Assembly (NCBI GenBank): GCA_026914155.1
Contig: JAPPGH010000049.1
Span: 1 to 64,000, forward strand
Length of the DNA stretch: 64,000 bases
Direction of reading: 5' to 3'
Origin: Candidatus Palauibacter rhopaloidicola
GTDB taxonomy: Bacteria; Gemmatimonadota; Gemmatimonadetes; Palauibacterales; Palauibacteraceae
Positions 1-64,000 of this stretch are shown here, one piece after another. How positions within the stretch are numbered: the stretch's first letter is position 1; every line of letters starts with the position of its first letter. Both the position numbers and the translations under genes were made by a program. The notes under the pieces were generated by a model, which worked only from the letters and a program-made list of their open reading frames with translations, was not told the DNA's origin and made no database searches.

Positions 1-337
1 GCGCACGAAGGGGGCCGAGAGCCGCTTGTGTGGATGGCGGCCCCGGGGCTTGCCTTGCGGGCGTTTCACGGGGGCTCTGTTCACATTATCCATCCCCTAA
101 TCGTAACCGAGATGGAGCGGGATAGCAAGGGCCGTCGCTGGACGGACGGGGTAGGACGAATCCTACCTAAAGCATTGCTAAAACAGGATGTTACGAACTG
201 CTATGAACGATGTCGGACATCATGGGATTCCAAGCGTCCGACTTGCAGCGCTATGTGACCGAGGAGCAACGCAGAGCGCAGCGTTTCAGGCGGGATGCAT
301 CGCCGCTCGAACGCAGCAGGGCTTTTGTCGCGGGCTG
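1..337. other. Left-edge region without a recognisable gene
   Basis: No reading frame here resembles a protein family. Two perfect inverted repeats are visible: GGTAGGA/TCCTACC around CGAA at 150-167, and GATGTC/GACATC around one G at 209-221. Neither is followed by a T-run on either strand. The right end holds a copy of the stop-adjacent repeat that follows guaB. The region lies downstream of guaB and may carry its 3' untranslated region or regulatory sites of a gene left of the window. Confidence 0.4.
150..167. other. Perfect 7-bp hairpin downstream of guaB
   Basis: GGTAGGA and TCCTACC are exact reverse complements separated by CGAA. No T-tract follows on either strand, so an intrinsic terminator is not supported. 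It could be an RNA structure at the end of the guaB transcript or a protein-binding site. Confidence 0.35.

Positions 338-340
<3 letters not shown>
312..340 (-). repeat. Stop-adjacent repeat, copy A (after guaB)
   Basis: Read on the minus strand, the guaB stop TAG runs directly into CAGCCCGCGACAAAAGCCC and then a TGCTGC end. The outer GCAGC and GCTGC arms are complementary. It shares its core with eight other copies in this window, and like most of them it lies immediately 3' of a stop codon in the sense of the upstream gene. Confidence 0.6.
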
Positions 341-1838
<1,498 letters not shown>

Positions 1839-1880
1839 ACGAGCGGCCCGCGCTTCGACCGCCGCGACGACGGCTCGGGT

Positions 1881-2258
1881 CTACGGGTCGACGACGATCT
1901 CGCGCGTCTCGGGCGGAGGGCGGTCCTCCCGGGGTTCCGGTTCCGGGTTGCCCGCTTCGAGTTCGGCGAGGAATCCGCGCCCGGCTTCGCGGAACGAGTC
2001 GATCACGCGGTCGGCCGCGCCGAGCACCTTCATCGTTCCCTTGACCGCGGTCGTCGAGGCCCGCGTCCTCCGCAGCCCCCGGTGGACGGACTCGGCGAAG
2101 TGCTGGAACGGGTCCGCGCCGGACGGCGGCCGGGAGGCGTACTTCGACGCAAGATAGTCGATGAAATCGACGACCTCGTACTGCTTGTCCTCGGGGAGAG
2201 CCTGGAGCTTCCTCCAGATCTTCTTCCTCAGGATCTCGTTCATGCCTTCTTCGGCCAT
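1881..2258 (-). CDS. DUF2281-like small protein
   Basis: A 125-aa cytoplasmic protein of unknown function. The N-terminal block LQALPEDKQYEVVDFIDYLA resembles the DUF2281 helix that recurs in small antitoxin-like proteins. The rest is an amphipathic helical stretch (about residues 50-95) followed by a proline/glutamate-rich acidic tail ending in EIVVDP. The ATG at 2258 begins MAEEGMNEILRKK; an in-frame extension upstream would be Arg/Gly-rich and unlike a protein. It lies behind guaB in the same direction with a 76-base gap and diverges from the epimerase. No partner toxin is visible, so the antitoxin idea is weak. Confidence 0.7.
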   Translation of the reverse strand: MAEEGMNEILRKKIWRKLQALPEDKQYEVVDFIDYLASKYASRPPSGADPFQHFAESVHRGLRRTRASTTAVKGTMKVLGAADRVIDSFREAGRGFLAELEAGNPEPEPREDRPPPETREIVVDP

Positions 2259-2406
2259 GGTGCCCTTCCGACTCCGCGGTCGCCCACACCCGCCCGGCGT
2301 GCCGTCGCCGGTCCCCCTCATACTCCGCCCGACCCGGGGCAGGTTTCAAGTACGCAGCGGGCGCAGCGGTGCGAGGGGTTCCGCCGTCCGCCGCCCCAAG
2401 CATAAC

Positions 2407-3431
<1,025 letters not shown>

Positions 3432-3435
<4 letters not shown>

Positions 3436-4145
3436 GCAGCGGGGACTGGCCGGCGCGCGCCCGTCCTCCGGGGCTACCGGGCTCCGGCCTTCACCTGTGG
3501 AGAATCGACCTCTCCACCCGTGGCGGGTCCGGCGACCGCGCCCTCCTGAGCCCGGACGAGCGGGCCCGCGCCGAACGACTCGTCAGCGCGAAGGCGCGCG
3601 CCCGGTTCCGTCGCGCCCGCATCGCGCTGCGGCGCCTCCTCTCCGAGTACCTGCGCGTTCCGCCCGGCGAGCTGGCGCTGGAGTACGGCGAGCACGGAAA
3701 ACCCCGGCTGGTGTCGGCGCGAGGGGACGACGGGGCCGGCGACGCGCCCCCGTTCTACTTCAATCTCAGCCACTCGGGCGGGCTCGCGCTCTGCGCCGTG
3801 GGCCAGTTCGGCGAGATCGGCGTCGACATCGAACGCATCCGGCCGCTCAGTTATCCGGGGCCTCTCGCGCGCGACCATCTCTCCCCCGAGGAATGGCGCC
3901 TTCGGTCCGACTGGGAGACCGCGGCGGCCAGGCCGGAGTTCTTCCGGATCTGGGCCCGAAAGGAGGCGATCCTCAAGGCCGCCGGCTTCGGCCTGTCGCG
4001 TCCGCTGGGCCGCGTCGACACGATTCGCGGGGAACTCGACGGACGCTCCTGGTGGCTGATGGACCTCTTCCCCGGGGAAGGCTTCACAGGCGCCGTGGCG
4101 TGCTCCCGGGCGCCCGAATCCGTCCGGCAGTGGAGCTGGCCCTAG
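3432..4145 (+). CDS. 4'-phosphopantetheinyl transferase, Sfp type, probable CTG start
   Basis: Transfers phosphopantetheine from CoA to a serine of carrier proteins. The family motifs occur in order: EYGEHGKPRL, FNLSHSGGLALCAV, GVDIERIRPL and the FFRIWARKEAILKAAGFGL helix whose W-x-x-K-E residues bind metal and CoA. The first canonical start (GTG at 3711) would remove the GKP motif and half the fold. In frame, coding homology extends upstream to about LHLWRIDL at 3489, and between the preceding stop at 3318 and 3711 there is no ATG, GTG or TTG. The CTG at 3432 overlaps the epimerase TGA as CTGA and gives 237 aa, a usual length; CTG at 3495 is an alternative. The start is inference, the family call is firm. 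Confidence 0.82.
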
Positions 4146-4194
4146 CGGTCCGTGGCAAGAGCGGCGCCGATGCAGGGCTTTTGCCGCGCGCTGC
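4143..4194 (+). terminator. Hairpin from two opposed repeat copies after the PPTase
   Basis: The PPTase stop TAG opens a forward repeat copy with core CCGTGGCAAGAGC (about 4149-4161), and a reverse copy follows with GCTTTTGCCGCG (4177-4188). These twelve-base arms pair with ten Watson-Crick pairs and two G-U wobbles around a 15-base loop. No long U-run follows. A terminator or insulator between the PPTase and the glnA promoter at 4199 is the likely role. Confidence 0.55.
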
Positions 4195-4198
4195 GAGG

Positions 4199-4227
4199 TT
4201 GACGATGGCCGACTCGCCCCGCATAGT
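4199..4227 (+). promoter_or_regulatory. glnA sigma-70 promoter
   Basis: TTGACG (4199-4204) and CATAGT (4222-4227) are separated by 17 bases. The expected start near 4234 gives a leader of about 90 bases before the glnA ATG. A CCCGCA/TGCGGG inverted repeat straddles the -10 region and may be an operator. Confidence 0.6.
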
Positions 4228-4324
4228 GCCTCGCGACATTGCGGGTCGTGCCCGACCGCCCGGCGCGGAACCGAACGTACGAACCCCCCTTTCCAGTACG
4301 CCCAAGTGACCCGGAGGTCGCACC

Positions 4325-5725
4325 ATGTCCGACGCCGTTTTTGCGGCACCCAGTGAACATCCCTCGCACGTTCGATACGACGACTACGGGAGCACCGTCG
4401 CCTCGGGCGACCGGGACCAGATCCTGAAGCTCTGCGAGGAACTGAACGTCCGCTTCCTTCGTCTCATCTTCATCGACATCAACGGCTTCCCGAAGAACGT
4501 CGAGGTCCCGGCGAGCAAGCTCGAAGACGGGTTCGACGCCAAGGTCATGTTCGACGGGTCGTCGATCGCGGGCTACGTCCGCATCGAGGAGAGCGACATG
4601 CTCCTCCGTCCGGACCTGGACACGTTCCGGGTCTTCCCGTGGGGGAACCCGGACGCCCGGGTCGCCCAGATGTACTGCGACGTCCGGCGCCCGTACAACA
4701 AGCCGTTCGGGGGTTGCCCGCGTGCGGCGCTCAAGCGCGTCGTCGCCAGAGCGGAGTCGATGGGCTACACGATGTACTCGGCCGTCGAGGCCGAGTTCTT
4801 CCTCTTCAAGACGAACGAGGACGGTAGCTGCAATTTCGTCACCCACGACGATGGCGGGTACTTCGACCTCACGCCGTCGGACCTCGCCGAGCGGGCGCGC
4901 CGCGAGATGGTCACCGGCATGGAGGCGATGGGCCTCGATGTCGAGGCCGCGCACCACGAGGTCGCCGAGGGCCAGCACGAGATCGACTACAAGTACGGCG
5001 AGGCGCTGCGGACAGCCGACGACCTCATGACCTTCAAGTTCATCGTCCGGAACGTCGCGCTCGCGCACGGGCTCCACGCGACGTTCATGCCGAAGCCCAT
5101 CTTCGGCGCAAACGGTTCCGGCATGCACACGCACCAGTCGCTGTTCAAGGACGGGAAGAACATCTTCCACGACGCGAACGCCGACTACGAGCTGGCCGAT
5201 GTCATGCTCCACTACATCGGCGGCCTCAAGAAGCACGCACGGGCCATCGCGGCGGTCACCAACCCGATCGTGAACAGCTACAAGCGGCTCGTGCCCGGCT
5301 ACGAGGCGCCGATCTCCATCGCGTGGTCGCAGCGGAACCGCTCGCCGATGATCCGCATCCCGGAGCAGCGCGGCGTCGGGACGAGGCTCGAGTTCCGCAT
5401 GCCCGACCCGTCCTGCAACGGCTACTTGGCGACGGCCGTCCAGCTCGCCGCCGGCCTCGACGGCATCGAAAACAAGATCGATCCCGGCCCACCGCTCGAC
5501 ACGAACGTGTGGCAGCTGTCCGACGAGGAGCGCGAGCGGATCGGGCTCGAAGTGCTGCCGGCTAACCTGGGCGAGGCCGTGGAGGAACTCGAGGCGAACG
5601 AAGTCATGAAGGATGCCCTCGGCGACCACATCTTCGAGCAGTTCGTGAGCCGCAAGAAGGCCGAGTGGAGCGACTACGTGGCGTCGGTCTCCGAGTGGGA
5701 GCTCGAGCAGTACATCAACTACTAG
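4325..5725 (+). CDS. glnA: Glutamine synthetase, type I
   Basis: Makes glutamine from glutamate, ammonia and ATP in the cytoplasm as a dodecamer. The 466-aa protein carries MFDGSSIAGYVRIEESDM, the ammonia/metal segment SAVEAEFFLF, the NGSGMHTHQSLF signature, the NPIVNSYKRLVPGYEAPISI loop and the RIPEQRGVGTRLEFRMPD segment. The adenylylation motif around a conserved tyrosine (NLYDLP type) is not visible near the C-terminus, so control by adenylylation is unlikely. A GGAGGT Shine-Dalgarno stands eight bases before the ATG. It converges with the NAD-glutamate dehydrogenase, placing two opposite glutamate-metabolising activities side by side. Confidence 0.96.
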   Translation: MSDAVFAAPSEHPSHVRYDDYGSTVASGDRDQILKLCEELNVRFLRLIFIDINGFPKNVEVPASKLEDGFDAKVMFDGSSIAGYVRIEESDMLLRPDLDTFRVFPWGNPDARVAQMYCDVRRPYNKPFGGCPRAALKRVVARAESMGYTMYSAVEAEFFLFKTNEDGSCNFVTHDDGGYFDLTPSDLAERARREMVTGMEAMGLDVEAAHHEVAEGQHEIDYKYGEALRTADDLMTFKFIVRNVALAHGLHATFMPKPIFGANGSGMHTHQSLFKDGKNIFHDANADYELADVMLHYIGGLKKHARAIAAVTNPIVNSYKRLVPGYEAPISIAWSQRNRSPMIRIPEQRGVGTRLEFRMPDPSCNGYLATAVQLAAGLDGIENKIDPGPPLDTNVWQLSDEERERIGLEVLPANLGEAVEELEANEVMKDALGDHIFEQFVSRKKAEWSDYVASVSEWELEQYINY

Positions 5726-5738
5726 CTGCCTGAGCCGA

Positions 5739-8700
5739 TCAGCGATCCGGGGGTTCCAGGATCCCCGGATCGTTGACGGCGTCCACCGCCACGACGAGCC
5801 CGGGGAGCCCCGCCCCGGCACTCCGGATGTCGGCGATCACATTCCGAATCCGGCTCAACCCCACCGCATTCCGGCGCCGGAAGGATCGCATCGCCTCTTC
5901 CGTCGTCGACGACTCGGAGCGGGCGATGATCTGCGCCGCCATGCGCGAACGCGCCAGCTCGAGTCGCGTGACGAGGATGCGCGCCGCCCTCTGATCCCAC
6001 GGATCGTCCGCGGCCAGCGAGTAGACGCGGCCCCGCAGCCACGGAAAGTCGATCTCCTCGGCGAGACCGAAGTACACGGCGCCGACCTCGCGCGTGCCGG
6101 CGCCCGTTTCCCGGATGAGGCTGGCAATCGGCAGCAGTTCGTCGACGTAGCGGAAGGTCGTGAGTCGCGCCGCGCCCTCCGGATCGAGGCCGTCCATCTC
6201 GTGCAATGAGCAGGTGGACTCGAAGCGTTCCAGCCGCTCGGCGGTGAGCAGTTCCGGCAGAGCCTCGCGGACGGCCCGCACGGGGTCGTGCAGCCACTCG
6301 ATCGCCTCGCTGACCGGCTCCGAGGGGTCGGTCCGCTCCAGGAGCCATCGCGTCGCGCGCGTCAGCGCGTCCGCCATCGCGAGGTAGCACTCGTTCTGCG
6401 CCCCGCTCCGCATCCGGACATCCGCGACGCGCAGCCGCTCGTACAGGTCCTCGGCGTCCGCGATCCGTGACGCGACGTACCAGGTGCGGGCGACGGTCGC
6501 GGCGGCGCGGCCGGTCTCCTCCATGATCCGGATGTGGCTCGTGGCGCCCATGCGGTCCACGTAGCGGTTCGTCAGCAGCATGCTCGAAATGTTCGGGCGC
6601 AGCCGGTGCTCCTCGAGGTCCGAGGTGTCGACCTCCTTCAGCGCCCCGAAAGGGAAGTAGTCCTCCACAAGTTCCATCATGGCCGGGTCGCGGGACACGC
6701 TGGATTCCGTGAGCGCATGCTTGAGGTGAAGCTTCGAGTAGGCCATCACGGTGGCGAGTTCCGGCCTCGTGAGGTGCGCCTCGGCGTTCTCCCGTTCGAT
6801 GAGCTCCTCCCCCGCCGGCAGGTATTCGAGGGCCGGATCCAGGATCCCCTCCCGCTCGAAGCGCTGGATCACCTCGCGGAACGTCGCGGGCGCGCGTCGC
6901 GCCCGGATGTAGTCGAGGCTGATGGCGAGGCTCTGGCTGTAGGTGTTGCGGAGAACCTTCCACGCGACCTCGTCCGTGCATTCGCGAAGCAGGTCGTTGC
7001 GCGCGTCGTAGTCGATCGCCCCGCGCGACAGCGGGGCGCCCAGCAGGATCTTCAGGTTGACCTCGTGGTCGGACATGTCGACCCCGGCGGAGTTGTCCAC
7101 GGCATCGGTGTTGATGCTCCCCCCGCGGAGCGCGTATTCGACCCGCGCGCGCTGCGTGAAGCCGAGATTGCCGCCCTCCCCGACGACCCGCGCCTGAATG
7201 GCCGTCGCATCGACGCGCGTGGGATCGCCGCTCGGGTCGCCGACATCCGCGTGACGTTCGGAACTCGCCTTCACGTAAGTGCCGATGCCGCCGTTCCAGA
7301 GGAGGTCGACCGGCGCCGACAGGATCGCGCGGATCAACTCGTTTCCGTTCATCTCCTCGCGATCGATGGCGAGGCGCTCGCGGATCTGCGGCGACAGGTG
7401 GATCTGCTTCTCCGTGCGGTCGAAGACGCCGCCCCCCTCGCTCAGGAGTCCGGCGTCGTAGTCGGCCCACGACGAAGCCGGGAGCTCGAACAGCCGCTTC
7501 CGTTCCTCCCACGACGCCTTCGGGTCCGGGTCCGGATCGAGGAAGATGTCGCGGTGATCGAAGGCGGCGACGAGCTGGATCTGCTTGCTGAGCAGCATCC
7601 CGTTGCCGAACACGTCGCCGCTCATGTCGCCGATGCCGACCGCCGTGAACGGTTCGTTCTCGTAGTCGATGTCCGCTTCGCGGAAGTGGCGCTTCACGCA
7701 CTCCCACGCACCGCGGGCCGTGATTCCCTCCTTCTTGTGGTCGTACCCCTGCGACCCGCCGGAGGCGAAGGCGTCATCGAGCCAGAAGCCCGCTTCCGCC
7801 GCAAGTTCGTTGGCCGTATCCGAGTTCTTCGCCGTCCCCTTGTCCGCCGCGACGACGAGATACGGGTCCGGTCCGTCGCGGATCACCATCCCCCGGGGTC
7901 GCGTCACCTCGCCATCGGCTACGTCGTCCGAGACTTCCAGCAGGCCGCGAATGAAGTCCCGGTAGCTGTCCAGCCCTGCCGCAAGCCTCCCCTCGCGATC
8001 TTCGGGCAGGCCCTTCACGATGAAGGCGCCCTTCGCGCCGCCGGGCACGATGACGGCGTTCTTCACCCGCTGCGTCTTCACGAGCCCGAGCACTTCCACC
8101 CGGAAGTCCCCGTAGCGGTCGCTCCACCTGATCCCGCCGCGCGCCACGTCGTCCATGCGCAGGTGGGCGGCCTCCGTTCGAGGGCCGCGTAGGTAGACCT
8201 CGTGCTTCGGCTTCGGCTCGGGAATGAAGTCGACGGAGCGGCTCGAGATCTTGAGCGCGAGAAGAGGCGAACGGCGCAAGTCGCCCCGGTAGTGGTTCGT
8301 GCGCACGGTCGCGTGGACGAGTTCCATCATCCGCCGCAGCGTCCGGTCGTCCTCGATCCCCCGTACCGAAGCAAGTCCGCGCGTGAACTCGCGCTTCAGA
8401 CGCCGCATCGCGTCGTCCGCCCCCTCCTGCGCCTCCGGATCGAAGCGCGCCTCGAAGGCCCGGAAGATGCAGCGTGCGATGCCGGGGTACGCCGTGAGCG
8501 GAAACTGGCCTCCCGTGGGAGCGGCGACGGCGCCGATGCGGAACGTGTAGCCCGCGTAGGCCCGGAGGACCGATACCTCCCGCCATGTGAGGCCGGCGGT
8601 CACGATGAGCTCGTTCAGCCGGTCATCTTCCGCCATCCCCGCCCGGATGGCCCGCAGCATGTCGCCGATCCGGTCCTGCGCCGCCGCGATGTCGAGGTCG

Positions 8701-10580
8701 CCGGCCCGCCGCGCCTCGGCCTCGAAGGACTGGACGCGCGCCGCGAACGTCTCTTCGGTAGCGTCGGGCGTCTCGTCCCTGAGCTGGATCGTAAAGCGGA
8801 GCGAGTCGAGCACCCGGAGCCCCAGGTTCTCGAGCGTGGGGATCACGTCGCTCAGGACGTAGTGACCCTTCCGGGCGTACAGCCGCAGCTGATAGTGCCG
8901 CCCGTCGCCCTCTTCGGGGGACCGCTTGAGCAGCACCTGGCTCTCGCCCGTCTCGGCCAGCCGCGCGAGACAGGCCACATCCTCGACCGCGGTGTCGATG
9001 TCCATCGCCGCCTGGTAGCCGGTCGAGAAACGCACGACGTGCGTCGCGAGTTCGTGGCCCCGCGTGGGGCCGTGGACGGCGTCGAGAGCGTCCTCGAGGC
9101 GTTCCTCCCAGGTGCGGACGATCGAGCGGACCTTGGCCTGGACGGCATCGAGGTCGACCGACCCCACCTCGTCCGGGTCGTGGGCCACGTAGAAGTGGAG
9201 GCGCGCCTGGTCGCCCTGGCCGAGCGCGAGATGATAGTTGAGGAGCGTCCCCCGGTAGGCCTCGATCAGCGCCGCCTGCAGCCGCCTCCGCACCTGCCCC
9301 GAGAAATGGGTCTTGGGGAGGATGACGAGGAGCTGGACGCCACGGCCGAGCTGGTCGGGACGCGCCGTGACCCGCACGTCGTCCCCGCCGCCGGTCGCCA
9401 TCACCGCATCGATGACCGAGCGGATCTCCTCCACCGAGGCGAGGAACAGTTCCTCCTTCGGCATCGAGTTGAACGTCCCCAGGATGACGTTGTAGTCGTG
9501 CGATCCGGGGGGCGCGGCTTCCAGCTGCAGGATCTCGCGCAGCTTGCGGCGCAGGATCGGGATGGAGGAGGCTTCCTGCGAGAACGCCTTCGCGGTGAAC
9601 AGACCGAGGAACCGGTGCTCGCCGTACACCGTCCCGTCCGGGCGCAGCCGCTTGATCCCCACGTAGTCCATGCGGACGTTGCGCCGAATCGGACTCTGGG
9701 CGTTGGTCTTGGAGATGATGAGAAGCGGGCCGCCCAGCACCCGGGCGCGAAGGTAGGCGGGGAGTTCGTCCAGGGGCCGCGGTTCGTAGTATTTCGATTC
9801 TTCGTCGTCCCTGAGGATCCCGAGCCCGCTCCCCTCGTCGACGTGGATCCAGTCGCGGCCGGCATCGTCCGTCTCGATGCGGTACGCGCGGTAGCCGAGG
9901 AAGACGAAACCGGGGTCCACGAGCCACCGGAGGAGGTCCTGGATCTCCTCGAACTCGGTGCTGCGCCACGGTGTCTCCCGCCGCTTGTCGTCGAGTTCGC
10001 CGACGAGCGTCTTCACCCGCTCGATCATGGGGGAGAAGTCCCCGGTGACGGCTCTCACGAGTTCGAGGCGCCGCCGCACTTCGGCTTCCAGCGTGTCGCG
10101 GACCTCCGCGTGGTGGGCGTCGTCGAGCACGATGTGGACGACCGACACGCGGGTGCCGTCGGCGGAGTGGTCGCGGATGTCGAGTACGCGTCCGGACGCG
10201 TCCCGGTCCACCACGACGACCGGGTGGAGAAGGAGCGGCAGGTCGAGCCCCGCCGAGTGGAGGTACTCGCGCAGCGTGTCGACGATGAAGGGCCGGTCCT
10301 CCATCACCGTCTGGAGCACGCCGCGCGACGGATCGTCCTCGTCCCAGGCGAGTCGGATCGCGATTTCGCCGTCGGCGGCGCCGGCCACGAGGCGGTAGAG
10401 GGCGGCGACATCGTCGGCCAGGGCGCGGACGGAGCGTCCGTCCGCGATGTGGGCGTAGCCGCGGCTGAAGAGACGGCGGGAGAGGCCGCGGACCGCTTCG
10501 CCGGGCGCATCCGGGAGTCGCGATTCGATCTCGCGGATCAGGGGCCCGAGGTCCGACTGCTGCGCAGGCTTGTTTTTCAT
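5739..10580 (-). CDS. NAD-specific glutamate dehydrogenase, large (GDH180) type
   Basis: Oxidatively deaminates glutamate to 2-oxoglutarate with NAD. The 1613-aa length fits the roughly 180-kDa bacterial class. An N-terminal regulatory half (ACT-like segments up to about residue 700) precedes the catalytic core, where GGIRWSDRYGDFRVEV and VPGGAKGAFIVKG (about 820-860) give the substrate-binding lysines, and VVGEGGNLGFTQRARVEYA belongs to the Rossmann part. A long C-terminal helical domain follows. The ATG at 10580 lies five bases after a -10 element, so the message is probably leaderless. The last codons contain a strong inverted repeat that may terminate both this gene and glnA. The divergent neighbour is the SelW-like gene. 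Confidence 0.95.
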   Translation of the reverse strand: MKNKPAQQSDLGPLIREIESRLPDAPGEAVRGLSRRLFSRGYAHIADGRSVRALADDVAALYRLVAGAADGEIAIRLAWDEDDPSRGVLQTVMEDRPFIVDTLREYLHSAGLDLPLLLHPVVVVDRDASGRVLDIRDHSADGTRVSVVHIVLDDAHHAEVRDTLEAEVRRRLELVRAVTGDFSPMIERVKTLVGELDDKRRETPWRSTEFEEIQDLLRWLVDPGFVFLGYRAYRIETDDAGRDWIHVDEGSGLGILRDDEESKYYEPRPLDELPAYLRARVLGGPLLIISKTNAQSPIRRNVRMDYVGIKRLRPDGTVYGEHRFLGLFTAKAFSQEASSIPILRRKLREILQLEAAPPGSHDYNVILGTFNSMPKEELFLASVEEIRSVIDAVMATGGGDDVRVTARPDQLGRGVQLLVILPKTHFSGQVRRRLQAALIEAYRGTLLNYHLALGQGDQARLHFYVAHDPDEVGSVDLDAVQAKVRSIVRTWEERLEDALDAVHGPTRGHELATHVVRFSTGYQAAMDIDTAVEDVACLARLAETGESQVLLKRSPEEGDGRHYQLRLYARKGHYVLSDVIPTLENLGLRVLDSLRFTIQLRDETPDATEETFAARVQSFEAEARRAGDLDIAAAQDRIGDMLRAIRAGMAEDDRLNELIVTAGLTWREVSVLRAYAGYTFRIGAVAAPTGGQFPLTAYPGIARCIFRAFEARFDPEAQEGADDAMRRLKREFTRGLASVRGIEDDRTLRRMMELVHATVRTNHYRGDLRRSPLLALKISSRSVDFIPEPKPKHEVYLRGPRTEAAHLRMDDVARGGIRWSDRYGDFRVEVLGLVKTQRVKNAVIVPGGAKGAFIVKGLPEDREGRLAAGLDSYRDFIRGLLEVSDDVADGEVTRPRGMVIRDGPDPYLVVAADKGTAKNSDTANELAAEAGFWLDDAFASGGSQGYDHKKEGITARGAWECVKRHFREADIDYENEPFTAVGIGDMSGDVFGNGMLLSKQIQLVAAFDHRDIFLDPDPDPKASWEERKRLFELPASSWADYDAGLLSEGGGVFDRTEKQIHLSPQIRERLAIDREEMNGNELIRAILSAPVDLLWNGGIGTYVKASSERHADVGDPSGDPTRVDATAIQARVVGEGGNLGFTQRARVEYALRGGSINTDAVDNSAGVDMSDHEVNLKILLGAPLSRGAIDYDARNDLLRECTDEVAWKVLRNTYSQSLAISLDYIRARRAPATFREVIQRFEREGILDPALEYLPAGEELIERENAEAHLTRPELATVMAYSKLHLKHALTESSVSRDPAMMELVEDYFPFGALKEVDTSDLEEHRLRPNISSMLLTNRYVDRMGATSHIRIMEETGRAAATVARTWYVASRIADAEDLYERLRVADVRMRSGAQNECYLAMADALTRATRWLLERTDPSEPVSEAIEWLHDPVRAVREALPELLTAERLERFESTCSLHEMDGLDPEGAARLTTFRYVDELLPIASLIRETGAGTREVGAVYFGLAEEIDFPWLRGRVYSLAADDPWDQRAARILVTRLELARSRMAAQIIARSESSTTEEAMRSFRRRNAVGLSRIRNVIADIRSAGAGLPGLVVAVDAVNDPGILEPPDR
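5744..5771. terminator. Convergent terminator-like inverted repeat, glnA / glutamate dehydrogenase
   Basis: GATCCGGGG (5744-5752) and CCCCGGATC (5763-5771) are perfect reverse complements with a ten-base loop. The structure sits inside the last codons of the glutamate dehydrogenase gene and 19 bases past the glnA stop. There is no T-tract, so it may act as a bidirectional stop together with Rho or as a transcript-end stabiliser. Confidence 0.5.
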
Positions 10581-10585
10581 GCCCG

Positions 10586-10615
10586 TAGATACCCCATTGT
10601 GCCGTACAGGGTCAA
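10586..10615 (-). promoter_or_regulatory. Glutamate dehydrogenase promoter, leaderless type
   Basis: On the minus strand TTGACC (10610-10615) is followed after 18 bases by TATCTA (10586-10591). The start codon begins five bases after the -10 hexamer, with no room for a Shine-Dalgarno. Confidence 0.55.
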
Positions 10616-10708
10616 CGGCGAACCTGCCGGACTCCGAATCGGAGCCCGCGCCGACGCGCGCGACGGGCCGTCGGAACCGAGAAAGGGACGACGAAAGGGG
10701 CGACCGGG

Positions 10709-10927
10709 ATGCATATATCCATCGAATACTGCGTCGTTTGAGAGTACGAACCGCAAGCCGCCAGTCTGGCGGCCACCCTCAGAGATCGGTTCGCGGACAT
10801 CGAGATCGAGATGATCCCCTCCGGCGACGGCCGGTTCGAGGTGGTGGCGGAGGGAAATCTCATCTATTCGAAGGCCGCCACCGGCCGGCACCCGACCCAT
10901 GAGGAGATCCTCGACGCGCTGGGCTAG
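10709..10927 (+). CDS. SelW/Rdx-family selenoprotein with in-frame TGA (Sec11)
   Basis: A 72-residue thioredoxin-like Rdx protein. It starts at ATG 10709 (MHISIEYCVV), meets TGA at 10739-10741, then continues in the same frame with EYEPQAASLAATLRDRF, FEVVAEGNLIYSKAATGRHP and THEEILDALG to a TAG at 10925. The TGA falls exactly at the second position of the family's redox motif, CxxC or CxxU, as Cys8-Val-Val-Sec11. Downstream conservation (a beta-strand, the hydrophobic YSK segment and the last helix) rules out a chance stop. A purine-rich AAAGGGG ribosome site precedes the ATG by eight bases, and a SECIS-like hairpin follows the TGA. The role is presumably thiol redox; partners are unknown. 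Standard gene callers would miss or truncate it. Confidence 0.85.
10757..10773 (+). promoter_or_regulatory. Candidate bacterial SECIS hairpin
   Basis: GCCGCCA and TGGCGGC form a perfect seven-pair stem around GTC. The apical loop is about 22 bases after the TGA, within the usual spacing of bacterial SECIS elements, and its first loop base is G, as SelB recognition usually requires. It lies inside the coding sequence, as expected for bacteria. Confidence 0.6.
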
Positions 10928-10954
10928 CGGGACGCGCCCGGGTTAGCGGGCCAA

Positions 10955-10972
10955 ACGTTCCCGCGGGAACGT
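10955..10972. repeat. 18-bp perfect palindrome, intergenic copy
   Basis: ACGTTCCCGCGGGAACGT is its own reverse complement and lies between two convergent genes, the selenoprotein and the cupin protein. GGCC flanks on both sides lengthen the potential hairpin imperfectly. The identical 18 bases recur inside dnaE2 at 17537-17554. It may serve here as a bidirectional terminator. Confidence 0.65.
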
Positions 10973-10991
10973 CCAGGCCGGATCGAGCGAC

Positions 10992-11351
10992 TCAACGGAC
11001 CCGCCCGTAGCGGTCCTCGAGGCGCACCAGGTCGTCCAGTTCCGGCGTGCTCACCTCGAGGATGATGCTGTCTTCGAGCGCCTCCATGCGGTGCACGTTC
11101 CCGGGCGGGATCGAGACCACCTCGCCCGGGAGCCACTCGAAGACCGCATCGTTGAGCGTGAAGCGCATGCGCCCGGACTGGAGCAGCATCGTCTCGTGCT
11201 TCACGAGGTGCTTCTGCAGCGAGAGGATGTGCCCCTTTTCGACTTCGAGAACCTTCCCCGCATAGCGGTCCGTCTGGGCGTACCACACCTCGCGCCCCCA
11301 GGGCTTGTCCACGATGCGGGGCTCGCCGCGGCGCGCCGGTTCTCGCTCCAT
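10992..11351 (-). CDS. Cupin protein, mannose-6-phosphate isomerase type II-like
   Basis: A 119-aa single cupin barrel. The opening DKPWGREVWYAQTDRYAGKVL is the hallmark of the C-terminal isomerase domain of type II phosphomannose isomerase/GDP-mannose pyrophosphorylase proteins, here as a stand-alone domain. HLVKHETMLLQSGRMRFTL and the IPPGNVHRMEAL segment supply cupin motifs with metal-ligand His and Glu residues. It probably binds or isomerises a sugar phosphate; without the nucleotidyltransferase domain the exact reaction is uncertain. A TATCAT box eight bases upstream of the ATG, in the context GTGTATCATGT, is shared with the next gene upstream on this strand. Confidence 0.82.
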   Translation of the reverse strand: MEREPARRGEPRIVDKPWGREVWYAQTDRYAGKVLEVEKGHILSLQKHLVKHETMLLQSGRMRFTLNDAVFEWLPGEVVSIPPGNVHRMEALEDSIILEVSTPELDDLVRLEDRYGRVR

Positions 11352-11359
11352 GGCGGGAC

Positions 11360-11365
11360 ATGATA
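11360..11365 (-). promoter_or_regulatory. TATCAT box upstream of the cupin gene
   Basis: The minus strand reads CGTGTATCATGTCCC just before the start codon; TATCAT fits a -10 element. The same context, GGTGTATCATGT, occurs upstream of the FGE-like gene at 12898-12903. Neither has a clear TTGAC -35 box, so an activator or another sigma factor is possible. Confidence 0.35.
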
Positions 11366-11424
11366 CACGGGCGGGTCGGACGCTGCCGAATCCCGGGGAG
11401 GCCGGTCCGCCACGGCCTGCTAGT

Positions 11425-12855
11425 TCAGGGGAGCGATCGGGCCACGCGGAATCCGTAGTACATGTCCCGGCTGTCGGGGAGATTCATGGACCGGTTCGCG
11501 GACCGGAGGAACCAGGCGCCGATGAACCACGAGCCGCCGCGGAGGACGCGGCGGTCGCAATCCCCGGATTCCCGGGCGCTCCCATCGGCCGGGGCGCCCC
11601 GATGGCTCTCGTTCCAGCAGTCCTGCGTCCATTCCGACACGTTCCCCAGCACGTCGTACAACCCGAACGCGTTCGGCGCGAACGACCCCACGGGCGCCGT
11701 CCCCCCGTACTCGTCGTTGCACGGTGCCGCTCCGGTCGCGATGCCGTACCCGCGGCTGAACCGGAGACCCCTGAACGACCGGGCTCTGGACCCGCCCCCG
11801 GCTCCGTTGGCGTAGCGGCACAGGTCCGATACGCCCTCCCCCCAATACCGGGCGGTCACCGTTCCGGCCCGGGCCACGTATTCCCACTCCGCCTCGCTCA
11901 GAAGGCGGTACGGCTGCCCCGTCAGTCCGGAAAGCCAGGACACGTAGGCCTGCGCATCCTCCCAACTCACGTACAGCACCGGACGACGTTCCCGACCCCA
12001 GCGCCGGTCGGCCGGCGTGTAGCGGCAACCGCCCATCTGCACGCACGCGTCCCACTCCGCGAACGTGACCTCGTACGCGCCGACCGCGAACGGAGCCCCG
12101 ATCGTCACCGAGTGCTGCGGACCCTCGACGGCTCCCCGGAACTCCTCCGACTCCGGCGAGCCCATCGTGAACGTCCCCGGCGGCACCACGACCATCTCCG
12201 GACAGAACGCGCAGTCGCGGAACGTCTCGAACACCTCGAACGTCTCTGCCGGGGGCCGGTCCGCCGTTCCGGACGCCGTGCCGTCTTCCACGGCGCCCCA
12301 GCTATCCCGGGCGACGACTTCGTAGCCGCCCCCGTCGTAGTACCGCGCGAAGTGGTCGTTGCCGGTCGTCGCGTTCGTCTCGGCCGCCTCCGCGCTCGCC
12401 CCGAACCCCACTGAGAAACGCCGGTACGCCGAGCCGTCCGGATCCGAGGTCGGGGCAAGACGGACCGACGACGTGTAGCCGATGATCGCCAGGTGACGGT
12501 CCCCCCGCTTCGACCAGGCACACGAAGCTTCCGCGTGGTCGCCGAGTTCCGCGCGCAACGCCCGTTCCATGCGCTGCCGGTCTGCGAGCGGGACGCCGAC
12601 CCGGTAGGCCAGGGCCACGTCGGACCGATAGACCACGGTGATGCCCTCCCAGCCGAACCGGCGGTCGGGATCGGGAGTCCGCGGCGTGGACAGCTCGCTC
12701 CCCACGCACACCACCGCTCCCGGCGCGGGCGGCGAGGCGGCGGACCGCGCGGCGTCGGATTGGGCGACGGCAGGGAGATTCCCCGAGAGCAGCGCGAGGC
12801 CCGCGACCGCATGCGCCGCGGTGACGGCGACAAGGGTGCGTCGCGGCCCATTCAT
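11425..12855 (-). CDS. Exported FGE-sulfatase-domain (SUMF1-like) protein without catalytic cysteines
   Basis: 476 aa from an ATG at 12855 with GGGAGG in front. A signal peptide (MNGPRRTLVAVTAAHAVAGL, cleaved near AVAQS) is followed by an uncharacterised region (about 30-260) and then a formylglycine-generating-enzyme-like domain: VVVPPGTFTMGSP, YEVTFAEWDACV, PVLYVSWEDAQAYVSWLS, YRLLSEAEWEYVARAG, NAFGLYDVLGNVSEWTQDC and RRVLRGGSWF near the end. True FGEs carry a copper-binding cysteine pair in the segment after RGGSW; here that stretch reads FIGAWFLRSANRS with no cysteine. Sulfatase activation is therefore unlikely, and a binding or structural role is more plausible. It is periplasmic or secreted. 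Confidence 0.83.
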   Translation of the reverse strand: MNGPRRTLVAVTAAHAVAGLALLSGNLPAVAQSDAARSAASPPAPGAVVCVGSELSTPRTPDPDRRFGWEGITVVYRSDVALAYRVGVPLADRQRMERALRAELGDHAEASCAWSKRGDRHLAIIGYTSSVRLAPTSDPDGSAYRRFSVGFGASAEAAETNATTGNDHFARYYDGGGYEVVARDSWGAVEDGTASGTADRPPAETFEVFETFRDCAFCPEMVVVPPGTFTMGSPESEEFRGAVEGPQHSVTIGAPFAVGAYEVTFAEWDACVQMGGCRYTPADRRWGRERRPVLYVSWEDAQAYVSWLSGLTGQPYRLLSEAEWEYVARAGTVTARYWGEGVSDLCRYANGAGGGSRARSFRGLRFSRGYGIATGAAPCNDEYGGTAPVGSFAPNAFGLYDVLGNVSEWTQDCWNESHRGAPADGSARESGDCDRRVLRGGSWFIGAWFLRSANRSMNLPDSRDMYYGFRVARSLP

Positions 12856-12897
12856 CCGGTGCCTCCCTGTACTCAGCGGTATTCGGCCTCCCGTTAC

Positions 12898-12903
12898 ATG
12901 ATA
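12898..12903 (-). promoter_or_regulatory. TATCAT box upstream of the FGE-like gene
   Basis: On the minus strand GGTGTATCATGT lies about 43 bases before the ATG. It matches the sequence in front of the cupin gene, suggesting a shared promoter class. Confidence 0.3.
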
Positions 12904-12944
12904 CACCGGCGGCGCGCCCTGGGCCGGACTGCCCCGGACTGACG

Positions 12945-13826
12945 GTGCGGAGCTCTCGACGCGCGGAGGAGAACCTGTGGGCGGCCGAGGGGTATGTCCT
13001 GGAGTCGAACCGCCAGCCGAGGAGGGCTCCCATTCGTACACGACGATCCGCTTTCTTCTTTCTGCCGGCCCTGGTCGTTGCCGGGTGCGGCGGTTCCGTG
13101 GGACCGGGCGAACCCGCGTACGTCGAGACGCTGGAGGTGACCGTGGGCCCCACGCTCGCCAAGTGTTACGGGGTGGGCGTGCGAACGTGCATGGTGGTCA
13201 ACGGCGGGCTGTTCTACGACGGAATCGAGGGATTCGAATACGAGGCCGGCTACGACTACCGACTTCGCATCGGCAAGTACGATCCTTGGGGCGGGGGCGA
13301 ACCGCCGCAGGATGCCGGCCGGTATGCGTACCGTCTCCTTGAGCAACTGGAGAAGACCCCGGCGCCCTCCACCCCGGCCACCCTGTCCGCAGGTCCGGCG
13401 CGGGTCGTATGCGCCCGGACGGACGACTTCTGCATGGTGCTGGACGGCGCGCCGTATGACGACATCATCACGAGCTTCGAGTACGAGGCCGGCTACCACT
13501 ACACCCTCGAGGCCGACCGGTACGCCGATGGCCGGTATGTGCTGGGCGAAGTCGTCTCGAGAACCCGGGCGGCGGGCACGGAGGAGGAGATCACCATCGA
13601 TCGCCACCGGGTCGAGTGCGACGATGGTTATCCCGGGTACTGCAAGGTCGTCAACGGCGCCCCCTACCGCGGCGAGATCGTGGGCTTCGAGCCCCGGCAC
13701 GAAGTCGACTACCGCCTGCGCGTCGAGCGGTTCGACATGTTCCCCAACGGCATGACCGGATCGCCCAATGTCCCGGCCTACGGCTATCGCTGGCTCGAAA
13801 CGCTCGAGGCCACCCCAGGCACCTGA
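12945..13826 (+). CDS. Lipoprotein with three DUF4377 repeats (probable ATT start at 13032)
   Basis: The mature protein is three consecutive DUF4377-like units of about 80 aa, each with two cysteines and a shared pattern: CYGVGVRTCMVVNG...FEYEAGYDYRL, CARTDDFCMVLDG...FEYEAGYHYTL, CDDGYPGYCKVVNG...HEVDYRL. Function is unknown, and an outer-membrane lipoprotein is likely. From the only canonical start (GTG 12945) there would be 29 extra residues and no Shine-Dalgarno. An ATT at 13032, five bases after GAGGAGGG, gives a textbook lipoprotein signal: two arginines, FFFLPALVV, then AGC. I think the ATT start is real, although gene callers would choose 12945. It converges with the antitoxin gene. 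Confidence 0.78.
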   Translation: MRSSRRAEENLWAAEGYVLESNRQPRRAPIRTRRSAFFFLPALVVAGCGGSVGPGEPAYVETLEVTVGPTLAKCYGVGVRTCMVVNGGLFYDGIEGFEYEAGYDYRLRIGKYDPWGGGEPPQDAGRYAYRLLEQLEKTPAPSTPATLSAGPARVVCARTDDFCMVLDGAPYDDIITSFEYEAGYHYTLEADRYADGRYVLGEVVSRTRAAGTEEEITIDRHRVECDDGYPGYCKVVNGAPYRGEIVGFEPRHEVDYRLRVERFDMFPNGMTGSPNVPAYGYRWLETLEATPGT

Positions 13827-13839
13827 TTCCGCGTCGCGC

Positions 13840-14163
13840 CTAGAGTGACGCCAGTCGGTCCAGAGTGTCAGGGTACTTGCGCGCCATGAGGATGAGCGCT
13901 GCGGCGGCGTGAGGGGGTTTCGATCTCCCCTGCTCCCAGCCCTCGAGGGTCCGAACCGGCACACGGAGCAGTCGTGCGAATACCGCCCTCGACACGTTGA
14001 ACTCCTCGCGAACTCCCCTGATCTGTTCGGGGGAAAGTCCGGGCAGCGGCTCCGGTAGCCGGATGGTCCGAAGACTGACCTTTCCGGCCCGGTGCTTGCG
14101 GACTTCCCGTAGCCCCTCGAGAACCTCGGTTGCTATGTCCCGCTTGTCATTCCGTTCATTCAT
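13840..14163 (-). CDS. Orphan HTH antitoxin (HigA/RelB-associated type)
   Basis: A 107-aa protein. An N-terminal helical part (VLEGLREVRKHRAGKVSLRT) is followed by an XRE-type helix-turn-helix, with RGVREEFNVSRAVFARLLRV and RTLEGWEQGRSKPPHAAA containing the recognition helix; it ends in MARKYPDTLDRLASL. This architecture is well known from antitoxins co-encoded with RelE/HigB toxins. No full toxin is present. Only the first 13 or so codons of one (MLFVETSAFTRHI) remain directly upstream, fused in frame to the antitoxin. It is probably an autorepressor binding the palindrome at 14243-14257. Confidence 0.85.
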   Translation of the reverse strand: MNERNDKRDIATEVLEGLREVRKHRAGKVSLRTIRLPEPLPGLSPEQIRGVREEFNVSRAVFARLLRVPVRTLEGWEQGRSKPPHAAAALILMARKYPDTLDRLASL

Positions 14164-14214
14164 GTTCGATACCGATATGTGCCTGGTGAACGCCGATGTC
14201 TCAACGAACAGCAT
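14164..14214 (-). pseudogene. Remnant 5' end of a RelE/HigB-like toxin gene
   Basis: The ATG at 14214 begins MLFVETSAFTRHISVSN and runs in frame into the antitoxin ATG. The first 13 residues match the start of RelE/HigB toxins that pair with this antitoxin type; about 90 codons of toxin body are missing. The promoter is intact and sits directly before this ATG. An internal deletion that removed the toxin and spared the antitoxin is the simplest reading. Confidence 0.6.
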
Positions 14215-14218
14215 CGAA

Positions 14219-14257
14219 ACTATACGTGATCCACGTTGTCATGTGAAGGAACTTCAC
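14219..14257 (-). promoter_or_regulatory. Toxin-antitoxin promoter with operator palindrome
   Basis: On the minus strand TTCACA (14242-14247) and TATAGT (14219-14224) are 17 bases apart. A perfect GTGAAG/CTTCAC palindrome with a three-base centre at 14243-14257 overlaps the -35 box, the classic position for autorepression by an HTH antitoxin. The toxin-stump ATG begins four bases after the -10 hexamer. Confidence 0.6.
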
Positions 14258-14315
14258 CAGCCACGTGGGAGAGGCTGGACGACGTCGGAAGTTCGGTTTC
14301 GACCTCACCTCTTCA

Positions 14316-17300
14316 TCAACGGCAGCCGCCGCCGCGGCCCCAACTCATGGTGGGGGGCGGGTCGCGCCTGAGCGCCTCCAGGTACGCGAACGGGTCGGAC
14401 TCGGCGAGCGGATCGGTCGTGGCGGGGATCGTCTCGCGGCCCGCGCGGAGTTCGGGGCTCAGGCGCAGCGGGTACACGCCCCCGGCGAGCACGTTGTACG
14501 TCGCACCGTCCTTCTGGAGCGTGCCGTCGATGTAGAGGAAGGGTTCGAGGCGGATCGCGGCGCGGCATTCCCGGTACACCTCGGGCCTCACGATCGCGTT
14601 GACGGGCCCGAATTCGTCCTCCATGAGGATGAAGATGTAGCCGTTGGCCGTGTGCGGACGCTGGCGGGCCACGACGATCCCGGCCACCCGCACCTCGCTC
14701 CGGTTCGGGAGGTCGGGGAAGCGGGCCGAGGAGACCGTGCGCTCGGGGAGGTGGTCGCCCACGAGCGCGAACGGGTGGTGCTGCGAGGCGGCGAAGGAGA
14801 GGAGGCGGTACTCCGCGATCAGCTTCTCCATGTCGTGCGTGCCCGCGAAGCGGAGATCCGCGTAGGGATCGTCGAGCGCGAGTTCGGTCTGGCCCTGGTC
14901 CGAGCGCCCGGCGCCTCGGCGGCCCCGTACGGGGGGCGGCGCGTCTCCACCCAGTCCCGCGGCGCCCGTCGCCAGTTCGCGGCGGCGGCGTTCCGCTTCC
15001 GTCTCGGCCTCCGGGCCCAGCCAGAGGCCCGTCTGCCACAGCAGATCGCGGCGTTCGATCCCCAGCGAGTCGAGCCCGCCGACCCAGATCAGGTTCTCGA
15101 TCGCGGCCCGCTTGAGCGCGGCCGGGGTGCGGCGCAGAAAGTCGGGCAGCGACGCGAACGGCCCGTCCCGCTCGCGCTCGGCCACGACGAGTTCGGCCGC
15201 CTCCGCCCCCCAGTCGCGGACCATGCCGAGACCGATGCGGACATCGCCCCCCTCGGCGGTGCAGGCGACCTCGCTGACGTTCAGATCCGGGAGCCGGACG
15301 CCGACCCCGTGCCGGCGCGCGTCGCGGCCGACCGCGTCGAGCGAGTAGAACCCCATCGGCTGGTTGTTGAAGAGCCCGACGTAGTACTCGGGCGGGTAGC
15401 GGTCGCGGAGCCAGGCGGACTGGAAGGCGAGGAGCCCGAATGCCACCGCGTGCGACTTCGGGAACCCGAATTCCGAGAACGCGACGACCTGCTCGAACAC
15501 CTTCTTCGCGGTGAGACCGTCGACCCCCTTCGCCGCCGCGCCGTCCCGGAACGCGGTCCAGTACCCCAGCAGCGCCTCGCGCGAGCGCTTGCGGCTCATG
15601 GCGCGCCGCAGCCCCTCGGCCTGGCCGTCGCTGAAGCCCGCGAGCGCCCGGCACACCTGCAGTACCTGGTCCTGGAAGATGATCACGCCCAGGGTCTCGC
15701 CGAGCGCCTCCTCGAGCAGGGGGTGGTCGTAGGGGACGACATAGTCCGGGTCGTTGCGCAGCTTCTCGCGCCGGCGGACGTAGGGGTTGACCGCCCCGCC
15801 GACGATCGGGCCCGGCCGCACGATCGCGACCTGGACCGCGAGATCGGCCAGGTTCCGGGGCCGCACCCGCCGCAGCATCTGGATCTGCGCGCGGCTCTCG
15901 ACCTGGAACAGCCCCACCGTATCTCCCGAACAGATGCGGTCGTAGATCTCCTCATCCTCGTAGTCGATGCGCGAGAGATCGGGGATCTCCCCGTGGCGCA
16001 GATGAATCGTCTCCACCGCCTCCTCGACGAGCGACAGCATCCCGAGCGCGAGGAAGTCGATCTTGATGAAGCGCGCGTCGTCGCAGGAGTCCTTGTCCCA
16101 CTGGCAGAGGACGCGTCCCTCCCACGCGGCGGGCTCGAGCGGGACAATCTCCACCAGCGGCCGGCTCGAGATGATCATCCCGCCCACGTGCTGGGAGATG
16201 TGCCGCGGGAGCCCCTTGATCTCCCCGGCCAGTTCGGCGAAGACCCGCCAGATGCGCGAGTTGGCGCGCGCTTCGAGGCCGGGGATGCGCTCGAGTTCGG
16301 CCATGAACCCGTCCTCTCCCGGCTCGGCGAGTTTGGCCAGCTTCTCCACGTCGCCGGCCGGCAGGCTGAGCGCCTTGCCGAGTTCGCGCACGATCGAGCG
16401 CGTGCGGTAGGTGGGGAAAGTGCACACGAGCCCGACGTGGTCGTACCCGTAGCGCTCGTAGACGGCGAGGATCAGTTCCTCCCGGATATCGCGCGCAAAG
16501 TCGATGTCGATGTCCGGGACGCTCTCCATGGCGTCGTTCAGGAACCGGCCGAGGAAGAGGTTCGTCCGCACCGGGTCGACGTGGGAGAGTCCGATCAGGT
16601 AACAGAGGATGGAGGAGACCGAGGACCCGCGTCCCCGCCCCGGCGGGAGCAGTTGGCGCGGCATCGAGTCGCCCCGCACGCGGTGCGCGACCTCCCGGGC
16701 CAGTTCGAGGATGTCGTGATAGACGAGGAAGAACCCGGCCAGGTCGTGCCGGTCGACGAGCGCGAGTTCGGTGGCGAGACGCTCCTCGGCTTCGCGGCGG
16801 TATCTGCTGCCGGGGGGATAGCGGATCTCGAACGCCCGGCGGCAGACGTGGTGCAGGACGCGCATGGCGGGGGCGAAGCCGCTCCCCTTGAAGTCGGGGA
16901 AGCGGTAGCCGAGGTCGGCCGTGAGGTCGAACGCCCGGCAGCGCTCGGCGATCACGCGCGTGTTGCGGAGCGCGTCGGGCCGTGACGCGAAGCGCCACGC
17001 CATCTCTCGGGGCGAGGCGAGGTGGAAGCAGGCGTTGGGACGGCGGAGTTCGTGCGAATCGTCGACCGTCGTCCGGTTCCGGATCGCGACCAGGACGTCC
17101 TGGAGACGGTGCCGGTCGGCAACGTGGTAGTGGACGTTGCCCGTGGCCACGACCGGGATGCGGAGCCGGTCGGCCAGCGCGCCCAGCGCCCGTCCGCGCG
17201 CGAGATCGCCGTGGACCGCGTTGTTCTGGAGTTCGACGAAGAGGTTGCCGGAGCCGAAGGCGTCGCGCAGGCGGGCGGCCAGCCGCTCGGCCTCGTCCGT

Positions 17301-17789
17301 CCCCCGTTCGAGCGCTGCCAGGAGGGGACTCCGGCGGCACCCGCTGAGGAGGATGAGCCCCTCAGGCCGCTCGAGAAGCGCGTCGAAGTCGAGCCGGGGC
17401 TCCCCGCGCGGACTCTCCATGTGCGCCCGGGTGATGAGCCGGCACAGGTTCGCGTACCCCGTCGAGTTCGCCGCCAGTACCGTGACGTGGCAGTCGCCCG
17501 TTTCCGCCCCCCGTTCCGCCGGCGCGCGGCCTCCGGACGTTCCCGCGGGAACGTCTCCGGCGGCGGCGAACGGCGAGGCGAGGGTGAGTTCCGCGCCGGT
17601 GATCGGCTGCAGCCCGCGAGCGCGGGCGAACCGCGCGAACTCCATCGAGCCGTACAGACCGTTGTGGTCGGTGAGCGCGAGCGCGGGATAGCCCAGTTCG
17701 AGCGCGCGCGCCGCGAGTTCCTCGGGCCGCGACGCTCCATCGAGAAAGGAGTAGGCCGAGTGCGCGTGCAGTTCGACGTAGTCGACCAC
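14316..17789 (-). CDS. dnaE2: Error-prone DNA polymerase DnaE2 (ImuC)
   Basis: Alpha-subunit-type C-family polymerase for translesion synthesis, working with ImuB. The 1157 aa start with the PHP domain (ELHAHSAYSFLDGASRPEEL, LTDHNGLYGSMEF). The palm acidic motif PDIDIDFARDIREE is near residue 430, fingers and little-finger regions follow, and an OB fold lies near the C-terminus (EVRVAGIVVARQRPHTANG, FILMEDE). The absence of beta-clamp-subunit additions and the neighbouring imuB argue for DnaE2 over replicative DnaE. An insertion after the PHP ELTL segment (about residues 70-95, Ala/Gly/Pro-rich) is encoded partly by an 18-bp palindrome also found in an intergenic region. Six bases separate it from the DUF6504 gene, so it belongs to the imuB operon. 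Confidence 0.94.
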   Translation of the reverse strand: MVDYVELHAHSAYSFLDGASRPEELAARALELGYPALALTDHNGLYGSMEFARFARARGLQPITGAELTLASPFAAAGDVPAGTSGGRAPAERGAETGDCHVTVLAANSTGYANLCRLITRAHMESPRGEPRLDFDALLERPEGLILLSGCRRSPLLAALERGTDEAERLAARLRDAFGSGNLFVELQNNAVHGDLARGRALGALADRLRIPVVATGNVHYHVADRHRLQDVLVAIRNRTTVDDSHELRRPNACFHLASPREMAWRFASRPDALRNTRVIAERCRAFDLTADLGYRFPDFKGSGFAPAMRVLHHVCRRAFEIRYPPGSRYRREAEERLATELALVDRHDLAGFFLVYHDILELAREVAHRVRGDSMPRQLLPPGRGRGSSVSSILCYLIGLSHVDPVRTNLFLGRFLNDAMESVPDIDIDFARDIREELILAVYERYGYDHVGLVCTFPTYRTRSIVRELGKALSLPAGDVEKLAKLAEPGEDGFMAELERIPGLEARANSRIWRVFAELAGEIKGLPRHISQHVGGMIISSRPLVEIVPLEPAAWEGRVLCQWDKDSCDDARFIKIDFLALGMLSLVEEAVETIHLRHGEIPDLSRIDYEDEEIYDRICSGDTVGLFQVESRAQIQMLRRVRPRNLADLAVQVAIVRPGPIVGGAVNPYVRRREKLRNDPDYVVPYDHPLLEEALGETLGVIIFQDQVLQVCRALAGFSDGQAEGLRRAMSRKRSREALLGYWTAFRDGAAAKGVDGLTAKKVFEQVVAFSEFGFPKSHAVAFGLLAFQSAWLRDRYPPEYYVGLFNNQPMGFYSLDAVGRDARRHGVGVRLPDLNVSEVACTAEGGDVRIGLGMVRDWGAEAAELVVAERERDGPFASLPDFLRRTPAALKRAAIENLIWVGGLDSLGIERRDLLWQTGLWLGPEAETEAERRRRELATGAAGLGGDAPPPVRGRRGAGRSDQGQTELALDDPYADLRFAGTHDMEKLIAEYRLLSFAASQHHPFALVGDHLPERTVSSARFPDLPNRSEVRVAGIVVARQRPHTANGYIFILMEDEFGPVNAIVRPEVYRECRAAIRLEPFLYIDGTLQKDGATYNVLAGGVYPLRLSPELRAGRETIPATTDPLAESDPFAYLEALRRDPPPTMSWGRGGGCR
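17536..17555. repeat. 20-bp perfect palindrome inside dnaE2
   Basis: GACGTTCCCGCGGGAACGTC lies in frame in dnaE2 and encodes DVPAGTS-like residues within a low-complexity insertion. Its central 18 bases are identical to the intergenic palindrome at 10955-10972. The two copies look like a mobile or recombinogenic short palindrome that the reading frame tolerates. Confidence 0.65.
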
Positions 17790-17795
17790 CGGCGG

Positions 17796-18098
17796 CTAGT
17801 CCGGCTGCAGGAACCAGCGATCCAGCATCAGATCGTGGTACGCGGTGAGGTGGGCGCCGTTTTCGAGCACGATCGAGAAGTAGGCGCGCGAGATCGGTTC
17901 CCTCCACCACTCGTCATCGATCCGCCACTGGTCGGGCACGTCGCCGATCCGTCGCCAGCGGCCCCGGATCTCGAGGCTCACGGGCACCCCGGCGGCGCCG
18001 AGCCGGACCCGCACCGGACGCGGCCGGTTGAGCGGGCGCAGCTTCCCGGCAGGAGGCTTCGGCCTCGGCGGTCTCGGCGCCGCGCCGGGTTTCGCCAC
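17796..18098 (-). CDS. DUF6504-like protein of the imuB-dnaE2 cassette
   Basis: A 100-aa basic protein with a Pro/Lys/Arg-rich N-terminus (about 1-30) and a conserved core: PVSLEIRGRWRRIGDVPDQWRIDDEWWREPISRAYFSIVLENGAHLTAYHD. This block, placed between imuB and dnaE2, matches a small family regularly found in this cassette. Its biochemical role is not established; contact with the ImuB/DnaE2 complex or with DNA is an inference. The GTG start at 18098 lies inside a copy of the stop-adjacent repeat and overlaps nothing else; the gene is seven bases from the imuB stop and six from dnaE2. Confidence 0.78.
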   Translation of the reverse strand: MAKPGAAPRPPRPKPPAGKLRPLNRPRPVRVRLGAAGVPVSLEIRGRWRRIGDVPDQWRIDDEWWREPISRAYFSIVLENGAHLTAYHDLMLDRWFLQPD

Positions 18099-18107
18099 AG
18101 GCTGCTA
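18084..18107 (-). repeat. Stop-adjacent repeat, copy C (imuB end)
   Basis: On the minus strand the imuB TAG continues as CAGCCTGTGGCGAAACCCGG. The GTG within the core is the start codon of the next gene, DUF6504. The sequence matches the core CCGTGGYRARACCC shared by the other copies with one mismatch. Confidence 0.5.
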
Positions 18108-19376
18108 CGCAATTTCCATGAGCGCGTGCCGGCGCTCGGGGATTCGGGAGTTCGGCTCCAGTTCGAGCACCCGGAACAGCGCGGCGCCTCCCAGCCGCAG
18201 CCGCAGCAGGCGCGCCGCGCGGCGGAACGCGGGCAGGAGTTCGCCATCCTTCGTCTCCAGCGAACCGAGCGCGCGGGCCGCGCCTTCCCTCGGATCGAAG
18301 AGCCCCGTCTGCGCGCTTGCCGGGCCGAAGCGGAAGAGTTCGAGCCGCAGCGTCTCGACCGCGCGACGGGGCCGGTCGAGCGCGATCCGCGAGCGGAGGA
18401 ACGCCCCGAGCCGTTCGGGCTCGCTCGTGGGTTCCCGGGTAACCGCGCGAATGGACCAGGAGCCGCCATCCTCGAGGCTCGCCGACACCCTGAGGCCGCG
18501 GACGCTCTTGCCTCGCCGCCGCGGATGCTCGAGCGCGCGACCGATGAGCCGGTCGAGCGCGGCGTGCAGCAGTTCGAGCTGTCCGATCGGGCTCGGAAAG
18601 TCGAGCGCGACGCGAATCGGCCGGGCCGGCGCCTCCGGCCGCACGCGGTCGATGCGCGTCCCCCGCGCCCAGGCGAGCGCCCGGCGCCCATCGGTCCCGA
18701 ACTGCGACACGAGCGCCGGCTCGGGCATGCGCACGAGCTGTCCGAGCCGGCGGACCCCGAGCCGCTTCAGCCGCCCGGCCACGCGCGGCGACACCGGCAG
18801 CACATCGACCGGCTGCGGCGCCAGAAACGCGGCGAGATCGGCCGGCGTCACGCAGACGGCCGCGCCCGGCCGGGCACGCTCCGCGGACCGCGCCGCGACC
18901 CAGGCCGCGAACTTTCCCGGCGCGCAGCCAATCCGCGCGCTCGACGCGAGCCACGGCGACAGCGCTTCGAGCCGTGCCCGGAGCCCGGCGATCTGCCGCC
19001 CGGGCGGACCGTACAGGCGTTCGAGCCCATCGACCCCCACGAACATCCGGCCCCGCTCGGTCGACCGCTCGACGATCGGACTCCAACCGCGGAGGACTTC
19101 CAGAACCCGGTCGCGCGCGGCGTCGTGAAAATCCGGATCCGGCTCGCAGAGGACGAGCGAGGGACAGAGCGCGATCGCCTGCGAGACGATCATCCCCGGT
19201 TCGACCCCGAAGGAGGTCGCGAGCGCGCACCCCATCTCGACGCGGCGGCGGTCCCCCAGCGTGGGCAGCGCGAGCGGCTGGTCCGCGAGCGACGGCGTCC
19301 GGACCCGCTCCAGTTCCAGTTCGAATCCCGGCCACCAGAGGCAGAGCGCCATCCGGCTCCCGCGACCTGCGTCCAT
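18105..19376 (-). CDS. imuB: ImuB, inactive Y-family polymerase-like mutasome hub
   Basis: A 423-aa member of the Y-family polymerase fold (MALCLWWPGFELELERV at the start; SPIVERSTERGRMFVGVDGLERLYG; LAAFLAPQPVDVLPVSP; VRRLGQLVRMP). ImuB proteins have lost catalytic acids and instead link DnaE2 to the beta clamp during damage-induced mutagenesis. The start at 19376 gives MDAGRGSRM; a second ATG at 19352 has GGGAG in front and may be the true start. No imuA homologue is visible upstream, where DoxX diverges. Three helically phased CCGAA repeats directly upstream suggest damage-responsive control. The stop is followed by a copy of the stop-adjacent repeat. Confidence 0.9.
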   Translation of the reverse strand: MDAGRGSRMALCLWWPGFELELERVRTPSLADQPLALPTLGDRRRVEMGCALATSFGVEPGMIVSQAIALCPSLVLCEPDPDFHDAARDRVLEVLRGWSPIVERSTERGRMFVGVDGLERLYGPPGRQIAGLRARLEALSPWLASSARIGCAPGKFAAWVAARSAERARPGAAVCVTPADLAAFLAPQPVDVLPVSPRVAGRLKRLGVRRLGQLVRMPEPALVSQFGTDGRRALAWARGTRIDRVRPEAPARPIRVALDFPSPIGQLELLHAALDRLIGRALEHPRRRGKSVRGLRVSASLEDGGSWSIRAVTREPTSEPERLGAFLRSRIALDRPRRAVETLRLELFRFGPASAQTGLFDPREGAARALGSLETKDGELLPAFRRAARLLRLRLGGAALFRVLELEPNSRIPERRHALMEIA

Positions 19377-19391
19377 ACGATCTTTCCAAAC

Positions 19392-19417
19392 CCGAAGAAA
19401 ACCGAATAAAAACCGAA
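19392..19417 (-). promoter_or_regulatory. Three phased direct repeats upstream of imuB
   Basis: CCGAA occurs at 19392-19396, 19402-19406 and 19413-19417, so TTCGG(T/G)TTT is read three times on the imuB strand with steps of 10 and 11 bases, one helical turn. They lie 16-41 bases before the imuB ATG in an unusually AT-rich stretch. This is a plausible operator for a cooperatively binding regulator of the mutasome operon. Confidence 0.5.
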
Positions 19418-19508
19418 AATCGGACCGGCCAATCTAGGCGGTTCGAAACGGGATGCAAGAGCCCCGGGATGCGTCGCCGACAGGGTCAACGCCGGATACT
19501 TTCGACCC

Positions 19509-19964
19509 ATGAACCGGAAGCCTGATACGGGAGGGGCACTCGCGCCGAGGAGCTGGGCCGCGTTCGTGGCGCGGACGATCCTCGGCCTCATCTTTTTCAT
19601 GGCCGGGTTCTGGAAGGTATTCGAACTCGGGGCCGTCCAGCACGCGCGGGGCCTGTTCGTGGAGGCCTACGCCGACACGTTCCTCCCCGCCTGGTCGCTG
19701 TGGGCCGCCGGGGTCGCGATCCCGTTCATCGAACTGGCCTGCGGGGCGCTGATGCTGGCGGGCTGGCGGCGCCGGATCGCCGCGCTGGGGCTGGGCGGGG
19801 TCCTCATCCTCGTCACCTTCGGACACCTGCTCGCCGAACCGCTCTACGTCTTCAGCGCGCACGTGATCCCGCGCACGCTCCTGCTCGTCATCGCCCTCCT
19901 CCTGTTCGAGGACGACCATCTGAGCCTGGACGGCCGGCTCGCGCGCCGCACCACGCCGGAATGA
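19509..19964 (+). CDS. DoxX-family integral membrane protein
   Basis: A 151-aa protein with four predicted transmembrane helices: FVARTILGLIFFMAGFWKVF, a segment around LPAWSLWAAGVAIPFIELAC, MLAGWRRRIAALGLGGVLIL and VIPRTLLLVIALLLF. The pattern R-x-x-L-G-x-x-F-x-x-A-G-x-x-K at the first helix is the DoxX signature. Family members are inner-membrane proteins of unclear biochemical role, sometimes tied to redox or thiosulfate metabolism. It diverges from imuB across 132 bases and stands alone. Confidence 0.85.
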   Translation: MNRKPDTGGALAPRSWAAFVARTILGLIFFMAGFWKVFELGAVQHARGLFVEAYADTFLPAWSLWAAGVAIPFIELACGALMLAGWRRRIAALGLGGVLILVTFGHLLAEPLYVFSAHVIPRTLLLVIALLLFEDDHLSLDGRLARRTTPE

Positions 19965-20060
19965 CCGCCTCCCGCCCCTCACCGCCAAAGCCCTGTTATC
20001 TTGTCCGGGACACGCTTACGAGACCCATGCATGCCCGTGAACGGCTCGAGGCAGGTGCGG

Positions 20061-20417
20061 ATGCCTGATGCGAAGGAATCGACGCCGCGCGACGCGGGGC
20101 AGTCGCTCGATGACGCGACGCTGGACGAGATCATCCGGCGGATCGTCGCCGCTTCGCGACCCGAGAAGGTCATCCTCTTCGGCTCCGCCGCCCGGGGTGA
20201 GATGGGCCCGCACAGCGATGTCGACCTCCTCGTCATCAAGCAGTGCGACAACAACTGGGATGTGCTGGGCGACATCTACGAGGAACTGTACGGCGTCGAA
20301 GCCGCCATCGATGTCGTCGTTGTGACCCCCGCCGAGGTCGAGCGCTACCGGGACACGCACGCGCTGGTCATCAAGCCGGCGCTCCGGGAAGGCCGGGTGA
20401 TCTATGACGCCGCCTGA
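20061..20417 (+). CDS. MNT-type nucleotidyltransferase antitoxin
   Basis: 118 aa, minimal nucleotidyltransferase fold. The active-site pattern GSAARGEMGPHSDVDLLVIK contains the G-S-x10-D-x-D signature, and a further acidic strand is AIDVVVVTP. MNT proteins paired with HEPN toxins act as antitoxins, in studied cases by adding AMP to the HEPN partner. The HEPN gene begins 14 bases before this stop, so the pair is translationally coupled. The ATG at 20061 is preferred for the GAGG about eight bases upstream; ATG 20031 would add ten residues. Confidence 0.86.
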   Translation: MPDAKESTPRDAGQSLDDATLDEIIRRIVAASRPEKVILFGSAARGEMGPHSDVDLLVIKQCDNNWDVLGDIYEELYGVEAAIDVVVVTPAEVERYRDTHALVIKPALREGRVIYDAA

Positions 20418-20817
20418 GCGTCATCCCTCGACCGACCCGCGCGAATGGCTCAACCGCGCTCGGAGCAATCTGGCCCAGGCCGGGAGCCGCCTTCCCGGCG
20501 TGTACCTGGAGGACCTTTGCTTCGACGCGCAGCAGGCGGCGGAGAAAGCGATCAAGGGCGTGCTGATCTCGCGCAACATCGAGTTCCCCTACGTGCATGA
20601 CCTGGCGCGTCTGCTCTTGATTCTCGAGTCGCACGGAGAACGCATTCCGGCCGACCTTCGCCGCGCGGGACGCCTCACCCCCTACGCCGTCGCGACTCGC
20701 TATCCCGGTCCGGGAGTGCCCGTCTCCGAGGCGCAATACCTCGAAGCCCTTGAAATCGCCGAGACCATCGTGGACTGGGCCGAGGAGTCTCTGGGCGGGA
20801 CCGGCGCCGACCGCTAG
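20404..20817 (+). CDS. HEPN-domain toxin partner
   Basis: A 137-aa helical protein. EWLNRARSNLAQAGSRLPGVYLEDLCFDAQQAAEKAIKG is the typical first HEPN helix pair, and the catalytic-region arginine and histidine are in ISRNIEFPYVHDL. HEPN proteins of this pairing are RNases, often cutting tRNA or mRNA. The start overlaps the MNT gene. The arginine-histidine spacing (seven residues) is slightly longer than the canonical RX4-6H, so activity is probable but not certain. Confidence 0.85.
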   Translation: MTPPERHPSTDPREWLNRARSNLAQAGSRLPGVYLEDLCFDAQQAAEKAIKGVLISRNIEFPYVHDLARLLLILESHGERIPADLRRAGRLTPYAVATRYPGPGVPVSEAQYLEALEIAETIVDWAEESLGGTGADR

Positions 20818-20857
20818 ATCGCGCCGCGTTGGGCGGGAGCGAGATGTCCGTTGATAC

Positions 20858-20879
20858 GGTGTTGACACGACGCAACACC
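20858..20879. promoter_or_regulatory. Inverted repeat with TTGACA upstream of the HicA-like gene
   Basis: GGTGTTG and CAACACC are perfect arms separated by eight bases, seven bases before the ATG at 20887. TTGACA lies within the repeat. No clear -10 box is found at 17 bases. It is a likely autoregulatory operator of the downstream pair, or a terminator for the MNT-HEPN pair. Confidence 0.4.
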
Positions 20880-20886
20880 CTGGGGC

Positions 20887-21123
20887 ATGATCAGGCTCCG
20901 GAGGCACCCGAAGAAGGACATCGAAAAGGCGCTGGCCATCGCCCGAAAGGCCGGATGGACGGTCATCCCGAAAACCTCCGGGCACAACTGGGGCGCGATG
21001 TACTGCCCGGCGACCGAGACGCGCCGCTGCCGGATGTCCATCGCGTCGACACCGCGTAATCCAGGCGACCTTGCCGGCAGGGTCCGGAGAGTTGTGCGCC
21101 AGTGTCCTCACGGAAAGCAATGA
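20887..21123 (+). CDS. Small HicA-like toxin candidate
   Basis: A 78-aa basic protein: RRHPKKDIEKALAIARKAGW, then VIPKTSGHNWGAMYCPATET, then CRMSIASTPRNPGDLAGRVRRVV. The GHxWG segment and the K-x2-E-x-A-L-x2-A-x2-G-W start resemble a HicA-like dsRBD-fold family in which the histidine is the proposed catalytic residue. It is co-directional with a DNA-binding partner starting 12 bases downstream, the usual order of such pairs. The toxin role is an inference from family and context. Confidence 0.68.
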   Translation: MIRLRRHPKKDIEKALAIARKAGWTVIPKTSGHNWGAMYCPATETRRCRMSIASTPRNPGDLAGRVRRVVRQCPHGKQ

Positions 21124-21134
21124 GAAGTCGAGCG

Positions 21135-21683
21135 ATGAAGATTCACAGCTTCATTCTGATCGTTGAAGGCGTGGACATCCATGAGCAGGATGTGTTCGAC
21201 GCTCTCTACGAGGCCGGCTGCGATGACGCCCTGGTTGCAACAACGAACGGAATCCAGCACCTGGATTTTGGACGCGAGGCGGCGAGCCTCTATGAGGCGA
21301 TCTCCTCGGCGATCGCCGATGCCGAATCGGTCGACGGCCTCCGGGTGGTTCGGATCGCGGACCCCGACCTGGTGTCGATGTCCGAGATTGCGGCCCGGAT
21401 CGGGCGCTCGCGCGAGTGCGTCCGGCTGTGGGTGAACGGAAAGCGGGGACCGGGCGGGTTCCCGGCGCCCCTCAACAACCCCCATGACCGGTATCGGTTC
21501 TGGCGCTGGTCCGACGTGGAAGGCTGGCTGAGGGGAGTCCTCGGAGGCGAACCATGGTCGGCCGAGGATCACCTGCGGGCCGCGATCAACGCGGCCCTCG
21601 AACTCCGCCACCACTTCCGCCAGCTCGATCCGCGGGACCGTCCCGACCTGCGCGCCTTGGCCGGCCCCGTCCTCGCTGGCTGA
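21135..21683 (+). CDS. DNA-binding partner (antitoxin-like) of the HicA-like protein
   Basis: 182 aa. The N-terminal alpha/beta part (HSFILIVEGVDIHEQDVFDALYEAGCDDALV) is followed by a helix-turn-helix in DLVSMSEIAARIGRSRECVRLWV and a C-terminal tail. The combination of an N-terminal HicB-like sheet and an HTH suggests an autoregulating antitoxin for the preceding small toxin. The ATG at 21135 is taken because conserved sequence begins with MKIHSF; two upstream in-frame starts (21102 and 21120) overlap or abut the toxin gene. Confidence 0.72.
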   Translation: MKIHSFILIVEGVDIHEQDVFDALYEAGCDDALVATTNGIQHLDFGREAASLYEAISSAIADAESVDGLRVVRIADPDLVSMSEIAARIGRSRECVRLWVNGKRGPGGFPAPLNNPHDRYRFWRWSDVEGWLRGVLGGEPWSAEDHLRAAINAALELRHHFRQLDPRDRPDLRALAGPVLAG

Positions 21684-21755
21684 CACACCCCTTCCTCCAC
21701 AAGGAACCAAACCGCCCTCGCCGGTCTTATCCCCCGGACTTCATCGAGGAATGAC

Positions 21756-22790
21756 ATGACCGGAACCATGCGGAACACGAGAAGAATCCGGAACACGCTC
21801 GCGTCAGCTACGGTCGCGGTCCTGGATTCGCAGGCGCAGGAAGTCCGCGTGTTCGCGGCGGACGGCTCCCACCGGGCCACCTACGGGAGCAAGGGGGAAG
21901 GTCCCGGGGAGTTCCGCGACGCGCACGGGCTGATGCTCGATCCGCAGGGTCGCCTCTGGGTCACGGATCCGTCCAACAGCCGCCTGTCAGTGTTCGACCC
22001 GGACACCGGCTTCGTGGAGTCCTTCCGCCACAACTTCGTCTTCTACGCCTACATCTTCATGGGAACCATGACGTCGGATGGCCGGATCCTGCGCCCCACT
22101 CTCAGGCCACAGGGGTTCAACATCTACGACCTGAACATGGAACTCGTGGAGTCGATCTCGCGGCCGGGACCGGAATCCGATTTGCTGTCGGCGCGGGAGG
22201 CGGCGCAGCAGGGGGACGACGCCAATCCCGCCAGCTTCGCGTGGGCGTCGCGCGACGGGAGCCACGGGGGTTTCATGGGCGTCCCTTTCTACCCTCGAGG
22301 CGTCGAGTATTACGACCGCAACGGGATGGTCTGGGACGGCGCGCATGAGGATGATCCGGCAGGCTACCGAATCGTGCGTCAGCACCTGGCCGGAGACACG
22401 ACGCTGATCGTGGAGGCGCGGAAGCTTCACATCCCCGTCTCGCGCGAAGAGCGCGAGGCGGCAATTCACAGCATCCGCGAATCCCTCCGGGAGCGGGGGG
22501 CGGACACCGACCGCGACTGGTCGAAGATCCCCGACGTCAAGCCCTCGATCGCCAACCTCTTCACGTCGGCGGAAGGCAATATCTGGATCCGCACACCTTC
22601 ATCCCGCGGGGAAGCGACGTGGGACGTCTTCGCGGCAGACGGGGCGTACATCGGGACGGTAACCTCCACGGGGCTCAATGCCCTGCCCTTCCTGCCACCC
22701 ATCGTCCGTGGCGACGAGTTCTGGGCCATCGTCACCGACGCGTTCGATGTCCAGCATGTGGTGCGCGCGAGGATCACGCCCTCCGGCTGA
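21756..22790 (+). CDS. NHL/6-bladed beta-propeller protein, N-terminally truncated
   Basis: 344 aa. VAVLDSQAQEVRVFAADGSHRATYGSKGEGPGEF and GLMLDPQGRLWVTDPSNSRLSVFDPD are two typical NHL-type blades; a C-terminal region (IWIRTPSSRGEATWDVFAADGAYIG) closes the propeller. Relatives in this kind of genome have a signal peptide or lipobox and another 50 or so residues before the first of these blades. Here the ORF opens with MTGTMRNTRRIRNTLASAT, a short Arg/Thr stretch with no signal sequence. I read it as an exported propeller protein that lost its 5' end, perhaps by a rearrangement next to the toxin-antitoxin pairs. It could be a decaying gene. Confidence 0.65.
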   Translation: MTGTMRNTRRIRNTLASATVAVLDSQAQEVRVFAADGSHRATYGSKGEGPGEFRDAHGLMLDPQGRLWVTDPSNSRLSVFDPDTGFVESFRHNFVFYAYIFMGTMTSDGRILRPTLRPQGFNIYDLNMELVESISRPGPESDLLSAREAAQQGDDANPASFAWASRDGSHGGFMGVPFYPRGVEYYDRNGMVWDGAHEDDPAGYRIVRQHLAGDTTLIVEARKLHIPVSREEREAAIHSIRESLRERGADTDRDWSKIPDVKPSIANLFTSAEGNIWIRTPSSRGEATWDVFAADGAYIGTVTSTGLNALPFLPPIVRGDEFWAIVTDAFDVQHVVRARITPSG

Positions 22791-22812
22791 GGCCAGGCAT
22801 TGAAGAGGCCTC
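22789..22812. terminator. Convergent hairpin after the propeller gene
   Basis: GAGGCC (22789-22794) and GGCCTC (22807-22812) pair around a 12-base loop, starting in the stop codon of the propeller gene and ending 13 bases before the FG-GAP gene stop. No U-run is present; bidirectional termination is an inference. Confidence 0.35.
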
Positions 22813-22825
22813 GACGGCCGGCTAT

Positions 22826-25800
22826 TCAAGGTCGGCCGATCGTGACCTCTCGGGCGCCGGGAAGGACCTCGACGCGCTCGACGGTGCCTCCGGGCCACCG
22901 GACCTCTATCGCTACGGGGTCGCCCGAGAGGCCGAGGATCTGCACGGGGTCGTCGTGGGAGCCGGTTCCGGATCCGGCCCTCACTTCGCGCGCGGGGCCG
23001 AGACCGTTGGCGTACACCACGCGCAGGACGGCCCCGATTCCGTGGCGGTTTTCCGCCGTCCCGGCGACACGGACCCGCAGGCCGGGCGAGGTTCCGGCGC
23101 CGCGGAACAGCCGCGCCGCGCCGCCGTTGATCCCCAGCACGAAGTCGAGACGGCCGTCGCCGTCGATGTCCGCGGCCGCGGCGCCGCGCTGGTCTCCGTA
23201 GGCGGCGACCCCCGACTCCTGTCCCGGGACCGGGCGAAACCCGCCGCGCCCGTCGCCCTCGAGCCACAGCCCCCGTCCCGCGTCGTAGCGCGGCGTGTCC
23301 TCGTCGGTGGCGAAGAAGTTCTGGGACAGGAACAGGTCCTCGCGGCCGTCGCCGTTGGCGTCCGCCACCAGGACTCCGAGCGAGGGGGCCTGCTGCGCCT
23401 CGGGCGGGAGCGGCGCCGCCTCGAAGCGGTCGCCCCGGTTCAGGAACACCATGTGCCGTAGTTCCGCGGCCTCCAGCCGACCCTCCGGCCACGCGCCCAG
23501 CACCTCGCTCACGTCCGCCTCGGCGTAGGCGGCGCGGGTCGGCATGCGCCCGCTCATCGGCGGGATGTGCTCGGCGAGCCGGCCCAGCGCGGCCAGCGGC
23601 GCGGACGCGCCGAGCCGTTCGTCGCGCTGCGCCTCCACGAGGTCGAGCGTGCCGTTGCGGTCCACGTCCCCGAAATGGAGTTCGAGCGGAGCCCCGGGCG
23701 TCGGGCGGTACTCGGTGTTGTCCCCCCAGGAGACCGCCACCAGGTCCGGACGCCCATCGCCGTCGAAGTCGCCCGCGGACACGCCGTTCCAGCGCCCGGG
23801 GTGCTCGCCGAGTCCCACCTCCGCAGTGACGTCGGAGAAGCGCCCCCGATCGTTCCTGAGCAGCCGCACGGGGCCCCATTCGATGGAGACGGCGAGGTCC
23901 GGATCGCCGTCCACGTCGTAGTCCGTGAACACGGCCCCGGTCACCATGCCGAGGCGCTCGAAGGCCGCGGCGTCCCGCCGGTCCTCCTCGAAGCCGCCGC
24001 CCGGACGGCCCCGGAACACCCGGGAGGGGCCGGAGAGCGGGTAGCCCCCGGGCACGACCCGCGCGCCCGCGAAGAGATCGAGTCGTCCGTCGAGGTCGTA
24101 GTCGGCGACCGCAAGCGGGCCCACCGACCCCGATGACCCCGGCGCGACGCCGCGGTTGAGCGGGGTCACCGCCACACCCGCCATCGCGGCCCCCGGCCAC
24201 TCGGCAGACACGACGGCGGGCACCTGCGTCACCTCGGCCAGCGGCGCCTCGTAGCTGGACAGCCCCAGCAGCACCCTGGCCGTGTCCGCCACCGAGAGCG
24301 GGATCAGGGCGGTCTGGTCGACGGGCGCCCGCGGCCCGGCCAGCGTCACGCGGACCAGCGTCCCGCCGTCGTTCCGGAACAGCACCGGCGCCGCGCCGGC
24401 GCCCGAGCCCAGCAGCAGGTCGGGGTCTCCGTCGCCATCCAGGTCGTGCCACGCCACGCTCGGCCCCATGCGGGACAGCCGCAGCGGGAGGAGCGGCTGG
24501 CGCGCCACCTCGGCGAACGGCGGCTCGTCGTGGATCGGCCCGAAGCTCTCGTCCAGTTCGAACCACGGCGCCGCGACCGGGGAGGGAGGCGGAGCGACGG
24601 CTCCCGCGCCGGACGCTTCCTGCCCGGAGGCGTCTACCTCGAAGATCTCGTACAGCCGGTTCGGGCCATCGACGAGCACCGCCGACCGGCCCCCGCCGCG
24701 CCATTCCACGCCCAGAGTGCCCTCGGCGGCGTCCACCATCGCGAACGAGACGAGCGGCTCCGAACCCGAAAGATAGCCGCCGCCCGCCGCGACCTCCTTC
24801 GTCTGGCGCGGCAGACCCTCGACTTCGAGCCACACCCTGGCGCCGACCCCAGCCGTGTTCGGCGCCGCCCCTCGCAGGCGGACGGCCAATCGGGGCGCCG
24901 CGGCGTCGTTGCGCAGCAGCAGCGCTGGGCGGTCGAGCCGGTTCACGACCGCGTCCAAGTCCCCGTCTCCGTCGAAGTCTGCCAGCGCGGCCCCGTGCGA
25001 GATGTCCGGCTCCGGCGCCACGCCCCACGCGCGCCCCACCTCCTCGAATCCGGCCCCGCCCAGGTTCCGGAACGCCACGTTATGCAGCGGCAGCGGCCGG
25101 TACAGGAGGGTGGACTCGCGCTCGCCCGAGAGGCCCGCCTCCCGGATCGAGATCTGGGTGTCCGCGTCCATGAGGTCCCGGATGTGGCCGTTCGGGATGA
25201 GGAGGTCCTCGAAGCCGTCGAGGTCCACGTCGAGGAAGAGCGCCGACCACGACCACCCGGACGCCTCGACCCCCGCCTGGCGCCCGACCTCGGCCCACGT
25301 GCCGTCCCCGCGGCTCGCGAGCAGCGTGTTGCGGTTCACCTGCTGGGCCCCGGCGGCCTCGCCGGGCGGCGTGTGCTCCACGCGTGACACGGGGTCCTGC
25401 GTCTTCCTCGCCCGCGAATCGCGGGCCAGCATGTCGAGCACGAAGACGTCCGCGTCGCCGTCCCGGTCGACGTCCGAGAAGTCCACCGCCATGGAGGAGG
25501 CGCTCGTCGTGGGCAGCGCGTGGGGGGGCGGCAGACGGAAGGTCCCGTCCCCCCGGTTGATCCACAGCCGGTCGGGGCTGTGCAGGTCGTTCGCGACGTA
25601 GAGGTCCGGGTCCGCGTCGGCGTCCAGGTCCCCGAAGCGGGCCGCCAGCCCCCATTCCGTCGGGGCCGCCTCCAGCGGCGCGCCCTCGGCGTCGAGGAAG
25701 GCGCCGGAGGAGAACGGCACGTGCCGGAAGCCGCCGCCGTCTCCGCCGTCTCCGTTGAACTCGTTCAGGTAGAGTTCGTCGGCCTCCCCCCTCTCGAGCC

Positions 25801-26641
25801 GCACCACGCCGTCCGCCCGCCACGCCAGTTCGTAGTGGTCGGCGAAGCGCTCGACGACCTCGAACTCCCGCCCCGTGCGCCGCACCGTGTTCGGGAAGGC
25901 AACCTCGTCGCCGGGAAAGAGATCGAGAACGGAGCGGCTCTTGTAACGCGTGAGATAGAGGTCCAGATCCCCGTCTCCGTCGATGTCGGCCAGCGCGCTC
26001 GACATCCCTCCCCGCGACTGCAGCAGGCCAGCCTCCGGCGCCTCCGCGAAACGCCCCGACCCGTCGTTCAGAAACAGGGACTTCGGGCCTTCGATGGAGG
26101 TAACCAGGAGGTCGAGATCGCCGTCTCCGTCCACGTCCACCAAGGTGGCCCCCGTCGAGAACCGGTCCCCCGCGGCGACTCCGCTCTCCGCAGCCGTTTC
26201 ACTGAACCGCCAATCGCCCAGGTTGATGTAGAGGGCGTTCGGGCCCTCGAGGCGGGCCAGATAGATATCGGGTCGGCCATCCCCGTTCACATCGCCCGCC
26301 GCCACCCCCGAGCCGTTCCCGCGCATCTGGTTCTCGAGGAAGCTCGCGTCCAAGAGCGCGTTGCCGAAGTCCACGCCGGACCAGGAGGGCGGCACCGCGG
26401 TGAACCCGGCGTCGCCGCCCTCCACCGCGAGGGGCCGCCAGTGGGCGCCGGGCACTTCCGTCCACGCCTCGGGCTGCGCGGGCGCGGAGAAGTCCGCCGG
26501 GCCGCAGGCAACCGCGGCCGTCAGCAGCAGGCAGGCCGCGGCCGACGGCGCGCTGGAGGCGCAACGGCCGACGACCCGCGGCCCGGCGGCCCGTGACGGG
26601 TGCGACGCGGACTTTCGCCGCGAGCTGCCGGGGCGGGTCAT
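22826..26641 (-). CDS. Giant FG-GAP/VCBS lipoprotein with ASPIC/UnbV domains
   Basis: 1271 aa from the ATG at 26641. The signal region ends in LLLTAAVACG, a lipobox, so the protein is probably surface or outer-membrane anchored. At least fifteen calcium-binding FG-GAP/VCBS repeats of the form D-x-D-G-D-x-D-x-D-L are spread over the protein (for example VDVDGDGDLDLLVT, ADIDGDGDLDLYLT, ADFDGDGDLDAVVN). One ASPIC/UnbV-type segment (VGARVWLEVEGLPRQTKEVAAGGG) is near the middle and a second (IGAVLRVVYANGLGPAREVRAGSG) is at the C-terminus, so the architecture is two CRTAC1-like modules in tandem. Homologues are proposed adhesins or carbohydrate binders; the function here is unknown. It follows a 207-aa membrane-anchored gene by 16 bases. 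Confidence 0.88.
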   Translation of the reverse strand: MTRPGSSRRKSASHPSRAAGPRVVGRCASSAPSAAACLLLTAAVACGPADFSAPAQPEAWTEVPGAHWRPLAVEGGDAGFTAVPPSWSGVDFGNALLDASFLENQMRGNGSGVAAGDVNGDGRPDIYLARLEGPNALYINLGDWRFSETAAESGVAAGDRFSTGATLVDVDGDGDLDLLVTSIEGPKSLFLNDGSGRFAEAPEAGLLQSRGGMSSALADIDGDGDLDLYLTRYKSRSVLDLFPGDEVAFPNTVRRTGREFEVVERFADHYELAWRADGVVRLERGEADELYLNEFNGDGGDGGGFRHVPFSSGAFLDAEGAPLEAAPTEWGLAARFGDLDADADPDLYVANDLHSPDRLWINRGDGTFRLPPPHALPTTSASSMAVDFSDVDRDGDADVFVLDMLARDSRARKTQDPVSRVEHTPPGEAAGAQQVNRNTLLASRGDGTWAEVGRQAGVEASGWSWSALFLDVDLDGFEDLLIPNGHIRDLMDADTQISIREAGLSGERESTLLYRPLPLHNVAFRNLGGAGFEEVGRAWGVAPEPDISHGAALADFDGDGDLDAVVNRLDRPALLLRNDAAAPRLAVRLRGAAPNTAGVGARVWLEVEGLPRQTKEVAAGGGYLSGSEPLVSFAMVDAAEGTLGVEWRGGGRSAVLVDGPNRLYEIFEVDASGQEASGAGAVAPPPSPVAAPWFELDESFGPIHDEPPFAEVARQPLLPLRLSRMGPSVAWHDLDGDGDPDLLLGSGAGAAPVLFRNDGGTLVRVTLAGPRAPVDQTALIPLSVADTARVLLGLSSYEAPLAEVTQVPAVVSAEWPGAAMAGVAVTPLNRGVAPGSSGSVGPLAVADYDLDGRLDLFAGARVVPGGYPLSGPSRVFRGRPGGGFEEDRRDAAAFERLGMVTGAVFTDYDVDGDPDLAVSIEWGPVRLLRNDRGRFSDVTAEVGLGEHPGRWNGVSAGDFDGDGRPDLVAVSWGDNTEYRPTPGAPLELHFGDVDRNGTLDLVEAQRDERLGASAPLAALGRLAEHIPPMSGRMPTRAAYAEADVSEVLGAWPEGRLEAAELRHMVFLNRGDRFEAAPLPPEAQQAPSLGVLVADANGDGREDLFLSQNFFATDEDTPRYDAGRGLWLEGDGRGGFRPVPGQESGVAAYGDQRGAAAADIDGDGRLDFVLGINGGAARLFRGAGTSPGLRVRVAGTAENRHGIGAVLRVVYANGLGPAREVRAGSGTGSHDDPVQILGLSGDPVAIEVRWPGGTVERVEVLPGAREVTIGRP

Positions 26642-26657
26642 GAAGCGGGGGCGACGC

Positions 26658-27281
26658 TCAGAATCCGGAGAGGATGGCATCCGCGCGGCCGACGAGGGCC
26701 CGGTTGAGCGACAGCCATGCCTCCACCGTCGCGGGATCCGCCCAGCCCGACGCGGCCGCCGCCGCCAGCCCCGAACCTTCCGGCCAGGGGCGACGCTCGA
26801 CGAATTCCAGCACGCCCTCGAAGGCAGAGAACACGGTCGGGTCCACCTCGGCCCCGATAGAGGCGAGACGTTCGGAGACGGCCCGCCACTCCGCCCGCGT
26901 CGCCGCGTCCGCGGCCAATTGGGGCAGGCGCACGGCACCGGCGAGAGAGCCGCCCAGTGGGTCGCCGGAGCCCGCCGACGCACCCGGCACGATCCACGTC
27001 ACGATCTGCCCCTCGAGCCCGAAGCGGCGGAACTCCTGCAGGCGGTAGAAGAGGGCGAGGGCGAGTTCGCGCTGCAGCCGGGCCGACTCGTCCGCCTCCT
27101 GCGTCAGCCGCCCGAGCCGCTCGTCCTGCCGCGCCACCATGCTCGCCAGCAGGTCCGCGGTCTCGCCGTCGGCTCCCGAAGCCGCACCGCGCCCTCCGCC
27201 GAGTGCGACCCCGGCGGCGGCGCCCACGAGAAGGCCCGCAAGCAGACCCGCGACCGCGGCCGGAACCGGCTTCACCGGCAT
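26658..27281 (-). CDS. Membrane-anchored protein of unknown function
   Basis: A 207-aa protein with one N-terminal transmembrane or uncleaved signal segment (AAVAGLLAGLLVGAAAGVAL), then a helical region rich in Arg/Glu (about 45-90, coiled-coil-like) and a second helical domain to the C-terminus. I do not recognise the family. It lies 22 bases after the S9 peptidase stop and 16 bases before the FG-GAP lipoprotein, all on the minus strand, so the three probably form an operon for exported products. Confidence 0.65.
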   Translation of the reverse strand: MPVKPVPAAVAGLLAGLLVGAAAGVALGGGRGAASGADGETADLLASMVARQDERLGRLTQEADESARLQRELALALFYRLQEFRRFGLEGQIVTWIVPGASAGSGDPLGGSLAGAVRLPQLAADAATRAEWRAVSERLASIGAEVDPTVFSAFEGVLEFVERRPWPEGSGLAAAAASGWADPATVEAWLSLNRALVGRADAILSGF

Positions 27282-27303
27282 GCCGCCTCAGGCGTTCTGC
27301 GCA

Positions 27304-29862
27304 TTACCCGCGACCGCCCTCCGTCGTCGTGTGGGCGCCCTCGCCGGCGGCGCCTTTCACGTAGCGGTCGAACCAGTCGATCCAGCGGGCCCACATGTCG
27401 AGGTTGTTCTCGATCGCGCGCGGCGTGTGCGACTCGAAGGGATACTCGAACAGCGCCGCCGTCTTCCCGAGTCCGGTGAGCGCCTGGATCATGCGCCTCG
27501 ACTGGATGGGATAGGTGCCCGAGTTGTTGTCGTCCGCCCCGTGGTAGAGGAGGAGCGGCGTGTTGATCTGGTCCGCCTTGAAGAACGGCGACATCTCCAT
27601 GTACACGTGGGGCGCTTCCCAGATGTCGCGCGGCTCGGCCTGGAACCCCATCGGCGTGAGCGAGCGGTTGTAGGCGCCGTCCCCCGCGATCCCCGCCTTG
27701 AAGAAGGGCGTGTGCGCGAGGAAGTTCGCGGTCGCGAAGGCGCCGTAGCTGTGGCCGCCGTGCCCGATCCGGTCCATGTCGACGACGCCGAGCGCATCCA
27801 CCGCGCGGATCGCGGCGTACATCCCGTCGACCATGTTCGAGATGTAATAGTCGTTGTAGTTCTCGCCCACGATGGGGATATCGGGATAGACGATCGCGTA
27901 CCCCTGCGTGAGCCAGATGTCGGACCAGCGCAGCCACGTCAGGTTCGTGTACGCGTTGTGGTTGCGCGCGCGGATCGTCGCGTTGTCGAAGTCGTCCTCG
28001 CTCCGGTACTCGCGGGGATAGGTCCAGAAGACGGCGGGCACCCGAGTGCCCTCGACGTAATCGACGGGGAGCGACACCCGCCCCTGGATCTCCAGCCCGT
28101 CCCGGCGCGTGAACTCGAAGTCGATGCGGCGCGCGGCGGTGAGTTGCGGGAACGGATCCTCGTTCCGCGTCAGGTTCTCCATCCCGCCGTCCCGGGTCCA
28201 CAGGTAGCTGTCCGGGAACGTGTTCTTCCCTTCCCGGCTCACGACCATGCGCTCGAGATCGGCGTCGAGCGGGACGAGCGGCCGGTCGAAGCTGTCCCGC
28301 GAGCCCTCGAACAGGCGCTCGGTGACTCCGTCGGGAATCGACAGCCGGTCGACGAAGGGCTGCGGCCGGAAGTCCTCCTTCCACCCGTCGCCGCGCAGGT
28401 AGGCGCTCTCCCCGCCGGAAGACACCCGGGCGTACTCGAGCCCGTTCCCGGTCCGGCCCGTGAGGAGGTCGCCCGGCAACTCGACGGCGTCGCCCGGGTC
28501 GTGGAACGGGACCAGCGTGTGTCCCTCGGGGTCGGCGCCTCCCAGCCCGTAGTGCACGAGCGCCGCATCGCCATCCCGCCGCACGTCGGCGAAGGCGTGG
28601 CGGCCGTCCGCGGAGTAGGTGACGCCCGAGATCCGGTCGTCGCTCGTCGCCACGACCTCCGCATCGCCGTCGCCGAACGGGGCGCGCAGCAGCATGATGC
28701 GGTCGGGGCGGTCGTCGTCCCCGTCCGCCCCGTTTTCTCCGTCTTCCCCGTCCTCGGCCTCCGCGCGCTGCAGGTAGGAGATCCCGCTCCCGTCCGGACG
28801 CCACGTCCAGTCGCGCGGGTCCCCGCCCGATCCGCCGCCGCGTGCGCTTTCCCGCAGATCCCGCTCCTCCAGCGTGGCGAGCACGGCGCCGCTCGCCACC
28901 TCGATGACCTCCGTGACGCGCGGGAAGCCGGTGTAGCTCGCGATGTAGGAGAAGGGTCGCGCGAGGCGCGTCGCCATCACGTGCCGCCCGTCGGGGCTCA
29001 CCGACAGCGACTCGTACATGCCCGGCTCGCCCACCGCGCGCGCGGGGCCGCCAGGCGTCAGTTCCACGATCTGGCTGCGCGTGTAGTACTCGAACAGGTC
29101 CGCGCCGTGCTCGTCCTCGAGCAGGAAGGGCATCGTGCGCGTCGGCGTGGCCTCCGCCCGCGTGTGTCGGATCGTCGGCCCCGACGGCAGCGCCGGAGAC
29201 GCGGGCGGGGATCCGCGGTCCGCCGGGGCCGCGAGGGTGAGGACCGAGCCCGAAGGCGTCCACTGCAGCATGCGCGAAGGCGCGGATCCCTGGCCCCGCG
29301 ACGCGGTCCCGATGGCAGTGATCGCGTGTACGTCGCCAGCCGGCGTCACGCTCCCGTCGCCCGTGTCCGCGACCCAGACTTCCGTGCGCTCCTCGAGGTG
29401 CGCGAGGAAGGCGAGCCGCGACCCGTCCGGCGACCACATGAGGTCGCTCACGTAGATCCCGTCCGGCAGGTCCACATCGATGTAGGTGCGGTCGCTCAGC
29501 GAGTAGAATCGGAAGCCGTACAGGCCGTAGATGTCGAGGTGCCACGGGCGGTCCGTACGCGCCCGGATCTCCAGCATCCCGAGACGCAGCGTTTCCTCTC
29601 CCACCTCCGTCAGCGTCGAAAGCTCCGTGGAGAGCGGCACGACGAAGTGATCTCCGTCCGGACTGACCTGGTCCAGCGTCGCGTAGTTGGGGTCGGTCGC
29701 GAACAGCGCCTGCACCGTCGCATCGGGCAGGATGTACCCCTGCGCGATGTCGAGCCCGGCCTTCTCCTCCCCGTCCTGGGCGGCCAGCGGCAGAGGCGCG
29801 GCTCCAGCCGACGCCAGAACCAGAGCGAAGAGGACGGGAAAGCTGCGGAAGATCCTCATCAT
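27304..29862 (-). CDS. Exported S9-family serine peptidase
   Basis: 852 aa. A signal peptide (MMRIFRSFPVLFALVLASAG, cleaved near PLAAQ) is followed by a beta-propeller domain with WD40-like/Tol-B segments (SPDGDHFVVPLST, WSPDGSRLAFLAH, VSPDGRHVMAT) to about residue 590, and an alpha/beta-hydrolase domain. The nucleophile is in GHGGHSYGAFATANF (about residue 705), the acid in GADDNNSG and the histidine in FESHTPRAIE. This is prolyl-oligopeptidase/acyl-aminoacyl-peptidase architecture and probably degrades peptides in the periplasm. Of the two adjacent ATGs, the first at 29862 has GGGAG four bases before it. Confidence 0.92.
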   Translation of the reverse strand: MMRIFRSFPVLFALVLASAGAAPLPLAAQDGEEKAGLDIAQGYILPDATVQALFATDPNYATLDQVSPDGDHFVVPLSTELSTLTEVGEETLRLGMLEIRARTDRPWHLDIYGLYGFRFYSLSDRTYIDVDLPDGIYVSDLMWSPDGSRLAFLAHLEERTEVWVADTGDGSVTPAGDVHAITAIGTASRGQGSAPSRMLQWTPSGSVLTLAAPADRGSPPASPALPSGPTIRHTRAEATPTRTMPFLLEDEHGADLFEYYTRSQIVELTPGGPARAVGEPGMYESLSVSPDGRHVMATRLARPFSYIASYTGFPRVTEVIEVASGAVLATLEERDLRESARGGGSGGDPRDWTWRPDGSGISYLQRAEAEDGEDGENGADGDDDRPDRIMLLRAPFGDGDAEVVATSDDRISGVTYSADGRHAFADVRRDGDAALVHYGLGGADPEGHTLVPFHDPGDAVELPGDLLTGRTGNGLEYARVSSGGESAYLRGDGWKEDFRPQPFVDRLSIPDGVTERLFEGSRDSFDRPLVPLDADLERMVVSREGKNTFPDSYLWTRDGGMENLTRNEDPFPQLTAARRIDFEFTRRDGLEIQGRVSLPVDYVEGTRVPAVFWTYPREYRSEDDFDNATIRARNHNAYTNLTWLRWSDIWLTQGYAIVYPDIPIVGENYNDYYISNMVDGMYAAIRAVDALGVVDMDRIGHGGHSYGAFATANFLAHTPFFKAGIAGDGAYNRSLTPMGFQAEPRDIWEAPHVYMEMSPFFKADQINTPLLLYHGADDNNSGTYPIQSRRMIQALTGLGKTAALFEYPFESHTPRAIENNLDMWARWIDWFDRYVKGAAGEGAHTTTEGGRG

Positions 29863-30019
29863 CGAACTCCCGGGACGAGGGGGGGATGGGCGAAGGTGCA
29901 AGCTGGACCCCTCCGACGACACTCCGCAAGCGGGTATGCGCGGCGCGCGGGGCACGTCTACGTTGCGGCGGCCCGCAACCTCGGCCGCACCATCGAACCA
30001 CCCCGACACGGGAGGACAC

Positions 30020-30541
30020 GTGAGGCTTCAGCCGCGCCCGCATCGCCCCCACCTGCCGCCAGGCGTGTATCTGGCCGGCCTCGCCATCTGGCTGGGCTTC
30101 GGATGCCAATCGGCCCCCGCGTCGTTGACGGAAGAACATGCCGCGGCGATCCGCGACAGCGTGGCGGCGGCGCTACAGGAGTTCCGAGACCTCGGGACGG
30201 CGGCGGACTGGGAGGCCGTGGGCGACTTCTACTCCGAATCCCCGAACTTCCGCTTCTACGAGAACGGCGCACTCCAGTATCGGAGCGCGGCCGATGTCCG
30301 GGCCGCCCTCGGAGCGTTTCCTCCGGAGACGCGCATCCGGACGGACTACCGGGATACGGATGTCGTGTCGCTGGCGCCGGGACTTGCCCACGTCCGCGCC
30401 CGCTTCGAGAGCACCTTCACGAGCCCCGACGGGTCGGCCTTCGGCTTCGGCGGAGCCGTGACGATGATCTGGGCGCACGAGACCGGAGGCTGGCGGATCC
30501 TGAGCGGCCACTCCTCGGCTCCGGTTCCACGAGGCGGATAG
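30020..30541 (+). CDS. SnoaL/DUF4440-like lipoprotein
   Basis: 173 aa from a GTG preceded by GGGAGG. A basic N-terminus, a hydrophobic stretch and GFGCQS form a lipoprotein signal. The mature part is an NTF2-like fold of the DUF4440/SnoaL-like kind: EEHAAAIRDSVAAALQEF, WEAVGDFYSESPNFRFYENG, VVSLAPGLAHVRARFESTF and a closing WAHETGGWRILSGHSS. The substrate or ligand is unknown. The TPR gene starts six bases after its stop, so the two are co-transcribed; it diverges from the S9 peptidase. Confidence 0.8.
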   Translation: MRLQPRPHRPHLPPGVYLAGLAIWLGFGCQSAPASLTEEHAAAIRDSVAAALQEFRDLGTAADWEAVGDFYSESPNFRFYENGALQYRSAADVRAALGAFPPETRIRTDYRDTDVVSLAPGLAHVRARFESTFTSPDGSAFGFGGAVTMIWAHETGGWRILSGHSSAPVPRGG

Positions 30542-30547
30542 GCACTC

Positions 30548-31117
30548 ATGACGGACAGCGTTCCCCCGGAAACCGGCGCGGCGCTCCGCGATGTCGTCGA
30601 GTCGCTCGTCCGGAAGGGGATGACCGCCCGGCTGGAGGACCGGCCGGACGATGCGATGCGGCACATGAAGGCGGCCGTCGCGCTCGCCCGCCGCGGCGAG
30701 GATCCGCTCGCGCTCGCCCGCGCCCTTCACGGGCAGGCGAACGTCGAGCGGGACAGGGGGGAAGCGCGCGCGGCCGTCGCTCTGTACCTGGAAGCCGTCC
30801 CCCTCTGCCGCCAGGGGGACGACCCGCTCGTCTTCGCCCACACCGTGCGTCACCTGGGGGACGTCCTCCGGGAACTGGGCGACCTCACGAAGGCGGCACG
30901 ATGCTACGCGGAATCGCTGGCCGTGTACCGGGCGGATCCGGCCGCCCCGCCGCTCGATGTCGCCAATGCCGTGCGGTCCGCGGCCATCCTGTGCGAGGCC
31001 CAGGACGATCCCGACCAGGCCCGCCTGCTATGGACAGAGGCCCGAGACCTGTACCGCCGGGCCGGCGTCGAGGCCGGAATATCCGAGAGCGCCACCCGTC
31101 TCGAACGCCTCGGCTGA
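30548..31117 (+). CDS. Cytoplasmic tetratricopeptide-repeat protein
   Basis: A 189-aa all-helical protein without signal peptide. TPR-like units are visible: DAMRHMKAAVALARRGEDPLALARALHG, GEARAAVALYLEAVPLCRQGDD, GDLTKAARCYAESLAVYRAD, DPDQARLLWTEARDLYRRAG. About four repeats form a solenoid, suggesting a protein-protein adaptor. Function is unknown. It is immediately downstream of the DUF4440-like lipoprotein gene. Confidence 0.78.
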   Translation: MTDSVPPETGAALRDVVESLVRKGMTARLEDRPDDAMRHMKAAVALARRGEDPLALARALHGQANVERDRGEARAAVALYLEAVPLCRQGDDPLVFAHTVRHLGDVLRELGDLTKAARCYAESLAVYRADPAAPPLDVANAVRSAAILCEAQDDPDQARLLWTEARDLYRRAGVEAGISESATRLERLG

Positions 31118-31239
31118 CATCCCGCCGGGGGCGACGCCCGACGCCGCTCCGTCTTGCCAGAGCGGCACGTTTCGACCACCCTGAATCGGATTGGCGGTCT
31201 CGATCCGCCGCGAGGGAAAATTCCGAGGAGGGCGCGCAA

Positions 31240-32604
31240 ATGCTGCGGAAGCACGGTCTGAACCGTCGGGCGTTTCTGAAGAGCACGGGAGCCACCGCCG
31301 TTCTGGGCGCCGTGGGCGCGCGTTCGGCGCTCGCGAGCGAGGTCGCCGCGACCGATGTCGCCCCCGCCGCGTTCGGCGGCGCCCGCGAGGAATTCGACTT
31401 CGACGAGGTCTACGACCGCCGCGGGACCGACTGCGTAAAGTGGGACCGCGCCATTGAGCAGTTCGGCCCGGAGCTCGAGGTCGGCATGGGGATCGCCGAC
31501 ATGGACTTCCGCGCCGCACCCTGCATCACCAAGGCGATCGCCGAGCGCGCCGCGCATGAGAACTGGGGCTACCAGCACCGCGACAGTTCCTTCACCGACG
31601 CGGTCGTGGCCTGGAACCAGCGCCGTTACGACCTCGACATCGACCCATCGACAATCGTCTGGACCAGCGGCGTCCATCCCGGGATCATCGCGGGGCTGCA
31701 CACCTTCGCCCCTCCCGGCAGCCGGGTCCTGATGACGACGCCGACCTACAACGGCTTCTACTCGGACCTCCGCTTCGCGCGCAATGTCGCCGAGGACAGC
31801 GAGATGAAGGTCGTCGACGGCGTCTACGAAATCGACTGGGACGACTTCGAGCGCCGCGTGCAGCGCGTCCACGCCTTCATCCTCTGCAACCCCCAGAACC
31901 CGACCGGAAACTGCTGGTCGGCGGAGGACATGACGCGCATGGGCGAGATCTGTCTCGAGCACCGCGTGCCGGTGCTCTCTGACGAGATCCACTGCGATTT
32001 CGTGACGAAGGGACAGAAGTACACGCCGTTCGCCAGCCTCGACCCGAAGATCGTCGACAACAGCGTCACCTTCAAATCCAACAGCAAGACCTTCAGCCTC
32101 GCCGCCAACAAGGTCGCCTGGTACTTCTCGACCAACCCCGCCTTCATGGCGCGCCTGCGCCAGTACACGCGGGCAGACCTCAGCACGCTGGGCATGTACG
32201 CCGCCCGCGCCGCCAACAACGAGGGCGATGAATGGCTCGACCAGCTTCTCGTCTATCTCGACGGCAACCACGACCTCACCGAGTCCTACATTGGGGAGAA
32301 CGTGCCAGGCGTGAAGTACACGAAGGCGCAGGGCACCTTCCTCGCCTGGCTCGACATGGGCGGGCTGATGGACCGCATCGACGCGCAGGGGAAGGCGGAC
32401 CATGAGAACCGGACCGCCGCGACGCCGGTGTCGCCCGAGAGCGTCCTGCAGCGCTGGCTGGCCGAGAACGCGCGCATCTATCTCAACAACGGGCCCAGCT
32501 ACGGGACCGGGGGCGAGAGGCACATGCGGATGAACATCGCGACCTCGCGCACGCTCGTGAAGCGCGCCCTCGACAACCTGTCCAGCGCCGTCGCGGAGCT
32601 CTAG
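31240..32604 (+). CDS. Tat-exported PatB/MalY-like PLP aminotransferase
   Basis: 454 aa, fold type I PLP enzyme. A twin-arginine signal (NRRAFLKSTGATAVLGAVGA, mature from about residue 33) is followed by the class I/II aminotransferase core: WGYQHRDSSFTDAV, VWTSGVHPGIIAGL, LCNPQNPTGN, LSDEIHCDFV, FKSNSKTFSLAANKVAW with the Schiff-base lysine, and RMNIATSRTLV at the C-terminus. The sequence is closest in pattern to cystathionine beta-lyase/PatB (MalY) proteins, so a C-S lyase or aminotransferase acting on amino acids outside the cytoplasm is possible. GAGGAGGG precedes the ATG. A PLP enzyme exported folded through Tat is unusual but known. Confidence 0.88.
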   Translation: MLRKHGLNRRAFLKSTGATAVLGAVGARSALASEVAATDVAPAAFGGAREEFDFDEVYDRRGTDCVKWDRAIEQFGPELEVGMGIADMDFRAAPCITKAIAERAAHENWGYQHRDSSFTDAVVAWNQRRYDLDIDPSTIVWTSGVHPGIIAGLHTFAPPGSRVLMTTPTYNGFYSDLRFARNVAEDSEMKVVDGVYEIDWDDFERRVQRVHAFILCNPQNPTGNCWSAEDMTRMGEICLEHRVPVLSDEIHCDFVTKGQKYTPFASLDPKIVDNSVTFKSNSKTFSLAANKVAWYFSTNPAFMARLRQYTRADLSTLGMYAARAANNEGDEWLDQLLVYLDGNHDLTESYIGENVPGVKYTKAQGTFLAWLDMGGLMDRIDAQGKADHENRTAATPVSPESVLQRWLAENARIYLNNGPSYGTGGERHMRMNIATSRTLVKRALDNLSSAVAEL

Positions 32605-32651
32605 AGACGGACCCGGCGGCAACGGCGGCGGCAACAGGTAGAAGCCCGGAC

Positions 32652-33065
32652 GTGACGCGCGCGGTCGCCTCCTTCGAGGTCACCGGCTGGGACCAGGGCG
32701 AACCCGAGTCCGACGCCGGGGGGCCGACCCTCTCGCACGCCACCGTGCTGAAGCGGTTCGGCGGGGACCTCGTGGCCGAGAGCGAGGCCCGGCTCCTCAT
32801 GTGCCAGGCGGATGTGGCGGATATCACGGCGGGAGCAGGCTACATCGCCCGCGAGGTCGTGCGGGGCGCGCTCGGCGGGCGGGAAGGGACGTTCGTCATG
32901 CAGCACTGGGGGCTGAGCGCGGATGGCCGCGAACGGACGGGCGGACAGATCGTGCCGGGGTCGGCGACCGGCGATCTGAAGGGACTGACGGGCTCCGTAG
33001 AGATCGCCGTCGACGGCGACGGAGCGCACACGCTGACGATCGACTACGAACTTCCGGACGCGTGA
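32652..33065 (+). CDS. DUF3224-like protein
   Basis: 137 aa, no signal peptide. The pattern FEVTGWDQGEPESDAGGPTL near the start, HATVLKRFGGDLVAESEARLLM, FVMQHWGL and LTIDYELPDA at the end is that of the DUF3224 beta-barrel family, whose function is unknown. It starts with GTG at 32652, 47 bases after the PLP enzyme. Confidence 0.78.
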   Translation: MTRAVASFEVTGWDQGEPESDAGGPTLSHATVLKRFGGDLVAESEARLLMCQADVADITAGAGYIAREVVRGALGGREGTFVMQHWGLSADGRERTGGQIVPGSATGDLKGLTGSVEIAVDGDGAHTLTIDYELPDA

Positions 33066-33187
33066 GGCGGCGGGAGACGCCGCGACGCGGCATGACGCCT
33101 TGCCGCCCGCTTCCGGTTTTGACACCGTAACTTCAGCGCAATGCCGGACGAGGCAGACCGGCGTTTCTACCTGAGAGGGATAGTACG

Positions 33188-34795
33188 ATGAAAAGATGGT
33201 TCCCGATGCTTCCGGCGTTCCTCCTCGGCGCGATGCTGGCGACGGTTCCGGCGCAGGTCGAGGCGCAGTTCGACGAGGTCGGATCGATCACCTTCCCGAC
33301 CTCCGCCACGGGCGAGGCCCAGCAGCACTTCCTCCGGGGCGTGGCGATCCTGCACAGCTTCGGCTGGAAGCAGGCGCGGGAGCAGTTCCACGCGGCACAG
33401 GAACTGGACCCCGACTTCGCGATGGCCTACTGGGGCGAGTCGCTCGCCTACAATCACCCGCTCGTTTCCCAGATGGATCCCACCGAGCCGCGCAAGGCGC
33501 TGGAAAGGCTGGGGGCGACGCCAGCCGAGCGGCTCGCGAAGGCGCCGACGGATCGGGAGAAGGGCTTCCTGAAGGCGGTCGAGATCCTGTGGAGCGAACA
33601 GGACCACGTCGACCGGCGCGTGGGGTACATGGAGGCGATGCGCGACCTGTACGAGGCCCATCCGGAGGACTCGGAGATCGCGGCCTTCTACGCCCTGTCC
33701 CTCCTGAGCGCGACGTCGGCGACGCGCGACCTGAGCAACCGCTGGAACGTGATGGCGGGGGCGATCGCGCTGCGCCTGTTCAACGCCAATCCGCTGCATC
33801 CCGGCGCGGCGCACTACACGATCCACTCCTTCGACAATCCGATCATGGCCCCGCTCGCGCTGGACGCGGCCTACGCGTTCGCGGACATCGCGCCGGCCGT
33901 TTCCCACGCGCGGCACATGCCGACGCACATCTTCATCCAGCACGGCATGTGGGAACGCGTGTCCGGCAACAACCAGTCGGCGTACGATGTGGCGCAGGAG
34001 CTGTGGCAGCCCGGCGACGCCGTGGGCGACGCGGTGCACTCGCTCGACTGGGGCCAGTACGGCGACCTCCAGCGCGGCGACTACGACAAGGCGCGGCTGT
34101 GGATGGACCGCCTCGCGGACATGGTCGACAACGAGGGCTTCGCGACGACGGGCGGGGCCCGGGGCGCAGCCGGCATCGCGCGGGCACAGGGCGCGGTCTC
34201 GCTCCTCAAGGCGCGCTACATCGTCGAGACCGAGCAGTGGGAGACGCAGCCGATCACGGAGGACTCCCGGGCGCACGAACTCCTGGCCACGGGACTCAGC
34301 GCCCACCGCATGGGCGACCAGGCGATCGTCACCGAGGCGGAGGCCGCCCTGAAGGAGCTGTCGGACGGCGAGGGCTACACCCACGTCATGCACAAGCAGG
34401 TCGGAGCGCTCCGGCACGCGGCCATGGGGCACCCCGACGTGGCGATCGGTCTCATGGACGAGGCGGAGGCGGAGGTTATGAGCATGGCGCCGCCGCGCGG
34501 CTCGGCGAGCCCGGTCAAGCCGCTGCACGAACTCTACGGCGAACTGCTGCTCGAACTCGGGATGCCCGACAAGGCGGTCGAGAAGTTCGAGACGTCGCTG
34601 CTGCGGATGCCCAACCGGCCGCGTTCGCTCCTCGGCCTGGCCCGGGCGCACGCCGCCAACGGTGACGCGGTCCTCGCCGCCGAGGCGTATGCGAAGGTCG
34701 CGGATCTGTGGAGGGGTCTTGCGCACGCCGGCCTCATGGAAGCCGAGGCCTTCCTGAACGAGGCCGAGAGCGAGGGGAACCAGGGGAACCGGTAG
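33188..34795 (+). CDS. Exported TPR-repeat protein
   Basis: 535 aa. A signal peptide (MKRWFPMLPAFLLGAMLATV, cleaved near VEAQ) precedes a helical solenoid: FLRGVAILHSFGWKQAREQFHAAQELDPDFAMAYWG and YEAHPEDSEIAAFYALSLL at the N-terminus, GAAHYTIHSFDNP in the centre and LLRMPNRPRSLLGLARAHAANGDAVLAAEAY at the end. The AHYTIHSFD block is a recurring signature in a family of exported TPR proteins; no enzymatic role is established. GAGAGGG precedes the ATG. A repeat copy lies in the convergent gap downstream. Confidence 0.85.
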   Translation: MKRWFPMLPAFLLGAMLATVPAQVEAQFDEVGSITFPTSATGEAQQHFLRGVAILHSFGWKQAREQFHAAQELDPDFAMAYWGESLAYNHPLVSQMDPTEPRKALERLGATPAERLAKAPTDREKGFLKAVEILWSEQDHVDRRVGYMEAMRDLYEAHPEDSEIAAFYALSLLSATSATRDLSNRWNVMAGAIALRLFNANPLHPGAAHYTIHSFDNPIMAPLALDAAYAFADIAPAVSHARHMPTHIFIQHGMWERVSGNNQSAYDVAQELWQPGDAVGDAVHSLDWGQYGDLQRGDYDKARLWMDRLADMVDNEGFATTGGARGAAGIARAQGAVSLLKARYIVETEQWETQPITEDSRAHELLATGLSAHRMGDQAIVTEAEAALKELSDGEGYTHVMHKQVGALRHAAMGHPDVAIGLMDEAEAEVMSMAPPRGSASPVKPLHELYGELLLELGMPDKAVEKFETSLLRMPNRPRSLLGLARAHAANGDAVLAAEAYAKVADLWRGLAHAGLMEAEAFLNEAESEGNQGNR

Positions 34796-34814
34796 CGCCC
34801 CCCCCGTTCACCCC

Positions 34815-34840
34815 GCAGCAGGGGTTTTACCACGGGCTGC
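34815..34840 (-). repeat. Stop-adjacent repeat, copy D (convergent gap)
   Basis: Read on the minus strand, GCAGCCCGTGGTAAAACCCC with a TGCTGC end starts 24 bases after the stop of the 34865-35347 gene. GCAGC/GCTGC arms can pair. It separates that gene from the convergent TPR gene, and it is the best match to the family consensus. Confidence 0.65.
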
Positions 34841-34864
34841 CGGGGGTCCGGGACCGGATCCGGC

Positions 34865-35347
34865 TCAGTAGAGCGCGAACAGATCCAGGATGGGGACCCT
34901 CAGCAGCGCCGACCGGCCCGTCCGGACCCTCACGAGCACGTCGAGGGTCTGGAGGGGCCGGAGTTTTTCCGCCGCTGCCAGCAGTTCCTGCGGGACGGCG
35001 ATATAGACGAGGCCGTCCCCGGGATCGGGCGCCCGCGCGAGCAGGAAGGGCTCCCCCTCGTAGAAGTCGATCCGCTCCGGTTCGGCCCGTTCCAGCGACA
35101 GGAACCGTACGGTCCAGCGGAGGCGCGCGCCGGCATACTCGTCCGGGTTCGCGCGTAGCGCGGCGGCCGAGACGCCGGCCAGGACGCGGCCGTCGACACC
35201 GACCGTATCACCGTCGGTCACGACTTCGCGCACCTGCGCGGCGGCGGGGGGCGGGGCGTACGCACACACCAGGACGACGGGCAGGAGAAGCCGGCGTCGC
35301 AAGCGACCGCGACGAGACGTTTTTCTGGTAAGGATCCGGTCCTCCAC
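34865..35347 (-). CDS. Exported protein of unknown function
   Basis: 160 aa from a GTG. A long basic n-region (SRRGRLRRR) and LLLPVVLVCAYAPPPAAAQ form a signal peptide, cleaved near AAAQV. The mature part is a beta-rich domain (VGVDGRVLAGVSAAALRANPDEYAGARLRWTV, LLARAPDPGDGLVYIAVP, VLVRVRTGRSALLRVPILDLFALY). I do not recognise the family; the pattern of a fold bound to periplasmic or surface complexes is suggested by the signal only. It diverges from the outer-membrane-like protein across 100 bases. Confidence 0.68.
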   Translation of the reverse strand: MEDRILTRKTSRRGRLRRRLLLPVVLVCAYAPPPAAAQVREVVTDGDTVGVDGRVLAGVSAAALRANPDEYAGARLRWTVRFLSLERAEPERIDFYEGEPFLLARAPDPGDGLVYIAVPQELLAAAEKLRPLQTLDVLVRVRTGRSALLRVPILDLFALY

Positions 35348-35367
35348 CTACATTCCTCGCGCCGCGA

Positions 35368-35394
35368 CCCCGTCGTGAGACTCGTGAGACGGGG
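35368..35394. promoter_or_regulatory. Inverted and direct repeats in a divergent promoter region
   Basis: CCCCGTC (35368-35374) and GACGGGG (35388-35394) are perfect arms, and the span between them contains a direct repeat of CGTGAGAC. The site lies between two divergent genes for exported proteins and could be a shared operator. Confidence 0.35.
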
Positions 35395-35447
35395 CCGTTC
35401 CCGTTCGAGATCCGACTCACCCAAGATATGGAATTCGCGTCAACCCG

Positions 35448-36170
35448 GTGTCAAACAGACTGATCATCACCGTCGGACTCGCCCTGCTCGCCGGAGTTCC
35501 GGCGACGCTCGAGGCGCAGGCCGAACGCATCGATTCACCCTATCGCTGGCGCGAGAAGGGCTTCCGCGTAGGCCTTTTCGGGGGCCACCACGCGGGGAAC
35601 CGGGGGCGGCTCGAGTTCGCGCAGGGACCCACCGCCGTGGGGGGCGCCAGAATGCGCGTTCGCGCGTCGAGTCCTCTTTCTCTCGAGCTCGGAGCCACGT
35701 ACGGGGCGGCGGACCGATGGACGCTGGACGTCCTCGACGAGGCCGGACCGATGGTCGTCGACACCGTCGCCGCGGGCTGGCTGCGGGCCGATCTCGGGGC
35801 GCAGATCGGCCTCACCGGCGCGCGGACGTGGAACGGGATCCACCCCTACGGGCTCATCGGCGGCGGCTTCGTGTTCGGGGTCGACGAGGGTGCCTCCGAG
35901 TTCCTCGCCGACCAGGCGCTCGAACCCTTCCGGTACGACATCTCGACCGCTCCGCACATCTTCGTGGGGCTGGGGTTCGAGGTCTTTCCGTCGGAGACGA
36001 TCGGGATCGGCTTCGAGGTCCGCGACTACCTGGTCCGCGTGACGTCTCCGGACGGATTCCTCTTCGGAAGCACGCTGGAGCTGTTCGACGCCTCCGGAGC
36101 GCCGGCCCCGCAGGGTTCCGTATGGGGCCACAACCCGGAGTTCAGCATCTCCATCTGGTACTACTTCTAG
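35448..36170 (+). CDS. Outer-membrane beta-barrel-like protein
   Basis: 240 aa from a GTG. A signal peptide (LIITVGLALLAGVPATLEAQ) is followed by alternating beta-strands typical of small barrels: GFRVGLFGGHHAGNRGRLEF, SSPLSLELGATYGAADRW, GIHPYGLIGGGFVFGVD, APHIFVGLGFEVFPSETIGI. The protein ends in FSISIWYYF, with a terminal aromatic residue as required for BAM insertion. Its cargo or role is unknown. No Shine-Dalgarno precedes the GTG. A repeat copy follows the stop. Confidence 0.8.
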   Translation: MSNRLIITVGLALLAGVPATLEAQAERIDSPYRWREKGFRVGLFGGHHAGNRGRLEFAQGPTAVGGARMRVRASSPLSLELGATYGAADRWTLDVLDEAGPMVVDTVAAGWLRADLGAQIGLTGARTWNGIHPYGLIGGGFVFGVDEGASEFLADQALEPFRYDISTAPHIFVGLGFEVFPSETIGIGFEVRDYLVRVTSPDGFLFGSTLELFDASGAPAPQGSVWGHNPEFSISIWYYF

Positions 36171-36204
36171 TGCGGTGTCCCGTGGCGAACCCCCGCAGCC
36201 GCCG
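36168..36204 (+). repeat. Stop-adjacent repeat, copy H
   Basis: The TAG of the barrel-like gene leads into TGCGGTGTCCCGTGGCGAAC and CCCCGCAGC, with GCGG/CCGC-type outer arms. A GTG inside it gives a false upstream start for moeA. Confidence 0.5.
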
Positions 36205-36207
36205 AGC

Positions 36208-37458
36208 ATGAACGACGCGGACTGGATCTCCTTCGACGAGGCCCTCGCTCGCGTGCTGGACGCCGTGTCGCCGCTGGAGGCGGAAAGGGTTCCGCTCTCC
36301 GCCGCCCTCGGCCGCTCCCTCGCCCGTGGCGTGGAGGCCGTCGCCCCGCACCCGCCGTGGGACAACAGCGCCATGGACGGGTTCGCCGTGCGCATCGACG
36401 AGGTGCGCGGCGCGAGCCCGGAACGGCCCGTCATCCTCCCGATCTCCGACGACATCCCGGCCGGCGCCTTTCCGCGCGGTCCGCTGGAGCCCGGCTCCGT
36501 GGCGCGCGTGATGACGGGTGCGCCGGTGCCGGAGGGCGCCACCGGCGTCGTCCGCGTCGAGCACACGGACGGAGGTCCGGACGAGCGCGTGCGCATATTC
36601 GACGACGCGGACGGGGAGCGGCACATCCGTTTCCTCGGTGAGGATGTGCAGGCCGGCGACACGATGGTGGAGCGTGGCGAGGAGCTCGGAGCGGCGGCGG
36701 TGGCGCTGCTCGCGACGGCCGGCCTCGAGCAGGTGGACGTGGGCCGGCGGCCTCGCGTCGGCGTGCTCGCGAACGGAGACGAACTCGCGGACTTCGATGA
36801 ATTCGAGGAGGTGCGCGCCGGGCGGCGGATCATGAACTCGAACGGGTACGCGCTCGCCGCCCAGCTCGCGGATTCGGGGGCGGAGCCGGTGTCGCTCGGC
36901 ATCGCCCGGGACGACCCCGGCGACCTGCACCGTTGCCTCGCGCGGGCCGAGTCCTGCGACGCGATCGTCTCCGCGGCCGGCGTGAGTGTCGGCGAACACG
37001 ACTACGTGAAGCAGGTACTCGCCGAACTCGGTTTCGAACGCTTCTTCTGGCGCCTGCGGATGCGGCCCGGCAGCGCCACGGTCTTCGGCCTGCTCGGCGG
37101 CCGGCCGTTCTGGGGCGTCCCGGGCAATCCGGCCTCGGCGCTCGTCACGTACGAGACGCTCGTGCGACCGGCGATCCGCAAGATGGCGGGGTTCGCGCGT
37201 CCCTGCCGGCGACCGCTGCGGTGCGTCGCGGCCCACGATCTGCGCGGCCCCCGGCACGTGCTCTCGTTCCTGCGCGTGCTCGTCGGATCCGCCGAGTCTG
37301 GCGCCCTTACCGCCCGCCTGAGCGGGCCGCAGGGCTCGGGCAACCTGGGATCCATGCTGGCCGATGGGCTGCTCGCGATCCCGGTCGGGACCGACGCCAT
37401 AGGCGCCGGGGATCCGGTCGACGTGATTCCGCTCAGGGAGTGGGCGAGCCCCGCCTGA
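36208..37458 (+). CDS. moeA: Molybdopterin molybdenumtransferase
   Basis: 416 aa. MoeA inserts molybdate into adenylylated molybdopterin to form the active cofactor. Visible blocks: WISFDEALARVLDAVSPLEAERVPL, the signature PPWDNSAMDGFAV, AGAFPRGPLEPGSVARVMTGAPVPEGA, a MoCF-like domain with GVLANGDELADFDEF and ILNSNGYAL-type IMNSNGYALAAQL, VSAAGVSVGEHDYVK, and WGVPGNPASALVTYE. The ATG at 36208 is chosen because the sequence becomes MoeA-like there and the in-frame GTG at 36175 lies in a repeat copy. It matches xdhC 4 kb downstream, which also serves molybdoenzymes. Confidence 0.93.
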   Translation: MNDADWISFDEALARVLDAVSPLEAERVPLSAALGRSLARGVEAVAPHPPWDNSAMDGFAVRIDEVRGASPERPVILPISDDIPAGAFPRGPLEPGSVARVMTGAPVPEGATGVVRVEHTDGGPDERVRIFDDADGERHIRFLGEDVQAGDTMVERGEELGAAAVALLATAGLEQVDVGRRPRVGVLANGDELADFDEFEEVRAGRRIMNSNGYALAAQLADSGAEPVSLGIARDDPGDLHRCLARAESCDAIVSAAGVSVGEHDYVKQVLAELGFERFFWRLRMRPGSATVFGLLGGRPFWGVPGNPASALVTYETLVRPAIRKMAGFARPCRRPLRCVAAHDLRGPRHVLSFLRVLVGSAESGALTARLSGPQGSGNLGSMLADGLLAIPVGTDAIGAGDPVDVIPLREWASPA

Positions 37459-37481
37459 CGCAGGGTTCCGCCACGGGTCGC
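37458..37481 (-). repeat. Stop-adjacent repeat, copy E (degenerate)
   Basis: On the minus strand GCGACCCGTGGCGGAACCCT ends in GCG and begins about ten bases after the stop of the KAS III gene. It has lost one base of the core relative to the other copies. It fills the gap to the convergent moeA gene. Confidence 0.45.
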
Positions 37482-37491
37482 GGACCGCCCG

Positions 37492-38571
37492 TCAGATGCG
37501 GACGACCGCCGCCGCCATCGTGTAGCCGCCCCCGATCGAGGTGAGGACGATCGTGGCCGGATCGGGTACGGACCCGTGCTTCCCGCGGACGACTTCGTCG
37601 AGCGTCACGGCGACGGTCGAAGCGGACATGTTGCCGTAGTCGACGATGTTGTGAACGACGCGCCCTTTAGGAAGTTCCAGTCTCTGCTCAAGACCCTGCG
37701 TGATCCGCGCGTTCGCCTGATGAGGAATCACGAAGTCCACGTCGGACCAGTCGAGACCCGCCTTGTGAAGCGCCTGTTCGCCTACTTCGGCCATCTTGAC
37801 GATCGCGTTGCGGACGATCCTCGGTCCGCCTTCCATGTGGAGAATCGGAGCTCGGTCCCCGTCCTCCCGCCAGCTCTGCCCGACGAGATACAGCGGGTCG
37901 CGCGCGAACCAGCCCGACGCCGCCATCGGGCCGAGCACGCCGTGATCGGTTTCGCTCCGCTCGAGCACGACGGCTCCGGCCCCGTCGCCGAAGAGCACGG
38001 CCGTCCTCACGTCCGTGTAGTCGACGAGCCGCGTTAGGGCGTCGCCCGAGACCACCAGGACCCGCTCCGCCATGCCGCTGACGATCGCCGACCAAGCCGC
38101 CCCCACGCCGTACACGAAGCCGGCGCAGGCCGCGTTGATCGCGAATCCCCCCAATCGCGGATTCCCTATCTTCGTCGCCACGGTACAGGCACTGTTTGGA
38201 ACCTCGTCGGACGGCGACACGGTCGCGACGTAGAGCTGGTCGATTTCGTCCGGCTCGCGTCCGGCCGCCTCCAGCGCGGCGAGGCCCGCCCGGGCGCACA
38301 TGTCCTCCGTCGTCAGATCGCTGCCCGGCGGGATTCGGCGGCGCGACCTGATGCCGGTCAACTGGTATGCCCACTGATCGAAGACGTCGGGGGCAGACAG
38401 CCCGTTGACACCCTCGACACCCCTGAGCGCGGACCGCGCCTGCACGACGTCGAAGGATTCGCGCAGCGTACCCATGCCGAGAAGCTGGAAGTTGTCGATG
38501 CTGTCAGGCGGCAGGTAGCTCCCGGTACCCGTGACCGCCGCGGTCACTCTGGCTGCCAAGGCCGTCTCCAT
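37492..38571 (-). CDS. Beta-ketoacyl-ACP synthase III family protein
   Basis: 359 aa from an ATG at 38571. Thiolase-fold condensing enzyme; FabH uses acetyl-CoA and malonyl-ACP to start fatty acid synthesis. VTGTGSYLPPDSI is the N-terminal motif. The catalytic triad is Cys in FAINAACAGFVYGVG, His in VIPHQANARI and Asn in VDYGNMSASTV. The region between residues 20 and 55 (DNFQLLGMGTLRESFDVVQARSALRGVEG) is longer than in FabH, so a specialised KAS III (for example for a polyketide or long-chain starter) cannot be excluded. A PPTase in the window could activate its carrier protein. Confidence 0.88.
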   Translation of the reverse strand: METALAARVTAAVTGTGSYLPPDSIDNFQLLGMGTLRESFDVVQARSALRGVEGVNGLSAPDVFDQWAYQLTGIRSRRRIPPGSDLTTEDMCARAGLAALEAAGREPDEIDQLYVATVSPSDEVPNSACTVATKIGNPRLGGFAINAACAGFVYGVGAAWSAIVSGMAERVLVVSGDALTRLVDYTDVRTAVLFGDGAGAVVLERSETDHGVLGPMAASGWFARDPLYLVGQSWREDGDRAPILHMEGGPRIVRNAIVKMAEVGEQALHKAGLDWSDVDFVIPHQANARITQGLEQRLELPKGRVVHNIVDYGNMSASTVAVTLDEVVRGKHGSVPDPATIVLTSIGGGYTMAAAVVRI

Positions 38572-38657
38572 CGTCCGTGGGCAGGATCCGCAGGCGGACT
38601 CGCCCGGCGGAAAGTCCGAGAGTATACGGCAGAGACCGGGAAGGTTGCCAGCCTGCG

Positions 38658-39386
38658 CTAGCCTGCTGCCGACCGAATGGCTGGAGGCGGGGAGCGGGCG
38701 AGCAGGAAGCGTTCCGCGGCCGAGCGGGCGGCCTCGGCAAGCGTTCGGGTCGGGCACGGCCGCGTCGGCATCACGCGGGCGCACTCCCCTATGCTCGCCT
38801 GCGACCAGCAGGAGTCGGGCTGACCGTTGCCGCACTCCCGAATGAGCAGTTTCACGCTGGCGGGCAATCGGAGCACCGCATCGCTGTCGAACTCCTCGGC
38901 TACTGCGTAACGCACGAGATCTTCGGCCAGCCCCAGTGCCACGCCGGCGTCCAGCAACTCCTCGAGGGAGACGACCAGGAGGGGAAAATCGGCGCGGTCG
39001 CGGCCCAACCGCGTCAGAAGCTCGCGCCCCACGCCGCGGCGAAGGGCATCGGCGGCTTTCTCGAGCGCGATCGGTTCCGCTCCCGGACCGACGACGGACG
39101 CCGCATTCCGCAACTCGGCCGCGAAGGTGTCGACGGCGGCGAGGACGACTTCCGGCGGCATCCCCTTCGCCACGCCCTCCATGGCCTTGTCGATGAGGAG
39201 ACCTCGGGGCAGACCCTGGCGGACGCCCGCGTCTATGACGGAGAGCGTGCGCGCCGCGTAGACTGCACCCAGATGACGGCTGAAGCGCGCGCGCGCGTCC
39301 TGGCCCGCAAGCGGCGGCCCGAGCGCGAGAAGCATGGCGGCGAGACACACAACCGCGGGAGACCGGCGCAGCAGGGCTCTTACCAC
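38658..39386 (-). CDS. Exported helical protein of unknown function
   Basis: 242 aa. From the GTG at 39386 a plausible signal peptide is MVRALLRRSPAVVCLAAML, with a GQDARA cleavage region. The mature protein is helical: SVIDAGVRQGLPRGLLIDKAMEGVAKGMPPEVVLAAVD, ADALRRGVGRELLTRLGRDRADF, LVVSLEELLDAGVALGLAEDLVRYAVAEEF. I do not recognise it. Three cysteines in the C-terminal part (RECGNGQPDSCW, IGECARV) may form disulfides. The start codon lies inside a copy of the stop-adjacent repeat; GTG 39350 is an alternative but lacks a basic n-region. The gap to the KAS III gene is 86 bases. Confidence 0.62.
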   Translation of the reverse strand: MVRALLRRSPAVVCLAAMLLALGPPLAGQDARARFSRHLGAVYAARTLSVIDAGVRQGLPRGLLIDKAMEGVAKGMPPEVVLAAVDTFAAELRNAASVVGPGAEPIALEKAADALRRGVGRELLTRLGRDRADFPLLVVSLEELLDAGVALGLAEDLVRYAVAEEFDSDAVLRLPASVKLLIRECGNGQPDSCWSQASIGECARVMPTRPCPTRTLAEAARSAAERFLLARSPPPAIRSAAG

Positions 39387-39395
39387 GGCTGCTGC
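39368..39395 (-). repeat. Stop-adjacent repeat, copy F
   Basis: Six bases after the TAG of the anti-sigma/CBM48 gene, the minus strand reads GCAGCAGCCGTGGTAAGAGC and ends in CCTGCTGC. GCAGCA/TGCTGC arms are complementary. The GTG in its core is the start of the next gene on this strand. Confidence 0.65.
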
Positions 39396-39399
39396 CCGG

Positions 39400-40041
39400 C
39401 TAGGGGGCGAGCGAGCGGGCGCCCGCGCCGCCCGTGATGGCGATCACGGCATTCTGGTTGCCGTAGCCGTCCTCCACATACCGCTCCGCGTGCGGATCCG
39501 TGATCCACGTCTCGCCGTCCACGAGGAACATGTACTTGTGCACGCCGGGCGGGAGCTTCACGCGCCCGGTCCACACGCCGGTCCCGTAGGGGTCGGCCAG
39601 CGCGACCTCCGGCTGCCAGTCGTTGAAGTCGCCCGCCACGTGGACCGACGCCGCGCCGGGCGCTTCGAGACGGAACTGCACGTAGTGGACTTCCTCGCCC
39701 ACGAGCGCCGTCGCCGCCCCGGCCGGCTCGGAGACGACGTTGTCCCGCGGCAGGAGGAAGAACGTCGCAAACACCGCGGCGGCGGCGAGTCCCAGCCACG
39801 GCCGGACGCGCACGGAGCGGGGATGCACCCACCAATCCACGAGACCGGACAGGGGCCGGCGCTCTTCCCGGCGAACCTCGGCCATGACTCTCGACTCGAG
39901 TCCGACCGGAGCTCCCTGCACCCCCGAGTCCCGCACATCCGACAGGAGGGCATCCCACCGTTCGGCCTCCCTGCGAAGCTCACGCGAGAGTTCCGAATGG
40001 TCGATTTCTCCGTCCAGGTACAGCTTCAGATCGTCGTTCAT
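39400..40041 (-). CDS. Anti-sigma-like membrane protein with periplasmic CBM48 domain
   Basis: 213 aa. A short N-terminal cytoplasmic region (MNDDLKLYLDGEIDHSELSREL, about 1-75) resembles the starts of anti-sigma factors but without zinc-binding cysteines. One transmembrane helix (WLGLAAAAVFATFFLLP) follows. The C-terminal domain is an AMPK-type glycogen-binding/CBM48 early-set fold: VHVAGDFNDWQPEVAL, GVWTGRVKLPPGVHKYMFLVDGETW and HAERYVEDGYGNQNAVI. It overlaps the sigma gene by ATGA, so the pair is a sigma/anti-sigma operon in which a carbohydrate may be sensed in the periplasm. The anti-sigma role is inferred from position and layout. Confidence 0.82.
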   Translation of the reverse strand: MNDDLKLYLDGEIDHSELSRELRREAERWDALLSDVRDSGVQGAPVGLESRVMAEVRREERRPLSGLVDWWVHPRSVRVRPWLGLAAAAVFATFFLLPRDNVVSEPAGAATALVGEEVHYVQFRLEAPGAASVHVAGDFNDWQPEVALADPYGTGVWTGRVKLPPGVHKYMFLVDGETWITDPHAERYVEDGYGNQNAVIAITGGAGARSLAP

Positions 40042-40628
40042 CGGTAGTTCTCTAACAGCACCTGTAACTGATCACGAGCCCGATGGACGCGCATCTTCAA
40101 CGCGGACACCGAAGCTCCAAGTCTCTCCGCCATCTCTTCGTACGACCAGCCCTCGACGTGCTTGAGGACGACGGCTTCACGCTGCTCGTCGCTCAGCGAC
40201 TGCAGGGCCCGGTATATCTGCTCCCGTATTTCTGCCCGTTCGGCGCGCGCCTCGGGGAGCCCGCGCGTCGCCGTGAGGGGGCCGGCCGCCTCCAGCGACA
40301 CCTCCCGCCGTGCCCGCCCCTTCAACTGATCCTTGCACAGGTTGACGGCGATCCGAAACAACCAGCCTCCCACACGTTCCCGGTCACGGCAGCGGTCGAG
40401 GCTCCGAAAACCGCGGATGAACGTGCGCTGCACGATATCCGCAGCGTCGTCCGCGCGCCCGGTCATGCGCTCCGCGTAGCGGTACAGCACGTCCTTGTAC
40501 CGGCGCACGAGAACCCCGTACGCCTCGCGGTCGCCTTCCAGAACGGCGGTGACGACATCCGCGTCGCTCGGTTCATCGTCCGGAACCCGACCTTCCGGCC
40601 CGATCCGAAAGATCTTCTCTTCGTGAAT
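40038..40628 (-). CDS. ECF-family RNA polymerase sigma factor, probable ATT start
   Basis: Region 2 (LVRRYKDVLYRYAERMTGRADDAADIVQRTFIRGFRSLDR) and region 4 (IYRALQSLSDEQREAVVLKHVEGWSYEEMAERLGASVSALKMRVHRAR) are complete. The first canonical start (GTG 40508) would cut off SDADVVTAVLEGDREAYGVL, which belongs to the conserved start of region 2. Upstream in frame, before a TGA at 40664, there is no ATG, GTG or TTG. An ATT at 40628, six bases after AGAGGT, gives 196 aa of usual length. The start is inference, the family is clear. It is followed by its overlapping anti-sigma-like gene. Confidence 0.83.
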   Translation of the reverse strand: MHEEKIFRIGPEGRVPDDEPSDADVVTAVLEGDREAYGVLVRRYKDVLYRYAERMTGRADDAADIVQRTFIRGFRSLDRCRDRERVGGWLFRIAVNLCKDQLKGRARREVSLEAAGPLTATRGLPEARAERAEIREQIYRALQSLSDEQREAVVLKHVEGWSYEEMAERLGASVSALKMRVHRARDQLQVLLENYR

Positions 40629-40750
40629 AAGACGACCTCTACCGCTTTGCGGTCACTCGATCCGCCATCGGCCCGCGATCCTCTTCATCCGCGATCAGCA
40701 TCGGCGGTTCCAACTTAGCGGAACGGTGACCCCCCAACTACCTTGAAGGC

Positions 40751-41866
40751 GTGAACGCCGGGAACGCTGCCACCCGCGCGCCGGACCTGTTCGGTCTCCG
40801 CACGCCGGCGCTTATCCTCGATTTCGATGTCCTGGAGAACAACCTCCGGGTCATGAAGGAACGCACGGACGCCCTCGGCGTCCGGCTTCGCCCCCACGTG
40901 AAGACGCACAAATGCGTGGAGATTGCCGAGCTCCAGCGATCGCGCGGCGCGTCGGGCATCGCCGTTTCCACGCTCGCGGAGGCCCGAGTCTTCGCGGAGG
41001 CGGGTTTCGACGACATCCTGTGGGCCTTTCCGCTCAATCTCTCACGGATCGGCGAGGCGGCCGCCCTCTCCGGCCGCGTCGCGCTGGGCGTGACCGTGGA
41101 TTCCGTCACGGCCATCGAGGCCCTCGAGGCGGCGGACACCCCGTTCTCGGTCTGGCTCGAAATCGACTGTGGCTACGGGCGCTCCGGCGTCCCCCACGAC
41201 AGCGGCCGGGTCGTCGAACTCGCAAGGCGGATCTCACGCGCCGACCGGCTCGCGCTCGGCGGCTGCCTGACGCACGCCGGCCACACCTACGGCGCGGATT
41301 CGCCCGCCGCCATCGCCGCGCTGGCGGATGAGGAGCGTCGCGCGATGGTCGAAGTGGGGCGCGCGCTCCGCGCGGCCGGGATCGAGCCGGGAGTGCTCTC
41401 GCTGGGGTCGACTCCGGGCATGAGCCGGGTCGAGACGCTGGAGGGGGTCGACGAGGCCCGGCCGGGGAACTACGCGCTCTACGATTACACGCAGACGCGG
41501 CTGGGATCGTGCGCGGTGAGCGACTGCGCCGTCACGTTGCTCGCGACTGTCGTCTCCGCGCGGGACGGATCCGGCGGGGCGATCGCGGACTGTGGCGCGC
41601 TCGCCCTGTCAAAGGATGTGGGGCCGGACGACCCGCCTCACTACGGCCGCCTCTTCCGTGACGCGTCCGGAGGAGAGCTGAGCGACCATCGCGTGACCTC
41701 GGTGAGCCAGGAACACGGGCGCCTGTCCGGGCGGTTCGTCGTCGGCGAGAAGGTCCGCGTCCTTCCGAATCACGCCTGCCTCACGGTCGCGCACTTCGAT
41801 CACTTCGAGGTCGTGCGGGGGCGGCGCGTGGTGGACCGCTGGAAGATCCGGCGCACGCGCGACTGA
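40751..41866 (+). CDS. D-threonine aldolase/D-serine dehydratase-like PLP enzyme
   Basis: 371 aa, fold type III (alanine-racemase-like) PLP enzyme. TPALILDFDVLENNL opens the barrel; the PLP lysine is in RLRPHVKTHK; WLEIDCGYGRSGV and GGCLTHAGHTY are barrel strands; GSTPGM binds the phosphate; and the C-terminal metal site has His and Cys in LPNHACLTVAHFD. The H-x-C zinc/manganese pair is the mark of the D-serine dehydratase/D-threonine aldolase group; substrate choice cannot be read from sequence. GTG start at 40751. It diverges from the ECF sigma gene and converges with xdhC. Confidence 0.87.
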   Translation: MNAGNAATRAPDLFGLRTPALILDFDVLENNLRVMKERTDALGVRLRPHVKTHKCVEIAELQRSRGASGIAVSTLAEARVFAEAGFDDILWAFPLNLSRIGEAAALSGRVALGVTVDSVTAIEALEAADTPFSVWLEIDCGYGRSGVPHDSGRVVELARRISRADRLALGGCLTHAGHTYGADSPAAIAALADEERRAMVEVGRALRAAGIEPGVLSLGSTPGMSRVETLEGVDEARPGNYALYDYTQTRLGSCAVSDCAVTLLATVVSARDGSGGAIADCGALALSKDVGPDDPPHYGRLFRDASGGELSDHRVTSVSQEHGRLSGRFVVGEKVRVLPNHACLTVAHFDHFEVVRGRRVVDRWKIRRTRD

Positions 41867-41893
41867 TCCGGCGCCGCGCGCGACGTCAGGACG

Positions 41894-42934
41894 TCAGGGA
41901 GCCCTGTCGAGGGCGATGAGCTGCGCGAGGATGGAGACGGCGATCTGCGCGGGCGAGCGGGCGCCGATCCGCAGCCCGACCGGACCGTGGATACGGTCGC
42001 ATGCCGCCTCGTCCAACCCCCGCGCGAGGAGCGCCTCTCGGCGTTGCCGCTGCGTCCGGCGTCCGCCGAGGAGACCGACGTAGCCGCAGCGGGAGGCGAG
42101 CGCGGTCTCGAGAGCGGGCTCGTCCAGCTTCTCGTCGTGCGTGAGGATGACGACGCTCGTGCGAGGGTCGAGATCGAGGGCAGCCATCGCCTCGTCCGGC
42201 CAGCGCGGCTCGAGCGACGCGGCATCCGGAAACCGCTCCGGCCGCAGGAAGGCCTCGCGCGGGTCCACGACGACGACCTCGAAGCCCGTCCGGTGCGCCA
42301 TGGCGCACAGCGCATGCCCGATCGGGGTCGCCCCCACGATGACGAGCCGCGGGGGCGGGGCGAAGGACTCAACGAAGACGAGGCTGTCCGGATCGTCCTG
42401 CACGAGTTCGACGGCGCGGGCGTCCGACCGGCCGAGCCAGTCGTCGACGCGGGAGCGGGCCGCCCGGTCGAGGTCGGCGGATCCGAGCGTTCCAAGCGAC
42501 CGGTCCGGTTCGAGGAGGAGCTGCCGCGAGCGCGTGGGCGCCGCCGCGCCGGTGAGGAGGACGCCGGGGGCGCCGGCCTCTTGGAGTTGCCAGAGGCGGT
42601 GCCAGACGGGGTCGCCGGGATCGTGGCGGTCGAGGAGGACGTCGATCTCCCCGCCGCAGGAGAGGCCCACGCCCGCGGCCATCTCGTCCGTGATCCCGTA
42701 GGTGACGGAGGCCGGCGCGCCGCCGCTCAGCAGCGCGGAGAGCCGTTCGTGCAGGTCGCCTTCCACGCACCCGCTCGAGATCGAGCCGCTCAGCTCCCCG
42801 GCGGCCGAGATCGCGAACCGCGCGCCCGGTGGCAGCGGGGCCGAACGGCGCACGGCGATGAGCGTCGCCATGGCGATTGGATCGCCCTGCTGCGCCCAGC
42901 GTGCGATGTCCTCGCGCACAGCCCGGAGACTCAT
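41894..42934 (-). CDS. XdhC-family molybdenum cofactor accessory protein
   Basis: 346 aa. XdhC proteins bind molybdenum cofactor and promote its sulfuration before insertion into xanthine dehydrogenase-type enzymes. The N-terminal domain has the SGSISSGCVEGDLHE motif with a conserved cysteine; the C-terminal Rossmann domain has RLVIVGATPIGHALCAMA, VVVDPREAFLRPERFP, VVILTHDEKLDEPAL and YVGLLGGRRTQRQRREAL. No molybdenum hydroxylase genes lie in the window. It follows etfA with a 46-base gap on the same strand. Confidence 0.9.
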   Translation of the reverse strand: MSLRAVREDIARWAQQGDPIAMATLIAVRRSAPLPPGARFAISAAGELSGSISSGCVEGDLHERLSALLSGGAPASVTYGITDEMAAGVGLSCGGEIDVLLDRHDPGDPVWHRLWQLQEAGAPGVLLTGAAAPTRSRQLLLEPDRSLGTLGSADLDRAARSRVDDWLGRSDARAVELVQDDPDSLVFVESFAPPPRLVIVGATPIGHALCAMAHRTGFEVVVVDPREAFLRPERFPDAASLEPRWPDEAMAALDLDPRTSVVILTHDEKLDEPALETALASRCGYVGLLGGRRTQRQRREALLARGLDEAACDRIHGPVGLRIGARSPAQIAVSILAQLIALDRAP

Positions 42935-42980
42935 GCCGGCCGACCCGGACCCGTGTACCGCGACACTACACTAATCCCCA

Positions 42981-43964
42981 CTAATCGCCCCGGCGGGCTT
43001 CGCGAACCGCCTCGGTGAGCGCGGGCAGCACCTCGAACGCGTCTCCCACGAGACCGTAATCCGCCACCCCGAAGATCGGCGCGTCCGCGTCGCGGTTGAT
43101 CGCCACGATCACCTTCGCCGTGCGCATCCCGGCCAGGTGCTGGATCGCTCCGCTGATTCCGACCGCGAAGTACAGGTTGGGCGACACGGTCTTGCCGGTC
43201 TGGCCCACCTGCTCGCCGTGCGGCCGCCAGCCCGCATCCACCACGGCCCGGCTCGCGCCGAGCGCCGCCTCGTCGCCCAGCGCCTCCACCAGCGCCTCCA
43301 AGAGCGGCCAGTGCTCCGGCCCCTGCATCCCGCGGCCGCCCGAGACGATGGTGGTCGCCTCGCTCACATCCAGGCGGTCGCGATCCCCCAGCTCGAGGGC
43401 GGCCGTCCGCACCCGGCCGTCGAGGCCATCGAGGTCCAGGCTCGAGATCTCGCCCGCCGGGGTCTCCCCGGCCGGCGCGAAGACGTTGCCCCGGATCGTC
43501 ATCACGGCCGGGCCCGGGGTGAAGCGCAGGGTCGCGATCGCCTTCCCGGCGTACATGGGCCGTTGGACGACGATGGCGCCGTCCTCCCGCCGGCACTCGA
43601 TGACTTCCGAGGCCACGCTCCGCCCGAGCCGCGCCCCCACGCGGGGGGCGATGTCCCTCCCCTGGGCGGTGGCCGCGAAGATCACGGCGTCGTAGTCCCC
43701 CGCCTCGACGAGCCGGGAGATGGCCGCAGCGGCGATGTCCGGCTGGGACAGCGCGAGAGCTTCCGACTCGCCGACCCAGGTGCGGTCGGCGCCGAAGCCG
43801 GCGAGTTGCGCGGCCGCCTCGGCCGTACCGGGCGGACCGAGCGCGACGACGTGGGTCTCCCCTCCGACGTCGGCGGCGATCCGCCGCGCGAGCCCGACCG
43901 CCTCCCGCGAGGCCCGGCTCACCGTTCCTTCGCGGATTTCGGCGTACGCCAGCGCCCCGGGCAT
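42981..43964 (-). CDS. etfA: Electron transfer flavoprotein alpha subunit
   Basis: 327 aa. Together with EtfB it carries electrons from acyl-CoA and other flavin dehydrogenases to the quinone pool through ETF-quinone oxidoreductase. The FAD-binding C-terminal domain is clear: TTIVSGGRGMQGPEHW, LGASRAVVDAGWRPHGEQVGQTGKTVSPNLY, VGISGAIQHLAGMRTAKVIVAIN and PIFGVADYGLVGD. The ATG overlaps the etfB stop as TGATG, so the subunits are translationally coupled. Confidence 0.95.
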   Translation of the reverse strand: MPGALAYAEIREGTVSRASREAVGLARRIAADVGGETHVVALGPPGTAEAAAQLAGFGADRTWVGESEALALSQPDIAAAAISRLVEAGDYDAVIFAATAQGRDIAPRVGARLGRSVASEVIECRREDGAIVVQRPMYAGKAIATLRFTPGPAVMTIRGNVFAPAGETPAGEISSLDLDGLDGRVRTAALELGDRDRLDVSEATTIVSGGRGMQGPEHWPLLEALVEALGDEAALGASRAVVDAGWRPHGEQVGQTGKTVSPNLYFAVGISGAIQHLAGMRTAKVIVAINRDADAPIFGVADYGLVGDAFEVLPALTEAVREARRGD

Positions 43965-44713
43965 CAGAGCACCCCCGCTTCGTCGCGCAGCGCCCGCACC
44001 AGATCCGGCACCGCGTCCACGCCCTCCCCGACGATCCGGCCGGCGGCCGGCGCCGGCGGTTCGTCGAGGCGCAGGAATTCGATGGTCGGCGCGTCGAGCG
44101 TCACTTCCCGTTCCTCGAGAGGCTTCCGCTTCGCCGCCATGATCCCCTTGAGGCTCGGATACCGCGGCTCGTTGAGCCCCTTCTGCGTCGACACGACGGC
44201 GGGCAGCGTGAACTCGACGACCTCGTGACCGCCCTCGACCTCGCGGCGGGCCGTCGCATCGCTTCCCGATATCTCGAGGCCGACGACGACGGTCGCGCAC
44301 GGGAGGCCCAGAAACTCGGCCACCATCTGCGGGACCTGCATGTTGTCGTCGTCGATCGCCTGCTTCCCGAACAGGACGAGGTCGTATTCCCGGCCCCGAA
44401 TCTCCTCGGCCAGCGCGCGCGCCACGGAGAGCGCGTCGTGCGAACCCGCGCAGGCGAGCAGGACGCCCTCATCCGCCCCCATCGCGAGCGCCTGGCGGAT
44501 CGATTCGGCGGTCTCGGGGGGGCCGAGCGCGACGACCGTCACCTTCCCCTCCCCCGCCTCTTCCCTGCGGCGGATCGCATCCTCGAGCGCGAACTCGTCG
44601 TACGGGTTCACGACGAACTTGACGCCGGCCGGGTCCAGTCCCGCGCCGTCGGGCGTCACTCTCACCCGCGTGGCCGAGTCCGGCACGCGTTTCATGCAGA
44701 CTATTGTATTCAT
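43964..44713 (-). CDS. etfB: Electron transfer flavoprotein beta subunit
   Basis: 249 aa. MNTIVCMKRVPDSATRVRV is the usual start. VVALGPPETAESIRQALAMGADEGVLL is the AMP-binding region, and GKQAIDDDNMQVPQMVAEFLGLP and PAVVSTQKGLNEPRYPSLKGIMAAKRK follow as in other beta subunits. It forms the ETF heterodimer with the coupled etfA. The upstream 182-aa gene ends 21 bases before it on the same strand. Confidence 0.95.
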   Translation of the reverse strand: MNTIVCMKRVPDSATRVRVTPDGAGLDPAGVKFVVNPYDEFALEDAIRRREEAGEGKVTVVALGPPETAESIRQALAMGADEGVLLACAGSHDALSVARALAEEIRGREYDLVLFGKQAIDDDNMQVPQMVAEFLGLPCATVVVGLEISGSDATARREVEGGHEVVEFTLPAVVSTQKGLNEPRYPSLKGIMAAKRKPLEEREVTLDAPTIEFLRLDEPPAPAAGRIVGEGVDAVPDLVRALRDEAGVL

Positions 44714-44734
44714 CCGTCTTGTCTTCGAATGGAG

Positions 44735-45283
44735 TCAGGCGCTCTGGTAGGTCTCGATCTCGTCGGAAGTCAGCGCGCACACGCGAAACGCGATGAGGTC
44801 GATGAGGGAGTCGGTCACGTTCTTCTGGCGGAGGTTCCGCGCCCGCGCGTCCTCCGCGGAGGGTCGCGCCTCTCGCAGGGTCACGAGCCGGGCGGCCAGC
44901 CAATCCAGAAAATCGTGCACGACGTCGCGGTGTTCGCGGTCCCGGTCCGGCTCCCCGTTCGGAGCCTTCGGAAGGAACGCGTCGATGAGCGCGAGCAGCC
45001 CGGGGAAGATCATCTCGGTGAGTTCCTCGTCGCCGATGAGTTCCTCCTGGGTAATCTCCTCCCAGCTCATCTCGTTCCAGTACAACTCGCACGCTTCCTC
45101 GAACAGATGGCGCCGCACCTCGGGAGACGCCTTCCTGAGGACGATGTCGCCGGGCGAGAGCCTTCGCCCCACGACTTTTCGCATGCCGCGGATGCGTTCC
45201 TGGATGAGGGTTCGGCCCGCCAGAGCGTGGGCTCGATCGGGCGTTTCGGCGGCGGCGGGCCGGGCTTGCGTTTCGTTGTTCAC
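44735..45283 (-). CDS. Conserved protein of unknown function upstream of etfBA
   Basis: 182 aa from a GTG at 45283 (VNNETQARP); a TTG at 45319 would add 12 residues. The sequence is helical and charged: IRGMRKVVGRRLSPGDIVLRKASPEVRRHLFEEACELYWNEMSWEEITQEELIGDEELTEMIFPGLLALIDAF, then DVVHDFLDWLAARLV and VTDSLIDLIAFRVCALTSDEI. No signal or membrane segment. I do not recognise the family. It lies directly upstream of etfBA and may be co-transcribed; it diverges from an ECF sigma gene. Confidence 0.68.
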   Translation of the reverse strand: MNNETQARPAAAETPDRAHALAGRTLIQERIRGMRKVVGRRLSPGDIVLRKASPEVRRHLFEEACELYWNEMSWEEITQEELIGDEELTEMIFPGLLALIDAFLPKAPNGEPDRDREHRDVVHDFLDWLAARLVTLREARPSAEDARARNLRQKNVTDSLIDLIAFRVCALTSDEIETYQSA

Positions 45284-45348
45284 GGAGCCGAAGATGCGAC
45301 GGCCACGGTGAAGGAACAAGCGCCGGGGCGAACGCGGACGGTAGCCGG

Positions 45349-45376
45349 TGCAACGGCCGGCTTCGAGGGCGTGTTA
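45349..45376 (+). promoter_or_regulatory. Candidate ECF-type promoter of the second sigma operon
   Basis: TGCAAC (45349-45354) and CGTGTTA (45370-45376) are 15 bases apart, in the style of ECF -35 (GCAAC) and -10 (CGT) boxes. The sigma-gene ATG begins at 45385, eight bases after the -10 box. Autoregulation by the encoded sigma is a reasonable inference. Confidence 0.45.
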
Positions 45377-45384
45377 CCCAAGCG

Positions 45385-46044
45385 ATGGGGACGTCTTTGG
45401 CGGAGGAAACGCGAACGCGCAGCGGATCGCAGGGCGACGCAGCCGGTCCCGGTTCCGGACCCGTCGAGCCGCCGGATCCCGGCGCCGACGAGCCCGGCCT
45501 CGTGGAAGCCGTGCAAGCCGGCGACCCGCAGGCGTTTTCCCTGTTCGTGACGAGATACACGGACCCGGCCTACGCCGTGGCACTGTCGATTCTGCGGCAC
45601 GAGCAGGACGCGGAAGACGCGGTGCAGGCCGCGTTCATTCGCGCGCTCGAGCGGATCGGGCAGTTGCGGCCGGGAAGCCGTTTCGGCCCGTGGTTCTATC
45701 GCGTGCTGAGGAGCACATGCCTGAACCTCCGGCGGCGCGAGTTGCTGCGGACCCATTCGGAGCTGAAGGACACGGCGGCGTCGCGGGACGATCCGCACCG
45801 GGAGTTCGAGCGGAGATATGCCCGAAAAAGGGTGCTCGATGCGCTCGAGCAGCTTCCGGAACGACAGAGAACGGCGGTCATGATGTACGACCTCGAAGGG
45901 TACGACCACGCGGAGATCGCGGAGATCCTCGGGATCGCGGTCGGAACTTCGAGGGCGAACCTTCATCACGGCAGGCACGCGCTGCGCCGCCTTCTCGGCG
46001 AAGCGCCGGCGTCCGGCGCCGGAGGAGCAGATGAGGATGAATAG
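45385..46044 (+). CDS. ECF-family RNA polymerase sigma factor
   Basis: 219 aa. After a variable N-terminal tail (about 1-38), region 2 is LVEAVQAGDPQAFSLFVTRYTDPAYAVALSILRHEQDAEDAVQAAFIRAL and region 4 is LDALEQLPERQRTAVMMYDLEGYDHAEIAEILGIAVGTSRANLHHGRHALR. It overlaps the next gene (a single-pass membrane protein, probable anti-sigma) by 14 bases and heads a run of six co-directional genes ending in an efflux system. An ECF-like promoter precedes it. Confidence 0.9.
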   Translation: MGTSLAEETRTRSGSQGDAAGPGSGPVEPPDPGADEPGLVEAVQAGDPQAFSLFVTRYTDPAYAVALSILRHEQDAEDAVQAAFIRALERIGQLRPGSRFGPWFYRVLRSTCLNLRRRELLRTHSELKDTAASRDDPHREFERRYARKRVLDALEQLPERQRTAVMMYDLEGYDHAEIAEILGIAVGTSRANLHHGRHALRRLLGEAPASGAGGADEDE

Positions 46045-46441
46045 GAGAGATCAAGGTCGGAACGGCGGGCGCGGGCCCGCGTGGGCCGAGTATCTCGAGC
46101 CCCTGCGGCCCGACGAACTCACGCGACGGCGCCTGCGCCGGAACGTGATGGCGGCGGCGGAGGCGCTGTTCCAGCGACGGCCGCTTTCCTGGCTCGACGT
46201 GACGGCAAACTGGTCCGCGGCGCTCGCGCCGCTGGCCGCCGGGCTGCTCGTCGCCGCCGGCGTCCTGCTGTATCGCATCTCCGTGCCGGACGCGCCCGAG
46301 TTCGTCACCGAGCCGGACGCGGCGCCGGTCGGCCTGGTGCGTTCGCTGGCGGCGGACGCCGAAGCCCCGCCGGCGCTGCTCATCGACCTCGCCGAGCCGA
46401 GTCGCGACGCGGTGCTGACCGCCGCGCTCATCAATCCGTAA
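46031..46441 (+). CDS. Single-pass membrane protein, probable anti-sigma factor
   Basis: 136 aa. A basic N-terminal cytoplasmic region (WAEYLEPLRPDELTRRRLRRNVMAAAEALFQRR), a transmembrane helix (LAPLAAGLLVAAGVLLYRI, about 77-95) and a short periplasmic tail. No zinc-binding motif. Its position, overlapping the stop of an ECF sigma gene, argues for an anti-sigma role, which is otherwise unproven. ATG 46031 or ATG 46037. Confidence 0.68.
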   Translation: MRMNRRDQGRNGGRGPAWAEYLEPLRPDELTRRRLRRNVMAAAEALFQRRPLSWLDVTANWSAALAPLAAGLLVAAGVLLYRISVPDAPEFVTEPDAAPVGLVRSLAADAEAPPALLIDLAEPSRDAVLTAALINP

Positions 46442-46472
46442 CTCGCTGAAACGCGACACGAACCGAGTGCGT

Positions 46473-46928
46473 ATGGACACTTCAAGCTTCCGGGCGATTC
46501 TGCTTCTGACGCTCGTGTTCGCGGCGGGCGCCGCGGTCGGCGTGGCGGCGGACCGCCTCGATCTTTTCGCCGACGCAACCGCGGCCGAGCCGGCGCCGGA
46601 GACCGTGTCTCCCGAAACGCCGGATCGCGACGGCGGGTCGCGGGGACGGCAGACCACGATCGAGCAATTCGCCGATGAGCTGGGTCTGACGGCCGACCAG
46701 CGGTTGCAGATCGAGGGTTTCCTCGATCACTACCGCGACGGGATGCGAACGTTGCGCGGGAGCTACCGGACGTTGATGGATTCGGTTCGGACCCGGATCG
46801 AGTCGGTGCTGACGGAGGAACAGGGTGAGGATTACCGGGAGTTGCTGCGACAGCAGTACGGGGACGGCCGGGAGCGCGGCGGCGACCGGGGGTCCCAGAG
46901 GCGTGACGACCCTCAGCGAAACAACTGA
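46473..46928 (+). CDS. Spy/CpxP-like periplasmic stress protein
   Basis: 151 aa. N-terminal hydrophobic segment (FRAILLLTLVFAAGAAVGVAA) acting as signal or anchor, an acidic/Pro linker, then a helical region with FADELGLTADQRLQIEGFLDHYRDGMRTLRG and VLTEEQGEDYRELLRQQYG. The pattern of LT-x2-Q repeats is that of Spy/CpxP/heavy-metal resistance chaperones, here one full and one relaxed copy. It lies between the sigma/anti-sigma pair and tolC, fitting an envelope-stress operon. Confidence 0.68.
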   Translation: MDTSSFRAILLLTLVFAAGAAVGVAADRLDLFADATAAEPAPETVSPETPDRDGGSRGRQTTIEQFADELGLTADQRLQIEGFLDHYRDGMRTLRGSYRTLMDSVRTRIESVLTEEQGEDYRELLRQQYGDGRERGGDRGSQRRDDPQRNN

Positions 46929-46972
46929 CAACCGAGAGACGTCAATCCGCCCCTCGGGGGGCAAGGGAAACG

Positions 46973-48331
46973 ATGACCATTCGACATAGATGTGGGTGCG
47001 GAGACCGGCCGAGCGCCGGTTTTCGTCGATGGGGGTTCGTCCTGCTGCCGGCGGTCCTGCTCGCGGGAGCGTCGCCCCGGATGGCTGAGGCGCAGGTGCA
47101 GGCGAGCGACAACGCCCGCCAGATCACGGTCGACGAAGCGGTCGAGATCGCGCTCCGCCGCAACCCCCGGCTGATCCAAGCCTATTCGACGATCGAGATG
47201 GCCGAGCACAACCGGCTGAGCGCCTACGGGGCGCTCCTCCCGGGAGTGAATGCCTTTTTCAGTTACTCGAACTCGTCCACCGGTCGTCTCGACGCGCTCA
47301 GCCAGGGGATCGTCGCGACGAGTTACTCCACGCGGCTCCAGGCCAACTACACGCTGTTCGACGGCTGGGGCCGTTTCACGAACCTGAAGAGCGCCCGGCT
47401 CGGCGTGGTCGAGCAGAACGCCCGCTATCGCGAGGCCGAGTTCCAGGTCATTCAGCAGGTGAAACAGGCCTACGCGGCGGCCGTGGCCACACGCGATCTC
47501 GTGGCCGTGGAGGAACGGCGGGTCCAGCGGCAGGCGGACCAGCTCGAGTTCGTCAGGCAGCAACTGGAGCTGGGGCGGGCCACGCGTTCGGATTCCCTCC
47601 GCTCGCAGGTCGACCTCAACAACGCGCAGCTCGCGCTTCTGACCGAACAGAACAACGCGCGCACGCGGACCTTCGAGCTCACCGAGGTCATCGGCTCCGA
47701 GACCCTCGTCGGGCCGACCGCGGAGGCGGAACTCGCGATGGCCGCGATGCCCTACACCCGCGACGAACTGTTCGCGATGGCCGATGTGACGGCTCCGGCT
47801 CTGGAGGCGGCCTCCCTGGCGGTCGAAGCCGCCGAGGCAGCGGTGTCGGGCGCGCGCTCCAGCTACCTGCCCACGATCTCGCTCGGCGCCGGCTACGGGT
47901 GGGCGAACCAGGAGTTCCCGCCCTCCAACCGCTCATGGTCGATCGGGCTCTCCGGCAGCTACCCCCTCTTCAACGGCTTCCAGCGCGAGACGCAGCTGTT
48001 CCGCGCGCGGGCCTCGGCGGACCAGGCCCGGCAGGAAGCGCGGGCGGTGCGGCTGAACATCAGTTCGCTGCTTGACGCGCGCTACGCGACGGCGCAGTCC
48101 GCGCTCGCCGGCGTGGATCTCGCCGAGCGGAACGTCGAACTCAGCGAGGAGAGCCTCCGGGTCGTGCAGGAGCGCTACCAGCTCGGCCTCGCGACGATTC
48201 TCGAACTCCAGGACGCGCAGATTACGCTCACTCAGGCGGAGGTCGATCTCGTCAGGGGTCGGTTCGATTACGAGGTGGCGGTGGCGGGGATCGAGGCCCT
48301 CCTCGGCCGGAGGCTCGACCAGCAACCCTGA
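46973..48331 (+). CDS. TolC-family outer-membrane efflux protein
   Basis: 452 aa. A signal peptide (WGFVLLPAVLLAGASPRMAEAQ) precedes the OEP domain: ITVDEAVEIALRRNPRLIQA, the coiled-coil arms (YREAEFQVIQQVKQAYAAAVATRDLVAVEERRVQRQADQLEFVRQQLELGRATRSDSLRSQVDLNNAQ and its C-terminal duplicate VDLAERNVELSEESLRVVQERYQLGLATILELQDAQITLTQAEVDLVRG). It forms the outer-membrane exit duct for the adaptor and permease encoded next. It starts 44 bases after the Spy-like gene. Confidence 0.92.
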   Translation: MTIRHRCGCGDRPSAGFRRWGFVLLPAVLLAGASPRMAEAQVQASDNARQITVDEAVEIALRRNPRLIQAYSTIEMAEHNRLSAYGALLPGVNAFFSYSNSSTGRLDALSQGIVATSYSTRLQANYTLFDGWGRFTNLKSARLGVVEQNARYREAEFQVIQQVKQAYAAAVATRDLVAVEERRVQRQADQLEFVRQQLELGRATRSDSLRSQVDLNNAQLALLTEQNNARTRTFELTEVIGSETLVGPTAEAELAMAAMPYTRDELFAMADVTAPALEAASLAVEAAEAAVSGARSSYLPTISLGAGYGWANQEFPPSNRSWSIGLSGSYPLFNGFQRETQLFRARASADQARQEARAVRLNISSLLDARYATAQSALAGVDLAERNVELSEESLRVVQERYQLGLATILELQDAQITLTQAEVDLVRGRFDYEVAVAGIEALLGRRLDQQP

Positions 48332-48455
48332 CGGCTAGCGCCCGCAGGACGTATCTCTTCAACGTCGGCCCCGCGCGGGGTGTCCTTTCAGCGTGCCATG
48401 GCGGGCGCAGTTTCGGTGCCCCGCCAGTCCGTTCAAGGACCCGACACGAGACGAG

Positions 48456-49934
48456 ATGCCGATGTCCATATTCGAGCGTTGCAGGCGTCGCTTTTCCCCG
48501 CGAGGCGGGCCGTTGGGCCGTGCCACGGTCTTCACGGCGCTTGGACTCGCGGCCGCGGGTTGTGCGACCGGTGAAGCCAACGAGCCCGAGCAGACCCTCC
48601 AGACGCTGACTGCGGGGCGCCAGACCATCGTCTCCAGCGTGGAGGCGACCGGGACGGTCGAACCGATCCGTGTGATCGAGGTCAAGTCGCAGGCGGGCGG
48701 CGAGGTCCTCGACCTGCCCGTCGAACTCGGGGACAACGTCGAACAGGGGACGCTTCTCGTGCGGATCGACCCGCGCGACGTGAACAACGCGCACGCCCAG
48801 GCGCAGGCCGATCTGGACGTGGCCGAGGCCCAGGCGGATGTCGCGGAACGCCAGCTCGAACGGATCGAGGCGCTTCACGAGTCCGACATCGTGACCTCCG
48901 AGGAACTGGAAAGCGCGATCCTCTCCGCCGCGAACGCGAGGGCTTCCCTCGTCCGCGCCACGACCAACCTTGAACTTGCCGAGGACAAGCTGGACGACGT
49001 GACGCTCCGGGCCCCGATCACCGGGACCGTCGTGGAGCGGACGGTGGAGCAGGGACAGGTCGTCACGGGGACGCGCGACCTCACCGGCGGCACCGTGCTG
49101 ATGCGGATGGCCGACCTCACCGAGGTCCAGGTGCGCATGCTCGTCGACGAGACGGACATCGGCCGGCTCCAGCCGGGACTGCCCGCCGACATCACCGTGG
49201 AAGCCTATCCCAGCCGGACCTTCCGGGGATCCGTCCTCAAGATCGAGCCGCAGGCCGTGGTCGAGCAGAACGTCACCATGTTCGCCGTGCTCACGCGCAT
49301 CTCCAACGAGGAGGATCTGCTGCGGCCGGGGATGAACGCGGATGTCGAGGTCGTGATCGGACGGCAGGAGAACGTGCTGGCGGTGGCGAACAGCGGGATC
49401 AAGTCCCAGCAGGAGGCCATGCAGATCGTCCGGGCTCTCGAGATCGACGCCGATGTCAACGCGCTGCTGCGCGACTTCCAGAGCCAGGATCGGCCGGAGG
49501 GCGCGGCGGAAGGGGAGGGACCGGCCGAGGGCGAGGAGGAGCCGATGATCGGCGGGGTTCCGATGTCGGAGTTCCAGTCGATGTCGCAGGAGGAGCGGAT
49601 GCGCGTCATCCAGAACCTGTCGGACGACGAACGGCGGCAGATGATGCAGCAGTTCCGGAACCGGGGAGGCGGCGGACCGGGAGGCGCCGGAGGCGGTCCC
49701 GCGCGGCGGGCCGACGAGCCCCGCCCGGCGTTCGTGTTCAGGTACGACGCGAGCGGCCTCCTCGACCTGAAGCCGGTCATGATCGGCCTTAGCGACTTCG
49801 ACCACACGCATATCATCCGCGGGCTGGAGGAAGGCGAGGAGATCGTCGCCGTCCCCACTTCCCTCATCGCACAGCAGGAATTCCTGGACCGGATCCGCAG
49901 CCGTACGGCACTGCCGGGCATCGGGGGAAGGTGA
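48456..49934 (+). CDS. HlyD/MacA-type periplasmic adaptor lipoprotein
   Basis: 492 aa from the ATG at 48456. GRATVFTALGLAAAGCATGE is a lipoprotein signal. The barrel-sandwich hybrid segments are VSSVEATGTVEPIRVIEVKSQAGGEVLDLPVELGDNVEQGTLLVRID and DDVTLRAPITGTVVERTVEQGQVV; the hairpin lies between. A hydrophilic insertion at about 355-445 (Glu/Gly-rich, then Gln/Met/Arg-rich, then a Gly run) interrupts the membrane-proximal region and is not usual for MacA. It links TolC with the permease encoded ten bases downstream. Confidence 0.9.
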   Translation: MPMSIFERCRRRFSPRGGPLGRATVFTALGLAAAGCATGEANEPEQTLQTLTAGRQTIVSSVEATGTVEPIRVIEVKSQAGGEVLDLPVELGDNVEQGTLLVRIDPRDVNNAHAQAQADLDVAEAQADVAERQLERIEALHESDIVTSEELESAILSAANARASLVRATTNLELAEDKLDDVTLRAPITGTVVERTVEQGQVVTGTRDLTGGTVLMRMADLTEVQVRMLVDETDIGRLQPGLPADITVEAYPSRTFRGSVLKIEPQAVVEQNVTMFAVLTRISNEEDLLRPGMNADVEVVIGRQENVLAVANSGIKSQQEAMQIVRALEIDADVNALLRDFQSQDRPEGAAEGEGPAEGEEEPMIGGVPMSEFQSMSQEERMRVIQNLSDDERRQMMQQFRNRGGGGPGGAGGGPARRADEPRPAFVFRYDASGLLDLKPVMIGLSDFDHTHIIRGLEEGEEIVAVPTSLIAQQEFLDRIRSRTALPGIGGR

Positions 49935-49944
49935 TGATGTCGCG

Positions 49945-51156
49945 ATGATCTTCTTCGAGATTCTTCGGGTCGCGATGGACGCGATCCGCGCCAACAAGCT
50001 GCGCTCGTTCCTGACCATGCTCGGGATCGTGATCGGAGTCGGGGCCGTGATCACGATGGTCGCCCTCGGGGAAGGCGCCCAGCAGCAGGTCGAGAACCAG
50101 ATCGAGTCGCTCGGCACCAACGTGCTCACGGTGCGCGCCGGGCAGGGGATGTTCCGCGGCGTGCGCGGCGGGTCGAACGCCCGGTTGACGACCGAAGATG
50201 TGGAAGCGGTGAGGCGGGGAGCGCCGGCTCTGGTGGAGGTCGCGCCGGAGATGCAGGGGCAGTTGCAGGTCCAGTTCGGGCGCAACAACGCCAACGTGCG
50301 GGTTCTCGGCACGACGCCGAACTACGTGCAGGTCGAGAACCACACGCTCGAACTCGGCCGCTTCTTCGACGAGTCGGAGAATCGCGGGCGGCGCCGCGTG
50401 GCCGTGCTCGGGGGCGCGGTCCCGGCGGTCCTGAACGCTGAAACCGCCGAACTCGTCGGCCGGACGATCTCGATCCGGAACATCTCCTTCGAGGTCGTCG
50501 GAGTGCTGGAGGAGAAGGGCGGATCGGGCTGGTTCAACCAGGACGAGCAGATCTTCGTCCCGCTGGAAACCGCGCAGTTCCGGTTGCTCGGGACCGATCG
50601 CGTGAGCCAGTTCAAGGTCGTCGTCGAGAGCGAGGCGGCGATTCCGGTCGCGATGGTGCAGATCGAGGAGGTGCTCCGGCGCGAGCACCGCATTCCGCTC
50701 GGGCGGGAGAACGATTTCTGGATCTCGGACAGCGTGCAGTTCCTCGAGATGGCGCAGGAGACGACGCAGACGTTCACGATGCTGCTTGCCGGCATCGCCG
50801 CGGTCAGCCTCCTCGTCGGAGGCATCGGGATCATGAACATCATGCTGGTGTCGGTCACGGAGCGGACGAAGGAGATCGGCGTGCGCAAGGCGCTCGGCGC
50901 CACGAGAAGCGCGATCCTGCTCCAGTTTCTGCTCGAAGCCACGACCCTCTGCATGACGGGCGGCATCCTGGGAGTCGCGTTCGCGTACGGCGCGGCGGAG
51001 ATGCTCTCTCGGTCGGCGGGCTGGACGATGGCCATCGCGCCGCAGGCCATCGGCCTCGCGGTGGTGTTCGCCGCCGCGGTGGGCATGTTCTTCGGCCTCT
51101 GGCCCGCCCGGCGCGCGGCCCGGCTCGATCCGATCGTGGCGCTCAGGTACGAATAG
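49945..51156 (+). CDS. MacB-type ABC transporter permease
   Basis: 403 aa. One N-terminal transmembrane helix (LRSFLTMLGIVIGVGAVITMVAL), a large MacB_PCD periplasmic domain (about 45-255) and the C-terminal FtsX-like domain with three helices (LLAGIAAVSLLVGGIGIMNIML; GGILGVAFAYGAAEML; AIGLAVVFAAAVGMFFGLWP). VTERTKEIGVRKALGATR is the coupling-helix motif that contacts the ATPase. No ABC ATPase gene is adjacent; it must come from elsewhere. The stop TAG leads straight into a repeat copy. Confidence 0.9.
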   Translation: MIFFEILRVAMDAIRANKLRSFLTMLGIVIGVGAVITMVALGEGAQQQVENQIESLGTNVLTVRAGQGMFRGVRGGSNARLTTEDVEAVRRGAPALVEVAPEMQGQLQVQFGRNNANVRVLGTTPNYVQVENHTLELGRFFDESENRGRRRVAVLGGAVPAVLNAETAELVGRTISIRNISFEVVGVLEEKGGSGWFNQDEQIFVPLETAQFRLLGTDRVSQFKVVVESEAAIPVAMVQIEEVLRREHRIPLGRENDFWISDSVQFLEMAQETTQTFTMLLAGIAAVSLLVGGIGIMNIMLVSVTERTKEIGVRKALGATRSAILLQFLLEATTLCMTGGILGVAFAYGAAEMLSRSAGWTMAIAPQAIGLAVVFAAAVGMFFGLWPARRAARLDPIVALRYE

Positions 51157-51183
51157 CGCACCGAGGCAAAACCCCGCGCCTGC
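51154..51183 (+). repeat. Stop-adjacent repeat, copy G
   Basis: The permease TAG continues as CGCACCGAGGCAAAACCCCG, then CGCCTGC; GCGCA and the TGC end are weakly complementary. A further CCCGCGC/GCGCGGG pair spans 51173-51203, so the 3' end of this efflux operon can fold into a nested hairpin. Confidence 0.5.
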
Positions 51184-51247
51184 CAGGCAGCACACGCGCG
51201 GGTTGCGCGGGTTGGCGGGACGTCGCGGGCCGACGTATGGTCCGGGC

Positions 51248-51757
51248 ATGAGTGTTCCGTTGACATCCCTTCCGGATTCCGCCCGCGTCTGGATCTACGG
51301 GACGGATCGTCCGCTGACCCCCGAGGAGCGCGAGGCGCTGGTGGTCGACCTGCGCGCCTTCGTCGACGTCTGGACCGCGCACGGGGCCGCACTCCGGGCG
51401 GGCGTGGAATGGGTCGAGGACCGGTTCGCCGTCGTCGCCGTGGACGAAGCATCGGCGCCCGCGTCCGGGTGCTCGATCGACGCGATGGCCCGGCGGCTCG
51501 GCGCGCTCGAGGAACGCCTGGGTTGCTCGCTTCTCGACAGCACGCGCGTGTTCTACCGGGACGATTCCGGCGCGATCGAGAGCTGCGCGCGGGCGGAGTT
51601 CCGGGCGCGGGCGACGACGGGAGCGATCGGCGACGCGACCCCCGTCTTCGATCCCACCATCGACACTCTGGCGGCGCTGCGGGCGGGCGAACTCGAGCGG
51701 CCGGTCGCGCGTTCGTGGCACCGGCAACTCCTGGGCCGCCCCGGCGGACGGTCCTGA
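51248..51757 (+). CDS. Conserved protein of unknown function
   Basis: 169 aa, no signal or membrane segment. SARVWIYGTDRPLTPEEREALVVDLRAFVDVWTAHGAALRAGVEW, RFAVVAVDEASAPASGCSIDAMARRLGALEERLGCSLLD and VFYRD are recognisable from a widespread family sometimes mislabelled as an ABC ATPase; the sequence has no Walker motifs. The function is unknown. It lies 13 bases before the patatin gene on the same strand. The ATG at 51248 is the natural start. Confidence 0.75.
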   Translation: MSVPLTSLPDSARVWIYGTDRPLTPEEREALVVDLRAFVDVWTAHGAALRAGVEWVEDRFAVVAVDEASAPASGCSIDAMARRLGALEERLGCSLLDSTRVFYRDDSGAIESCARAEFRARATTGAIGDATPVFDPTIDTLAALRAGELERPVARSWHRQLLGRPGGRS

Positions 51758-51770
51758 CGCGGAGACCGGC

Positions 51771-52931
51771 GTGACGGGGGGCCCGGGGAGCGGCGCTTCC
51801 GGCGCCGCGCGGGGGAAGCTGGCCTTCGCCCTCTCGGGCGGCGGCGCGAGGGCCGCCTACCAGACGGGCGTGCTGAGCTACATCGGCAGGCGGCTGCCCC
51901 GACTTCGCGTCCCTCTCCTCACGGGCGTCTCGGCAGGCGCGATCAACGTGGGCTTTCTCGCCGCCTACGACGGGAACCTGCGCGGCGCGACACAGGCGCT
52001 GAAGCGCCGCTGGCTCTCGCTCACGACCGAGGAAGTGCTGCGCACCAATCCCGCTTCCCTGCTCAAGGTGGGCGTGCGACTCGGGGGATCCCTTCTGGGC
52101 GGCGGAACCGGACTGAGCCCTCGTTTCCGGAGCCTCGTCGACACGTCGCCGCTGCGGGAGTTCATCGAACGCGACGTCGACCGCGGAGAGATCGGGACCC
52201 GGATCGAGGCGGGGGACCTCGAGGCGGTGGGGCTCACCGCGATGTCTTACCAGACGGGGCGCACGGTCCTCTTCGTGCAGGGAGACCCACAGTCGGCGCC
52301 CAGACCCGCGAGCTCACACTACCGACTCGTGCGGACGGACATCTCGGTGGATCACATCCTCGCCTCCGCGTCGATCCCGCTCGTGTTCCCGGCCGTCAAA
52401 CTCGGGCAGCAGTACTATGGAGACGGGAGCTTCCGGACCGCCGCGCCGCTGGCGCCCGCGATTCACATGGGGGCGGACCGCATCTTCACGATCTCGGCCC
52501 GCTACCGGCGGTCCGAACTGGAGGCGCGGGCGCCGGACACGACCGGATATCCGCCCCCGGCGAGAGTCCTGGGCCTGCTGCTGAATTCGGTCTTTCTCGA
52601 CACGCTGGACTGGGACGCGGCCGCCCTGCGCCGGATCAACCTCCTCGTCAACCGACTCCCCCGCGAGGTGTCCGAGCGGCAGGGACTGCGCCACGTCGAC
52701 CTGCTCATCCTGAGGCCCTCCCGGGATATCGGGAAGCTGGCCCGCGACTTCGAGATCGAACTTCCACCGGGGCTGAGGTTCCTCGTGCGGGGCCTGGGCA
52801 CGCCGGACATCAAGTCCGCCGACTTCGTGAGCTATCTCCTGTTCGAGAGCGAGTACATCCGGACGCTCGTGGAACTGGGAGCGTCGGATGCCGAAGCGAA
52901 CTGGGACCGCATCGAGGCGTTCCTCACCTGA
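51771..52931 (+). CDS. Patatin-like phospholipase
   Basis: 386 aa from a GTG. Motifs of the Ser-Asp dyad enzymes: oxyanion loop SGGGARAAYQTGVL, nucleophile elbow GVSAGAINVGF (Ser in G-x-S-x-G) and the acid in YYGDGSFRTAAPL. No signal peptide, so a cytoplasmic or peripheral lipid hydrolase is likely. Its TGA overlaps the CTG that probably starts the metallophosphoesterase gene, making a patatin/phosphoesterase/ATPase operon. Confidence 0.9.
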   Translation: MTGGPGSGASGAARGKLAFALSGGGARAAYQTGVLSYIGRRLPRLRVPLLTGVSAGAINVGFLAAYDGNLRGATQALKRRWLSLTTEEVLRTNPASLLKVGVRLGGSLLGGGTGLSPRFRSLVDTSPLREFIERDVDRGEIGTRIEAGDLEAVGLTAMSYQTGRTVLFVQGDPQSAPRPASSHYRLVRTDISVDHILASASIPLVFPAVKLGQQYYGDGSFRTAAPLAPAIHMGADRIFTISARYRRSELEARAPDTTGYPPPARVLGLLLNSVFLDTLDWDAAALRRINLLVNRLPREVSERQGLRHVDLLILRPSRDIGKLARDFEIELPPGLRFLVRGLGTPDIKSADFVSYLLFESEYIRTLVELGASDAEANWDRIEAFLT

Positions 52932-54049
52932 CTGCGCAACGGACGATCGTCCACTTCGCCGACCTCCATCTCGACTCCGCGTTCGCGTGGTGCGAAGCGA
53001 CGGGTGACGTGGCGCGGAGGCGGCGCGAGGCGCTTCGCGACACCCTGCTCGCGATCGTGGACCTCGTGCGCTCGACCGGCGCCGACGCGCTCTTCTGCGG
53101 AGGCGATCTGTACGAGCACGATCGCGTCACGCTGGACACGGCGAACTTCCTGCGGCAGACCTTCGCCTCCCTCGATCCGGTGCCGGTCTACATCGCGCCC
53201 GGCAATCACGACTGGTACGGGCCGACGAGCGTGTACGCGACAGGTGGCTGGAGCGGGAACGTCCACATCTTTCGCGATGCGGCGCTGCGGGCGGTCTCCC
53301 TCGCGCCGGGCATCACGCTGTGGGGCGCCGCGCACTGCGCTCCCGCCAACACGGACAACTTCCTCGGCGACGGCTTCCGGGTCTCCGGCGCGGGGGCGCA
53401 CGTGGCGCTCTTTCACGCAGCGGAACGGTCGTGGCTCGCGGCACAGGGTGAAGGGAAGGCGCCGCACGCCCCCTTCGAGACCGCCGAAATCCCGGACAGC
53501 GGCCTGAACCATGCCTTCCTCGGCCACTATCACCGGCCGGCGGATGGCGGGCACCACACCTATCCGGGTAACCCCGACCCGCTGCAGTTCGGAGAGGACG
53601 GGGAGCGCGGGCCCGTCGTGGCGACGATCGACGCGGAGGGCGAGGTCACGGGCGAGCGCCACGTGGTGGCGGTTACCCCGGTTCATGACCTGCGGCTGGA
53701 TGTCACGGGCCTCACGAGCCGCCAGCAGATTCGTGACGACCTCCGCGCGATGACGGAGAGCCTCGCGGGGCTCGCGCGCCTCACGGTGTGCGGCGACCTG
53801 GAGCCGTCGCTCGACCTCCAGGAGGACACGATCCGCGAACAGTTGCTGGACACGTTCGACGCCGTGCAGATCCGGAAAGTCGAATTGCACCTTGCCTACG
53901 ACCTCGACGAGATCCGCGGGGAGCCCACCGTACGGGGACAGTTCGTCGAAGATGTGCTGAGAGCGGAGTTGCAGGACGATGAGGAGCGCCGCGTCCTGCG
54001 GATGGGACTCCGGGCACTCGACGGCCGCGACGATCTCGAGGTGCTGTGA
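52928..54049 (+). CDS. YhaO/SbcD-like metallophosphoesterase, probable CTG start
   Basis: 373 aa if translation begins at the CTG overlapping the patatin stop (CTGA). Calcineurin-fold motifs run in order: HFADLHLDSAFAW, GGDLYEHDRV, IAPGNHDWYG and LGHYHRPADG, plus GNPDPLQFG, as in Mre11/SbcD/YhaO nucleases. The first canonical start, GTG 53009, would delete the D-x-H metal-binding motif, and no ATG, GTG or TTG lies in frame before it within the overlap; the CTG has GAGG about ten bases upstream. The ATP-binding partner follows with a TGATG overlap. Role: DNA end processing, by family. Confidence 0.85.
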   Translation: MTAQRTIVHFADLHLDSAFAWCEATGDVARRRREALRDTLLAIVDLVRSTGADALFCGGDLYEHDRVTLDTANFLRQTFASLDPVPVYIAPGNHDWYGPTSVYATGGWSGNVHIFRDAALRAVSLAPGITLWGAAHCAPANTDNFLGDGFRVSGAGAHVALFHAAERSWLAAQGEGKAPHAPFETAEIPDSGLNHAFLGHYHRPADGGHHTYPGNPDPLQFGEDGERGPVVATIDAEGEVTGERHVVAVTPVHDLRLDVTGLTSRQQIRDDLRAMTESLAGLARLTVCGDLEPSLDLQEDTIREQLLDTFDAVQIRKVELHLAYDLDEIRGEPTVRGQFVEDVLRAELQDDEERRVLRMGLRALDGRDDLEVL

Positions 54050-56925
54050 TGCGCTTCGAGTCCGTAACGGCCCACCGCTTCGGCCCCTTCCGCGACGAGA
54101 CGCTGGAACTGGCGCCGGGAATGAACGTCGTCTTCGGCCGCAACGAGGCCGGCAAATCGTCATGGCACGCGGCGCTGTACGCCGGGCTCTGCGGCATGCG
54201 GCGCGGCAAGGGGGCGATGCGGAAGGAGGAGAAGAGGTTCGCGGAGCGCCACAAGCCCTGGGACAGCGACGAGTGGGAGATCGGCGCCGTCGTCGCGCTC
54301 GAGGACGGACGGCGCGTGGAGTTGAGGCACGACCTCGCGGGAAGGATCGAGAGTTCCGCGGAGGACACGAGCGTCGCGGGACGGGACTATTCGCACGAAA
54401 TCCTGTTCGACGGGGCCCCGGACGGGTCGCGGTGGCTGGGTCTGAACCGCCGCTCGTTTCTCGCCACGGCCTGTGTGCGCCAGGCGGACATTCTCAAGGT
54501 CCGGGACGATCCCGAATCGCTGCAGGAAGACATGCAGCGCGCGGCGGCGACGGCGGGGGTGGACCAGACGGCGGCTGCAGCGCTGCAACGGCTCGAGGAC
54601 GTGCTCCGCGAACGCGTCGGGTCTACCCGAGCTCCGACGAAGCCGCTCATGACGACCGCGCGGCGGGTGGCGGAAGCGCGCGAGGCTCTGGAGACGGCCC
54701 GCGAGGCGCACCGCGATTTCCAGGAGCGTCGCGCCGAGGTTGAAACGCTGGAACGAGCGGCGACGGAAGCCCGGCGCCGCGTGGAGGCGGCGGAGGCCGC
54801 GCTCGTGAGCGTGGAGGCGGAGGCGCTCGCGGAGCGGCTGCGGGAGGCGCGGACCCTGCACGATCAGTTCCCCGACGGGGCGCCGCATCCGATTCCCGAG
54901 GGCGGCGGGCTGACGAGAGCGGTCACCGAAGCGCTCACCACGTGGCGTAACCTCCCGGCTCCGGTGGAGCTGACCGGGCCCTCGGCGCGCGAGATCGAGG
55001 AGACGGTCGAGGGGGCCGATGCGGAGCTTGCGGCGGCGCGGGCGGTTATCGCGGAGGCCGCCGCCGCGGAAGCCGAGGCTCGGCTCGCCGGTGCGCGCGA
55101 GCTGCAGGTGCTCTTCCCGGACGGCGGCCCCCGGGTCTCTCCGGAGGAGGATGCGCGCCTGGGGGAGATCCGCGACGCGCTCCGCGCCTGGGAGTCGCTT
55201 CCCCCGGTTGAAGCGCCGGCCGGCCGGAACGTGGAGGAACTCGAGGAAGAGTTGGCCAGCCTCGAAGAGAGACGGCGGGCGCCGCCCATGGAACGTCCGG
55301 CCGCGCGACCCGGCATGTGGCTGGCTTCTTCGGCGGTCGTGGCGGCAGGGGGCCTCGTCCTCGCGCTGCTGGCGCCCGATTCGCGCTCTGCGGGGCTGAT
55401 CCTGTTCGCCGTCGGGGCGGGAGGCGTCCTGTTACACAGGTTCGCGAGGACACGCACCGACCGCTCGGAGATCGCGCTCGCCCTGGACGTGCGCCACGAC
55501 AGTCTCCGGCGCGAACTCGCGTCGGCGCGCGCGGAACGGAAGCGCTACGAGGACGGGCGCCAGCATCGGCGCGAGGCGGTCGGCCGCATGCGCGAACTCG
55601 CCGATCCGGAGAGCGCGGCGGCCGCCGAGCCGGAAACGCTCGCGGACGCCCTGCGCCGCCAGGCGGAGTCCCGGCAGGCCAGACGAGAAATGGCCGCGCA
55701 GCTGGGCGCGCAGTGGGACGAGCTGCAGGGCCTGCTGGCCGGCTCGTCCTTCGACGCACTTGTCGCCGAGACGGATCGGCTGCGCGCCGCGGCCGATGCC
55801 CTCGTCGCGGATACGGCCGAAACCGCGCTCGCGGACGCGAGGGCGCGGGGCATCACGCGGGCAGAGTTGGGCGAACTCGAGCGGCGGACCGCCGAGCGAC
55901 GCCGAGCGTGGAGCGACGAGCGAGCGCGGCGCCTGGCGGCGGAGACGCGGGACGCGCAGCGGTCGGAACGTGCCGCCGATGCCGGAGACAAGCTGCGCGA
56001 AGCCGGCGCGCGCGTTGGTGTGGCGGCCGAAGATCCCGGGGATCTGGCAGCCGCGCTCGAGCAGTGGCGCGCCGGCCGGGAGCGGGTGCTCGAGGAAGCC
56101 GGCGAGCGCAACGAGTCATGGGATCGCCTGCAACAGTTGCTCGGCGAGCGGACGCTGGATGAGTTCGCGGGCGAGGTGGAGCGACGCCGCCTCCGGGCCG
56201 CCCGGCTCGTCGCCCGGAGCGGAGCGGACGTCGGCGAGGCTCGGGCGGGACGGGTCACCGAGGCTACGCTGCAGAATCTGAAGCGGGAGGCGGAGGCGGC
56301 CCGCGAGGGGGTGCTGCGGGCGGGCGGCCAGCTCACCGAACGCGAACACCATCTACCCAGCGTCGCGGACGCGGAAGACGAGCTGGCGGCGGCCGAGCGG
56401 GCACAGGAGAGGATCGAGCGTCTCAAGGACACGCTGGACCGCACGATCGGATTCCTCGAAGAGGCGCAGGAGCGGGTACTGCGCGACATCGCGCCCATCC
56501 TGACGCAGACGGTGCTCGAATGGCTGCCCGGGGTGACGGACGACCGCTACACGGGCTGCCGCATCGATCCCGAGAATCTGCTCGTCGAGGTCCGGACGCC
56601 GGGCGGGCGCTGGCGTTCCGCCGAACTGCTCTCCCATGGCACAGCGGAGCAGATCTACCTGCTGCTCAGGTTCGCGCTCTCACGGCATCTCACCGGGGAA
56701 GGCGAGAGCTGTCCGCTCATCCTCGATGATGTCGTCGGCGCTTCCGACGCGGTACGGAAACAGGCGGTACTGCGCACGCTGCACGCCCTCGCGCGCTCGA
56801 CCCAGGTCATCCTCTTCACGCACGAGGATGATGTGCGGGACTGGGCACGGGAGAACCTCGCGGGATCCGACGCCCGCCTCATCGAACTCACCGAGCGGAG
56901 GAACGGGCCGGCCGCCGCTACTTGA
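54049..56925 (+). CDS. YhaN/SbcC-like ATPase with coiled coil and membrane hairpin
   Basis: 958 aa, SMC/Rad50-like. Walker A is FGRNEAGKSSWH near residue 31; the C-terminal signature is LLSHGTAEQIYLLLRFALS and Walker B is SCPLILDDVVGASD. The centre is a long Ala/Arg/Glu coiled coil interrupted by two hydrophobic segments (WLASSAVVAAGGLVLALLAP and GLILFAVGAGGVLL, about residues 424-466), a feature of YhaN rather than SbcC. Two copies of a roughly 75-residue unit containing R-x2-R-x-L-x3-FPDG-x-P and a W-x2-LP segment lie in tandem before the membrane hairpin. The start ATG overlaps the phosphoesterase stop, indicating a stoichiometric complex. Confidence 0.87.
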   Translation: MRFESVTAHRFGPFRDETLELAPGMNVVFGRNEAGKSSWHAALYAGLCGMRRGKGAMRKEEKRFAERHKPWDSDEWEIGAVVALEDGRRVELRHDLAGRIESSAEDTSVAGRDYSHEILFDGAPDGSRWLGLNRRSFLATACVRQADILKVRDDPESLQEDMQRAAATAGVDQTAAAALQRLEDVLRERVGSTRAPTKPLMTTARRVAEAREALETAREAHRDFQERRAEVETLERAATEARRRVEAAEAALVSVEAEALAERLREARTLHDQFPDGAPHPIPEGGGLTRAVTEALTTWRNLPAPVELTGPSAREIEETVEGADAELAAARAVIAEAAAAEAEARLAGARELQVLFPDGGPRVSPEEDARLGEIRDALRAWESLPPVEAPAGRNVEELEEELASLEERRRAPPMERPAARPGMWLASSAVVAAGGLVLALLAPDSRSAGLILFAVGAGGVLLHRFARTRTDRSEIALALDVRHDSLRRELASARAERKRYEDGRQHRREAVGRMRELADPESAAAAEPETLADALRRQAESRQARREMAAQLGAQWDELQGLLAGSSFDALVAETDRLRAAADALVADTAETALADARARGITRAELGELERRTAERRRAWSDERARRLAAETRDAQRSERAADAGDKLREAGARVGVAAEDPGDLAAALEQWRAGRERVLEEAGERNESWDRLQQLLGERTLDEFAGEVERRRLRAARLVARSGADVGEARAGRVTEATLQNLKREAEAAREGVLRAGGQLTEREHHLPSVADAEDELAAAERAQERIERLKDTLDRTIGFLEEAQERVLRDIAPILTQTVLEWLPGVTDDRYTGCRIDPENLLVEVRTPGGRWRSAELLSHGTAEQIYLLLRFALSRHLTGEGESCPLILDDVVGASDAVRKQAVLRTLHALARSTQVILFTHEDDVRDWARENLAGSDARLIELTERRNGPAAAT

Positions 56926-56931
56926 AGACGG

Positions 56932-57933
56932 CTACTTGAAGACCTTGTAGTCGGTCGAGTGGCCCGGGTTCACCTTCGCGGTCGGGTCGATGTGGTGGAC
57001 CGCGTTGTTCACGGCGACCGCGGCCTCGCCGAAACCGGTGGAGATCAATTCCAGCTTCCCGTCGTAGGTGGCGATGTCGCCTGCCGCATAGACGCCGGGG
57101 ATGTTCGTGCGCATGCGCGAGTCCACGACGATGCACCTCTTCCGCAGCTCGAGCCCCCACTCGGCGATCGGCCCGATGTTCGGAACGAAGCCGATCAGAG
57201 CGATGATATCGTCCACCTCGATTCGCTCCGTTTCCTTCGTTTTCGTGTGTCGGACCGTCGCGGCCTCCACCCGCTCGCCGCCGTGAATTTCCGTCACCGT
57301 GTAGAAGGTCCGGAGCCGCAGTTCGCCCCGTTCATGCGCCCCTTCGACCTGGGCGACCGTGCTCTCGTGAGCCCGATAGCGGTCCGTCCGATGGATATGC
57401 GTGAGTTCGCCGGCGATGTTCCTCAGCGCCCAACTCCAGTCGAAGGCGGAGTCTCCCCCGCCGACGAGGAGGACGCGTTTCCCGCGGAACACCTCGGGGT
57501 CCTTCACGATCGTCGCGAGGCCCCGGTTCAGGAACTCATCCCACCCCGGCACGCGCAGAGTCCGGCTCTTGAAGGCGCCCTTGCCCCCCGCGATGACGAC
57601 GGTGCGCGTGGGCCGCGGACCCTTGTCCGTGCGAAGATCGAAGTGGCCGTTACCCGGATTGAGTTCGAGGACGCGCTCCTCGAGGCAGACCTCCGCGTCG
57701 AACTGCAGGCCCTGCGTGACGAGCTCCCGCGCCAGATCCTTGGCGAGCACACGGGGGAAACCGGCCACATCGAAGACATCCTTCTCGGGGTACAGCGCCG
57801 TCAGCTGGCCCCCGAGTTCGGGAAGGACATCTATGATGCGGGCCGAGACGCCGCGCATGCCGGCGTAGAACGACCCGTACAGGCCGGTCGGACCGCCGCC
57901 GATGATGGTAATGTCGACTGTTTCTTTTTCCAC
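56932..57933 (-). CDS. Ferredoxin--NADP(+) reductase, thioredoxin-reductase-like
   Basis: 333 aa from the GTG at 57933; a TTG at 57939 would add two residues. FAD-binding IIGGGPTGLYGSFYAGMRG, the NADP-binding VLLVGGGDSAFDWSW and the C-terminal FAD motif GVYAAGDIATYDGKLELISTGFGEAAVAVNNAVHHIDP are clear. There is no C-x-x-C active-site pair, so this is the YumC-type FNR, transferring electrons between NADPH and ferredoxin or flavodoxin. It converges with the YhaN-like gene with a six-base gap. Confidence 0.92.
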   Translation of the reverse strand: MEKETVDITIIGGGPTGLYGSFYAGMRGVSARIIDVLPELGGQLTALYPEKDVFDVAGFPRVLAKDLARELVTQGLQFDAEVCLEERVLELNPGNGHFDLRTDKGPRPTRTVVIAGGKGAFKSRTLRVPGWDEFLNRGLATIVKDPEVFRGKRVLLVGGGDSAFDWSWALRNIAGELTHIHRTDRYRAHESTVAQVEGAHERGELRLRTFYTVTEIHGGERVEAATVRHTKTKETERIEVDDIIALIGFVPNIGPIAEWGLELRKRCIVVDSRMRTNIPGVYAAGDIATYDGKLELISTGFGEAAVAVNNAVHHIDPTAKVNPGHSTDYKVFK

Positions 57934-57963
57934 GCCCAAGCCGTTCAGGCCGTCCGGGGATCG

Positions 57964-58623
57964 TCAGGCCGCGCTCTTCCATTTCCGCCGGAGGCAATGC
58001 GTTCCGTAATCGATGATCGCCCAGGCCGACGTTACGCCGACGAGCAACACGAGTGCGGGAACATACCGAGGGTTGAAAATGAGGGCGAGGAGCGTAAGAA
58101 ACTGCAGACCGGTGGCGATTTTCCCCGGCCAACGGGGCTTGAAGGGGATGATGATGGAGACAAGCCGGGCCAGGAGATAGCACCCGGCCGTATAGAGATC
58201 CCGGAGGATCAGGATCAGGAACGAAACCCCGTCGAGGCTGCCCGCCGCCAGGAAGCCGGAAAGGGCGAGCAGGACGAAGAGCTTGTCGCAGAGCGGGTCG
58301 AGCAGGAGTCCGACCTGGGAGCGCGTCCCGCTCACGCGGGCGATGAACCCGTCGAGCACATCCGTGGCTCCCGCCGTGGCCACGAGCACGGCCATCATGC
58401 GGGGATCCGAGACCACGATGAAGGCGAGGCCGAGCGGTATGCGGCTCAGGGAAAGGAGATTGGACAGGGTCAGAAACCCCGGATCGTGTGTCTGTATCGG
58501 ATTCCTCCGCTTCGACCTGGTCGACGGACCCGCCCCACGCACGGGAAGATGCACGTTCCTGGGGCGGGTCTCCAGTGCCCCGGCGAGCGTCGCCGGGGGT
58601 TCGCCGAATGCCGCGTGGTCCAC
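57964..58623 (-). CDS. CDP-alcohol phosphatidyltransferase (PgsA-like)
   Basis: 219 aa. The CDP-alcohol phosphotransferase signature D-G-x2-A-R-x8-G-x3-D-x3-D is present in LDGFIARVSGTRSQVGLLLD plus PLCDK. Several hydrophobic helices follow (LFVLLALSGFLAAGSL; FLILILRDLYTAGCYLLARL; YVPALVLLVGVTSAWAII). The family makes phosphatidylglycerophosphate or related phospholipids in the inner membrane; the exact alcohol is an inference. The GTG start lies five bases after the ssb stop, so the two form an operon. An N-terminal basic tail of about 45 residues precedes TLSNLLSLSRI and may be partly untranslated. Confidence 0.88.
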   Translation of the reverse strand: MDHAAFGEPPATLAGALETRPRNVHLPVRGAGPSTRSKRRNPIQTHDPGFLTLSNLLSLSRIPLGLAFIVVSDPRMMAVLVATAGATDVLDGFIARVSGTRSQVGLLLDPLCDKLFVLLALSGFLAAGSLDGVSFLILILRDLYTAGCYLLARLVSIIIPFKPRWPGKIATGLQFLTLLALIFNPRYVPALVLLVGVTSAWAIIDYGTHCLRRKWKSAA

Positions 58624-58628
58624 GCGAC

Positions 58629-59003
58629 CTATTGCGGAAGCTCGGCGCTGCCGGTTGCGAGGTCGCCGCTGTCCGGCCGCGGGTCCAGCATCACCAGGTC
58701 CTCCACCACCACGTCCACGGTGGGGATCGCGATGCCGTCACGCTCGAACGATCCGTACTCGAGGTGGCCCTCGACGTAGAGGCGCGAGCCCTTCCGCACG
58801 TATTCGCCGACGGTCTCCGCCTGCCGGCGCCAGAACGTGAGACGGTGCCAATCGGTGCGGCGCTGGGTCTCCCCGTTCTTGCGAAACACTCGGTTGGTCG
58901 CGAGCGACAGGTGCGCGACGGCGGTGCCGGAGGCGGTCTCACGCACATCGGGGTCGCTGCCGGCGTTTCCGACGAGGATGACCCGGTTCACCGTTCTCGA
59001 CAT
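58629..59003 (-). CDS. ssb: Single-stranded DNA-binding protein
   Basis: 124 aa from an ATG at 59003 (MSRTVNRVILVGNAGSDPDV). One OB fold: AVAHLSLATNRVFRKNGETQRRTDWHRLTFW, AETVGEYVRKGSRLYVEGHLEYGSFERDG, IPTVDVVVEDLVML. The C-terminus ends SGDLATGSAELPQ, without the acidic DDDIPF-like tip that recruits repair proteins in the housekeeping SSB. It is shorter than usual SSBs, so it may be an accessory paralogue. It is co-transcribed with the phosphatidyltransferase gene. Confidence 0.9.
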   Translation of the reverse strand: MSRTVNRVILVGNAGSDPDVRETASGTAVAHLSLATNRVFRKNGETQRRTDWHRLTFWRRQAETVGEYVRKGSRLYVEGHLEYGSFERDGIAIPTVDVVVEDLVMLDPRPDSGDLATGSAELPQ

Positions 59004-59159
59004 GATGCTCTCCTTTGTGATGCGTGAATGGGCGCGACTGGGCGCAGCGAGGCACGCGAATCTCCGATCCGCGGGAGGGGCTTCAAACCGCTTCTCCGCC
59101 ACTGCCGGAGCTGGCCGGTCCCACCTTGACGCCGCGGCCGGAAGAGGGTCTGCTCAGGG

Positions 59160-60143
59160 ATGATTCGGACGGACCTCTCCTCTGACGTCTCGCGCATCCG
59201 GGCCCGGCGGGGCCTGATCCTGATTGCCTGCGCCATCGTCCTCTCGGCGACGATCTCCGTCATCGAGGTCATCGTCCGCGCGACGCTCGAAGGACCGCGA
59301 ATCACGGCGCTGGCCCATTCGGCGGAGGGGCTCGGTCCGGGTTCCGCCGTCTGGGTGGCCGGGAGGTCGGTGGGGCGCGTGCTGTCGATCTCCTTCCAGT
59401 CTCCCGAAGCGAACCGCCGCGACGCGTCGTTCGAGAGTCACGTCGTGATCGAAGCCGTCATCGACCGGGTCGCCGAACCGATCCTGCGCGCGGATGCCAC
59501 CGCCGACGTGCGCCCTTCGGATCTCGTGGCGCCCGTCGTCCTCTCCGTGAACCCGGGCACGGGCTCCGCACCTCCCTGGAACTACGCGGACACGCTGCAC
59601 GCTTCCGGTCCGCCGATCGAACCGGAGACGGTCATGGCGCTGGCGGACTCACTCCTGCGGGCGGTGCGCGCGCTCGAAGTCGACGCCTCCGAGGCGCAGG
59701 ACATGCTCGGTTCGGATCGGGGCTCGCTCGCCCGCTTCCGCGAGGATCCGGGCACGCTGGCCGGGCTGCGAAGCAGTCTCGAGTCGCTGGAGGAACTGTT
59801 TCAGCGGGACCTTCAGCGCTCATCGCTCGTCAGGCTCGCGACGGATACGCTCGTGAGCGCGGCCGCGCAACGCGTGCAGGAACGGTTCGCAGCCTGGGAG
59901 GCATCCCCGCAACTTGCGGACGGCGTCGGCACGGTCGGATCGACGGTAGAGGCGCTGGACGCGGCGATGTCGAGAGTCGCAGCGATCGTCGAGCGGCTGG
60001 ACCGCGGCGAGGGGACCGCGGGCCGGGCTCTCGTGGATGGGGAGATCCGACGCCAACTCGACGCCCTGCGCACCGCGGCCGCCGCCTTGGCGGAAGATCT
60101 CGGTTACAACCCGTCGCGCTGGCTACGAATCCGCGTCTTCTAG
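59160..60143 (+). CDS. MCE/MlaD-like membrane-anchored protein
   Basis: 327 aa. A single N-terminal transmembrane helix (LILIACAIVLSATISVIEVIV) is followed by an MCE-type beta domain (ITALAHSAEGLGPGSAVWVAGRSVGRVLSISF, VIEAVIDRVAEPILRADATADVRPSDLVAPVVLSVNPG) and a helical periplasmic tail with SLESLEELFQRDL and VEALDAAMSRVAAIVERLDRGEGTAGRALVDGEI, as in MlaD-type lipid-transport proteins. No MlaE permease or MlaF ATPase is adjacent. The ligand is presumably a lipid, by family. Confidence 0.72.
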   Translation: MIRTDLSSDVSRIRARRGLILIACAIVLSATISVIEVIVRATLEGPRITALAHSAEGLGPGSAVWVAGRSVGRVLSISFQSPEANRRDASFESHVVIEAVIDRVAEPILRADATADVRPSDLVAPVVLSVNPGTGSAPPWNYADTLHASGPPIEPETVMALADSLLRAVRALEVDASEAQDMLGSDRGSLARFREDPGTLAGLRSSLESLEELFQRDLQRSSLVRLATDTLVSAAAQRVQERFAAWEASPQLADGVGTVGSTVEALDAAMSRVAAIVERLDRGEGTAGRALVDGEIRRQLDALRTAAAALAEDLGYNPSRWLRIRVF

Positions 60144-60155
60144 CAGCCCGCCAGC

Positions 60156-60509
60156 TCAGATCCTCCGCTTCGGAAGACCGCCGTGGACGGCGAACCTGAG
60201 CAGTTCCGTCTTTCTGCCGCGCTTTCGCCGAACCCCGATGATGACGTGGTCGACGACCTGGTCGCGGTCTTCGATGGACACCGCCACGTCGACGGACCCA
60301 TCCGCGGCCGTGATCCGCGTCCGTACCGACCGGCCGGGTTCCGCATCCGCCGTACGCGCCGGATTGCGACACAGCGTCCGGGAGGAGCGGCGCCCTCCGG
60401 GCACCGGCCGTGACAGCTTCAACAAGCGGAACCAGTCGGGCTGATAGCTAATCCGCCACAGATTGCCGAGCTGGTCGAGTCCCCTTCCTTCGCGATTGTG
60501 TCTGGCCAT
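60156..60509 (-). CDS. Small conserved basic protein of unknown function
   Basis: 117 aa from an ATG at 60509 (MARHNREGRGLDQLGNLWRI). The conserved-looking block is SYQPDWFRLLKLSRPVP, RRSSRTLCRNPARTADAEPGRSVRTRI and a C-terminal beta part ending HGGLPKRRI. Arginine-rich; no signal. I recognise the general layout from small proteins in related genomes but know no function. It lies between the convergent MCE gene and the divergent rho promoter. A longer in-frame reading upstream is low-complexity and not favoured. Confidence 0.62.
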   Translation of the reverse strand: MARHNREGRGLDQLGNLWRISYQPDWFRLLKLSRPVPGGRRSSRTLCRNPARTADAEPGRSVRTRITAADGSVDVAVSIEDRDQVVDHVIIGVRRKRGRKTELLRFAVHGGLPKRRI

Positions 60510-60551
60510 CCGGCGCTCGAGGGTCGCGGTTACGGTTGCGGCGCGGTCGCC

Positions 60552-60580
60552 TTGACCGTGCCCGGCGGCACCATTATGGT
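60552..60580 (+). promoter_or_regulatory. rho sigma-70 promoter
   Basis: TTGACC (60552-60557) and TATGGT (60575-60580) are 17 bases apart. The expected start near 60587 leaves a leader of about 107 bases before the rho ATG, enough room for the autogenous attenuation known for rho in other bacteria. Confidence 0.6.
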
Positions 60581-60693
60581 CGGTGGGTCCACCTCGGACC
60601 ACATCCCCCGGCCGCAAGCAGGACACCTCACGAACCGACCATGCCGCACGCGGCGTGGCTGCAGCCCGGCTCACTCTCTTCCGGAGGCAGGCG

Positions 60694-61944
60694 ATGGACA
60701 TCGCCGAACTCAAGTCGAAGTCGATCGGCGAGCTTCATGACATGGCCGAAGAACTCGACATCCACAACTTCTCGGGTCTTCGAAAGCAGGACCTGATCTT
60801 TCGGATCGAACAGAATCTCCTCGATTCCGACATCGTCCTCCGGGGCGAGGGCGTCCTCGAGATTCTGCCGGAGGGCTACGGCTTTCTGCGGAGCCAGGAC
60901 TGGAACTACCTGTACGGCCCGGACGACATCTACGTCTCCCCGTCGCAGATCAAGCGCTTCGACATGCGGACGGGCGACACCATACAGGGCCGCGTGCGGC
61001 CGCCGAAGGAGGGGGAGCGCTACCTCGCCCTGCTGAAGGTGGAGACGCTCAACGGCGTGGATCCGGACAAGGCGAAGCACCGGATCGCGTTCGACAACCT
61101 CCGGCCGCGTTATCCGGAGGAACGGCTCGTCCTCGAGCAGGAGGACGGCGATGTGTCGATGCGGATTCTCGACCTCATCGCGCCGATCGGTAAGGGGCAG
61201 CGCAGCCTCATCGTCTCCCCGCCCAAGGCCGGGAAGACGATCCTCCTGCAGAAGATCGCGAACGCGATCGTCGCGAACCAGCCGGACGCGAAGGTGATCG
61301 TACTCCTCATCGACGAGCGGCCCGAAGAAGTCACGGACATGGAGGAGAACGTTCCGGCCGAGATCATCTCATCCACGTTCGATGAACCGGCCGACCGCCA
61401 CACGCAGGTGGCGGAGATGGTGATCGAGAAAGCCAAGCGGCTGGTCGAATACCAGCACGATGTCGTGATCCTCCTCGATTCGATCACGCGCCTCGCGCGG
61501 GCCTACAACACGACGGTCCCCCACTCGGGCAAGATCCTCTCCGGCGGCGTGGATGCGAACGCGCTCCACCGGCCGAAGCGCTTCTTCGGCGCGGCGCGAA
61601 ACATCGAGGAGGGGGGCAGCCTCACGATCATCGCGACGGCCCTCATCGAGACGGGCAGCCGGATGGACGAGGTCATCTTCGAGGAATTCAAGGGCACGGG
61701 GAACAGCGAAGTGCTGCTGGACCGCCAGATCTCCGACAAGCGGATCTACCCCGCGATCGACCTCAACCGTTCGAGCACGCGCAAGGAGGAACTCCTCCTG
61801 AACGAGGTCGAACTCAACCGGATGTACCTGTTGCGGAACTTCCTCTCGGACATGCCGCCGGCCGAGGCGATTCAGTTCATGATCGAGCGGCTGCAGCGCA
61901 CGGACACGAACCAGGAGTTCCTCGACTCGATGGCGGGCGGATAA
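60694..61944 (+). CDS. rho: Transcription termination factor Rho
   Basis: 416 aa, a normal Rho length. An N-terminal helix bundle ([33 protein letters not shown]), the RNA-binding cold-shock domain ([34 protein letters not shown]), Walker A in [13 protein letters not shown], Walker B in [16 protein letters not shown], the Q-loop region [21 protein letters not shown] and the R-loop in [17 protein letters not shown]. It forms the hexameric helicase that ends Rho-dependent transcription. CGGAGG precedes the ATG. Rho matters here because intrinsic terminators with U-runs are scarce in this window. Confidence 0.97.
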
Positions 61945-61986
61945 CCGAGTTCGCGGCTCGCGGGCGCCATCTGCACGGGCGCCGAA

Positions 61987-64000
61987 TCACGGCGCCTCCA
62001 GCCAGCGGTCTTCCAGCACCTCCAGCAGCGCCGAATGCGTGGCCTCCCCCACCGTCAGGGTCACGCGGTACGTGCCCGGCGACACGGGCAACCCGGCCCC
62101 GCCCTGACCCTGGAGTCCCGGGTTCATGCGCAGATTCCAGGCCACGCGGTTCAGCCCCGGCCGGCCGGTCCCCTCGAGCTCGCGCACGACCCTCCCGCTG
62201 GCGAGTTCCGAGACTTCGATCGACACGTCGGCCGGAGAACCCAGGTAGTACTGGATCATCGTACCTGCCGGGGCGCTCTCGCCCGTCCAGTTCTTGTCAC
62301 CCGTGACGGAGCGGCTGCGCCGGATGTCGTTCTTCCAGAGGACGGCGGGCCGCGGCTCGAAGAGATGGGCGTCGCTCGCCAGGACGCTGTCGGTCATCGC
62401 CTGGAGGGCCGTGACGTCGTCGAGGATGTAGACGCTGCGTCCGTGCGTCGCGAGCACGAGGTCGTTCTCGCGGGGGTGGACGAGCACGTCGTCGATCCGG
62501 ACCACGGGCAGGTCCGGCATGAAATCGTGCCACGTGCCGCCCTCATCGAACGAGACGTGGAAGCCGAACTCGGTGCCGACGTAGAGCAGACGCGGGTTCC
62601 GCGGATCCTGCCGGACCGTGTTCACGTTTCCGAACGAGGGCAGATTCGACGAGATGTCCTCCCACGTCGCGCCGTAGTCGCGGGTCACGTACACGTAGGG
62701 GCGCAGGTCGTTGTTCTTGTGCCCGTCGATCGATACGTACGCGGTCGCCGGATCGGCATGCGAGGCTTCCACCCGGGACACGTAGTGCCGCGTCGTGCCT
62801 CCGGGGAGATTGCGGCTTACCTCGGTCCAGGTCGCGCCGCCGTCGCGGCTCACCTGGATGTTGCCGTCGTCGGTCCCGGCCCAGAGAAGGTCCGGGACGA
62901 TGGGCGACTCGGCGATGGACGTCATGCTGCCCCACATCGAGACGCCGTCGTTGCGCGACAGGGTGCACTCCATCCCGCGCTCGAACTGGGAGCACCGCGG
63001 GATGCCGTTGGCCACCCCCATCACGACCTCGGCGTCCCGATCCACGTCCTTCGTGAGGTCCGGGCCCATCGTCCACGTCTCGCCACGGTCGCGCGATGTG
63101 AAGAACCGGTTGCCGCCCGCATGAAGGATGCGCGGGTTGTGGGGCGAGAGGAGGAACGGCGTGTTCCAGTTCCACCGGATCTCGGTGTCGATCGACGGAA
63201 CCGGCGCGATGTTGGTGTCCATCGGGTCCTCTTCATCCGGGACCCGCGGCGTGATGGGGCGCGAGACGCCCTCGCGCAGATCCACGCGCCGGAGACGCCC
63301 GTTCTGCGATTCGACGAACACGATCGTCGGGTCCGTCGGGTCCACCTGGGTGTAGAACCCGTCGCCGCCGCCGACCCGGTACCAGTCCTGCGACAGGATC
63401 GGCCCGGAACGCACGGAACTCGGCCCGCACCAGCTCCCGTTGTCCTGAAGACCGGTGCACACGTAGTAGGGGCGCCGCATGTCCACGGAGGCGTGATAGG
63501 GCTGCCCGACGGCCGAGGGGCGCAGCGATTCCCAGGTCTCGCCCTGGTCCCAACTCACGTCGACCCCCCCGTCGTTGCCGATCACGAGGTGGTCGTGGTC
63601 GGCCGGATCGATCCAGAACGCGTGTTGGTCCACGTGGCCGTACCCGCTCAGCACCTCCCAGGTGCGGCCGCCGTCGCGTGACTTCGACACCCGCTGGTCC
63701 ACGGTATAGACGAGGTCCGGATCCTCGGGGGAGACGCGGATCTGGCTGAAGTACATGGGGCGTCCGTTCTCGTTGCTCCGGAACTCCCATGTGCGGCCCT
63801 TGTCCGCCGAGCGCCACACGCCGGACCACTGCGGGTCGGGCGGGAGCGAATCGACCCTCGCAAGCCTGCGCCATTCCTCCTGCTGCTCGTCGGAGAGCGG
63901 CGACTCGCGGTCCGCGGCGACCTCGATCTGGGCGTAGAGGACATCGGGATCGGCGGGCGTCATGGCGAGCGCGATGCGGCCCAGGGTGCCGGTGGGGAGT
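61987..64000 (-). CDS. VPS10/BNR-repeat beta-propeller protein, 5' end beyond the window
   Basis: At least 670 aa; the frame stays open to base 64000 (reading LPTGTLGRIALA before the internal Met at 63963), so the start is outside. Seven or more Asp-box motifs of the form S-x-D-x-G-x-T-W mark a propeller: SADKGRTWEF, SRDGGRTWEV, DQGETWESL, SRDRGETWTM, SRDGGATWTEV, TRDYGATWEDI, SFDEGGTWHDF. The C-terminal domain (VSIEVSELASGRVVRELEGTGRPGLNRVAWNLRMN, GTYRVTLTVGEATHSALLEVLED) is an Ig-like/FlgD-type segment. It is probably exported; sialidase-type catalytic residues are not evident. Confidence 0.85.
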   Translation of the reverse strand, partial: LPTGTLGRIALAMTPADPDVLYAQIEVAADRESPLSDEQQEEWRRLARVDSLPPDPQWSGVWRSADKGRTWEFRSNENGRPMYFSQIRVSPEDPDLVYTVDQRVSKSRDGGRTWEVLSGYGHVDQHAFWIDPADHDHLVIGNDGGVDVSWDQGETWESLRPSAVGQPYHASVDMRRPYYVCTGLQDNGSWCGPSSVRSGPILSQDWYRVGGGDGFYTQVDPTDPTIVFVESQNGRLRRVDLREGVSRPITPRVPDEEDPMDTNIAPVPSIDTEIRWNWNTPFLLSPHNPRILHAGGNRFFTSRDRGETWTMGPDLTKDVDRDAEVVMGVANGIPRCSQFERGMECTLSRNDGVSMWGSMTSIAESPIVPDLLWAGTDDGNIQVSRDGGATWTEVSRNLPGGTTRHYVSRVEASHADPATAYVSIDGHKNNDLRPYVYVTRDYGATWEDISSNLPSFGNVNTVRQDPRNPRLLYVGTEFGFHVSFDEGGTWHDFMPDLPVVRIDDVLVHPRENDLVLATHGRSVYILDDVTALQAMTDSVLASDAHLFEPRPAVLWKNDIRRSRSVTGDKNWTGESAPAGTMIQYYLGSPADVSIEVSELASGRVVRELEGTGRPGLNRVAWNLRMNPGLQGQGGAGLPVSPGTYRVTLTVGEATHSALLEVLEDRWLEAP

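Follow-up and report, generated by a model that had tools for sequence, protein, structure and literature searches.

Sequence evidence for a SelW-like selenoprotein gene in the genus Palauibacter (Gemmatimonadota)

The window analysed here, a stretch of 64,000 nucleotides from a genome of the genus Palauibacter (Gemmatimonadota), carries on its forward strand a selW-like gene (10709..10927) that starts with ATG at 10709, ends with a TAG whose last base is 10927, and encodes 72 residues when one TGA is read through. This TGA (10739..10741, forward strand), read here as selenocysteine, is codon 11 and the only TGA inside the frame, so that the first-pass annotation, which had described a frame broken solely at this codon, is borne out by both the sequence and its translation. 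The read-through product begins MHISIEYCVVU, and translation and alignment place the TGA in a redox motif of the CxxU type, Cys8-Val-Val-Sec11 (10730..10741, forward strand), whose Cys8 and Sec11 columns are invariant in an alignment of 22 sequences with Sec written as C. A putative, purine-rich ribosome-binding site was recognised by eye at about 10694..10700 on the same strand, and similar stretches occur upstream of the gene in relatives. Past the TGA lies a hairpin, a predicted bacterial SECIS (10757..10773, forward strand), with arms at 10757-10763 and 10767-10773 and a loop at 10764-10766; it starts 15 nt past the TGA and has seven pairs and the loop GTC, and is thus there as originally described (seven pairs, a G-first loop, 15 to 31 bases past the TGA). 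According to the list of open reading frames, the gene is flanked upstream by a divergent ORF of 1613 aa (5739..10580, reverse strand), presumably a large NAD-specific glutamate dehydrogenase, and downstream by a convergent ORF of 119 aa (10992..11351, reverse strand), which we take to be cupin-like. When the DNA around each of 30 loci (L021-L050) was compared, both neighbours were found at 10 loci and one of the two at 4.

For the profile searches and the fold model, Cys was put in place of Sec. The read-through product aligns above the respective cut-offs with the Pfam family Rdx (PF10262; E 5.8e-19, 68.5 bits, cut-off 22.6), with TIGR02174 (CXXU_selWTH; E 1.7e-16, 60.2 bits, cut-off 34.2) and with NF041051 (E 8.9e-27, 93.1 bits, cut-off 88). 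These matches, together with the CVVU motif, uphold the earlier proposal that the TGA occupies the second redox position of the C-x-x-C/U motif in the Rdx/SelW family. The structure model (mean pLDDT 96.8) shows a confident thioredoxin-like SelW fold, in which Cys8 lies at the end of the first strand and Sec11 between the first strand and the first helix, a placement found in thioredoxin-like redox proteins. At E <= 0.001, 22 PDB chains match the model, and every one belongs to an entry likewise detected by the sequence profile, the best solved match being 2fa8 (TM 0.92). The solved bacterial Rdx proteins (Agrobacterium Atu0228, 2fa8; Pseudomonas, 2obk and 2oka; Vibrio, 2p0g) have the same fold (best chains at TM 0.92-0.93 of the query) with 25-32% identity to the window protein. 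In the alignment, 2fa8 carries CTQC, in contrast to the CVVU of the window protein, and 2obk, 2oka and 2p0g presumably also have Cys at the Sec position. By profile, mouse SelW (2npb, E 6.8e-7) and human MIEN1/C17orf37 (2ljk, E 1.8e-15) belong to the same family, although these proteins are eukaryotic and that of the window is bacterial; in eukaryotic SelW, the SECIS lies in the 3' UTR.

Bacterial SelW-like selenoproteins have been described from the Sargasso Sea, from GOS and from sequenced genomes and, in the passages concerned, share with the window protein the Rdx/SelW domain with CxxU as well as a bacterial SECIS with a small apical loop and a conserved G (PMC1088965; PMC2398784; PMC1794560). 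The host differs from this earlier set, being here a member of the Gemmatimonadota, genus Palauibacter. Passages of these and related papers present the SelW-like family as the most numerous selenoprotein family in the Sargasso Sea and GOS sets (PMC2398784; PMC1088965; PMC9402790), with the Sec form commoner in GOS than the Cys form, 427 to 56 (PMC1088965; PMC2398784; PMC1794560), and, in 2006, with few Cys homologues in Sec-using organisms (PMC1794560). The function is called unclear in the relevant part of PMC1088965, where a redox role is inferred from the CxxU motif.

Across relatives, the selenocysteine codon was TGA, and no other codon, in all 86 loci read, namely the best 80 of 392 genomic relatives and 6 viral loci; these loci overlap partly with the genes of the set of 100 relatives described below, and two pairs among the viral ones are identical. 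The genome scan was without bias for TGA because one of its two patterns required Cys at this position and the other disregarded it. Among the 100 relatives, window genome included, 52 had a match, 49 of them with one TGA. The remaining three comprise G002 and G010, whose matches start 3' of the codon, and G063, whose distant homologue is 38% identical and has a CxxC motif, CTGC; in this genome, selB was absent at E <= 1e-40 and no tRNA-Sec was found over the cut-off. From these comparisons, the conservation of the TGA is far beyond chance. With the window copy as reference, dN/dS 3' of the hairpin was 0.15-0.39 in eight of nine congener comparisons, the ninth being saturated; therefore, the part 3' of the TGA is constrained as protein. 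The stretch 3' of the hairpin is under purifying selection.

A tRNA-Sec over the cut-off was found in 83 of the 100 relatives, with 47 of the 49 TGA-form genomes having one versus 36 of the 51 without the TGA form (Fisher p 0.0009, uncorrected for relatedness); the TGA form and tRNA-Sec thus go together. Matches below the cut-off were ignored, the lax threshold being reached by all 14 control genomes and the cut-off by five. Two genomes, G035 (a single-contig genome) and G094, have a TGA-form selW and selB over the cut-off, yet no tRNA-Sec over the cut-off; since both have selB, the tRNA gene may well have been overlooked or left unassembled. As a separate observation, ten relatives (e.g., G013, G044 and G099) show, beside the main tRNA-Sec, an additional match of lower score (48-60 bits) that still exceeds the cut-off and may be either a genuine second copy or a different long-armed tRNA.

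The window genome, available as a 63-contig draft (contamination 6.11%), contains tRNA-Sec (79.7 bits, cut-off 47; named tRNA-SeC(tca) by ARAGORN), selB (369.7 bits; contig C50, about 5 kb from the tRNA-Sec), selA (424 bits) and selD (369.3 bits), all on contigs other than that of selW. The Rfam gathering scan and ARAGORN gave no match in the 64,000-nt window; the tRNA-Sec lies on another contig. The use of selenocysteine in this lineage, which the first-pass annotation had deduced from the selW-like gene, is corroborated by tRNA-Sec, selA, selB and selD together with the conserved TGA. In addition, selD (L018, contig C7) has its own in-frame TGA within GAGUACK, followed by a predicted hairpin, and 3 of the 14 AhpC-TSA matches in the genome hold an in-frame TGA at the redox place, two as WUPYC (L193 and L194, contig C6) and one as TRGU (L199, contig C57). 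Predicted hairpins also follow the TGA in these three peroxiredoxin-type genes. Therefore, from the families looked for, at least five Sec genes are likely in this genome: selW, selD and the three peroxiredoxin-type genes.

The hairpin is weak evidence when taken alone and becomes strong only by comparison across relatives. When the same peptide was recoded synonymously 20,000 times, the window copy proved less stable than the average recoding (z +1.0): 85% of the recodings equal or surpass its fold, and seven pairs at the same place arise in 7.1% of them. The 58-nt fold gave z -0.93, with 31 of 200 shuffles as good; given this value and a stability below the mean of the recodings, single-sequence folding was rejected as proof of a SECIS. 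Covariation was assessed with 5000 shuffles on a set of 116 rows, corresponding to 95 distinct genes. Pair 18-30 (10759 with 10771, both third codon positions) is kept in 90 of the 95 genes versus 68.9 expected, a count reached in none of the 5000 shuffles, as CG (74), GC (9), TG (3), TA (3) or AT (1), with five genes unpaired. Kinship among sequences can inflate such results, and thinning, which lessens this effect and does not remove it, left the pair in 72/77 and 48/52 genes (each 0/5000). Three further pairs gave 0/5000, namely 21-27 (third-third; 94/95 paired, 91.1 expected), 19-29 (94/95, 88.3 expected) and 15-33 (third-third and beyond the stem of the window copy; 62/95, 45.9 expected). 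The signal was weaker for pair 20-28 (95/95, 93.0 expected, 195/5000); pairs 17-31 and 22-26 are invariably paired and hence uninformative, and the outer pair 16-32, which is open in 11 of the 95 genes, lacks covariation. The codons of the loop are similarly restricted: where the loop codes for Ser, the codon is AGT in 63 of 63 cases, although AGT makes up 19 of the 353 Ser codons in the rest of these genes; where it codes for Gly, the codon is GGT in 26 of 26 cases, versus 79 of 529 in the rest; and the remaining six loop codons are AGG. Therefore, covariation and loop codon bias together indicate a constraint on the RNA and not on the protein alone. With its small apical loop, its conserved G and a stem that covaries in relatives, the hairpin can be recognised, from these comparisons, as a bacterial SECIS.

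TGA-bearing SelW-like genes are also found in viral sequences. An IMG/VR scan with one phage SelW retrieved ten contigs (L180-L189) in five distinct gene groups, all ten with the TGA, and L165 is a further viral contig with such a gene. Eight of the ten phage copies have a predicted six-pair stem with a 3-nt loop at the same place as the bacterial hairpin, built from a different stem sequence; the remaining two copies are identical, and their predicted fold differs, although a shorter form of the stem with one mismatch can be made out in them by eye. From L165 and from one contig per group, 19 neighbouring proteins were scanned, of which 13 match phage families with E below 1e-10 (including baseplate wedge, UvsX-like recombinase, ssDNA-binding protein, thymidylate synthase, PhoH-like, Dda-like helicase and endonuclease VII), while a single one matches weakly and five not at all; phage-family genes thus lie near selW on the contig examined from every group. 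The SelW proteins of the viral contigs had no match in the phage-family scan, and tblastn of one phage SelW against 50,697 phage records gave none either. Over the cut-off, no tRNA-Sec was found in six viral records, representing L165 and three of the five groups. A literature search by title found no paper on phage selenoproteins, and the passages of PMC9402790 concerned report, for families besides RNR II, plastocyanin and Cu-Zn SOD, no or very few viral sequences in GOS.

Within the genus, 6 of 16 congeners have no intact selW (G001, G002, G007, G010, G014 and G016). G002 still has the locus with a neighbour on either side, and most of selW is deleted there, leaving a 3' remnant (L179), while in G010 the 3' part alone is left, beside the upstream neighbour (L178); both genomes have tRNA-Sec. 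No selW match was found in G001, G007, G014 and G016; selB is present in each of these genomes, and tRNA-Sec in G001, G007 and G014. Because congeners that have no intact copy retain Sec machinery, selW seems dispensable where the Sec trait stays, and draft gaps may explain some of the absences. In G060, from the same class, the gene (L175) has an in-frame internal deletion of roughly 30 residues and keeps the TGA and the hairpin sequence. The pattern named at the outset as speaking against selenocysteine, relatives in which the codon is surrounded by random substitutions and frameshifts, was thus encountered only where the gene is being lost: in G002 and G010, whose remnants are left from large deletions, and in G060, where the TGA and the hairpin persist beside the in-frame deletion.

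These remnants and the internally deleted copy of G060 show that the gene decays in some lineages, as would be expected if the TGA were a true stop and the gene were dead or truncated, whether as a pseudogene or through a sequencing error. However, the presence of TGA in every locus read, the coding constraint 3' of it and the Sec machinery of the genome make this explanation highly improbable. An open frame would likewise result from a genome-wide reassignment of TGA, e.g., to Trp, in which selenocysteine would not be involved. This we find barely credible, given that many relatives use TGA as the stop of selW itself, including the congeners L032, L033 and L041, that the position is the Cys/Sec redox site, and that tRNA-Sec(tca), selA, selB and selD are all present.

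The hairpin could also be regarded as a by-product of GC-rich codons for Ala-Ala-Ser-Leu-Ala-Ala, the read-through having some other cause, and the window copy by itself agrees with this, as its number of pairs is matched in the fraction of recodings given above and its energy is not exceptional. Yet such a by-product would hardly account for the compensatory synonymous changes at pair 18-30, for the exclusive use in the loop of AGT for Ser and GGT for Gly, both otherwise uncommon, or for the phage copies, which code for Ala-Leu-Ser-Leu-Arg and have, in eight of ten folds, the same hairpin position and loop size with another stem; therefore, we consider this possibility very unlikely.

What the sequence shows, namely an open frame with its redox motif, a TGA conserved in relatives and a hairpin that covaries, along with the machinery genes and the fold model, is best explained as a whole by a functional SelW-like Sec gene of the Rdx family with UGA decoding directed by SelB and the hairpin, and this is almost certainly what the locus holds. 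SelB, on the hairpin 15 nt past the UGA, would bring Sec-tRNA(UCA) to the UGA, and the ribosome, rather than terminating, would place selenocysteine at residue 11. The resulting thioredoxin-like protein of 72 residues would most likely be a small thiol-dependent oxidoreductase, in which Cys8 and Sec11 would, as the most likely chemistry, cycle between the selenol/thiol and selenenylsulfide states. Sec insertion, the binding of SelB to the hairpin and the redox activity are deduced here. Therefore, what the first-pass annotation observed is confirmed, and its reading as a selW-like selenoprotein gene is supported. A broader reading, in which the Gemmatimonadota SelW orthologue is Sec-only and is lost by deletion of the whole gene rather than by a change from Sec to Cys, and in which phages took up the same selenoprotein with a SECIS stem of their own and would rely on the Sec machinery of the host during infection, is put forward tentatively, as we judge it somewhat more likely to be wrong than right.

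Searches by title or by the beginning of the abstract found no paper on selenoproteins of Gemmatimonadota, and the string "Gemmatimonad" is absent from the main texts of PMC1794560, PMC2398784, PMC5029168 and PMC9312934. In the relevant passages, PMC8318568 names Gemmatimonadetes only among reconstructed genomes, and PMC8938466 reports selA, selB and selD in about half of the Challenger Deep genomes and mentions Gemmatimonadota elsewhere, these passages tying neither to the other. PMC5029168, in the part concerned, places SelD in almost all bacterial lineages, and an earlier listing of Gemmatimonadota in its supplementary tables is possible. In the main text of the paper on Palauibacterales (PMC10469786), the strings "seleno" and "selenium" are absent.

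The type of protein was already known, and the SelW finding alters no principle; what the sequence evidence now supports is a SelW-like selenoprotein in Gemmatimonadota. A gene caller for which TGA is always a stop would truncate or overlook selW and four other TGA-bearing genes in this genome, and the large set of orthologues offers a clear comparative case of a bacterial SECIS within a coding sequence. With these results, the Gemmatimonadota, a phylum of mostly uncultured bacteria, can be firmly counted among the groups that have the Sec trait and this already known selenoprotein family.
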